From: Gammaproteobacteria bacterium
GTDB lineage: Bacteria > Pseudomonadota > Gammaproteobacteria > Pseudomonadales > Porticoccaceae
Direction: 5' to 3'
NCBI GenBank assembly: GCA_003235325.1
Contig: QJWQ01000127.1
Location: 1-37,433, forward strand
Length of the DNA: 37,433 nucleotides
Shown here piece by piece: positions 1 through 37,433 of this stretch. The position numbers were made by a program, and so were the translations under genes. Under the pieces are notes generated by a model that saw nothing but the letters and a program-made list of their open reading frames with translations, made no database searches and was not told the DNA's origin. Position 1 is the first letter of the stretch. The number at the start of each line of letters is the position of its first letter.

Positions 1-2
1 CG

Positions 3-1325
3 ACCCTCGGTATGCTGAGTGTAGAGGGCGCATCCACCGCCGGGTTTTCACCCGACGGTGGCAGCATTGTTGTCGCCGGCAAAGACGGCACCGTACTGTT
101 TGATCGCGCCGGCCGGCGGCTCGGCCGGTTCGCCGGGACGAACCCGGTTTTTACCAGCGACGGCAAACGCGTCGTCACCGAGCTCAGCGATCGGCACTCG
201 GCGCTCTGGGAGGTCGCCGGGAGGGAAGTCCGCCGCCTGCGCGGTTCGAATCCGCGGCCTGGTGGGGGCGGGTCTGTGCTGACAGAGGCGAACGGCGCCA
301 GCCTGCTCTGGCTGGCTGATGGATCGGATGCCATCGGGCTCGCCGGCACCGGGCCGAAGGTTTCGGCTGACGGCGAATGGATCATAACAACTCTGGACGA
401 TACCAAAACGCTGATCTGGGATCGGTCTGGCAACAAGCTCACCGAGGTGGACGGCGTTTCGGGCCAATTTGCTCGGCGTGCCGGCGTGGTGGTGACCACC
501 GATCCCGAAAACGGAACCCGGCTCTGGGATCTGTCGCGGTTGTCCCTGGTCAGCGGAACCGCGGCGGCCCGCCTGTGGAGCATCGAACCGAGCGAACTCG
601 AAGAAGGCCGATTCTCCCGACGTGACTGCCTGCCGGACTGTGTCTCCCCTGACGGTTCGGTACGGCTCCTGGTCGGTGCCTCCGGCAACACTCCCGGTCT
701 GCCGATGCGTTTCACGGTGCAGCCGATCAGCAATGAACCCGGGTCGCCGGACACGGATTCGACCGCGTCAGAGGGCAACGCGGCTACCGAGTGCCTGGGG
801 CTCAATACGCTGATGTTTGCGCCAACCGGGCGGGGCCGTTATCTGGTCGGCTGCGGCGACGGCAACCTGTATGTGCATGGTCCGGACGGGGCACTGCTAC
901 GGCACTGGCAGCAGCCGTCGTCGGTCAATGCCGCGGTGTTTTCAGCCGATGGCGACAGGGTGCTGAGCGGGTTGGACGAGCGGGTGGCCATTCTGTCCTC
1001 CGTAACCACCGGGGAGGAAATCGGACGCTTTCCGGGACATGACGGTGCAGTGACCTCCGTGGCATTTTCCCCGGCGGGTGACCGGGTTGCGACCGTCAGC
1101 AGTGGCGGCATTCTGCGCCTGTGGCGACGGTCAGGAGCTCTCCTGGGCACCTTTGCGATTCCGGGAACCCGCATCGAGGCAGTCGCCTTCGCCCCGGACG
1201 GCAGGTACCTGCTGTCGCGAAACAGCGATGGGTCTTTGCGGCGCCGGACGATTGACGTCGACAGGCTGCTGGAAGACTATGCCTGGCTTGCGACATGGCC
1301 AACGCCGGCGGCAACTGGCCAATAA
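3..1325 (+). CDS. WD40 repeat protein, C-terminal part (5' truncated by window)
   Basis: The reading frame is open to the left edge, so the visible 437 or more residues are probably the C-terminal part of a longer protein; an ATG at base 12 has no ribosome-binding site in view. The sequence contains degenerate beta-propeller blades, with repeated FSPDG/FSADG turns followed by a hydrophobic strand and a LW or LFD ending (for example VAFSPAGDRVATVSS then LRLWRRSG near the end). A tail of the type DVDRLLEDYAWLATW follows the last blade, as in many bacterial WD40 proteins whose N-terminal half carries an NTPase, kinase or TIR domain. WD40 propellers act as protein-interaction platforms. The specific role cannot be told without the missing N-terminus. 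The next gene, ychJ, starts 58 bp downstream on the same strand. Confidence 0.8.
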   Translation, partial: TLGMLSVEGASTAGFSPDGGSIVVAGKDGTVLFDRAGRRLGRFAGTNPVFTSDGKRVVTELSDRHSALWEVAGREVRRLRGSNPRPGGGGSVLTEANGASLLWLADGSDAIGLAGTGPKVSADGEWIITTLDDTKTLIWDRSGNKLTEVDGVSGQFARRAGVVVTTDPENGTRLWDLSRLSLVSGTAAARLWSIEPSELEEGRFSRRDCLPDCVSPDGSVRLLVGASGNTPGLPMRFTVQPISNEPGSPDTDSTASEGNAATECLGLNTLMFAPTGRGRYLVGCGDGNLYVHGPDGALLRHWQQPSSVNAAVFSADGDRVLSGLDERVAILSSVTTGEEIGRFPGHDGAVTSVAFSPAGDRVATVSSGGILRLWRRSGALLGTFAIPGTRIEAVAFAPDGRYLLSRNSDGSLRRRTIDVDRLLEDYAWLATWPTPAATGQ

Positions 1326-1383
1326 TCCGAGCCGCGGCCACAAACCGGCCAAACCTGAAAATTTGCGCAAGGAGATTGAGACC

Positions 1384-1929
1384 GTGACCGAAACGGCCTG
1401 CCCCTGTGGCAGCAACAAGCTTTTTAGTACCTGCTGCCAACCGCTGCTGCGCGGCGATGCTGAGGCGACCGACCCGGAGCAGTTGATGCGCTCCCGCTAC
1501 AGCGCCTATGCCCTGGGCGGACATGGCCAGTACCTACTGGCCACCTGGTTTCCGGCCACCGCCGTGGGCCTGACCGCCGATGAACTGTCAACCGGCGAGC
1601 TGGAATGGTGCGGTTTGCAAGTGCTGGATTCCGCCATCGACGGGGATGCCGGCAGTGTTGAATTCAGGGCGAGTTACCGGGATGCCGGCGGCCGGTCCGG
1701 CGTGCTTCATGAAAAGGCAGTGTTTCGCCGGTCGGCCGGGCGCTGGCTTTACGTCGGTGGTGAGGTCAGCGTCGGGAAAACCGGTCGGCGCGGTGGCGGC
1801 GGTACTGTCTCCGGTACTCTCTCCGGTACTCTCTCCGGTACAGGGACCGGTACCGGTCGCGATCCCGGTCGCAATGCGCCCTGTCCCTGCGGCAGCGGCA
1901 GGAAATTCAAGCACTGCTGCCTGAAGTAG
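1384..1929 (+). CDS. ychJ: YchJ family SEC-C motif protein
   Basis: This 181-residue protein has the YchJ (UPF0225) layout: an N-terminal SEC-C motif (CPCGSNKLFSTCC), the conserved LMRSRYSAYALG segment, an NTF2-like central domain, and a C-terminal SEC-C motif (CPCGSGRKFKHCC). The Cys/His residues of SEC-C bind zinc; the same motif ends SecA. The cellular role of YchJ is not established. The GTG at 1384 is chosen because AAGGAG lies 9 nt upstream and the first residues after it form the first SEC-C motif; the frame stays open further 5' only because it overlaps the WD40 gene. It is longer than E. coli YchJ (about 152 residues), mainly because of a Gly/Thr/Ser linker encoded by a 12-bp tandem repeat before the last motif. 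Confidence 0.9.
   Translation: MTETACPCGSNKLFSTCCQPLLRGDAEATDPEQLMRSRYSAYALGGHGQYLLATWFPATAVGLTADELSTGELEWCGLQVLDSAIDGDAGSVEFRASYRDAGGRSGVLHEKAVFRRSAGRWLYVGGEVSVGKTGRRGGGGTVSGTLSGTLSGTGTGTGRDPGRNAPCPCGSGRKFKHCCLK
1801..1860 (+). repeat. 12-bp tandem repeat inside ychJ
   Basis: Five in-frame units of 12 bp begin GGTAC; units two and three are identical (GGTACTCTCTCC), the first differs at one base and the last two are more diverged. They encode a Gly-Thr-Leu-Ser-like linker between the central domain and the C-terminal SEC-C motif. The unit is a multiple of three, so changes in copy number would leave the frame intact. Confidence 0.85.
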
Positions 1930-2006
1930 TCGGCCCGGAGTTCGGTATTTTGACACCGGTCTTTTGAATCCGGCGGCGCCAATGGCGACCTGAGCCGGTA
2001 ACAGGG

Positions 2007-3818
2007 TCATTGCTCGAACCGACGAATTACTGCCAGAAACCGGTCACCGTATTTGTCCAGCTTGGCTTCGCCGACACCGTTGATGTGCAACAGCTCGCCG
2101 CGGGTCGTGGGCCGCAATTCCATCATTTCCATCAGGGTGGCGTCGTGAAATACCCGGTAGGGGGCGATACCGTCCTCGTCGGCAATCTGTTTGCGCTCCT
2201 GTCGCAGGGCATCCCAGATGTCCCTGTCATTCTGGTCGATATGGCCATTGCGCTGACTTCTGCTGGCGCGGGTTGGCGTTTCCGGTTCGGTGTCCTGGCG
2301 CAGGTTGAGAGACTGTTCGCCGCGCAACAGGGGCCGCGCCGCCTCCGTCAGCTTCAGGGCGCCAAATGCGCTGGCGTCGGACATCAGGTAACCGCGCACC
2401 AGTAATTGGCGAATCACCGACCGCCAGCGTTGTTCACTCAGGTCCTTGCCGATGCCAAAAGTGCTGAGCCGCTGGTGGCCGTGCTGCCGGACCTTGTCCG
2501 ATTCCCTGCCCAGCAGGACATCGAGCACATGGACGGCGCCAAAACGCTGGCCACTGCGGTAGACACAGGACAGCAATTTCCGGGCGGCCAGGGTTGCGTC
2601 CCAGGTGGCGGGAGGCGCCAGGCAGGTATCGCAGTTGCCGCAGGGGGCATCCAGGGTTTCGCTGAAATAGCCCAGCAGGGATTGGCGGCGGCAATCGGTG
2701 GTTTCGCACCAGCCCAGCAGGGCGTCGAGCTTGCCGCGTTCGTTGCGCTTGAAGCGCTCATCGGCATCTCCCTGCTCCACCATCTGGGACAACTGCACCA
2801 CGTCATTGAGGCCGTAAACCATCCAGGCATCGGCAGGCTCGCCGTCGCGGCCGGCCCGGCCGGTCTCCTGGTAATAGGCTTCCATGCTCTTGGGCAAATC
2901 CATATGGACCACAAAGCGCACGTCCGGCTTGTCGATGCCCATGCCAAAAGCAATGGTGGCGACGATGATGACGCCGTCCTCCGCCAGGAAACGCTCCAGG
3001 TTGTGTTGTCGCAAGCTGGCGGGCAGGCCGGCGTGATAGGGCAGTGCGGTGAGGCTCCGTGCCGTCAGCCAGGCCGCCAGGGCCTCCACCCGCTTGCGGG
3101 ACAGGCAATAAATGATGCCGGCGCAGTCCCGGTGCCGGGTCAGGAATCGGATCAGCTGCTTGCGCCCGTCCTGCCGGGCCTGGACGCTGTAGCGGATATT
3201 GGGCCGGTCAAAACTGTTGACGAATTGTGCCGGGTTGTCCAGGGCCAGCCGCTCGACGATCTCGACCCGGGTGGCGGGCGTGGCGGTGGCCGTCAGAGCC
3301 ATGCGCGGTACCCGGGGGAATACCCGGCGCAACTGGTCCAGCAGCAGGTAGTCGGCGCGAAAATCGTGACCCCACTGGGAGACGCAGTGGGCCTCGTCGA
3401 TGGCGATCAGGGAGATGTCAAACCGGGCCAGCCAGTCCAGGGTGCGGGGTTGCATCAGCCGTTCCGGGGCGACATAGAGCAGGTCAATATCGCCCCGGCT
3501 GATGTCCGACGCAAGTTGCTGCCGGGTATTTTCATCAAGGGTTGAGTTGAGAAAGGCGGCATTGATCCCCAGTTGCTTCAGTGCCGATACCTGGTCCTGC
3601 ATCAGTGCGATCAGGGGCGAGACGACGATGCCCATGCCCGGCCGCACCAGGGCCGGAATCTGGTAGCACAGGCTCTTGCCGCCGCCGGTGGGCATCAACA
3701 CCAGGCTGTCACGTCCCGCCAGGGCGCTGCCGATGATGGCTTCCTGATTGCTGCGAAATCTGCTGTAGCCGTAAGTGTGTTGCAGCAGGTGTCTGGCCTT
3801 GTCCAGCACGTCGATCAA
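2007..3818 (-). CDS. recQ: ATP-dependent DNA helicase RecQ
   Basis: A 603-residue superfamily 2 3'-5' DNA helicase of full RecQ length. Walker A MPTGGGKS is at residues 42-49 and the DEAH box (IAIDEAHCVSQWG) around 141-144. The second RecA lobe contains DKPDVRFVVHMDLPKS and YYQETGRAGRDG. The RecQ C-terminal zinc site (CRRQSLLGYF then CGNCDTC) follows, then a winged helix and a C-terminal HRDC domain (TTRGELLHINGVGEAKLDKYG). RecQ unwinds recombination and stalled-fork intermediates, including in the RecF pathway. The start is a TTG whose last two bases overlap the stop of the upstream MFS gene (TTGA), with GAGGAG just before it. Translational coupling with that gene is likely. A GTG three codons downstream is an alternative start. 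Confidence 0.97.
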   Translation of the reverse strand: MIDVLDKARHLLQHTYGYSRFRSNQEAIIGSALAGRDSLVLMPTGGGKSLCYQIPALVRPGMGIVVSPLIALMQDQVSALKQLGINAAFLNSTLDENTRQQLASDISRGDIDLLYVAPERLMQPRTLDWLARFDISLIAIDEAHCVSQWGHDFRADYLLLDQLRRVFPRVPRMALTATATPATRVEIVERLALDNPAQFVNSFDRPNIRYSVQARQDGRKQLIRFLTRHRDCAGIIYCLSRKRVEALAAWLTARSLTALPYHAGLPASLRQHNLERFLAEDGVIIVATIAFGMGIDKPDVRFVVHMDLPKSMEAYYQETGRAGRDGEPADAWMVYGLNDVVQLSQMVEQGDADERFKRNERGKLDALLGWCETTDCRRQSLLGYFSETLDAPCGNCDTCLAPPATWDATLAARKLLSCVYRSGQRFGAVHVLDVLLGRESDKVRQHGHQRLSTFGIGKDLSEQRWRSVIRQLLVRGYLMSDASAFGALKLTEAARPLLRGEQSLNLRQDTEPETPTRASRSQRNGHIDQNDRDIWDALRQERKQIADEDGIAPYRVFHDATLMEMMELRPTTRGELLHINGVGEAKLDKYGDRFLAVIRRFEQ

Positions 3819-5068
3819 CGCTCCTCGAGTTCCAGTTCGGACGCCGGGGCGGGTTCTTCCGGCCGGTAGGAGCGGAAGATCAGGCCGACGGCGACAACAC
3901 CATAGATGCCCATGGCCCAGAACATCCGGGTGGCGTTCCAGCCGCTGTCGATCAGGAAGCCCAGCAACACCGGCGAGGTGGAAGAGGCCAGTACCATCAG
4001 GGACGTGATCAGCGATCGTATCGACCCCAGCCGTTCAACCCCATAGATTTCGGCCCACAGGGAACCGGTTATCGGCCCGGAAAAACCGATCGTGATGCCA
4101 AACAGGATCAGCATCGACATCGCTGCCCAATCGCCTCCCAGCCAGCCTGCCAGCCACAACCCCAGGGTCATGGGCAGACAGTAGAGCCGCAGCATGTGCG
4201 GTGAGCCCAGGCGATCTACTAACAGCCCCGAAACCAGGGAACTGAGCCAGTGAATGACACCGTAGGCGACAAAACAGCTGGCGAACCAGCCCGGACTCCA
4301 GCTCTTCTGGGCCAGGAACCAGCCCTGGTGAATAAAAACCCCGGTGAGGACAAAGGGCCCGAGCATCAAGCCCGGCAAGGCCAGCCAGAAACGCCGGTCC
4401 GCCAATAGCTGCCGGCGGCCGCCGCCGTCGGATCGGGATGTCGCATCGCCGGGATGGTATCCGGACTCGCTGCGCACTTGGCCGTAGCGGGCCCGGTGCA
4501 GCAGCCACCAGACCAGTGGCAGGTAGAGCAGCGGCACACCGGCAGCAATGACCCACCAGCTATTCTGCCAGCCGATGGCGGCGATCAGTGCCACTGCCAG
4601 TCCCGGCAGCAGCATTTCGCCCACGGGTACACCGCTGGTGGCGATACTGATGGCCTTGCCCCGATTGACTGCGAAATAGCGGGCCATGGTGGTGGTGGCG
4701 GTATGGGGCAACAGGCCCTGGCCAAACAGTCGCAGCAGGAAGAAGCCGATGGTCAGGCCAGCCACCGTCTGGACATTGGCCAGGGTCATGGCTGCCGACA
4801 TCAGCCCCAGGGCGACCAGGGTCGCGAACAGGCGCAAAGGTGTCCGGTCCAGCAGGCCACCCACCAGCATGATGGTCATTCCGCTGGCCAGGGTGGCCAG
4901 GGAATAGGCGGAACCGTAGGCCGCCGCTGTCAAGCCGAGGCCCTGCTGGATGCTGACGCCGAACCAGGAAACAAAAAAGGACTGGCCGAAATTACCCCAG
5001 AAAACCGTCAGGAAGCCGAAAGCCAGCATTGGCCAGTCCCTGGCCAGGAAAGAGAGGTATTGTTTCAA
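3815..5068 (-). CDS. Major facilitator superfamily transporter
   Basis: About 417 residues with the 12-helix hydrophobic profile of an MFS permease. The first helix begins just after MLAFGFLTVFWGNFGQSFF; there is a basic loop between helices 2 and 3 (GGLLDRTPLRLFATL) and a charged central loop near residues 190-215. It resembles the monocarboxylate/oxalate-antiporter-like MFS branch, but the substrate cannot be read from sequence. I place the start at the TTG at 5068, which follows AGG by 7 nt and lies about 40 nt after a perfect TATAAT; an upstream TTG at 5128 keeps the frame open, but that TATAAT falls inside the extension. The gene overlaps recQ by 4 bp, so the two are probably cotranscribed. 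Confidence 0.85.
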   Translation of the reverse strand: MKQYLSFLARDWPMLAFGFLTVFWGNFGQSFFVSWFGVSIQQGLGLTAAAYGSAYSLATLASGMTIMLVGGLLDRTPLRLFATLVALGLMSAAMTLANVQTVAGLTIGFFLLRLFGQGLLPHTATTTMARYFAVNRGKAISIATSGVPVGEMLLPGLAVALIAAIGWQNSWWVIAAGVPLLYLPLVWWLLHRARYGQVRSESGYHPGDATSRSDGGGRRQLLADRRFWLALPGLMLGPFVLTGVFIHQGWFLAQKSWSPGWFASCFVAYGVIHWLSSLVSGLLVDRLGSPHMLRLYCLPMTLGLWLAGWLGGDWAAMSMLILFGITIGFSGPITGSLWAEIYGVERLGSIRSLITSLMVLASSTSPVLLGFLIDSGWNATRMFWAMGIYGVVAVGLIFRSYRPEEPAPASELELEER

Positions 5069-5107
5069 AGTGGAAACCTGTAATCGGCTGGGTGGTGCAG
5101 GCCGGCC

Positions 5108-5113
5108 ATTATA
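5108..5113 (-). promoter_or_regulatory. Candidate -10 box for MFS-recQ transcript
   Basis: A perfect TATAAT lies on the minus strand 40 nt before the preferred TTG start of the transporter gene. No convincing -35 hexamer is found 16-18 nt upstream, so this is only a candidate promoter; it mainly helps choose the start codon. Confidence 0.3.
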
Positions 5114-5260
5114 CGACAGTGTTGACAAGGTTTCGCCCCGGATGCCGGCGTGCCGCCAGAATGTCGGTCTGACAAAGGCTGTGGATTCCAGTCTCCGGGA
5201 CTCCCAAGATCCCGGTTGCCAACCCGGAAGGTATTTTGAGCGGCGCCTTATCCTCGACGG

Positions 5261-5668
5261 TCAGCCGGCAGGATAGGTGTCAAAAGTGGGCAAACTGTCA
5301 TTGCAGGACCAACTGGACCTGGAGCCGCAGAAAATTCGCGCCTGGGGTTGCATTTCCGGTTCAGAGTCCAGGGTGCCGGCCGGAATAATGACAAAACCGA
5401 CTTCGCTGAAATATTTTGGCAGGGGTGTACCGCAGGCCGAACAGAAATCATTGCGAAACCGGCTGGCTTCCGGCAGACGATAACTCTTGACCAGTTCGGC
5501 ACCGGTGAGCCAGACGATGGTATCCGTGTCGACCCGAAGGTTGCTGGCGTGGCCGGTCCCGGTCATTTTCCGGCACCGCCGGCAATGACAGTGATAGAAG
5601 CTCAGGGTGTCCCCGGTAATGTTGTAACTGATCTGGCCGCAAAGGCAACTGCCCTGATAATTGGTCAT
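5261..5668 (-). CDS. GFA-domain (CENP-V fold) zinc protein
   Basis: A 135-residue protein matching the Gfa/CENP-V fold throughout. The N-terminal CLCGQISYN motif, the central CHCRRCRKMTG cluster and the C-terminal FCSACGTPLP cluster supply the zinc-binding cysteines in the usual order. The family is named after glutathione-dependent formaldehyde-activating enzyme, but most small members have no proven substrate, so formaldehyde detoxification should not be assumed. The ATG is preceded by AGGAGCC. It is a single gene, divergent from the bactofilin gene, with a 161-bp gap between the two starts. Confidence 0.9.
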   Translation of the reverse strand: MTNYQGSCLCGQISYNITGDTLSFYHCHCRRCRKMTGTGHASNLRVDTDTIVWLTGAELVKSYRLPEASRFRNDFCSACGTPLPKYFSEVGFVIIPAGTLDSEPEMQPQARIFCGSRSSWSCNDSLPTFDTYPAG

Positions 5669-5829
5669 GGTCTGGCTCCTTGGAATGACTTATTTCAACT
5701 CTGCTGAGAGGTCATTCGTCCAATTTTCTGAGATTGTGAATCCGTCGGCAATAATGAGACATTGGTACTGGTTCGGCCAGTACCGTGTTGTTAGGATTAG
5801 CGACCCCAAAGAATCGAAAGGCATTGGTA

Positions 5830-6372
5830 ATGGCTATGTTTGACAAGCACAGAGGCAACAAGCCGGTGAATGAGGTGCCCGAGCCCTCAGGCCCCGCACC
5901 GGAGAAACCCAGCACAGCATTTTCAACAATTTCTTCCACGAGGATATGCGCAATGATCGGAAAAACCATCACAATTAAAGGTGAAGTCACCGGCGAAGAG
6001 AATCTTGTCATCGAGGGCAGGGTTGAAGGCAAAATCAGTCTCAATTCCCATGATGTCACCATCGGTGAGTCCGGACGGATCAAGGCGGATGTGATCGCCA
6101 AGGTGATCAAGATCGATGGTGAGGTCCAGGGCGACATGATCGGTCAGGAAAAGATCACGATCTCCAAGACCGGTAATGTTCGGGGCAATTTGATCGCACC
6201 CCGGGTAACCCTGGAAGATGGCGCCAATTTCAAGGGCAGCATCGATATGGACCCCGCAGGAAGCAAGGCTGTCGATAAGTCACTAACGGCAGTCAATTCA
6301 GCTCCCCGGCCACAACGGATTAGTCCCGATCCCGTAAGAAGTGAGGCCGTTGTCAACGCTCACGGCGGATGA
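5830..6372 (+). CDS. Bactofilin family polymer-forming protein
   Basis: A 180-residue bactofilin. A short disordered N-terminus leads into the DUF583 beta-helical core at about residues 40-125, which shows the repeating pattern of short hydrophobic strands with glycines (for example LVIEGRVEGKI and IKIDGEVQGDMIG), and a Pro/Ser-rich tail ends the protein. Bactofilins polymerise without nucleotide into membrane-associated filaments that act in cell shape and in the placement of wall enzymes. The ATG at 5830 is preceded by AAAGG with 9 nt spacing; the frame is open for 15 further codons but with no better site. The next gene on the same strand starts 70 bp downstream and may be cotranscribed. 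Confidence 0.92.
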   Translation: MAMFDKHRGNKPVNEVPEPSGPAPEKPSTAFSTISSTRICAMIGKTITIKGEVTGEENLVIEGRVEGKISLNSHDVTIGESGRIKADVIAKVIKIDGEVQGDMIGQEKITISKTGNVRGNLIAPRVTLEDGANFKGSIDMDPAGSKAVDKSLTAVNSAPRPQRISPDPVRSEAVVNAHGG

Positions 6373-6442
6373 TGATGCCAGTGATTTGGTCGCGCACATC
6401 CTGAGCGACGCGATGCCATGCAATTGTCGCCTGGGTGGGTGA

Positions 6443-7051
6443 ATGACTGATATCCACCAGATGTCCACTCTGACCAGCAAGCTATTTGCTGATATGGTGG
6501 ACCAGCTTGATCCGGGCCGAAATCTGCGTATTCTCGATTTCGGCCCGGCTATGCCCGAAACCGTGGAATTTTTTTCCCGGTTTCGGTGCCGGCTGCAGTT
6601 TGCCGATCTCTATACCGAACCGGATTTGATCTGTCAGCAAAAGCCCGACCCGGAAAATCCCGTTTCAGAAAGCCAGTTGCAGCGTCAGTTTGAGGATTCC
6701 CTGGGCCTGACCGGGGAAAGTTATTTCGACCTTTGCCTGTTCTGGGACTTCCTCAATTTTCTCGATGGTCCTTCCGTGCGCGCACTCGGTCGGGCGTTGG
6801 CGCCCTGTCTGCACTCCCGTTCCCTGGGGCATGGTTTCGGGGTGCTCAATCTCAAAACCCGGCTCGTGCCTCAGCAGTACAGTATTCTCGACCAGGATCT
6901 GCTCAGTTTTCGACCTCGTTTCGACTCCCTGCAGGCACGCTTTCCCCATTCCCAATCGGAGCTGGATCGGTTGCTGGAATGTTTTGAGGTCAGCCGGCGC
7001 CTGTTGCTGGGTGACGGCAGGATGGAAATTCTGCTGAGAGCCAGGTTCTAG
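6443..7051 (+). CDS. Hypothetical protein, possible Rossmann/methyltransferase fold
   Basis: A 202-residue soluble protein I do not recognise by name. LRILDFGPAMPETVEFF near residue 30 resembles motif I of class I SAM-dependent methyltransferases, and CRLQFADLY follows about where motif II with its acidic residue would be. SYFDLCLFWDFLNFLD near residue 95 resembles the motif IV strand. The glycine-rich loop is reduced (DFGPAMP rather than DxGxGxG), so catalysis is uncertain and it may be a degenerate member. It follows the bactofilin gene and its 3' end overlaps by 4 bp the convergent small gene downstream of fadE. Confidence 0.6.
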   Translation: MTDIHQMSTLTSKLFADMVDQLDPGRNLRILDFGPAMPETVEFFSRFRCRLQFADLYTEPDLICQQKPDPENPVSESQLQRQFEDSLGLTGESYFDLCLFWDFLNFLDGPSVRALGRALAPCLHSRSLGHGFGVLNLKTRLVPQQYSILDQDLLSFRPRFDSLQARFPHSQSELDRLLECFEVSRRLLLGDGRMEILLRARF

Positions 7052-7260
7052 TCCCGTTTGATCGGGTAGCAAGGGCTGTCAGAGCCCCTCTGTTCGCAGG
7101 TCGGACACAGTAAATCTGCAGGCAGAGATCCAACTCTATAGGGAGCAAAACCCTGATCTTGTCCGGATAATTTCCAGGCTCGTTCCACTTGCTTCAGGCA
7201 CTGATCGAGACCGGGGCAGGTCAGCCCTGTCGGCAGGCTGGCAAAAGCTGATTTTGGCAT
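7048..7260 (-). CDS. Small cysteine-containing protein downstream of fadE
   Basis: A 70-residue ORF whose ATG immediately follows the fadE stop codon (TGA then ATG with no gap), an arrangement that favours coupled translation. It contains cysteines in CPGLDQC and, further on, CPTCEQ and SPC, a spacing that could bind a metal, and no transmembrane segment. No known family is recognised. Its abutment to fadE and its continuation to nearly the end of the convergent gene suggest it is real, but conservation has not been checked. Confidence 0.5.
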   Translation of the reverse strand: MPKSAFASLPTGLTCPGLDQCLKQVERAWKLSGQDQGFAPYRVGSLPADLLCPTCEQRGSDSPCYPIKRD

Positions 7261-9672
7261 TCACCGAAAAGACACGGCATCCGGACTGAAATCATCGACA
7301 TTGATAACGTCCCGTGCCAGGGCCATTGTGGTGCGAATCTGTTCGGCCTGGGCCGGGTCCAGAATTCCCTGCTGCAGTCCCCGTTCCGCCATCGACTCGA
7401 AGTTCTCGATATTGAGGGCTTCCCCCAGTTGCTTTCTCAGACTTTTTTCCAGATCTGCAATGTCGAGCATTCCCCTGAACGCCTTGTGCAGTCTGCCGGT
7501 GGCGTCGTCGGCATCGGACAGGTACATGCCACCGGTCAGCCGGTCACGGGCAGGATTGTCTGTGATCAGGATGCGGGCAACATGCTTGCCCAGATTGTCG
7601 GAAGGCTCCTTGTAGGGTCGGCCCAGGGGGAAAACCAGACAGCGGATCAGCACGCCGAGCCAGCGGACCGGGAAATTGCGCAGGGTATTGATCAGGGAGT
7701 TCTGGATATGGAACAGGCTGTCGCGAACCGCCCAGTGCACCAGGGCGCGGTCTTCCCTGGGTTGACCGGTGTCCTCGAAATGTTTCAACACGGCGGAGGC
7801 CAGGTACAGGTGAGTCAGCACGTCCGCCAGGCGTCCGGACACCTTCTCACGGAATTTAAAGGAATTGCCCAGGACCGCCAGCACCATGTCGGCGACAAAG
7901 GCAAAGGCGGCGCTCATTCGGGTCAATTGCCGGTAATAGTGCGCCGTTCTGCCCGAGACGGGGGCTTTCACCAGTCGGGCGCCGGTAAGGCCCAGTGCCA
8001 GGGCCCGCACGATATTGCTGAATGTGTATCCCAGGTGACCAAAAAGGGCCAAGTCAAAATCCTGCTTCGACTGTTCCGATAATTCGGCCCGGGCCGCCTT
8101 CATTTCCCGCAGCAGGTAGGGATGGTTGCGAATGGCCCCCTGGCCAAAAATGATCAGGGTGCGTGTCAGGATATTGGCTCCCTCTACCGTGATGGCAATA
8201 GGTATCGCCTGGTAGAAACTGGCCAGGTAATTGCCGGGCCCCTGGATGATTGCCTTGCCGCCGTGAATATCCATGGCGTCATTGGCGCAGCGGCGGTTGG
8301 CTTCCGTGGTGTGCCATTTCAGTATCGCCGACAGCACGCTGGGTTTTTCCCCCTGGTCAAGGGCGGCCAGGGTCAGTCGCCGGGCTGCATCCATGCGGTA
8401 GGTTTCCCCGGCTAATCGGGCCAGGGGTTCCTCGATGCCCTCAAAGTACGCAATGGGCATGCCGAACTGCTTGCGAATTCGGGCGTATTCTCCGGAAACC
8501 CGGGCGCAATACTTGCCACCTGCCGTCGCCAGGGCCGGCAGGGATATGGCACGGCCCGCCGCCAGGCAATACATCAGCATGCGCCAGCCCTGGCCGATAC
8601 GTTCCCGCCCACCGATCAGGTAGTCCATGGGAATAAATACATTCTCGCCGCGGGTCGGCCCGTTCATGAACGGGCAGCCGGCCGGAAGGTGCCGGTTGCC
8701 GGTCCAGACGCCGGGGGTGTCAGTGGGAATCAGGGCGCAGGTGATGCCAAGTGCCTCTTGCTCTCCCAGCAGATGATCCGGGTCAAAGGCCTGGAAAGCG
8801 AGGCCAAGTACGGTCGCCACCGGCGACAAAGTGATATAGCGCTTGTTCCAGGTGATCCTGAGCCCCAGCACTTCTTCGCCCTGCCACTGTCCTTTGCAGA
8901 CAATGCCCCGGTCGGGCATGGCGGCGGCATCGGAGCCGGCCATGGGCGCGGTCAGGGCAAAACAGGGTATATCCTCACCCCGGGCCAGTCTCGGCAGGTA
9001 ATGATCCCGCTGCTCCTGAGTGCCGAAATGGGTCAGCAATTCGCCGGGCCCGAGGGAGTTGGGCACCATGACGGTAATGGCGGCCGTCAGGTTGCAACTG
9101 GCCAGTTTCATCACCACGGCGGAATTGCCCGCGGCCGAAAAATCGAGACCGCCGTATTGCTTGTCGATAATCAGACTGAAAAAACCGTTGTCCTTGATGT
9201 ACTGCCAGGCCTCCGGCGGCAAATCGCCGTCCTGCTGCACCTGCCAGTGGTCGAGCATTTGACACAGGGTTTCCACCGGACCGTCAACAAAGGCCTGTTC
9301 TTCCGGTCGCAAAGCCGGGGTCGGCGTCGCCAGCAGTTTTTTCCAGTTCGGGTGGCCCGAAAACAGTTCAGCATCCCACCAGACAGTGCCGGCCTCCAGT
9401 GCTTCCTGCTCGGTGGAGGACAGGGTCGGCAACACCCGGTGAAACCAGTCCAGAACCCGGTCACTGACCAGTTGCCGTCGCAGGGGCCGGTAGGACAGAG
9501 CGCCGATGCCGATTGTCGTCAGCCAGGTCAATACGGTAACAAGCGCTGGGGGGTGCAGTACTCTGGTGAACAGCAGACTCAGCACCATCAGTGTCACGAA
9601 CGCGGTAATCAGGCTCTGGCGCAGGTATGCGAGAGTGCCTAAAGTGAGAATTAACAGAATAAATCCGGTCAT
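7261..9672 (-). CDS. fadE: Acyl-CoA dehydrogenase FadE
   Basis: An 803-residue protein of FadE type (E. coli FadE is about 814), twice the size of ordinary acyl-CoA dehydrogenases. Residues 1-60 form a hydrophobic N-terminal membrane anchor. The dehydrogenase core follows, with CFALTAPMAGSDAA in the FAD/substrate-binding middle domain, GENVFIPMDYLIGG after it, and DAMDIHGGKAIIQGPGNY in the C-terminal helical domain. The long FadE-specific C-terminal extension completes it. It catalyses the first, FAD-dependent step of fatty-acid beta-oxidation, acyl-CoA to trans-2-enoyl-CoA, at the inner membrane. The ATG is preceded by AAGGAG. No FadR-type operator was identified with confidence. Confidence 0.96.
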   Translation of the reverse strand: MTGFILLILTLGTLAYLRQSLITAFVTLMVLSLLFTRVLHPPALVTVLTWLTTIGIGALSYRPLRRQLVSDRVLDWFHRVLPTLSSTEQEALEAGTVWWDAELFSGHPNWKKLLATPTPALRPEEQAFVDGPVETLCQMLDHWQVQQDGDLPPEAWQYIKDNGFFSLIIDKQYGGLDFSAAGNSAVVMKLASCNLTAAITVMVPNSLGPGELLTHFGTQEQRDHYLPRLARGEDIPCFALTAPMAGSDAAAMPDRGIVCKGQWQGEEVLGLRITWNKRYITLSPVATVLGLAFQAFDPDHLLGEQEALGITCALIPTDTPGVWTGNRHLPAGCPFMNGPTRGENVFIPMDYLIGGRERIGQGWRMLMYCLAAGRAISLPALATAGGKYCARVSGEYARIRKQFGMPIAYFEGIEEPLARLAGETYRMDAARRLTLAALDQGEKPSVLSAILKWHTTEANRRCANDAMDIHGGKAIIQGPGNYLASFYQAIPIAITVEGANILTRTLIIFGQGAIRNHPYLLREMKAARAELSEQSKQDFDLALFGHLGYTFSNIVRALALGLTGARLVKAPVSGRTAHYYRQLTRMSAAFAFVADMVLAVLGNSFKFREKVSGRLADVLTHLYLASAVLKHFEDTGQPREDRALVHWAVRDSLFHIQNSLINTLRNFPVRWLGVLIRCLVFPLGRPYKEPSDNLGKHVARILITDNPARDRLTGGMYLSDADDATGRLHKAFRGMLDIADLEKSLRKQLGEALNIENFESMAERGLQQGILDPAQAEQIRTTMALARDVINVDDFSPDAVSFR

Positions 9673-9860
9673 ACTGCTCGTCTCCTTGCGGAACTGATTT
9701 GCCAGTTACTTTTCGCCGCTTTTCAGCGGGATTACTCGCGACAGGCCAGAATCACTTGCTGATTCTAGGTCGAACGATGGCACAGGTGCGCTAATTCTGC
9801 GACCCGCCGGTTCAGGTTTTGGAGATTAATATCAATGTAACAGATGATTGGTTGACGCGA

Positions 9861-9889
9861 TAAAAAAGGCCGACAAAACTCGTCGGCCA
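9861..9889 (-). terminator. Rho-independent terminator of amt
   Basis: A perfect 7-bp stem, GGCCGAC at 9868-9874 with GTCGGCC at 9882-9888 and a 7-nt loop, is followed on the minus strand by six T residues (9867 down to 9862). It lies about 40 nt past the amt stop. On the plus strand the same stem is followed by ATTTTTAA, so it may work both ways. Confidence 0.85.
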
Positions 9890-9926
9890 TTTTTAATGCA
9901 TTGCTGGGACAAGTGGTTACAGCCAG

Positions 9927-11276
9927 TCAAATATCGTAGCCCCGTTCGTCGTGAAGCGCGAGGTCGAGGCCACTGGTTTCCAGTTCTGCTTCGATCCTCA
10001 GTCCGATCAGGGCATTCACCAGCTTCAGGATGATAAAAGTGACAATTGCCGTGTAGGCAAAAGTGGCGACGATGCCGACCACCTGCACCCCGACCTGAGA
10101 TCCCATGGTCATACCTTCGTTATAGCCCTGGCCACTGAACACGCCTAACTGGTCACAGGCAAATATACCCGCAAAGAACGTTCCCAGTATGCCGCCGACA
10201 CCGTGCACAGGGAAGACATCCAGGGAGTCGTCGATTTTGAATTTCTGCTTGATTGCCTGGGTGGCAAAATAACAGACAACACCCGCCGTCAGTCCTATCA
10301 CCAGGGCGCCGCCGGGGCCGACAAAGCCGGAGGCCGGGGTTATGGTGCCGAGTCCGGCCACCATGCCGGTCACAATACCCAGAACGGAAGGTTTGCCGTG
10401 TTTTATCCATTCCATCGTCATCCAGGCCAGGGACCCTGCGGCGGCGGAAATGTGGGTTGCCAGCATCGCCATACCGGCGTCACCGTTGGCAGCCAATGCC
10501 GAGCCGGCATTAAAGCCAAACCAGCCAACCCAGAGCATGCCGGCACCGGTGACGGTCATGGTCAGATTATGGGGCATGAAAGGCTGGCTGGGAAAACCGT
10601 TGCGATTGCCAATGACCAGGGCCGCCACCAGGGCGCCGACACCGGCAGTGATGTGCACCACGGTGCCGCCGGCGAAATCCAGCAGGCCCATCTGGCCCAG
10701 CCAGCCGCCGCCCCAGACCCAGTGGGTGATCGGAATGTAGACCAGCAACAGCCAGATCATGCTGAAGGCCAGCATGCCGGAGAATTTTACCCGCTCGGCA
10801 AAACCACCGACGATCAGGGCGGGGGTGATGATGGCGAAGGTCATCTGAAACATGACAAACACGGTTTCGGGAATATCACCCGAAACCGAACCTTCCTGAA
10901 CGCCGCCGAGCAATACCTGGCTCAGGCCACCGATGAAGCTGTTGCTGGCGCCGCCGTCGGTGAAGGCCAGACTGTATCCGCAGATCAGCCAGACCAGGGA
11001 GGCGGCACAGGTGATGGCAAAACACTGCATCAAAACCGACAGGACGTTTTTTGCGCGCACCAGACCACCGTAGAACAATGACAGGCCAGGGATGGTCATG
11101 AACAGGACCAGGGCGGTGGATGTCAGTATCCACGCAGTGTTGGCGCCATCGACGGCTTCGGCACAGGCCAGTGTTGGCGCCAATAACAACCCGGCGGCAA
11201 CCGATGCTGCCGATGCTTTTTTTGCGATCTTCTGTCCCGGGAATAGTGGCGTCGAACAATGTTGACGGATTGGCAT
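9927..11276 (-). CDS. amtB: Ammonium transporter Amt
   Basis: A 449-residue Amt/MEP/Rh channel. Residues about 15-40 form a cleavable signal peptide (AASVAAGLLLAPTLACAEA), as in several proteobacterial Amt proteins, followed by 11 transmembrane helices. The twin pore histidines are visible in LLDFAGGTVVHITAGVGAL and DVFPVHGVGGILGTFF. The Asp before the first His, the FYGGLVRAKN segment and the ammonium-site aromatics are also present. It moves ammonium across the inner membrane. GGGAGA precedes the ATG. No glnK, the usual partner that gates Amt, is adjacent on either side, and I could not find a sigma-54 promoter (GG-N10-GC) in the upstream region. Confidence 0.95.
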   Translation of the reverse strand: MPIRQHCSTPLFPGQKIAKKASAASVAAGLLLAPTLACAEAVDGANTAWILTSTALVLFMTIPGLSLFYGGLVRAKNVLSVLMQCFAITCAASLVWLICGYSLAFTDGGASNSFIGGLSQVLLGGVQEGSVSGDIPETVFVMFQMTFAIITPALIVGGFAERVKFSGMLAFSMIWLLLVYIPITHWVWGGGWLGQMGLLDFAGGTVVHITAGVGALVAALVIGNRNGFPSQPFMPHNLTMTVTGAGMLWVGWFGFNAGSALAANGDAGMAMLATHISAAAGSLAWMTMEWIKHGKPSVLGIVTGMVAGLGTITPASGFVGPGGALVIGLTAGVVCYFATQAIKQKFKIDDSLDVFPVHGVGGILGTFFAGIFACDQLGVFSGQGYNEGMTMGSQVGVQVVGIVATFAYTAIVTFIILKLVNALIGLRIEAELETSGLDLALHDERGYDI

Positions 11277-11603
11277 AGTTATCTCCCTTTTCTTATTTTG
11301 TAAAAATAGTGCAAGATTTTCGTCGTTTTAGTCGATAAAAGGCAAGGTACTTTGATAATTATCCGGTTTTTGGTCATCCGCCAACTCCAATTGCCTCCAA
11401 TCAAGGTAAAATCGAACTCTGTCGGGACAAGGTAAACCGAGGAAAAAAACTGGAATTTGCCGGCATTTTTCGTCGGTTACTTCACGTCCTCGCGAAGGTG
11501 CCGGCCAATTCCGGGCCCATGCTTTATTTATTGATCCCGGTGCATGGACATTGCCTTACGCTTGGTAAAGAATTCACCGGTAGCCAATTTGGAGAGTTTT
11601 GCA
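11277..11603. other. Intergenic region between amt and the DUF4404 gene
   Basis: This divergent 327-bp gap is AT-richer than the flanking genes and must hold promoters for both sides. The 7-mer CAAGGTA occurs three times in the same orientation (11343-11349, 11402-11408 and 11428-11434), which could be an operator array but may be chance. No RNA gene or convincing ORF was seen. Confidence 0.5.
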
Positions 11604-11873
11604 ATGAACGACCAGGAACTGCGCGACCAGCTGGCGCAATTGCACCGGGAGCTTGAAGATGCTACCCATCGAGAGGCCCTGGACCGGGACCTGCTGGGAC
11701 ATGTCATGACCGACATCGTTAAAATCTCCGAAGGCGTGGAACTCAACCCCGAACACCAGGAAAACCTCAAGGAGCAAATTGAGCATCAGGCATCGGATTT
11801 TGAATTGCGCCATCCGCGGGTGGCCCATATTTTTCAGGACATCATGGACGTTCTTTCCAGGCTAGGCATTTAG
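11604..11873 (+). CDS. DUF4404 family protein
   Basis: An 89-residue, highly charged and probably all-helical protein matching the DUF4404 type: it opens MNDQELRDQLAQLHRELED and ends with the conserved-looking HPRVAHIFQDIMDVLSRLGI. Heptad-like spacing in the first 25 residues suggests a short coiled coil. Function is unknown. The ATG at 11604 is chosen because GGAGAG lies 7 nt upstream; an in-frame ATG at 11544 has no such site. The SPOR lipoprotein gene begins 35 bp downstream, so the two may share a transcript. Confidence 0.8.
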   Translation: MNDQELRDQLAQLHRELEDATHREALDRDLLGHVMTDIVKISEGVELNPEHQENLKEQIEHQASDFELRHPRVAHIFQDIMDVLSRLGI

Positions 11874-11908
11874 GGTCTAGTCCTGATCGGTTATTCAGGT
11901 ATCGAACC

Positions 11909-12745
11909 ATGATAGAGACAGGAAAAGTAGTAAAAGGGATGCTCGTCATCGCCACCACGTTGCCGCTGCTGGCCTGTCAAACAGGTTCGCCCGATTCCAC
12001 GGCTACTGCCCCCCCGAACGATACCTACATTGGCTGGTACTGCAAGGGCGAAAAGAAAACCGACAGCTGGATCTGCTCCCAGCGGCGGTTGCGCAACGGC
12101 GAACCCGTAGATGACGTTGTCTATGCGGTCAAACGCTCATCCGATACCACGGCCAAAGCCAGTGGCCAGTCATCCGGGACCACAGCGGCACCCGAGGGCA
12201 GTTGGGAAGACTGGAAGAACAAGTTGCCGACCCTGGATGATACGCTTGTCGCCGGTGCTGCAGCCAACTCGGAAAAGGCCAGGGAAGGGACGGAAACCGA
12301 AAAATCGGAGCAGCGACCCCAGCCGGTGCCGGCATTTGACAGTTGGGCCAATGACAATGCCACTGACAGTCAATCGGCTACTGACAACACGGCCACAAAC
12401 CAGGCTGCTGCGACGGAACCCAGTTTCAGCGCCAGGGTTCAACCTGGCTCCGGTGACGAGTTATCCGGCAGCTTTACCATTCAACTGGGTGCCTTTTCCA
12501 GCAAGGCCAAACGGGATGATTTCATTGACCAGAAAGGTCTGAATAACCTGCCCCTGAAGAGCTTCAAAATAACCAGCAGGGGCCGAAACTGGTGGATTCT
12601 CACCTACGGTGACTACAAGACCAGGGACGAAGCCATTATTGCCTGGGCTTCGGTATCCAAAAAATACCCACCCCTTGAAATCTGGGTCCGCAGCTCCGAA
12701 TCCCTGAAGAAAGCCATTCCCACCACGGGTAAAATCAATCCTTGA
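11909..12745 (+). CDS. SPOR-domain lipoprotein
   Basis: A 278-residue predicted lipoprotein. A short hydrophobic segment ends in the lipobox LPLLAC, with the acylated cysteine at residue 23 followed by Gln, which favours outer-membrane sorting. A small conserved region with CKGEKKTDSWICSQRR follows, then a long Ser/Thr/Ala-rich linker of about 100 residues. The C-terminal SPOR domain (about residues 190-265) starts FTIQLGAFSSKAKRDDF and includes NWWILTYGDYKTRDEAI. SPOR domains bind denuded peptidoglycan glycan strands at the division septum, so a role in cell-envelope or septal biology is likely. Confidence 0.88.
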   Translation: MIETGKVVKGMLVIATTLPLLACQTGSPDSTATAPPNDTYIGWYCKGEKKTDSWICSQRRLRNGEPVDDVVYAVKRSSDTTAKASGQSSGTTAAPEGSWEDWKNKLPTLDDTLVAGAAANSEKAREGTETEKSEQRPQPVPAFDSWANDNATDSQSATDNTATNQAAATEPSFSARVQPGSGDELSGSFTIQLGAFSSKAKRDDFIDQKGLNNLPLKSFKITSRGRNWWILTYGDYKTRDEAIIAWASVSKKYPPLEIWVRSSESLKKAIPTTGKINP

Positions 12746-12753
12746 AGCGGCTG

Positions 12754-12788
12754 CAGCGGGCAAAGCCCCAGGCCGGATTGACCCGCTG
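12754..12788. terminator. Weak inverted repeat between convergent genes
   Basis: CAGCGGG (12754-12760) pairs with CCCGCTG (12782-12788) in the 84-bp gap between two convergent genes. There is no T-tract on either strand, so a terminator role is only suggested by position. Confidence 0.25.
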
Positions 12789-12829
12789 TCGTAAATGATT
12801 GAAGCGGTCTCGTCAGTGAATAGCCCGGG

Positions 12830-13780
12830 CTAGAAAAACCGGCTGGTTACCAGCCAGGTTGTCAGCGATCCGGACACCAGAAAGCCCACCGCTGCAAAAA
12901 AGGCCTTGAAGCGAAATCGTCGACTCATCTGCTCCTCGCCCTGGCTGCCAATCAGAAAGGGCAGGCCACCCGACTTGGGTCTGCTGACCCTGTGCAGAGG
13001 CTTTTCGTCCGGGCTTCCGACCTGCTGTTGCACTGCCTGCTGCCGCGCCGCGGCCTCAACCGCCCGCCACTCCTCCAGGTCCAGTTGCTGGTCATTGTTG
13101 GTATCGAAGGCGGATAACAGGCTGGGATAATCCTGCTTCCACTGGCGTATGATCTGGCCCGCCAGGCGGTCAACTGTCATTGTCCTCTGGCCACCGGCAT
13201 CGGTTCGAAAGTATCCCAGTACATAGAGGGGATCGCCGTCGCGAATCAGGTACTCGGTGTAGCGATAGCGCCGGCCCAGAGTCAATCCAAGGCCGCCGAT
13301 AGAAAAACCACCGGAGGACGACGGCATCGCCGACGAGGGCCGGGCGGTAGAACCGTACCAAACCTTTTTATGCAGGCAGGCGATTTCGGCACCTGCCGGG
13401 TCCACCAGGCATTTGCCGGTGCTGTCCCGCATGGGGAAAGGCTTATCGCTCATGCCTTTTTCAACCGTGACCCAGGACGAGGATCGGCCGGACCTTTTAT
13501 ATTTCTCAATTTTGAAACGCCACCACAGGCAGGGGCTGGCGGTGAGAGGAGCTTGCAGGGTTTCGTCATCGGCTTCGGCCAGGCCCGACAGCTCGACGTA
13601 GCCCTGGCTGGCGGAACGGATTTTTGAGGTGGGCATGTCCTCGATCAACCGGGCCCGGTGAAAGGCCCGGTGAGCCAGGACCAGGAGCACCAGGGTTGTG
13701 GCAAAGGCGATGCCGGCGCTAACGTAAAATTTTGCCGCCGGCATGGCGACGATACAGTCGCTGCAAAAAAACTCTTCCAT
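12830..13780 (-). CDS. GIDE-domain membrane protein with EF-hand
   Basis: A 316-residue protein. A CSDCIV segment leads into a first transmembrane helix (about residues 17-40). The domain after it (SGLAEADDETLQAPLTASPCLWWRF ... KVWYGSTA ... YRYTEYLIRDGDPLYVLGYF, with gaps) is of the GIDE/MULAN type found in the mitochondrial E3 ligase MUL1 and in bacterial proteins beside LemA. It is followed by DTNNDQQLDLEEW around residues 225-237, a canonical 12-residue EF-hand loop with acidic or amide ligands at positions 1, 3, 5, 9 and 12. A C-terminal helix anchors it again. It has no RING finger, so ubiquitin ligase activity is not expected. It lies 38 bp after lemA on the same strand. Confidence 0.8.
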   Translation of the reverse strand: MEEFFCSDCIVAMPAAKFYVSAGIAFATTLVLLVLAHRAFHRARLIEDMPTSKIRSASQGYVELSGLAEADDETLQAPLTASPCLWWRFKIEKYKRSGRSSSWVTVEKGMSDKPFPMRDSTGKCLVDPAGAEIACLHKKVWYGSTARPSSAMPSSSGGFSIGGLGLTLGRRYRYTEYLIRDGDPLYVLGYFRTDAGGQRTMTVDRLAGQIIRQWKQDYPSLLSAFDTNNDQQLDLEEWRAVEAAARQQAVQQQVGSPDEKPLHRVSRPKSGGLPFLIGSQGEEQMSRRFRFKAFFAAVGFLVSGSLTTWLVTSRFF

Positions 13781-13818
13781 GGCCGGTCAGGCGAACAACG
13801 ATTCGGCGGTCCTCAATT

Positions 13819-14394
13819 TCAGGAGCCAAACAGGGACTTCATATCGACGTCAGCGGTTTCCTCCTCGCTGAACTGCAGCAATTTGAACGGTCCGAAATTG
13901 AAAAACCGGGCGATCAGGATATCCGGAAACTGTTCGATGCGGATATTGTTGAGATTGACCGCGTCGTTGTAGAGTTCTCTGCGATCGGCGATACCGTTTT
14001 CCAGGTCGCTGATTCGCGCCTGTAGATGTTGGAAAGAGGTATTGGCCTTGAGTTCAGGATAGGCCTCTGCCAGGGCAAACAGGCGCCCGAGGCCGGCGCG
14101 CAATGCTGTTTCAGCCTGGCCGAGGGCATCCATGTCCTGCTGTTGGGCCGCATTGGCTACGGAACTCCTGGCCCTGATGACTTTTTCCAGGGTTTCCTGC
14201 TCGTAGGACATGTATTGTTTGCAGGTTTCCACCAGCTTCGGCAATTCGTCGTGACGCTGTTTGAGCAGGACGTCGATGTTGGACCATGCCTGGGACACCC
14301 GGTGTTTCAGTCCCACCAGGTTGTTGTAAAGGCTGACGGCGTATCCGACCACCAGCACCAGGATTCCGAGTGTAACGAACGTGGAAACTGCCAT
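13819..14394 (-). CDS. lemA: LemA family protein
   Basis: A 191-residue LemA protein. One N-terminal membrane helix (residues 4-24) is followed by the family signature YNNLVGLKHRVSQAWSNID, then long antiparallel helices containing RHDELPKLVETCKQYM and ending near FFNFGPFKLLQF. LemA proteins are membrane-anchored helical bundles of unknown biochemical role that often travel with TPM or GIDE membrane proteins, as here. The ATG at 14394 follows AGGAGG with good spacing; the frame is open 17 codons further upstream without a site. Symbol used in the family sense only; this is not the unrelated GacS sensor also once called LemA. Confidence 0.92.
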   Translation of the reverse strand: MAVSTFVTLGILVLVVGYAVSLYNNLVGLKHRVSQAWSNIDVLLKQRHDELPKLVETCKQYMSYEQETLEKVIRARSSVANAAQQQDMDALGQAETALRAGLGRLFALAEAYPELKANTSFQHLQARISDLENGIADRRELYNDAVNLNNIRIEQFPDILIARFFNFGPFKLLQFSEEETADVDMKSLFGS

Positions 14395-14532
14395 GGTGAA
14401 CCTCCTTGAATTCGGTCTCAAGCATAGGGATTTTGTCTGCTGCAAACAACCAACCCGACCGCAACTATTGTCTCAATCTTGCCGGGAAAAGACTTTATCC
14501 CCATGAATTTCTTCGCTGGCACTTATTATGGA

Positions 14533-15300
14533 CTAATGCGATTTGGTGGCCGGCGGCAGACGGTTTTCAGGAGGATCGCCATAGAGATCCAGCCACATCA
14601 GGGTGGCGCCAATGACTGCACCGGGAAGGGCCAGCATGTTGATCACCGGCAGGGAAGTCAGCGCCAGGGTGGCGGCGCCGAAAGACAGTGAGGTCGTTCT
14701 TTGGCGATGCAATTGCTGTTTCATGGCAGTAAAACCGATGTCGTTGTTATCCGCCGGGTAGTCCAGGAACTCAATGGCCAGGGACCAGCTGCCCCAGAAA
14801 AAAAACAGCAGCGGAACCAGCAGATTCAGTACCGGAATAAAGGAAAATATCAGCGCTGTCAGCAGCACCAGTGCAATCCTGGGGAGAAAATAGAGCAATT
14901 TGTGCAATTCCCGGACCAGGCTGCTGCGTGCGATTCGCCAGGCCAGGGCAAAAGTCAGCGGTTTTTGGTCCAGCTTTCCGGTGACTCTGGTCTGCACCCG
15001 CTCAGCCAGCAGGCCGTAAAACGGCGCGGCCAGCAGGTTGCCGAAAATGGCAAAGCTGTAGCCGTAGACCACCAGTAAAACCAGACCAAAAATCAGCCAC
15101 AGCAACCAGACGATAAAATCCAGCCACTGGGGAATATAGGTCATCATCCAGTCCATCAGCGCGTTGAACTGTTGCATCAGGAAATAGGTCAGGCCGGCGA
15201 AGACCAGCAGGTTGACCAATAGCGGAATAATGACAAAGCCGCGGATGCCCGGTTGCCACAGCATGTTAATGCCCTTAACCAGGTAGCCAGGTCCGTTCAT
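14533..15300 (-). CDS. cysZ: CysZ sulfate transporter family (EI24 domain)
   Basis: A 255-residue inner-membrane protein of CysZ size (E. coli about 253) with the family's opening GPGYLVKGINMLWQPGIRGF, two long N-terminal membrane helices, the conserved LAAPFYGLLAERV segment, and hydrophobic hairpins ending in LALPGAVIGATLMWLDLYG. CysZ mediates sulfate uptake for cysteine synthesis in E. coli. No other cys gene is nearby; here it precedes lemA by 138 bp on the same strand, so the role in this organism is inferred from family only. Confidence 0.88.
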   Translation of the reverse strand: MNGPGYLVKGINMLWQPGIRGFVIIPLLVNLLVFAGLTYFLMQQFNALMDWMMTYIPQWLDFIVWLLWLIFGLVLLVVYGYSFAIFGNLLAAPFYGLLAERVQTRVTGKLDQKPLTFALAWRIARSSLVRELHKLLYFLPRIALVLLTALIFSFIPVLNLLVPLLFFFWGSWSLAIEFLDYPADNNDIGFTAMKQQLHRQRTTSLSFGAATLALTSLPVINMLALPGAVIGATLMWLDLYGDPPENRLPPATKSH

Positions 15301-15431
15301 GGCAGGATTCCTTGCCGTAGCGGCAATTGAGTACCAGAATTAACTGTGCCATTCTAATTGGCGTACCTGGTCAACAACAAATTCCGGTAAAAGCGCCGGG
15401 AGAACCGGATTAAGACGATGGGGATATATTT

Positions 15432-16235
15432 GTGAAAGTATTGATAAAGATTGCAGGAGTTTTGCTGATCCTGGTGGTGATCGGTGTTGTTGTCCTGGTT
15501 CTGAACCTGGACAAGGGCATCAAGGCCGCAGTTGAAAACCTGGGGCCGCGGTTAACCCAGAGCGACGTGACATTGAACAAGGTCAGCCTGTCACCCCGTA
15601 CCGGTGAAGGTTCCCTGCAAGGACTGGTGGTGGGCAATCCGGCGGGATTCAAAACACCTAACGCCTTTAGCCTGGGCGAAATAGCGGTGGCCCTGGATAC
15701 CGATACACTCGCCGGCGATCCCATTGTGATCAACAGCATTCGCATTCTGGCACCGGAAATTACCTACGAGACCGGCAAGACCCTCAATAACCTGCAGCAG
15801 ATACAGAAAAATATTGAACAAGCCATGGGCGGCCGTTCAGGCACCTCAAGCCCGGACCAGGAAACTGAAGGTGCGGCCAAAAAACTGATTATCCGCGACC
15901 TGCTGGTTGCCAGCGGCAAAATTCACTACAGCAACCCCCTGCTCAGCAGCAACATGGTCGAACTCAAGTTGCCCGATATTCACATGTCCGGCATCGGCGA
16001 AAAATCCGGTGGCGCGACTGCGATCGAGGTGGTTGACCAGATTATCAGCGTCATTAACAGTCAGGCTTCAACCGTCGTCCTGAATTCCGACGCCGTCAAG
16101 GAGCTGGGCAGACAGGTTACCGACAGGATCGACCAGGAAAAGGGCAAACTGGATCAGCAAAAGGCCGACCTCGAGCAGAAAAAGGAAAATCTGGAGGGAA
16201 CCGTGGAAGGCCTGAAAAAAATATTTGACAAGTAG
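15432..16235 (+). CDS. AsmA-like membrane-anchored protein
   Basis: A 267-residue protein with an uncleaved-looking N-terminal hydrophobic helix (residues 4-25), followed by a beta-rich periplasmic region with LTQSDVTLNKVSLSPRTGEG and LQGLVVGNPAGFKTPNAFSL. This pattern is seen in short AsmA/DUF748-like proteins. The C-terminal 35 residues are Lys/Glu/Gln-rich (EKGKLDQQKADLEQKKENLE) and likely form a coiled coil. It starts with GTG at 15432 after a weak GGGGAT. AsmA-superfamily proteins are linked to lipid transfer and outer-membrane homeostasis, but this short form has no assigned function. It converges on the GGDEF gene with only 5 bp between stops and no visible terminator. Confidence 0.7.
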   Translation: MKVLIKIAGVLLILVVIGVVVLVLNLDKGIKAAVENLGPRLTQSDVTLNKVSLSPRTGEGSLQGLVVGNPAGFKTPNAFSLGEIAVALDTDTLAGDPIVINSIRILAPEITYETGKTLNNLQQIQKNIEQAMGGRSGTSSPDQETEGAAKKLIIRDLLVASGKIHYSNPLLSSNMVELKLPDIHMSGIGEKSGGATAIEVVDQIISVINSQASTVVLNSDAVKELGRQVTDRIDQEKGKLDQQKADLEQKKENLEGTVEGLKKIFDK

Positions 16236-16240
16236 CGGGA

Positions 16241-18037
16241 TCAGGCTGCCATTTCGCGGCTATAGACGACCGACTGGTTTCTTCCCAGGTCTTTTGCCCG
16301 ATACAGAGCCTGATCGGCGCAGCGCAGACAGAATTCGATATCCCGCTTGTTTTTACCCAGGATGGCAATGCCTGAAGAACAGGTGAGTCTGATTTTACGG
16401 TCATTGAACTGAACAGATTCTGATTCAATGCTGACACGAATACGTTCGGCAAGAGCGCGAGCCTGGTCCAGGTTGGTGTCCATTGCCAATACGACAAATT
16501 CCTCCCCACCGTAACGGTAAAACCGGTCGGTAAAACGCAGACAAGTGCTGACCCTTGCGGCAAATTCCGCCAGGACAACGTCGCCTACCTCATGGCCAAA
16601 GCTGTCGTTGATTCTCTTGAAGTAATCGATATCAAGCATCAATATCGCCATTTCCTGGTCGTGACGCAGGCCGTGGATTTTGGTTTGCAGGATGGTGTTG
16701 TCCAGACTGTGTCGATTTTCAATCTTGGTCAGAGAGTCGATATTCATTTCTCTGGTCAAGCGATACATCTGATTGGCGAGGCCGTCAGCCTTGAGCATCA
16801 CGGCACCGTAAAGTGTTTCGTCATCGATCTGCTGTTTGCTGACAGTCACCAACAAGGGTACATCGGTGCCGTCCTTGGTTCGGCCCACCATTTGCTGAGG
16901 GTTGTCATTAACGCCTGCAGGGCCCAATTCCCAACCCAGTTGCTGAAATTGCTGATGCTCCCCCTGGGACAGCTGCGGTGGAATGAGCTCATCCATTTTC
17001 ATATGCAGCAGATCCTGGCTGGACCAGCCAAAGATGCGACAGGCTCCGCGATTTGCCGATTTCAGTTGACCATCCTCGCCGAAAAGCAGGATGGCGCCCA
17101 TGGCTGAATCCAGCACCAGTGACAATTGCAATTGAGCTTCCAGCTTGGCTTCCAGCTCAGCGTTCAGTCGCCGAAACCACAGATTTTCCCTTCGAGCGTT
17201 CCAGGTCAGGGCCATCAGCACGCTGAGGCAAAAAATCCCGGCAAACAGGGCGATGCCGAACAGGGAGTCGAGACGGCCCTTACTCACGGACTCCTTGATC
17301 AGCCAGCCCAGGACAATGGGGAATACCAGAATGGGGAGTAATAACCGTCTGAATTGTCGACTGCCGGGAGTGGTATTGATCAGCAATTTGGAAATGGCAC
17401 TATCCCGGTAGACCAGTGACGAGCCAATGAAATAAACGACAAAGCAAAATGCCGTATGTACCGACATCGTGGAGAGGGGGCTTACGTTAAACAGGCCCTT
17501 GGGGCTGTATATATAACCAAACAGGGCGACAACGGGACTGATGGCGCCAATCAACAGCAGGGAATCAAACAGGCGGGTGCGCTGGTTAAGCAACTCCTTG
17601 CCAAACAGCAATAACAGGCCCGAAATGAAAAAAGTGAACGCGGTGCCCTGGGATGGGCGACCGGGATAACTGTCGCTCCAGGGGTCGGAGACCAGGAATT
17701 GATCGATACCCAGATCAATCTGCCACAGGTATTCGCCGAGGGTGGCCAAAGATTCGATTATGAGGACCATCCCGATCACAGTGCAGTAAATTTTTTTCCC
17801 CGAACCCAGATTCGTCAGCAGACAGGTACCCAGAAACAGAAATGACAGGGCGGTGTTGGCCTTCATCGATGGAAAGTCATCGAAAAACGTCGTCAGCGCC
17901 GGGTTCCCTGTGAGCCAGCCTGCGAGAACGACAGAACTCAAGGCAAGCATCAACATTCCCAGAGCGCTGACAATTGCCACCCTGAGACGGTTTTTTCGAT
18001 GTTGGTCCCAATCGGATCTTGAATTTAATGTTTTCAT
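16241..18037 (-). CDS. Membrane-bound PAS-GGDEF diguanylate cyclase
   Basis: A 598-residue sensor. The first half has about eight membrane helices (residues 20-290), including YSPKGLFNVSPLSTMSVHTA, as in MASE-type integral-membrane input domains. A PAS domain follows (about 300-415; AILLFGEDGQLKSANRGACR and the FGWSSQDLL turn). The C-terminal GGDEF domain carries an intact GGEEF active site at residues 510-514, and an RFTD inhibitory site lies exactly five residues before it. It should therefore make cyclic di-GMP from two GTP and be product-inhibited. The ATG has AGGGAC nearby. Signal and output are unknown. Confidence 0.92.
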   Translation of the reverse strand: MKTLNSRSDWDQHRKNRLRVAIVSALGMLMLALSSVVLAGWLTGNPALTTFFDDFPSMKANTALSFLFLGTCLLTNLGSGKKIYCTVIGMVLIIESLATLGEYLWQIDLGIDQFLVSDPWSDSYPGRPSQGTAFTFFISGLLLLFGKELLNQRTRLFDSLLLIGAISPVVALFGYIYSPKGLFNVSPLSTMSVHTAFCFVVYFIGSSLVYRDSAISKLLINTTPGSRQFRRLLLPILVFPIVLGWLIKESVSKGRLDSLFGIALFAGIFCLSVLMALTWNARRENLWFRRLNAELEAKLEAQLQLSLVLDSAMGAILLFGEDGQLKSANRGACRIFGWSSQDLLHMKMDELIPPQLSQGEHQQFQQLGWELGPAGVNDNPQQMVGRTKDGTDVPLLVTVSKQQIDDETLYGAVMLKADGLANQMYRLTREMNIDSLTKIENRHSLDNTILQTKIHGLRHDQEMAILMLDIDYFKRINDSFGHEVGDVVLAEFAARVSTCLRFTDRFYRYGGEEFVVLAMDTNLDQARALAERIRVSIESESVQFNDRKIRLTCSSGIAILGKNKRDIEFCLRCADQALYRAKDLGRNQSVVYSREMAA

Positions 18038-18602
18038 CGTCCCTGGCCCCGAGAAGGGAAATATAGCGCCCGTGAATCAAGGTGCAGGAGGCTCAATGCA
18101 GCCGTCTCAGAATAGCGTATCGTTGAGAGAGCGGGCGGCAGAATTGAACCGGGTGCATTCATCAGATCAGGGTCTCAAGTAAGAACCACCGGCGGGGAGG
18201 TCCGTGCCGGACACCGATATAAACCAGAGCTTGACAGTCATATATTTACACCTGACAGGAATTAAAGTCAGTGTCCCTTATCACATTGTGCGTGAATTAA
18301 ATCCTATTGGCGAGCTTTAGAACAAGTACAAAGTCAGCCCCGTGGCGGGATTTGCTTAACCTTCAAGGAATTCATGTGCCGGTGGCTGGTGTGGGGCTTC
18401 GTGGCCCGATCCCTTCCCTGGCACTGGCGTTGAGGCAGCATTTCGCTCTGTCAGGTGTGGTCTGTTTGAGGTGGCTCGACGGCACCGAAGTGTCATTTCA
18501 AGCCAAATCCTGCTGGACAACGTCCTGTAAACGGCCGGATCGGCACAGGATTGTAACAGGGCCTGTCAACGCTGACTGGATTGCCCCGGGGAATATTGGC
18601 CG
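18038..18602. other. 565-bp gap between the carboxylase and GGDEF genes
   Basis: The GGDEF promoter must lie here, and so must the end of the guanidine operon transcript, yet no strong rho-independent terminator is visible after the carboxylase stop. Apart from the tiny ORF at 18096 with a good Shine-Dalgarno sequence, no gene is convincing; a plus-strand frame at 18307-18642 lacks coding character and overlaps the carboxylase. Confidence 0.4.
18096..18182 (+). CDS. Possible 28-residue small protein
   Basis: A short ORF divergent from the GGDEF gene starts with ATG 4 nt after a perfect AGGAGG. It would encode a charged, soluble 28-mer (MQPSQNSVSLRERAAELNR and onward). The ribosome-binding site is the only support; there is no recognisable family. 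Confidence 0.2.
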   Translation: MQPSQNSVSLRERAAELNRVHSSDQGLK

Positions 18603-21600
18603 TTATTCGAGGTCTCCGTGGTGCAAAATCATCAGCCACTGACCGGCGTGGACCTGGCTGCCAGGGGCCTGCAACACCCGGTGCACCGTGCCGGCCGCGG
18701 CGGCGGTGATCTCTATTTCCATTTTCATGGATTCCATGATGCAGAGCACCTGCCCGGCAATTACCGGCTGGCCGGATTCGACACAGATTTTCCAGACATT
18801 GCCGCTGACCGTGCTTTCCACCGCACTGCAATCGTCTTCCAGGGCCTGTTCCGGTGCCGCGGTGGCGATGTCCGATTCTGCGCTGAAATTGATCTGGCCG
18901 GAGGCCTGCCACCGGGCCAGTTCCCCCTGAAAGGCCAGGTCCCGCCGCTGTGTGAACTTGTCGATTGACCCGGCATTTTCCGCCAGGAATTGCTCGTATT
19001 CCCCGAGGTTGAAGCGGGACTCCTCGATGCGCAACGGGTAGCGGCCCCGGGGGAATTCCTCGCGGATTTTCAGCAGTTCCTCGCTGGAGACAGGGTAAAA
19101 GCGAATCTGGTCAAAAAACCGCAGCAACCAGGGCTGGCTGAAGGCCTCGGTGTGCCGGTAGCGGTTCCACATCTGCAGGGTGCGGCCAAACAGCTGGTAA
19201 CCGCCGGGTCCCTCCATGCCGTAGACGCAAAGGTAGGCGCCGCCGATACCGACCGAGTTCTCCGCTGTCCAGGTGCGGGCCGGATTGTACTTGGTGGTCA
19301 CCAGCCGGTGCCGGGGGTCCAGGGGGGTGGCCACCGGTGCCCCCAGGTAGACATCCCCCAGACCCATGACAACATAGCTGGCGTTGAAGATGATGTCCCG
19401 AACCTGGTCGACACTGTCGAGGCCGTTGATACGACGAATGAATTCGATATTGCTCGGGCACCAGGGGGCGTCCCGACGCACCGAGTCCCGGTACTTTTCG
19501 ATGGCCATGCGACAGGCATCGTCATTCCAGCTCAATGGCAGGTGGACGATACGTGAAGGCACTTCCACGCTGCCGTGGTCCTGATCGACCTCTTCGTTCA
19601 GCTTTCGCTCAGTGTCCCCCAGATGTCGCAGCAGGGTTTCGATGTCGATGACCCGGTTGTCGTAGTGGATTTGCAGCGAGCGAATGCCGGGGGTCAGCTC
19701 CAGCATGCCCGGCAAATCCAGGGCCTTCAGCTGCAACATCAGCGCGTGGACGCGAAAACGCAGACGAATATCCAGCATCTGCGGGCCATACTCCACCAGC
19801 AGGTAACTGTCGCCGCTTGGCCGGTAGACCACGTCTAACTGGCCCGGACCGACGCCGCCGGCATCTGCGGGCAATCGCTCCAGCACCGGCGATGCCGGCC
19901 TGTAAGGTTTGACTTCGAACTCCGAGGTGGTCAATGTCCGGATGCTTTGCTGCTGGGCCTCGTCCAGTCCCCTGGCGCTGGCCAGGTCAACCGGCACAAA
20001 CCGGACCCGGTCGCCAGCCTTCAGTTGACCAAGTTTCCAGAGATCGGCGCTGATCACCGTCGCCGGGCAGACAAAACCACCGAGGGACGGGCCATCCGGC
20101 CCCAGGATAACCGGCATGTCGCCGGTAAAGTCGACGGTGCCGATGGCATAGGCGTTGTCGTGAATGTTGGACGGGTGCATGCCGGCCTCGCCGCCATCGC
20201 TGCGGGCCCAGTCCGGTTTCGGGCCGATCAGTCGTATGCCGGTGCGACTGGAGTTGTAGTGCACTTCCCAACTGCTGTCGAAGAAGCGGTCGATGTCGCC
20301 TTCGGTGAAAAAATCAGGGGCGCCGTGGGGCCCGTAGATCACTCGCAACTGCCAGTCACCGGTCAGGACCGGGCGAATGCCATGGGGCACCTCGGCAGGC
20401 ACTGCTTCGCCCCCGGCTTTCTCGCCGTCAGGGCTCCCGGCAAGGTGCAGGACATCGCCGGTCCGCAATGCCCGGCCGCCGTGGCCGCCAAACTGACCTA
20501 AAGTAAAAGTAGCCCGGGAGCCCAGATAGGGCTGGCATTGGATGCCGCCTTGCACCAGCAGGTAACAGCGGGCGCCGGCACCGGTCACCTTGCCCATTTG
20601 CAGGGTCTGGCCCGCGGCGATGTCAATCTGTCGCCAGTAAGCCGCGGCCTCGCCGTCGACTTCTGCCGCCATGGGGGCGCCGGCAAGGACAATGGTGGCG
20701 GCACGATGAAAACGCAGGGTCGGGCCATTGAGGGTGATCTCCAGGCCGGCGGCAGTTTCATCGTTGCCCAGCAGACGATTGCCGAGGCGAAAGGAATAAT
20801 TGTCAAAGGGGCCGGACGGTGGCACGCCCACATCCCAGTAACCGGTGCGTCCCGGAAAATCCTGAACACTGGTCATGGTGCCGGGGCTCAGCACCTCGAA
20901 GGTGTCGGGTGTCCAGGCAAAGCGGTTCAGGTAGCGGGTGTCCATGGTGCCTGACCGAAAACAATCGTCTGACAGTATCGTCCGGCAGTAGGCGTTGTTG
21001 GTTTCGATGCCCTCGACGACAGTGGCCTCCAGGGCCCGAATCAGACCGATGCGGGCCTCCTCCCGGGAATCGCCGTGGCAGATGATCTTGGCCAGCATCG
21101 GGTCGTAGTAGGGCGACACGGTCAACCCCGCGCTGATCCAGTGGTCGATGCGCAGGCTCGGGCCATTGGTTGGGGTAGAGCCCTCAGCCGGTAAAGAGCC
21201 CTCAGCCAAAGGAGAGCCCTCAGCCGGTAAAGAGCCCTCAGCAAGTAATGAGCCCTCAGCCAATAAAGAGCCGCCAGCAGGAGGAAAGTCCACCGCTGTC
21301 AGCAGTCCGGCGCTGGGCTGAAAGTTTCTGTTGGGGTCCTCGGCGTAGAGGCGCACCTGGATGGCGTGACCTCGGGCCGTGAGCCCTGCCTTCAGTGGCG
21401 CCAGGGCCGGCAGGTCGCCGGCCGCCAGCTGCAGCATCCAGGCCACCAGGTCAACCCCGAAGACCTGCTCGGTGACGCCGTGTTCCACCTGCAACCGGGT
21501 ATTGACTTCGAGAAAGTAGAACCGGCCGCTGTCTGCATCGAGAATAAATTCAACGGTGCCGGCCCCCCGGTAAGCCACCGAGGCCATCAACCGTGCAGCG

Positions 21601-22370
21601 GTTTCGTGCAACATCTGCCGTTGCTCGGCAGAAAGCCCGGGCGCGGGGGTCTCCTCGATCACCTTCTGATTGCGTCGTTGGGCGGAACAGTCCCGCTCCC
21701 CCAGTGCGATGGCCTGGCCGCGGCCGTCGCCGAAGGCTTGTACCTCGATATGGCGGGCCCTGGCGATGTATTTCTCGATGAAGACACCGTCATTGGCAAA
21801 ATTGCTGGCGCCGAGCCGCCTGACGCTGGCAAAAGCCCGGTGCAACTCTCCGGGCTGGTGACAGACCTGCATGCCGATGCCGCCACCGCCGGCGGTGCTC
21901 TTCAGGATCACCGGATAGCCGATGCCATCGGCGGCAGCCAGGGCCTCGTCCTCGGTCTGCAGCAAATCGGTGCCGGGCAGCAGCGGAACGCCATTGTGCC
22001 GGGCAGCGTCCCGAGCCGTATGTTTCAGGCCAAACAGTCGCATCTGTTCGGGTGTGGGGCCGACAAAAACGATACCCCGCTGTTCGCAGGCCTCACAGAA
22101 ATCGGGGTTTTCACTGAGGAAGCCATAACCCGGGTGCACAGCCTCGACACCGGTTTCGACCATAATCTGCAGCAGTTTGCCCTGGTTCAGGTAGGTATCG
22201 GCGGCGGCGCCGGCACCAAGGCAAAAGGCCTCGTCGGCGTCGGCGACATGGGCCGATTCCCGGTCGGCCTCGGCATAAACGGCCACGGCGTGCACACCCA
22301 GTGCTTTCAGTGTGCGAATAATGCGGACAGCAATGGCGCCTCGATTGGCAATCAGAACCTTGCGGAACAT
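18603..22370 (-). CDS. Guanidine/urea carboxylase (biotin-dependent)
   Basis: A 1255-residue single-chain carboxylase. The biotin carboxylase module (1 to about 470) starts MFRKVLIANRGAIAVRIIR and has the ATP-loop STAGGGGIGMQVC. The KipA/AHS2-like carboxyltransferase half follows (about 480-790; SVQDFPGRTGYWDVGVPPSG), then the KipI/AHS1 half (about 830-1090; PGGYQLFGRTLQMWNRY). The C-terminal biotinyl domain has ESMKME, with biotin-lysine near residue 1216. The family carboxylates urea to allophanate or guanidine to carboxyguanidine with ATP and bicarbonate. The upstream guanidine-I riboswitch and DUF1989 pair favour guanidine. An 18-bp tandem repeat inserts about 36 residues near residue 362. 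It is the last gene of the operon; no allophanate hydrolase follows. Confidence 0.93.
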   Translation of the reverse strand: MFRKVLIANRGAIAVRIIRTLKALGVHAVAVYAEADRESAHVADADEAFCLGAGAAADTYLNQGKLLQIMVETGVEAVHPGYGFLSENPDFCEACEQRGIVFVGPTPEQMRLFGLKHTARDAARHNGVPLLPGTDLLQTEDEALAAADGIGYPVILKSTAGGGGIGMQVCHQPGELHRAFASVRRLGASNFANDGVFIEKYIARARHIEVQAFGDGRGQAIALGERDCSAQRRNQKVIEETPAPGLSAEQRQMLHETAARLMASVAYRGAGTVEFILDADSGRFYFLEVNTRLQVEHGVTEQVFGVDLVAWMLQLAAGDLPALAPLKAGLTARGHAIQVRLYAEDPNRNFQPSAGLLTAVDFPPAGGSLLAEGSLLAEGSLPAEGSPLAEGSLPAEGSTPTNGPSLRIDHWISAGLTVSPYYDPMLAKIICHGDSREEARIGLIRALEATVVEGIETNNAYCRTILSDDCFRSGTMDTRYLNRFAWTPDTFEVLSPGTMTSVQDFPGRTGYWDVGVPPSGPFDNYSFRLGNRLLGNDETAAGLEITLNGPTLRFHRAATIVLAGAPMAAEVDGEAAAYWRQIDIAAGQTLQMGKVTGAGARCYLLVQGGIQCQPYLGSRATFTLGQFGGHGGRALRTGDVLHLAGSPDGEKAGGEAVPAEVPHGIRPVLTGDWQLRVIYGPHGAPDFFTEGDIDRFFDSSWEVHYNSSRTGIRLIGPKPDWARSDGGEAGMHPSNIHDNAYAIGTVDFTGDMPVILGPDGPSLGGFVCPATVISADLWKLGQLKAGDRVRFVPVDLASARGLDEAQQQSIRTLTTSEFEVKPYRPASPVLERLPADAGGVGPGQLDVVYRPSGDSYLLVEYGPQMLDIRLRFRVHALMLQLKALDLPGMLELTPGIRSLQIHYDNRVIDIETLLRHLGDTERKLNEEVDQDHGSVEVPSRIVHLPLSWNDDACRMAIEKYRDSVRRDAPWCPSNIEFIRRINGLDSVDQVRDIIFNASYVVMGLGDVYLGAPVATPLDPRHRLVTTKYNPARTWTAENSVGIGGAYLCVYGMEGPGGYQLFGRTLQMWNRYRHTEAFSQPWLLRFFDQIRFYPVSSEELLKIREEFPRGRYPLRIEESRFNLGEYEQFLAENAGSIDKFTQRRDLAFQGELARWQASGQINFSAESDIATAAPEQALEDDCSAVESTVSGNVWKICVESGQPVIAGQVLCIMESMKMEIEITAAAAGTVHRVLQAPGSQVHAGQWLMILHHGDLE
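21178..21285 (-). repeat. 18-bp tandem repeat inside the carboxylase gene
   Basis: Six contiguous 18-bp units begin, on the plus strand, with GAGCCCTCAGC (the last is diverged). Units one and three are identical. On the coding strand they add a Leu-Pro-Ala-Glu-Gly-Ser-like hexapeptide six times at about residues 362-398 of the biotin carboxylase module, just before LRIDHWI. The frame is preserved. Confidence 0.92.
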
Positions 22371-22436
22371 GACATTTCTCCAGTGACCGGGTCGTCCCGG
22401 AAATTACAGTATTAATCCGGCAAGTTTTTATACAGG

Positions 22437-22582
22437 GTTAATGCGGCATATGGACGTGCCGGCCATTGGCCGTAGGCCAATGCAAGCCCTTAAAATACGG
22501 GGAACTTCGCACAGTTCCGCCAGTATTTTAAGGGCGCGCAACGCAATAGGCAGGAAGCCTATTGCGTTACCGGGTTAATAGC
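22437..22582 (-). repeat. Four-hairpin structured element, copy A
   Basis: In plus-strand coordinates the element runs from GTTAATGCGG to GGTTAATAGC. Hairpins: CGGCA 22444-22448 with TGCCG 22457-22461; CATTGGCC 22464-22471 with GGCCAATG 22475-22482; a 13-bp perfect stem 22486-22498 with 22523-22535, containing an inner GGAAC/GTTCC stem around TTCGCA; and a 12-bp perfect stem 22540-22551 with 22557-22568 closing on AGGAA. It shares architecture and unpaired boxes with 27541-27688. It lies in the 281-bp gap between a DUF1989 gene and the carboxylase gene. Strand is assigned from the operon and from one G-U pair in copy B. Confidence 0.8.
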
Positions 22583-22600
22583 AGTGGCCGTCCACCGCCA

Positions 22601-22643
22601 GCGGGCCCCGGCGTGCCCGCTTCATCTACATTGGCGCGCCAAT
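22601..22643. repeat. Hairpin and 14-nt palindrome after the DUF1989 gene
   Basis: GCGGG (22601-22605) pairs with CCCGC (22616-22620), and a perfect palindrome ATTGGCGCGCCAAT occupies 22630-22643, 8 nt after the stop of the second DUF1989 gene. No T-tract follows, so mRNA processing or stability is as likely as partial termination. Confidence 0.5.
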
Positions 22644-22651
22644 ACCCGCCA

Positions 22652-23290
22652 TCAAGACCAGACCAGCACCTCGATGGGGGTCGGGTTGTAGCCGTTGCAG
22701 GGATTGTTCAACTGCGGGCAATTGGAAATGAGCACAACGACATCCATCAGGGCCTTCATCTCCACGTATTTGCCCGGTGCCGAAATGCCGTCCTCAAAGG
22801 TGAGTCCGCCCGCCGGCGTTACCGGCACGTTCATAAAAAAGTTGATGTTGTGGGCGATGTCCCGCTTGCCGATACCGAATTCCGGGTGCTCGGCAATGGC
22901 CAGCATCCAGCTGTCGCGGCAGGCGTGCATGCAGCGCTTTTCCAGGGCATAGCGCACCGTGTTGCTCTCGGTGGCGCAGGCGCCCCCTAGGGTGTCATGG
23001 CGACCGCAGGTGTCGGCGACAATGTCCAGCATCGGCGTGCCCAGGTTGGACAGCAGCCGCGAGCCGCTGGTCAGGTAGACATTGCCCTGCTGCTGGATAG
23101 TATCGATGGCGCTGTAGTGCTCGGCGGGGTTGGCGGCGCTGTAGAACAGGGTGTCAGCGGCCTGGTTGCCCTCGATGTCCAGAATACGCACGGTCTCGCC
23201 TTCTTTGACCAGCCTGATGAAATAATCCCCGGCATCCACCACCTGCCTGAAACCTGCAGATTCCGGTTTGAGACTGCTTTCGACAATCAT
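22652..23290 (-). CDS. DUF1989 protein, carboxyguanidine deiminase subunit (UAAP2 type)
   Basis: A 212-residue DUF1989 protein of the type long called urea carboxylase/amidolyase-associated protein 2. Recognisable parts are [19 protein letters not shown], the middle [18 protein letters not shown] with metal-ligand-like His and Cys residues, [15 protein letters not shown], and the C-terminal [23 protein letters not shown]1989 pairs linked to guanidine carboxylases form a heteromeric carboxyguanidine deiminase (CgdAB) that releases ammonia and yields allophanate. I cannot say which subunit letter applies. Its ATG overlaps the stop of the preceding DUF1989 gene (ATGA), which fits production of two subunits in step. 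Confidence 0.9.
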
Positions 23291-24033
23291 GGTCCGACTC
23301 CAGTTACAGGCGACGCGGCGCCAAGGTAGTAGAGGCGATTGTTGTCAAAGCCCCTCTGGTTCTCCGGCCGGAAATTTTTGCAGAAATCGTCGTCGGTCAC
23401 CGGTGGCGCCTGAAAGAATTGACAGCGAACAGGCTTGCGCGGGTACTCGACGGCAGTGGACAGGGGGTGCGGACAACTGTGCATCAGCACCAGGGTGTCC
23501 ATTTCAAAGCGCAGGGTCAGGGTGGCGCCGGCCGGGGCATGACTCTCGTCCAGGCGCAGGTTACCGGTTTCGTCGGCCACCACCCGGGAAAACCAGTTGA
23601 GATTGGCGGCCAGGTCGCGGGCGCCGAGGCCGTACTTGGCCAGTTCCACCAGGAAGCTGTCGTGGCCGTTCTGCTGCCAGTCGTTGCGATCCTTCTGATA
23701 ATCGCGCCGGCCCCATTTTGTCTCGACCTGGGCGGCGTTGATATTGCCTGCCACCGTGTCGTGCCAGCCCATGCTGTCCTCGGTGATGGAGCAGAATATC
23801 CGACCCATGTCCGAGTACAGGCAGTTGCCCCTGGTCAGCTTGAACGTGTGCTGGCATTTCAGGGTATCCGGGGCGTTGTAGCGCTCCAGCAGGTTTTCCG
23901 GATTGTGCAGCAACATGCCCAGGTTGGCGCCACCTTCCAGGTCGGTGAAGCGAATGGCAATGCCCCGCCGCACCCGCAGCGACCAGTGGCTGGCCGGGGG
24001 CAGTGTATAGTCGTAGAGAATGTCGGTAGTCAT
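23287..24033 (-). CDS. DUF1989 protein, carboxyguanidine deiminase subunit (UAAP1 type)
   Basis: A 248-residue DUF1989 protein of the urea carboxylase-associated protein 1 type. It shows [21 protein letters not shown], the central [20 protein letters not shown] with candidate metal-binding Cys and His, [17 protein letters not shown], and the C-terminal [19 protein letters not shown]. It is the partner of the downstream DUF1989 gene, which it overlaps by 4 bp. In guanidine-degrading operons the two proteins together deiminate carboxyguanidine. A 123-bp gap separates it from the ATPase gene and contains a 6-bp hairpin. Confidence 0.9.
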
Positions 24034-24130
24034 CGGTTTGCTCTGTCTCCAGATGTACTATTTGGCGTGTAATTATTTTTCCTTGCTGTTGCCAGGGGCT
24101 TTTTCAGGTTGAGTCTGTCTGCCTGAGATG

Positions 24131-24151
24131 GACGCATCGACAGGGTGCGTC
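24131..24151 (-). repeat. Intercistronic hairpin
   Basis: GACGCA (24131-24136) pairs with TGCGTC (24146-24151) around a 9-nt loop, just after the ABC ATPase stop. There is no T-tract, so it is more likely an mRNA stability or processing element than a terminator. Confidence 0.35.
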
Positions 24152-24156
24152 AGCTC

Positions 24157-24942
24157 CTATGCCGGTTGCGCCGGAACAGTCTCCGTCAGGTTGGTGTTGA
24201 TATCATCCAGCACGCTGGGGCTGGTCTTGCCCACCGGGATATCATAGGTGATCCTGGCGCCAAAGGCGTTGGGTGCCTGGGGGTCAATCCGCACCTTGTC
24301 AAAGACCCAGAGCCGGGTACCCAGATAAAAGCCCTCCTTGATGTCGTGGGTGATCATGAAAATGGTCAGATTCTGCTGGCGTTGCAGGCCCAGTACCAGT
24401 TGGTGCATGTCGGCGCGAATACCGGGGTCCAGGGCGCCAAAGGGCTCATCCAGCAATAATATTTTCGGTTGTCGGATCAGTGACTGGGCGATGGCCAGGC
24501 GCTGCTGCATGCCCCCGGACAACTGCTGCGGGTACTTGTTCGCGGCGGGGGCCAGGCCCACCTGCTCCAGCATGTCCAGCGCTTCCCGCCGGGCGGCCCG
24601 GCGGCTGCTGCCGAAGGCGTAACCGCACCAGCGATTGTGCTCCAGTTCCCGCGCCAGCATCACATTTTGCAGTGAGGTCAGGTGGGGAAACACCGAGTAG
24701 CGCTGAAAGACGATACCCCGATTCTCATCGGGCTCCCCGGCCAGGGGCTTGCCCTCCAGCAGGATGCGACCGCGACTGGGCTGCTCGGTGCCCAGCAGCA
24801 TGTTGAGAAAGGTCGTCTTGCCGCAACCCGAGGCCCCGACGATGGTAATGAACTCCCCCCGCTCTACCGAACAATGGAGATTCTCCAGTACCAGTTGGTC
24901 GCCATAGAACTTGAATACATGATCGATACGAATGAAGCTCAT
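24157..24942 (-). CDS. ABC transporter ATP-binding protein (guanidine/urea uptake)
   Basis: A 261-residue ATPase of the nitrate/sulfonate/taurine (SsuB/TauB) type. Walker A GASGCGKTT is at residues 36-44, the Q-loop lies in NRGIVFQRYSVFPHLT, the signature is LSGGMQQRLAIAQSL, Walker B is ILLLDEPFGALD, and the H-switch sits in FMITHDIKEGFYLG. It powers import by the permease whose gene it overlaps by 4 bp. Its place behind a guanidine-I riboswitch and ahead of the DUF1989 and carboxylase genes makes guanidine the most likely cargo, though urea or a related compound is not excluded. Confidence 0.93.
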   Translation of the reverse strand: MSFIRIDHVFKFYGDQLVLENLHCSVERGEFITIVGASGCGKTTFLNMLLGTEQPSRGRILLEGKPLAGEPDENRGIVFQRYSVFPHLTSLQNVMLARELEHNRWCGYAFGSSRRAARREALDMLEQVGLAPAANKYPQQLSGGMQQRLAIAQSLIRQPKILLLDEPFGALDPGIRADMHQLVLGLQRQQNLTIFMITHDIKEGFYLGTRLWVFDKVRIDPQAPNAFGARITYDIPVGKTSPSVLDDINTNLTETVPAQPA

Positions 24943-25766
24943 GAGTCCGCCCCCTTGGCAGGGTGAAACCAGGGAAAGGCCCGTCGGGAAACGAATCGCA
25001 GTACGTAATCGATGACAAAGGCCAAAAGGGTGATCCAGGCGACATAGGGCAGGATGACGTCCATGGACAGGTAACGCCGCACCAGGAAAATCCGGTAACC
25101 GAGACCGTCGGTGGCGGCGATAGCTTCAGCGGCAATCAGGAACAGCCAGGCCGCGCCCAGAGACAGGCGCACGGCGTCCAGCAGACGCGGCAACACCTGG
25201 GGCAGCACCACCCGCAGGATGATCTGCCAGGTATTGGCGCCCAGGGTCTGGGCCTTGATCAACTGTTCCCCGGGGATTTCCAGTACCCGCTGCTGCATAT
25301 CCCGAATCAGGAACGGGGTGATGCCGATGATGATCAATACCACCTTGGACAGCTCCCCCAGTCCGAAAACGATAAACAGCACCGGCAGGATCGCCATGGG
25401 TGGAATCAGGGAGATGGCAGTCACCAGGGGCGACAGGTTGGCCCTGGCGTAGGGAATGATGCCGTTGACTATGCCAAAGGTGAGACCGATGGCGGCGCTG
25501 ATGCCAACGCCCATTCCCAGGCGCTTGAGGCTGCTCAGGGTATCCTGCCAGAACAGGTAGTCACCGGAACGCTTGCTTGGTTCAAAGGCCAGCCGGTCGA
25601 TGGCCTCGACAAAACTGGCAAATGCCGGCAGCAGCTTGTCATTGGGATTTTCCGCCAGCCGGGCGTTGGAGGCGCCGGCATAGATCAGCGCGATCAGCAG
25701 AAAGGGCAGTAATCCCAAAAACCAGCGACCGGCTTTACCCGGGTGTTGATTGATCAGCTTTTTCAT
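24939..25766 (-). CDS. ABC transporter permease (guanidine/urea uptake)
   Basis: A 275-residue inner-membrane permease of the SsuC/TauC type with about six to seven membrane helices. The cytoplasmic EAA-like coupling loop is visible as QTLGANTWQIILRVVLPQVL near residue 175. It overlaps the ATPase gene by 4 bp (ATGA) and follows the binding-protein gene by 120 bp, so the three form one importer. The substrate is inferred from the riboswitch and catabolic genes, not from the permease itself. Confidence 0.92.
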   Translation of the reverse strand: MKKLINQHPGKAGRWFLGLLPFLLIALIYAGASNARLAENPNDKLLPAFASFVEAIDRLAFEPSKRSGDYLFWQDTLSSLKRLGMGVGISAAIGLTFGIVNGIIPYARANLSPLVTAISLIPPMAILPVLFIVFGLGELSKVVLIIIGITPFLIRDMQQRVLEIPGEQLIKAQTLGANTWQIILRVVLPQVLPRLLDAVRLSLGAAWLFLIAAEAIAATDGLGYRIFLVRRYLSMDVILPYVAWITLLAFVIDYVLRFVSRRAFPWFHPAKGADS

Positions 25767-25886
25767 AGCCCAAGCTCAAAGGTACTTACTAAATGTCGAA
25801 ACCCGATGTGTCAACGGATCCGCGAAAAAGAGGGCCCGGGCTCGACAGCAGCGGTCATCGAGCCCGGACCAATCCGGGGTTGGACC

Positions 25887-26954
25887 TTAAAGTTTGCCTT
25901 CGGCGGCCATCGCCATGTAGGCGGGATCAAAGCGCAGCTTGATGTTGGCGTCGCTGCCAAAAAGGCCGGCAGGGGTCTCAATGCCTATAAATCCGGCATC
26001 CGCGGCGCCTTCACCCAGCAGTCCGTGGTCAAAGGAGAAACCGGCGACATAGGCCATGGTGGTTTTCAGTGCCGGGCTGTTAACAAAAGCCACGGCATCG
26101 GCGGGTGTATAGAACATCCTGGTGGCCCCCAGTTGCGATTCGTAGCCCGCCAGATCGGTGCCGGAGGCCTTGCCCATATATTCCCGGGCGGCGACACCGG
26201 TGCTGGAATCGCTGCTCATGGTGGCCATGATTTCGTACCAGGCCCCGGTCAGGGCCTTGCCGAAGGCGGGGTTGTCCGCCAGGGTCTCGGTGTTGACCAC
26301 CATCAGGTCGATGATCTCACCGGGAATCTGGGAGGAATCAAAGACCTTGTAGCTGTCGGGCATGGACAGGATTTCGCTGACCAGAGGGTTCCAGGTGGTG
26401 ACCGCGGTGACATTTTTGGTGGTGTAGGCGGCCACCATGTCGGCATCGGAGGTGTTGACGACGGTGACGTCCCTCTCCGACATCCCGACGCTCTCCAGTC
26501 CCCGGGCCAGCAGATAGTGGGAGACACTCAGTTCCACCAGGTTGACGTTCTGGCCCTTGATATCCTTCAGGGCTTTCTTGCCCTTGAGAATCACCGCGTC
26601 GTTGCCGTTGGAAAAGTCGCCGACAATGAGCGCGGTGGAATCGACACCACCGGCGGCGGGAATGGTCAGGGCATCCATGTTGGTCATGGAGCAACCGTCA
26701 AACTGGCCGGCGGTGTACTGGTTGATGGACTCCACATAGTCGTTGATCTGGACCACGTCGATTTTGATGCCGTATTTGTCGGCCCACTTCTTGACGATGC
26801 CCTGCTGGGCGCCAAAATCCCAGGGCATCCAGCCGACATAAATTGACCAGCAGATACTGAATTCGGATTTTTCCTCGGCCGAAGCCGAAGTCGCGTTGAG
26901 ACATAAAGCCAGGGTAAGGACGGAAAGCAGGGTGGCCGACAGTTTATTTTTCAT
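25887..26954 (-). CDS. ABC transporter substrate-binding protein (urea/guanidine carboxylase region)
   Basis: A 355-residue periplasmic binding protein. Residues 1-26 are a signal peptide ending SASA. The mature start EEKSEFSICWSIYVGWMPW is typical of the binding proteins that sit beside urea-type carboxylases. Further NMT1/SsuA-like features are NQYTAGQFDGCSMTNMDAL and FSNGNDAVILKGK. The ATG at 26954 is preceded by AGGAG with 5 nt spacing. The frame stays open to 27230, but that extension reads through the riboswitch and has no signal-peptide logic. It is the first gene of the guanidine operon. Ligand specificity awaits binding tests. Confidence 0.93.
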   Translation of the reverse strand: MKNKLSATLLSVLTLALCLNATSASAEEKSEFSICWSIYVGWMPWDFGAQQGIVKKWADKYGIKIDVVQINDYVESINQYTAGQFDGCSMTNMDALTIPAAGGVDSTALIVGDFSNGNDAVILKGKKALKDIKGQNVNLVELSVSHYLLARGLESVGMSERDVTVVNTSDADMVAAYTTKNVTAVTTWNPLVSEILSMPDSYKVFDSSQIPGEIIDLMVVNTETLADNPAFGKALTGAWYEIMATMSSDSSTGVAAREYMGKASGTDLAGYESQLGATRMFYTPADAVAFVNSPALKTTMAYVAGFSFDHGLLGEGAADAGFIGIETPAGLFGSDANIKLRFDPAYMAMAAEGKL

Positions 26955-26959
26955 GATTG

Positions 26960-27045
26960 CTCCTGGGTTACACGTTGTGAAAGTTGAGGAATCAATGACA
27001 TCGATGTCATCGTAATCTCCCGGGCTTTTGTCCCGCCGTGTAACC
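26960..27045 (-). promoter_or_regulatory. Predicted expression platform of the guanidine riboswitch
   Basis: In the minus-strand transcript GGUUACACG (27045 to 27037), which includes the aptamer's conserved ACACG, is a perfect 9-base complement of CGUGUAACC (26974 to 26966). The latter ends one base before the AGGAG Shine-Dalgarno (26964-26960) of the binding-protein gene. Aptamer folding and this helix cannot coexist, so ligand would free the start region. This is inference from complementarity. Confidence 0.55.
26995..27010. repeat. 16-nt perfect palindrome in the riboswitch leader
   Basis: ATGACATCGATGTCAT is a perfect inverted repeat directly after the riboswitch 3' end and inside the loop of the proposed alternative helix. 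It could be an RNA hairpin or a dimeric regulator's operator. Confidence 0.7.
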
Positions 27046-27116
27046 TCAGAAAAAGGCCGACAGCTCTCGGACCAGTCACCGCAACGCCACCTCGCGCCCG
27101 GCCGGAACCCTAGCTG
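27011..27116 (-). promoter_or_regulatory. Guanidine-I riboswitch (ykkC motif)
   Basis: Read on the minus strand, the conserved blocks of the ykkC/guanidine-I aptamer occur in order and with normal spacing: CTAGGGTTCCG (starting at 27113), GACTGGTCCGAGAG (starting at 27077), ACACGGCGGGA (starting at 27041) and AAAAGCCCGGGAGA (down to 27016). This class binds guanidinium and turns on guanidine exporters or degradation genes. It lies 56 nt upstream of the binding-protein ATG and would control the transporter, DUF1989 and carboxylase genes. It is direct evidence against reading this operon as purely urea-related. Confidence 0.95.
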
Positions 27117-27124
27117 TACCATTG

Positions 27125-27153
27125 AATGTAAATTGTCTCGAGTTAGCTCAATA
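27125..27153 (-). promoter_or_regulatory. Candidate promoter of the guanidine operon
   Basis: On the minus strand TATTGA (27153 to 27148) and TACATT (27130 to 27125) are separated by 17 nt and would place the transcript start close to the first riboswitch bases. The hexamers are imperfect matches to a sigma-70 promoter. Confidence 0.4.
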
Positions 27154-27540
27154 ACAATTGCGTCATTGCATTCCTCTCGCAAATACTTACAGCAAACATT
27201 GTGCCACTTGGCCAAGCTGTTGAAATTCATTGGTATTAAAAAATGTCGAATGATTAGCAGGTTTTATATGGGCCAAGTTGGTGCGCCAGAATTTTGGTGG
27301 CATTAATTTAGTGCCATTCTGAGCCGGTCCGGCGTCATGTCTGACTCAGGATGGGGCGTCAGAGCCAGCCATCCCACCAGCCAGGAAGGCCCTATCGGCA
27401 ATTGGCGGGAGTATCAGCCACAGGGCAAAAAGCCGGTCCTGATCCCGTGATGCTGTTCAGAGTTCGGATCTGAATTCACCGCTAAAATCCGTTTTCCGAT
27501 AGCCACATCAAAATATTAACTTGGCAATCATCTATGCGAA

Positions 27541-27688
27541 GTTGATATGCGACGCAGGGATGCGCCGCCATTGGCTTCTGGCCAATGCAAGCCTCGGAAA
27601 TACAAGGTAATTCGCAAATTACCGCCGGTATTTCCCAGGCGCGCAACAAAACAGATAAGGAAATCTGTTTTGTTGCCAGGTTAATAGC
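27541..27688 (-). repeat. Four-hairpin structured element, copy B
   Basis: In plus-strand coordinates it runs from GTTGATATGCGAC to GGTTAATAGC. Hairpins: 27551-27556 with 27561-27566 (one A-C pair on this strand becomes G-U on the other); CATTGGC 27569-27575 with GCCAATG 27581-27587; 27591-27603 with 27628-27640 (12 of 13 pairs), containing the inner stem GGTAATT 27606-27612 with AATTACC 27617-27623; and a perfect 14-bp stem 27643-27656 with 27663-27676. It shares CAAGCC, TTCGCA, GCGCGCAAC and GGTTAATAGC with copy A, but the stems differ in sequence. It lies between the guanidine operon and a divergent membrane-protein gene. The rest of 27194-27540 shows no gene. Confidence 0.8.
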
Positions 27689-27754
27689 GACATCAATTCA
27701 GGCCCCGCTGCATGCTGAAAAGTGTATGTGTGGGAACTCGGGAGAGGGATGATC

Positions 27755-28738
27755 ATGACTTCACACGAAAGCAGTATTGGCAAGACCCAGTCCGATGTCG
27801 GCAATAGCATCGAATTTGCGCTGGCCAGGGACAGCATGGCGGACCACCTGATCCTGGAGTGCGACGCCATGATGAAATACGGTCTGTCCAACGGCCTTGA
27901 GATCAGCCATTCGGATGCGGGTAGTTTTGAAAAATTGCAGGCTGACAGGGCCGCAATTGAGCCTGACCAACTGGTCAGGCAACTGGCTGCGATACATAAA
28001 TCCCTGGCCAAGTCAGTCTATCCGGCGACGCCAAGATCCATCGTCCTGCTGTCCCAGGAACAGGCCAGGGCGCCGTTGTTTTACTTTCTCGGTCCTGTGC
28101 CCCTGGTGAGGCGGCTATCTGCCATAGCGATCTTTTTCCTGTGTGTTTTGATCGTTGTTTCCCTTAACAAGGATGTCAATGTCGACAATATCAATCTCGG
28201 CCTGCTCAACGGTAACAACAACATTTTATTTGTTAATCAGGTTTTCCTTCTGAGTTGTGCCGGCCTGGGTGCGTCCTTTGCCGCCCTGTTCAAGGCCAAT
28301 GGCTTTATTGCCAATGCCACCTACAGCCCCCGTTACGATTCCAGCTACTGGTCGCGCATTATTCTGGGACTGATTGCCGGCATTATCCTGGTTGAATTGC
28401 TGCCAAGCAGCCTGTTCTCCGAGGGCAGCATGCGCAGTTTTGGCAAGCCGGCGTTGGCAATGCTCGGTGGGTTTTCCGCCAATGTCGTCTATCGGGTCCT
28501 GCAGCGCCTGGTGGAATCCCTTGAAACGCTGGTCAAGGGCAGCGGCATATCCAGAAATGAGCAGCAGCAGGCGCTGATCCACGTCAAGGCCTCCGAGCAG
28601 CGCACCGAACTGAGTGCCAGCACCGCCAACAAGTTGGTAGGCCTGCTGAAGGACCTGGACGGTCTTGATGGGGCAGAAGTGAAAAGCAGGATCAGCGGCT
28701 TTGTCGAGGAGCTTTTACCTTCCGACAAACGGGGATAA
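27755..28738 (+). CDS. Hypothetical membrane protein
   Basis: A 327-residue protein I do not recognise. The N-terminal 120 residues are soluble and charged. Four membrane segments follow, starting with LSAIAIFFLCVLIVVSL, then FLLSCAGLGASFAALF, IILGLIAGIILVELL and a weaker one at ALAMLGGFSANVVYRVL. The C-terminal 80 residues are a charged helix-rich tail. The preferred ATG at 27755 lies 7 nt after AGAGG; an ATG at 27749 and a GTG at 27722 are in frame but placed worse. Its 3' end faces the dynamin-like gene with a 91-bp gap. No function is proposed. Confidence 0.75.
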   Translation: MTSHESSIGKTQSDVGNSIEFALARDSMADHLILECDAMMKYGLSNGLEISHSDAGSFEKLQADRAAIEPDQLVRQLAAIHKSLAKSVYPATPRSIVLLSQEQARAPLFYFLGPVPLVRRLSAIAIFFLCVLIVVSLNKDVNVDNINLGLLNGNNNILFVNQVFLLSCAGLGASFAALFKANGFIANATYSPRYDSSYWSRIILGLIAGIILVELLPSSLFSEGSMRSFGKPALAMLGGFSANVVYRVLQRLVESLETLVKGSGISRNEQQQALIHVKASEQRTELSASTANKLVGLLKDLDGLDGAEVKSRISGFVEELLPSDKRG

Positions 28739-28829
28739 GGCGTCGCTTGCTGTCAGTCCCGGGCATTATTTCCGTCACAACTGACTCGGTGCTCCCGGGA
28801 GTTACCCGTTTGACCGGGCTGCTCAGCGT

Positions 28830-30272
28830 TCAGGACTTGCCGTTGCCCTGCTTGCCGGAGGGGCTAGCGTACTGGTCGTTCAGGCTTTGTACCAGGTGAT
28901 CCGCGTCCGCCAGGATCTGCTCCATCCGCCTTGCCCGCCGCCAGGTCCAGCCCCGTGGCTTGGTGGAACTGAGGAAACTCCACCAGGCATTGACATTATG
29001 GGAAAAAGCCTTCAATAGTTTGTCGCGATCGTCGCCGAGGGACTTGTCCCTAGACAGGGTCTTGAGCACCCATTTCCCGGCCACGGTACGCAATTTGCCG
29101 TGGATCAGTACTATCGCCACCAAAAAAACCCCGGCAATGACAAACTGAAAGGCCGGGTCAAGATCGGCAAAAGGCGACAGGCGAAATCCCTCCCAGTAGT
29201 CGCCCTGCACTGTCCACCACAGGAAAATCGCCAGAAACAACGCCAGCACACTGCCGCTCAAAATGGCCGTTCGACGGCGCCATAATCTGCGGGCCCGGGT
29301 CAGTTTAGGCACCAGGTCGTCGCGAATATGCTTGGCGGTCTTTTCGAGCAATCCGACGATGCGGTAGGCCCTCTCCACTTCGACCTGACGGATACGCGCT
29401 TCGATCTCCGCGATATCTTCATCCCGTTTGCGTTCCAGTCGCTCCCGGACGCGGTCGTCCGCCACCTGCACTGCGACATCCTTGGCGTAGGTTCGATAGA
29501 ATCGTCCCGCCGTGAGACCGTGCTGGGCCAACGCCCGCTGCCAGGCGGCAACCACGTCTTCCGGATTGTCTTCTCGGGCGGTATTGTCAATCTGGTTGAG
29601 GATATACAGAAACTTGTTCGAATCCGGGCGCTTGACCGTATTGGTGACCAGGTGATCCAGGGTGTCACGCATCGCCCCCGGTTCCGGATGTCGGGCGTCG
29701 AAAAACACCAGGACCAGATCGGATAAATCAATGATGTGGTCGGTAATCAGCAAAGTCGAGTCGCGCTGCTTGTCGGCGTCAAAGCCGGGGGAGTCAATCA
29801 AAATCTTGCCCCGCAGGGGTTCGGCGCTGGCCGTTTTCAATTGCAGATACGAGTCGATGCGACGCCCCTCACCGGCGGCTCCTTCTTCAATGCTGCGACT
29901 GATCTGGTAAAACGGAAATCTCGGGTCGCTGTCCAGAGCCAGGCCCGGCAGGGCGGCGCCGGACTCCTTGGTGCCGTAGCAGACCACGGTGAACTTGTCA
30001 TCCACTGCCTGGTTGCCTGTGCGCTGCAGGTCCTGGCCGACATACTGGTTCATGAACGTGGATTTGCCCGCGGAAAAGGTACCCAACAGGGAAATCACCG
30101 GCCACCAACTCACCCGGGTCGCATAGGAGTCATCGGCCGACATCAAGCCCAGAGCGCGGGCTATGGTATCGAGCCGGGTAAAACTGCTGACACAACCGGC
30201 CAGAACCGGGTTCTCCCGCAGCAAGTGTTGCTCAAGTCGTTTTACACGCTCCTTGACAGGATTAGTAGCCAT
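28830..30272 (-). CDS. Dynamin-like/EHD-like GTPase with membrane anchor
   Basis: A 480-residue dynamin-superfamily GTPase. The P-loop is GTFSAGKSTF (about residue 65), the switch I region lies in TGNQAVDDKFTVVCYGTK, the DxxG motif is DSPGFDADKQRDS and the nucleotide-specificity motif is LNQIDNTARED. A helical stalk region (about 270-320) follows, then two membrane segments (SGSVLALFLAIFLWW and FVIAGVFLVAIVLIH). Bacterial dynamin-like proteins remodel or protect membranes. The membrane hairpin suggests it works at the inner membrane. The ATG at 30272 is chosen because GAGAGGG lies just upstream; an in-frame ATG 24 bp earlier has no site. Confidence 0.88.
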   Translation of the reverse strand: MATNPVKERVKRLEQHLLRENPVLAGCVSSFTRLDTIARALGLMSADDSYATRVSWWPVISLLGTFSAGKSTFMNQYVGQDLQRTGNQAVDDKFTVVCYGTKESGAALPGLALDSDPRFPFYQISRSIEEGAAGEGRRIDSYLQLKTASAEPLRGKILIDSPGFDADKQRDSTLLITDHIIDLSDLVLVFFDARHPEPGAMRDTLDHLVTNTVKRPDSNKFLYILNQIDNTAREDNPEDVVAAWQRALAQHGLTAGRFYRTYAKDVAVQVADDRVRERLERKRDEDIAEIEARIRQVEVERAYRIVGLLEKTAKHIRDDLVPKLTRARRLWRRRTAILSGSVLALFLAIFLWWTVQGDYWEGFRLSPFADLDPAFQFVIAGVFLVAIVLIHGKLRTVAGKWVLKTLSRDKSLGDDRDKLLKAFSHNVNAWWSFLSSTKPRGWTWRRARRMEQILADADHLVQSLNDQYASPSGKQGNGKS

Positions 30273-30650
30273 GGTGTCCCTCTCGATTGAAGGCATTTAG
30301 CATAGAGCCCAGCCTGGGCATTGTCTACTTGGTGGCCCCCTGTTTGCGACAAAGAGGAAAGATGGGTGGGGCTGAATGTTGGTTTGATTGTAGCGGTCTG
30401 AAAAACCCGTAAAACCCGGTGTGATTTTGCGTTACGATGGTGCGCGGGAGACCGTGTCTGGCTGCAGCGAGGGGTTTTGTTCGCCGCCTGCCGGTGCATT
30501 TTGCAGGTGCCCCACTGTGGGACTGCCCGGCGGTGACTGTCGCTAACCGGCCGAATTTTTACTGAAATGATCGAAGCAAAGTGGCTGGCCCAGCCGGGAA
30601 GGTTTCACCTCGCGACCTGCCCTGCGTTTTCCGAAACCAGGAGTCAACTG
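30273..30650. other. Divergent intergenic region, dynamin-like and hydrolase genes
   Basis: This 378-bp gap must carry two divergent promoters. A 13-nt inverted repeat GCCCAGCCTGGGC lies at 30307-30319, close to the dynamin-like start, and CCCACTGTGGG lies further right near 30511. No ORF with a plausible ribosome-binding site, RNA gene or clear sigma-70 promoter was identified. Confidence 0.4.
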
Positions 30651-31565
30651 ATGAACTCAAACAGCAAGCAAACAGAATCGTCTACTGCCATTCGACCGAT
30701 TCCCCGGGAGGCATTTGACTGGTACGACCAATACGCCCACGGCCTTATCGACCGGCGCACGTTCATGTCGAGACTGACTGCGCTGGCTGCGACCGGATTC
30801 AGTGTGAGCCTGTTGACAGCAGCGCTACTGCCAGATTACGCCCAGGCCGAGCAGGTCTCATTTAACGATCCGGCGATTAAAGCCAGCTTCGTGAAATTCC
30901 CGTCGCCGAAAGGATACGGGGAGGGCAGGGGCTATCTGGTGGTGCCACGGCAGTTAAAGGGCAAGGCGCCACTCGTGCTGGTGGTTCACGAAAACCGGGG
31001 CCTGAATCCCTACATCAAGGATGTCGCACGGCGCCTGGCGATGAAGGGTTTCATTGCCCTGGCGCCGGACGCACTCTACCCGCTGGGCGGCTATCCCGGC
31101 AACGATGATGACGGCAGAGACATGCAGAGCAGCATGGATCGCGGCAAAATCGAAGAAGACTTTATCGCGGCAGCCAGATTCCTGAAAAAGCATGAGTCGG
31201 GCAATGGCAAGCTGGGTGCCGTCGGCTTTTGTTTTGGCGGCTACATCGTCAACATGCTGGCAGCATCTATCCCTGATGAACTGGATGCCGGTGTTCCCTT
31301 TTATGGCACGCCGGCGGCGAAAGAGTTGCAGAGCAAGGTGAAGGGACCGCTGATGTTGCAATTTGCCGGTCTCGATGACCGGGTCAATGCCACCTGGCCT
31401 GAATACGAAAAAGTGTTAAAGGCCAATAAGGCCGAGTACGTGGCCTACGTCTATGAAGGCGTCAACCACGGCTTTCACAATGATTCCACCGGTCGTTATT
31501 CGGAAAAGGAAGCGGAATTGGCCTGGTCGCGAACGCTGGAGTTTTTTAACAAATACTTGTCCTGA
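30651..31565 (+). CDS. Exported dienelactone hydrolase family protein
   Basis: A 304-residue alpha/beta hydrolase. The N-terminus (DRRTFMSRLTALAATGFSVS followed by a hydrophobic run ending YAQAEQV) looks like an export signal of the Tat kind, although the pair is RR followed by TF with no further consensus. The catalytic domain has VVHENRGLNPYIKDVARRLA, the nucleophile elbow GFCFGG with cysteine, a candidate Asp in FAGLDDRV and His in VNHGFHND, the Cys-Asp-His triad of the dienelactone hydrolase family (YghX-like). Substrate is unknown. The ATG follows AGGAG by 7 nt. Confidence 0.88.
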   Translation: MNSNSKQTESSTAIRPIPREAFDWYDQYAHGLIDRRTFMSRLTALAATGFSVSLLTAALLPDYAQAEQVSFNDPAIKASFVKFPSPKGYGEGRGYLVVPRQLKGKAPLVLVVHENRGLNPYIKDVARRLAMKGFIALAPDALYPLGGYPGNDDDGRDMQSSMDRGKIEEDFIAAARFLKKHESGNGKLGAVGFCFGGYIVNMLAASIPDELDAGVPFYGTPAAKELQSKVKGPLMLQFAGLDDRVNATWPEYEKVLKANKAEYVAYVYEGVNHGFHNDSTGRYSEKEAELAWSRTLEFFNKYLS

Positions 31566-31714
31566 GCGGGTTGGTGGGCTGGTATCTGCACACGGGACAT
31601 TCAGGGTTCAGACTTTGCCTGCGCGCCTGCCCTTTTATCACCGAAAACCCCTTATAAACAGGTGCGTTCACACCCGAGATTTAATGGGCATTCGGGACCC
31701 GCTGGCTAACGTGG

Positions 31715-32878
31715 TCAGTACAGCCACCGGTTTGAACGCATGGGCAGTGACAGCGTGATCGACAGGTCGTCGGCGTCATTCGTCAATCCGATTCCCACAG
31801 ACAGATTCACCAGCGTGCCCGGTGCGAGCAGGGTTGAACCACCCAGTATCAGGGTGCCGAAGGTGCGGTCGCTGCCATCGATCTTGTTGCCGGACAGTTC
31901 GGTTTCCTGCTGGTAGGCACCGGCAATGAGGAGCCGCAGGGACGTTTCCGGGCTGAGTGCCAGGAAGCCGCCGAAGTTGGCGGCCAGGGTCGCGCCGGGC
32001 TGGACCTGGTCCTGCTCGAAGCTGTGTTCGTAGGACAGCCCGCCGACGAAGGCAATGGGGTCCTGCCGCTTGATGGCCGTGATCGACCCCTGAAGTTCGT
32101 TGAAGCCGCCGCCGAGGGCGACATTGCCGTCCCGCTGCTCGCCGGTATCGGTATCCCAGGTTATACGCCCCACCAGGTCCGGGAGCCACAGGCGTTCGCG
32201 CAACAGGGTTTTTGCCAGGCCGACACGCAGATCCCCGAGACCTGACCCCGACACGCTCGAGGCGCCGGTCGGTGCAAAACCGAGATTGGTCACGGTCTCG
32301 ATGTCACGCCACCGGTAGGGAAGGCCGATTTCCAGTTGGGTGTCCCAGGGCAGCCCCAGGCGCAGGGCCAGATCCGCCGTGAAATTGTCAGCGTTGCGTT
32401 CCATCTCACTGGCAAAGACTTCGTCCCCGTTCATGACGAAGCCGGGCGTCGAATCCTCGCTTCGGGAGTAGGTGAGACGCGGCTCAATTTCCAGCGCTCC
32501 CGAGGGCAGGAGTAGCAACCCTTCCCGGGTCAGAGATCGTTCCAGGGCCCTTTCCGCAGCGCCTTCCTCGACAACCACTGTGCCTGGAGCCCCCGCCTTA
32601 CCCTGGGTAATTTCCGCTTCCGATTCCCCTTCCAAGGGCGCCGGGACCTCTCCCTGATCCCCCGTTGCGGCCACCGGTTCCGTTGTCGGGGGTTGGACGC
32701 CAACCCGTCGCTCCAGGGCTTCAACCCGTTCGAGAAGCTCGAGAATGACCATGTCGCGCTGCTTTACCGCGCGCTCCAGATCGCGTACACGCTCGTCGTC
32801 TGCCTGTGCTGCGGCGGCAAGCACTGTCAGCGCAACGATGGCTAGGCTGGTCTGCAAATATCTCGACGTCTTCTGCAT
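31715..32878 (-). CDS. Outer-membrane beta-barrel with N-terminal coiled coil (FapF-like)
   Basis: A 387-residue protein. A signal peptide ends AAAAQA, and a periplasmic segment DDERVRDLERAVKQRDMVIL and onward has strong heptads (a trimeric coiled coil is possible). A Pro/Glu-rich linker leads to a barrel of alternating hydrophobic/polar strands from about residue 135 to the end, closing with LSITLSLPMRSNRWLY. A periplasmic coiled coil followed by a barrel is the architecture of FapF, the exporter of Pseudomonas functional amyloid. The C39-like peptidase gene ends 25 bp upstream. The ATG at 32878 follows GGGGGA. It could also be a transporter barrel of another kind. Confidence 0.75.
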   Translation of the reverse strand: MQKTSRYLQTSLAIVALTVLAAAAQADDERVRDLERAVKQRDMVILELLERVEALERRVGVQPPTTEPVAATGDQGEVPAPLEGESEAEITQGKAGAPGTVVVEEGAAERALERSLTREGLLLLPSGALEIEPRLTYSRSEDSTPGFVMNGDEVFASEMERNADNFTADLALRLGLPWDTQLEIGLPYRWRDIETVTNLGFAPTGASSVSGSGLGDLRVGLAKTLLRERLWLPDLVGRITWDTDTGEQRDGNVALGGGFNELQGSITAIKRQDPIAFVGGLSYEHSFEQDQVQPGATLAANFGGFLALSPETSLRLLIAGAYQQETELSGNKIDGSDRTFGTLILGGSTLLAPGTLVNLSVGIGLTNDADDLSITLSLPMRSNRWLY

Positions 32879-32903
32879 ATGGTCCCCCGGATTCCTGGCG
32901 TAA

Positions 32904-33551
32904 TCAGCGCAATACAACAAAGTCCAGCGCCCGCGCCGACAGTTGGCCCGGTAGCGCCAGCGTTCCCGATTTCGTCACGACAAAACCGACGCGGGCAATA
33001 TCCTGGTATTCGATCCAGCCGTCAAGGAATTGGGGAATCGACAGGGTGACATTGCCGAAAGCAGGATCGGCGAGAAGCACTGTCCCCGAAGTGGCGCCGC
33101 GAAATACCACAAAATGCGGATAGCCCTGCAGGTTGACCGGCACGATAACGGGGGCCCGTTTGAGCAGGTCGGGCAGGGTGAGTTGCCCCAACCCTATGCC
33201 CTGGAAGCCGAGACCGTCAACAAACCGCTTGAGATCCAGAAGCGAAAAGCCCTGGCGCAGTCGCACCAGGTCAGGGTTCGCCAGGTATTCCTCCCGATTG
33301 ATCAGACCCAGGGCCACCGAGCGCTCGGTGACCGGCACGCCATGCTGGTAGCGCAGTACCGTCGCCAGCGCGGCGGCGGCGCAACTGAGTTCCCACTGCT
33401 GAAGCACGACGTTGTGCTGACGTATTTCGATCACGGACCGCACCCGCTTTGCGGCGTCTTCCGCTACCGCGGCAGCACCTTGGCAGATGCAGCTGATCAG
33501 TGCAAACCCGCACAATGTCGTGCGGATAATTGAAGCATTCGTCTGTTGCAT
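32904..33551 (-). CDS. Secreted C39-like cysteine peptidase (FapD-like)
   Basis: A 215-residue protein with a signal peptide ending near QGAAAVAEDA. The C39 catalytic set is in place: Gln at 51/52, Cys57 in QQWELSCAAAALATVLRY, His146 in YPHFVVF and Asp162 in LLADPAFG. C39 peptidases cleave after double-glycine leaders; the stand-alone secreted form FapD belongs to the Fap amyloid system. Here it lies between a gene for a small exported protein with a Gly-Gly motif and one for a coiled-coil outer-membrane barrel, on the same strand, so processing of that small protein is the obvious hypothesis. Confidence 0.85.
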   Translation of the reverse strand: MQQTNASIIRTTLCGFALISCICQGAAAVAEDAAKRVRSVIEIRQHNVVLQQWELSCAAAALATVLRYQHGVPVTERSVALGLINREEYLANPDLVRLRQGFSLLDLKRFVDGLGFQGIGLGQLTLPDLLKRAPVIVPVNLQGYPHFVVFRGATSGTVLLADPAFGNVTLSIPQFLDGWIEYQDIARVGFVVTKSGTLALPGQLSARALDFVVLR

Positions 33552-33626
33552 CGGCGTATCTCAGACCCATGTAGTGGCCGCGAGCGCGCCATGCTGACTG
33601 TTAATACGTACGGTGGGCGCGCCCAG

Positions 33627-33668
33627 CGGTTGACCCGGAAACCGGTAAGACGGTTCCCGGGTCAACCG
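33627..33668 (-). repeat. Strong hairpin after the small Gly-Gly gene
   Basis: CGGTTGACCCGG (33627-33638) pairs with CCGGGTCAACCG (33657-33668), with an inner ACCG/CGGT stem. It starts 9 nt past the stop codon and has no T-tract, which fits a processing or stability element that leaves more message for the small gene than for the peptidase. Its inner arms match the hairpin in the gene's 5' leader. Confidence 0.8.
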
Positions 33669-33677
33669 TACAGCCGC

Positions 33678-34013
33678 CTATTGATACCAGATTGCCGTGT
33701 AGGGGGTTTCGCCTGGATGATGGAACGGTCCTCCCGGATTGGAGCCGTCACCGCCACCATTGGTCGCCTGCACCGGCACTGTCAGAGAACCGGGAGCTGT
33801 GGCACCAATCGTGTAGTATTCACCTTCTACAAGGGTGCCGCCTTTGGGGCTATTGAGCACGCCGTCGGTCGTGATAACCGGGCAGACAAAGGAGCCGCCC
33901 GCGACCGAATCCATCTGCGCGTCGCTCAGGGCAACTGGCTCGGCGTATGCCCCTGCAGCGAGCAGGCAGCCGGCAAACATGGCTGAGGTCAATTTTATAG
34001 TCGCTTTGATCAT
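33678..34013 (-). CDS. Small exported protein with double-glycine motif
   Basis: A 111-residue protein. Residues 1-24 are a signal peptide (ending GAYA), followed at once by EPVALSDAQMDSVAGG with Gly39-Gly40, a motif like the end of double-glycine leaders. The remaining 71 residues have one cysteine (VCPVI), are rich in Gly/Thr/Pro with GGGDGSNPGGPFHH, and end in YTAIWYQ. Charged residues are few, as in proteins that assemble outside the cell. The ATG follows GGAGG by 8 nt. It is upstream of, and in line with, the C39-like peptidase and barrel genes and is probably their substrate. Confidence 0.75.
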   Translation of the reverse strand: MIKATIKLTSAMFAGCLLAAGAYAEPVALSDAQMDSVAGGSFVCPVITTDGVLNSPKGGTLVEGEYYTIGATAPGSLTVPVQATNGGGDGSNPGGPFHHPGETPYTAIWYQ

Positions 34014-34043
34014 TTCAGATTCCTCCAGTTGAAATACCAACAG

Positions 34044-34073
34044 ACCCGGAAAGCTCGAGCCTGTTTCCCGGGC
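34044..34073 (-). repeat. 5' leader hairpin of the small Gly-Gly gene
   Basis: ACCCGGAAA, a 12-nt spacer and TTCCCGGG form a hairpin (with one bulge) in the untranslated leader. The same two arms with another 12-nt spacer occur at 33633-33662, beyond the stop codon, in the same orientation. Confidence 0.7.
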
Positions 34074-34080
34074 GAGCGGC

Positions 34081-34108
34081 CCGATAGCCGCATTGCCCTT
34101 ACTGTCAA
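34081..34108 (-). promoter_or_regulatory. Candidate promoter of the Gly-Gly/C39/barrel unit
   Basis: A perfect TTGACA (34108 to 34103 on the minus strand) is followed after 16 nt by TATCGG (34086 to 34081). The start site would fall near 34074, giving a leader of about 60 nt that contains the hairpin at 34044-34073. Confidence 0.45.
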
Positions 34109-34443
34109 GATTACTCCTGGGGCATCCGGCAGGCATCACGAATTTGTAACAAAAGTATCACGTTGATGGCGTCCTCAATAACCACTTGCAATGTCTCGTC
34201 CAGCCGCCCATGAGAATGGCTTGTCATGCTTTTTAGCCTTTGCCTGCCTTTAATGATTGGCTTATCAATGAGACTGAAGGCGTTTGGAAATACCATTGGA
34301 GCGGCCTGGTCGAGGCCTGCGGGGAAAGGCGGTTGAAATGTAATTAAGGAAACTCTGATTAATTAACCCGGCGCACTGCTGTCCGGTTAAAACTTTGATA
34401 AAGACTAATTTTCGTATAGCTCACAAATACTTACAGCCATTTT
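34109..34443. other. Non-coding gap before the IS remnant
   Basis: No convincing gene is seen. The stretch has several AT-rich runs, an imperfect hairpin (TTAACCCGG about 34363 with CCGGTTAA about 34383), and an 18-nt sequence at 34420-34437 that recurs with one mismatch at 27176-27193. Confidence 0.4.
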
Positions 34444-34812
34444 AGGGTGTCCCCGATTTGAACGCGAATAAGGCACAACCCCCTTCTTTTCGACCTTTGG
34501 TGGAGAGGGCTGGATGAATACAGGCAAGACGTTGTTCGCGCAGATCATGGATTTTCTCCCGTGGAAAACGTTTCATCGAATCGTAGACCGCTACGATGGG
34601 GATCACAGAGTTCGCGCGTTTCCGTGTGCCGAACACTTTCGAGTCCTGGCGTTTGCACAATTGACCTACCGGGAAAGCTTGCGCGATATCGAAGCGTGTC
34701 TCTCGACGCAGTCCGCCAAGCTGTACCACATGGGTATCCGATCTCCGATCAAACGCTCTACGTTGGCCGATGCCAACGAGCGAAGGGACTGGAGAATCTA
34801 CGCCGAGTTCGA
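34444..34812 (+). mobile_element. IS4-family insertion sequence, left-end remnant
   Basis: The left terminus (AGGGTGTCCCCGATTTGAAC at about 34444) and the first 99 codons of the transposase remain; the rest of the element, including its catalytic part and right end, is gone. The break coincides with the start of a second, MITE-like sequence. Confidence 0.75.
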
Positions 34813-34912
34813 AATAAGCAGAATAAGCAGGGTCAGGTCCAACTTTTCACTACTTTTCAGGCCGACCAGCAGAGATGGGCAGGACTCAAATATGAAACAG
34901 AATCAAAGTTGA
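34514..34912 (+). pseudogene. Truncated IS4-family transposase (DUF4372 N-terminus)
   Basis: Residues 1-99 match the N-terminal DUF4372 domain of IS4-type transposases: MNTGKTLFAQIMDFLPWKTF, then LAFAQLTYRESLRDIEACL, then KLYHMGIRSPIKRSTLADAN. After RDWRIYAEF the family sequence stops and the frame runs on through unrelated DNA for 33 codons. The DDE catalytic residues, which lie in the missing C-terminal three quarters of a roughly 380-residue protein, are absent, so it cannot transpose. Confidence 0.85.
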
Positions 34913-34920
34913 ATGACCCC
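34830..34920. mobile_element. MITE-like element interrupting the IS remnant
   Basis: A 91-bp stretch with imperfect terminal inverted repeats: GGGTCAGGTCCAACTTTT at the left and CAAAGTTGAATGACCCC at the right. There is no ORF of its own. Ends of the GGGTCA...TGACCC kind are common on small non-autonomous elements in gammaproteobacteria. It ends 1 bp before the stop codon of the next gene. Confidence 0.5.
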
Positions 34921-34921
34921 A

Positions 34922-35389
34922 CTACAAATCATCGTCGGATTCGCTTTCATGGCGAAAGTGGGCGTTTAGTGAAATCCAGACCACCAGCCAGATCGCCGAA
35001 AGGATGATGAAACTGCTGTTGCCGATCAGGAACCCGACCCAGGTCGAGGTAAATTCAAAACCGGAATATCCCCGTGACGCACCGGCCTGTTCGATCAACG
35101 CCGCCAGTTCAGCCCTCAATGCCAGCACGCTCTTGATCATCCAGAAGCCGTAGATGACGATGCTGAGAAAAAACAGGAAGACCAGCCCCATGAACAGGTT
35201 GTAGAAGCCGGTTCTGGTGGCATGGAGATCCATCAGGTGTTCCTTGTTGATCCAGATGGCGACGACTATTGCCGCGCAGAAGGCTACCGACGAAACCCAC
35301 CAACTCATGCCGGTTTCCAGGAGTATTTGCAGGAACTGTTCCTTGCTCCCGATCAAGGCGACGATAACGTCGATATTCTCCTGGTTCAC
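34922..35389 (-). CDS. Hypothetical membrane protein
   Basis: A 155-residue protein with three membrane segments: around residues 30-48 (WVSSVAFCAAIVVAIWI), 62-88 (YNLFMGLVFLFFLSIVIYGF) and 116-142 (WVGFLIGNSSFIILSAIW). A short polar middle part and an acidic tail (ESESDDDL) complete it. No family is recognised. It starts with GTG after GGGGAGAG. The MITE-like element reaches to its stop codon and may have supplied part of its 3' end. Confidence 0.65.
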   Translation of the reverse strand: MNQENIDVIVALIGSKEQFLQILLETGMSWWVSSVAFCAAIVVAIWINKEHLMDLHATRTGFYNLFMGLVFLFFLSIVIYGFWMIKSVLALRAELAALIEQAGASRGYSGFEFTSTWVGFLIGNSSFIILSAIWLVVWISLNAHFRHESESDDDL

Positions 35390-35564
35390 GGCACTCTCCC
35401 CATACCACTACGCTGCTTTCCTCAGCATCTTAACGCCAGAACCGGCAATGACCCAATGTCCGGGCACAGGGTTTGCCTGGCAACCCCAATCCGGACAACG
35501 AAAGGCGCCACCCGGGGTCAAATGTTGTGAAATCTGAACAGCCCGGGGAGCAGGAGGCGATGAC

Positions 35565-35864
35565 GTGCCGATCAAGAAACGAGCCCTGCAAGCGCCAATA
35601 GACTTAACGCCCTTGCTGCTATCGCCACTAATCCTGTTTGCCCTGGCGGAAGGCTGGGTTGATTTTGGCGGTGCAGAAAAAGACGTTCTCCTCATCGTGC
35701 CCTACCTGATTTGGGCGCTCACATTCTTCGTTTGCGCAAACATACTTATCCTGAAGAGGTGGCTGCTAATCCGCTGGATCAAATGCTCGTTTGCAATCGC
35801 CACGTCGTTACTGCTTGCTTTGGCTGCAGTGGTGTATATAACGAGTAGGCTCGGGGTCTTGTGA
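35565..35864 (+). CDS. Small hypothetical membrane protein
   Basis: A 99-residue protein with three probable membrane helices (LLLSPLILFALAEGW, VPYLIWALTFFVCANILIL and SFAIATSLLLALAAVVYI) separated by short basic loops. It starts with GTG preceded by AGGAGG. No family is recognised. The gene stands alone, divergent from the preceding membrane-protein gene. Confidence 0.6.
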   Translation: MPIKKRALQAPIDLTPLLLSPLILFALAEGWVDFGGAEKDVLLIVPYLIWALTFFVCANILILKRWLLIRWIKCSFAIATSLLLALAAVVYITSRLGVL

Positions 35865-35930
35865 TGCTCGGGGGATCCATAAGGGGTGTCGCACTTAACC
35901 CGTCGTATAATTTCACTGCAAGGAGAGTTT

Positions 35931-36537
35931 ATGCCATTCACTCCATTTCACATGGGGCCAGGTATCGCCATTAAGGCGGTACTACAAGGCAGCTTCAGCC
36001 TGATGGTAGCGGTTGGTCACAATTCATTTGGGTATCCAGCCTTTAATCGTGCTGGTTACCGGTGAGGGGCATCTGCATGGATTCAGTCATACCTATGCGG
36101 GCGCCACACTCCTGGCAGTGTTCTCAGCGCTTACGGGCAAGTACCTGGCGGCGGTTGGTTGTTATGTGCTGGGACCCAATCGGCAGTGGCTGGTAAAGAT
36201 CTCCTGGCGGGTTACTTTCCTGTCCGCATTTATTGGCGCCTACAGCCATGTTTTACTTGATAGCCTCATGCACGCCGATCTGGAACCGTTTTACCCGTTT
36301 ACCACAAGTAACCGGTTTCTCGGCTTGATTTCAGTCGCGGCATTACACAAGCTTTGCCAGTACAGTGGTGCCATTGGCGGGCTGCTGTATTTTGCAATTC
36401 CGTGGCTGCAAAACCCCGGTAGCAGGTTTAACAAGCGGGACCGCATAGCTCCCCCGATATCGTGGATATCTTGCGATAATCCATTAACTTACCCTGCATG
36501 GCCGGGCAAAGAGTCCGCCTGCCCGGCAGCAGGATAG
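35931..36537 (+). pseudogene. Frameshifted membrane-bound hydrolase-like (DUF4184/YdjM-type) gene
   Basis: The gene starts at the ATG at 35931 after AAGGAG and reads MPFTPFHMGPGIAIKAVLQG, a typical start for this membrane protein family. After SLMV the frame changes: the next frame reads GWSQFI, and a third gives IQPLIVLVTGEGHLHGFSHT and continues through SHVLLDSLMHADLEPFYPF to a divergent tail. Two single-base losses near 36009 and 36030 would explain this. The His/Asp motifs of the family (HGFSH, SHVLLD) survive. The family is predicted to be a membrane-bound metal-dependent hydrolase of unknown substrate. Sequencing error is the alternative explanation. Confidence 0.7.
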
Positions 36538-36623
36538 TTGACCGGAGTCCCCCCAAAGTTCGATTTGTTTTTGACACTACCCCGTAATTTATCGATTGTG
36601 ATCTGACGGATTGATGGATATCT

Positions 36624-37433
36624 ATGAAATTTCAAACGATGGAGTCGGATTCGACCACTGATTTGCTCGGCCTGGACCGGGAGGGCTTGTTCAGCGCCTT
36701 ACAGGTTTCGGATGAAGGCCTTTCCAGCGTCGAGGCAAAGGCGCGGTTACAGCGCTTTGGCATGAATGAGATCGAATTTCACCGGGCTCGTTCACCCTGG
36801 CTGATATTTCTGGAACAGTTCAAGGATCTCTTTCCCCTGTTGCTCATGGCTGCGGCATTTCTGGCCTTCTTTGCCAATTACCTGAGCCCGAATGAGGGCT
36901 ACGAACTCATTGGCGCAGCGTTGTTGGTGGTCGTGGTGCTGAACGCCGTGGTCTCGTTTGTACAAAACTACAAGGTGGAGCAGCTTATGCTCTCCTTCCT
37001 GGATTACATTCCCAGGGAAGTGGCACTGCTGCGTGGTGGCGAGAAAGTGCTGCTCGATGCCAAGGAGGTGGTGCCGGGGGATATTCTCAACATCCAGGAA
37101 GGAGACAAGATTCCGGCGGACGGGGTGATTATCGACGCGGCCCAGTTGATGCTGGACGAGTCGATATTGACCGGGGAGTCGGAACCGGTGAGCCGGGAGA
37201 AGCTGGGCGAAACGGTCGATGAGCCCTGTCTGGCCCGATCCGGCGCCACGGTGTTGAAAGGCAATGCCCGTGTGCTGGTGACCCACACGGGAAGGTCTAC
37301 CAGCCTCGGTTCCATTTCCGCACTGTCGCAATCGGTCGAGCGTGACCTCACCCCCATGCAGCTGGAACTGCAGAATTTCGCGCGCAAGATCACCTCCCTT
37401 GCCCTGGGAATCGGCTTCGGGTTTTTCCTGATT
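36624..37433 (+). CDS. P-type cation-transporting ATPase, N-terminal part (3' truncated by window)
   Basis: 270 residues are visible and the frame is still open at the window edge. The N-terminal cation-ATPase domain (ALQVSDEGLSSVEAKARLQR, then FGMNEI) leads into two membrane helices (about residues 65-110). The actuator domain follows, with VVPGDILNIQEGDKIPADG and the dephosphorylation motif TGES at residues 183-186. A third helix begins at the end. The phosphorylation site DKTGT lies beyond the window. It resembles the P2 (calcium-type) group, but ion specificity resides in the unseen helices. The start ATG at 36624 has a weak GGAT site; the ATG at 36639 is an alternative. Confidence 0.9.
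   Translation, partial: MKFQTMESDSTTDLLGLDREGLFSALQVSDEGLSSVEAKARLQRFGMNEIEFHRARSPWLIFLEQFKDLFPLLLMAAAFLAFFANYLSPNEGYELIGAALLVVVVLNAVVSFVQNYKVEQLMLSFLDYIPREVALLRGGEKVLLDAKEVVPGDILNIQEGDKIPADGVIIDAAQLMLDESILTGESEPVSREKLGETVDEPCLARSGATVLKGNARVLVTHTGRSTSLGSISALSQSVERDLTPMQLELQNFARKITSLALGIGFGFFLI

Follow-up and report, generated by a model that had tools for sequence, protein, structure and literature searches.

A compact relative of the Fap and Fil systems, built around a single small substrate, is probably encoded by three adjacent genes of a gammaproteobacterial genome: the substrate would cross the inner membrane by Sec, be trimmed by a periplasmic C39 peptidase and be exported through an outer-membrane barrel, in a manner that is probably inducible by oxidants. 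The window, that is the whole stretch of DNA analysed here, comprises 37,433 nucleotides. All three open reading frames were found on the minus strand where a sequence-only reading of the same DNA had placed them, in the order substrate (34013–33678), C39 (33551–32904) and barrel (32878–31715), with intergenic gaps of 126 nt and 25 nt. The features of this locus are the following:

33678–34013, minus strand: substrate gene, encoding a 111-residue pre-pro-protein (P0001) whose family is conserved in seven loci
33942–34013, minus strand: predicted Sec signal peptide, residues 1–24, AxA site AYA (read from the sequence)
33894–33941, minus strand: 16-residue pro-segment EPVALSDAQMDSVAGG with a double-glycine-type motif (alignment and degenerate DNA pattern)
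33681–33893, minus strand: predicted mature product, 71 residues, 7.2 kDa, one invariant Cys (FVCPVI)
32904–33551, minus strand: secreted FapD-like C39 peptidase (P0002, 215 residues) with Cys57, His146, Asp162 and Gln51
31715–32878, minus strand: FapF-like outer-membrane protein (P0003, 387 residues) with signal peptide, RVEALE coiled coil and barrel
34135–34162, minus strand: 11-bp-phased tandem array CGTGAT-N5-TGTTAC-N5-CGTGAT, resembling an OmpR-type operator
33628–33667, minus strand: very stable stem-loop without a T-tract between the substrate and C39 genes (folding)

Elsewhere in the window, an N-terminal fragment of a DUF4372 transposase upstream of the trio (34514–34912) suggests a mobile-element scar. 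One membrane-protein gene appears to be split over two overlapping frames at 35886–36537, possibly by a frameshift, and a GTPase of the dynamin family with predicted membrane segments is encoded at 28830–30296.

The smallest of the three proteins was described in the earlier reading as a signal-peptide protein with a motif just past the cleavage site, and this description holds: the AxA site occupies residues 22–24 and is followed by LSDAQMDSVAGG at residues 29–40. The mature tail is acidic and contains a single cysteine and no methionine. Leader and mature domain are both conserved among the relatives, which share FVCPVI, ATN, GSP/PGG and YTAI blocks; in one of them, L016, the cut site reads AAG rather than GG. 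The family found no match in Pfam, NCBIfam or the PDB. Searches among viral contigs returned no relatives of the substrate, and plasmids yielded no substrate match and only C39 relatives below 60% identity, none of which covered 80% of the query. AlphaFold2 provided no usable substrate fold, with a pLDDT of 33 for the single sequence and of 47, still low confidence, for the mature part modelled with six sequences.

The second protein combines a hydrophobic N-terminus of its own with a C39 domain (PF03412; 46.5 bits against a cut-off of 22, 4e-12). Gln51, Cys57, His146 and Asp162 are kept in all seven C39 sequences aligned, and with its Cys/His/Asp set intact, as the earlier reading had noted, the secreted peptidase may be active. 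The C39 relatives found in the PDB are bacteriocin-type exporters. Could the trio then be a Gram-negative bacteriocin or microcin exporter, with an antibacterial mature peptide? The C39 fold, the logic of a double-glycine leader and the small size of the secreted product are indeed what it shares with C39-ABC export. However, its peptidase is a separate and secreted protein, its substrate is Sec-signalled, and neither an ABC exporter nor a candidate immunity gene was seen in the unit. The substrate is moreover conserved between loci, its neighbours are of a stress type and matches to bacteriocin families are negligible (E 0.078), which together leave this explanation a small probability.

In the third protein, a signal peptide is followed by a coiled coil, a linker and a barrel of the Phenol_MetA_deg/FapF type. 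Its Pfam match is to Phenol_MetA_deg (5e-7, above the cut-off), its best PDB matches are FapF crystal structures (1.3e-7), and NCBIfam connects it with FapF at 3e-14, albeit at 52.7 bits against a cut-off of 700 (a genuine FapF used as control scores 761). In profile-profile comparisons the trio barrels align with genuine FapF over their full length (5e-23) and with Fil-type barrels over the barrel only (2e-22). The FapF trimerisation motif R-h-x-x-h-E (PMC6173795) occurs as RVEALE at residue 51 and is kept in relatives; it is found in the trio barrels and genuine FapFs, but is absent in the Fil-type barrels tested. The earlier description of a coiled-coil-plus-barrel outer-membrane protein is thus borne out, and the barrel is of the FapF type rather than of an unrelated transporter family.

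The Pfam assignment nevertheless opens another explanation, in which the substrate stays unexported, the role of the C39 peptidase is to activate a periplasmic protein and the barrel serves as an unrelated channel for hydrophobic compounds of the Phenol_MetA_deg/COG4313 type, a group described as uptake channels (PMC6173800). This is rather improbable given that NCBIfam and PDB matches group the barrel with FapF, that the trimerisation motif is present and that, across the phylum, such a barrel nearly always adjoins C39 relatives: FapD-like C39 genes occur in 39 of 399 genomes of the phylum sample, and the barrel is seldom missing next to them.

How close is the trio to the known systems? With the Fap system of Pseudomonas (fapABCDEF) it shares a secreted FapD-like C39 peptidase and a FapF-like barrel with an N-terminal coiled coil and R-h-x-x-h-E, and FapE carries a comparable motif, L..(E)L...RG(K/R), after its signal peptide. 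Phylogenetic analysis of 60 C39 domains groups the trio peptidases in a clade of their own (100/99), which joins the clade of the Fap side as sister (94/90), while ten Fil-like sequences form a separate clade. Unlike Fap, the trio has a single small, non-repetitive substrate encoded upstream of the peptidase, and signals of stress-type regulation. The absence of FapA, FapB, FapC and FapE, which the earlier reading had claimed, holds genome-wide for FapE, since a FapE-like profile found no match in five trio genomes and scored 3.5e-116 in a control genome; for FapA, FapB and FapC it holds at this locus.

With the putative pilus system Fil (filABCDEF; Acinetobacter and Pseudomonas relatives), the trio has in common the order of small substrate, C39 and barrel on one strand, and FilA-like (DUF6160) proteins carry a post-signal motif of their own, MDDxALSxVTGQ. 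However, the trio substrate is not a DUF6160 protein: only one of seven family members gave a match, and a weak one (E 0.15), while FilA-like controls matched at 2e-23 and 4e-27. The trio also differs in its separate C39 clade, in lacking FadL-like or FilE-like genes and in its trimerisation motif. Four Fil-like loci of the same GTDB order (L073, L074, L082 and L084) contain a DUF6160/FilA-like protein with MDDxALSxVTGQ, a C39 peptidase, a barrel, a FadL-like protein and further genes.

Family scores place the trio outside both systems. P0002 reaches 94.6 bits against the FapD cut-off of 330 (genuine FapD control, 441.7) and 91.5 against the FilB cut-off of 475, and the barrel reaches 28.1 against the FilC cut-off of 630. 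These scores, far below the cut-offs for FapD, FapF, FilB and FilC, together with the lack of FapE in the trio genomes tested, argue for a variant that would work like Fap and Fil. Judged by its sequences, it is a variant beside Fap and apart from Fil-like systems, and a member of neither.

The kinship with Fap also raises the possibility of a reduced functional-amyloid system, whose small substrate would polymerise at the cell surface like FapC. The FapD/FapF-type machinery, the sister position of the C39 clade and a Gly/Thr/Pro-rich mature part (13 of 71 residues are Gly) would agree with this. Yet there is no enrichment in N or Q (3 Asn and 2 Gln among the 71 residues), the genome has no FapE, and, in line with the earlier remark that long amyloid repeats are missing, the substrate is free of repeats of the FapB/FapC kind and no gene of either type adjoins the trio. 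We therefore consider polymerisation unlikely, and return to the export of a single small product as the favoured explanation.

The trio is rare, but its arrangement is kept. Its conserved synteny, which had been proposed as a check, was found in five further loci (L002/L022, L011, L012, L013 and L015) that retain the order substrate-C39-barrel, and pieces at contig edges in L014/L016 and L017 agree with the pattern. L002/L022 belongs to a genome of the same GTDB family as the window, while L012, L013, L015 and L016 come from related alphaproteobacterial MAGs and are not independent; L011, a 7.4-kb contig labelled Bathyarchaeota with a trio of proteobacterial type, is probably mis-binned. The substrate profile (A1) detects 2 of 392 genomes in the order and 2 of 112 in the family. 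It is convincing only in the window's own genome within the 399-genome phylum sample, and strong in 2 of 385 genomes of the other class searched (G1098 and G1169, which, as their coordinates match, are apparently the genomes to which L012/L013 and L015 belong). Six further loci, L020 and L111–L115, were set aside on account of weak profile matches (E above 5e-4, mostly within long reading frames). Within the window's own 3.26-Mb genome the leader motif (degenerate DNA pattern), the C39 relative and the barrel relative each occur once. Because order and substrate are conserved and all three of these single-copy elements coincide here, the trio is more than a chance assembly.

What might control such a unit? 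The phased array, (YGTKAYN5)x3, lies some 120 nt before the start of the substrate gene; its expectation in the window is 0.17 at up to two mismatches. At up to one mismatch it is the single hit in its own genome, and 747 kb of comparison loci gave no match. Exact three-unit arrays precede the substrate in L011, L012, L013, L015 and L016, and a degenerate one does so in L021. The pattern was defined after viewing these promoters; copies before the MsrAB gene, the Met-rich gene and the G098 regulator did not enter its definition. The first two are found in L015, where further arrays precede the MsrAB gene and the gene for a Met-rich lysine/aspartate repeat peptide (3331–3666); an OmpR-type regulator and a kinase are encoded downstream of the latter. 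A regulator/kinase pair in G098 also lies downstream of an array, here with one mismatch, and its kinase matches that of L015 over its full length. The window's own genome has a pair related to that of L015 (49% identity for the regulator and 30% for the kinase, sensor part included). Two side observations concern these contigs: the Met-rich secreted peptide (L015, 3278–3666) resembles the hypochlorite-scavenging peptides of Brucella and Azospira and has no NCBIfam match, and L021, which also holds a trio-type substrate, carries, at 3871–4699, Spond_N-domain genes preceded by an array with one mismatch.

Along the same lines, genes for MsrAB, MsrP/MsrQ or a sigma/NrsF pair lie directly upstream of the trio in L015, L016, L013 and L022. 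In L016 a kinase, MsrP and MsrQ come before the substrate, L013 has MsrB as a neighbour, and L022 has no array and instead an ECF sigma factor with NrsF just upstream. The neighbours in L012 are copper-resistance genes on the opposite strand, and the trio of the window itself has no Msr gene next to it. An ECF16-type promoter was also sought upstream of the substrate and discarded; it matched in L022 only, about as often as chance would predict. HOCl induces an NrsF-type pair in Brucella that governs both MsrQP and a Met-rich peptide (PMC8315932). This SigF/NrsF-Msr defence with its Met-rich peptide (Brucella bcrS/bcrXQP, Azospira, Caulobacter) resembles what the trio adjoins in related loci: NrsF/sigma, MsrAB, MsrP/MsrQ or a Met-rich lysine/aspartate repeat peptide (PMC8315932). 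It differs in that the published regulons compared make no mention of an export unit of this kind, and in that the trio product is predicted to leave the cell and, having no methionine, is not an oxidant sink of the Met type. A secreted redox- or metal-related role would fit the one conserved cysteine of the product, its predicted export and its regulatory company. From array and neighbours we infer that the trio may be an oxidant-inducible secretion unit within an apparent oxidative-stress regulon. This regulon and the match to the Fil gene order (filA-filB-filC) had been left out of the earlier account, which is otherwise supported.

A further regulatory element may lie within the unit. The intergenic stem-loop between substrate and C39 folds at -64.8 kcal/mol (z -4.6), and each of the seven loci folded has a stable structure at this position (z -2.8 to -6.3) despite different sequence. 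By stabilising the mRNA or terminating part of the transcripts, such a structure would suit a surplus of substrate over machinery.

Taken together, the route is best read as passage by Sec, trimming by C39 in the periplasm and export through the barrel. The 111-residue precursor would cross the inner membrane by Sec and lose its signal peptide. The periplasmic C39 peptidase would next read the LSxxQMDxV motif and cut after Gly-Gly, which would take off the 16-residue pro-segment, and the 7-kDa product would leave via a putatively trimeric FapF-like barrel. Expression would probably be driven in response to oxidants by an OmpR-family response regulator bound to the phased array, with an ECF sigma/NrsF pair likely in its place in one relative.

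The trio also bears on what periplasmic FapD-type peptidases cut. FapD acts in the periplasm and its cysteine is needed for the secretion of FapC, with its target unknown; FapE alone was found without N-terminal peptides (Rouse et al. 2017, PMC5557850). A review of 2018 again called the FapD substrate undetermined (PMC6173800). In a survey of genes directly downstream of a C39 gene, 28 of 38 rows show a post-signal motif L..(E)L...RG(G/K/R). The count includes two loci twice, and part of the misses stem from wrong reading frames or have a motif that is visible by eye. Most FapE-like proteins that adjoin FapD-like C39 genes (L025, L026, L029 and L061–L106) carry this motif, and the FapE of L089, which scores above its NCBIfam cut-off, reads LKDQELAQLRGK. 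In FapE-like proteins the motif is a candidate cleavage site that goes without mention in the cited Fap papers. An Acidithiobacillus plasmid, p5 (L024, 6.5 kb), encodes a FapE-like protein and a C39 peptidase whose gene is split, and no barrel was found on it.

The trio substrate has the textbook form of the motif, LSxxQMDxVxGG, and as a genuine FapE has a comparable one, the trio would offer the clearest candidate for what a periplasmic FapD-type peptidase cuts. These likenesses support, and do not prove, that periplasmic C39 enzymes read such post-signal leaders. More tentatively, one may picture a minimal Sec-C39-barrel route, separate from amyloid, whose small Cys-containing product is released within a regulon that responds to oxidants (HOCl/copper) and includes methionine-sulfoxide repair. 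On a wider view, FapE-like and FilA-like proteins would be recognised by FapD-type periplasmic peptidases through a post-signal leader, L..(E)L...(R/x)G(G/K/R).

If the regulatory evidence holds, a secretion route would be tied to oxidative-stress defence, a link that is apparently unreported. The substrate is small, its double-glycine leader is recognisable and it has only two partners, so that three genes could suffice to reconstitute both cleavage and export; the matching motif in FapE, in turn, offers a site to mutate in the Pseudomonas system.
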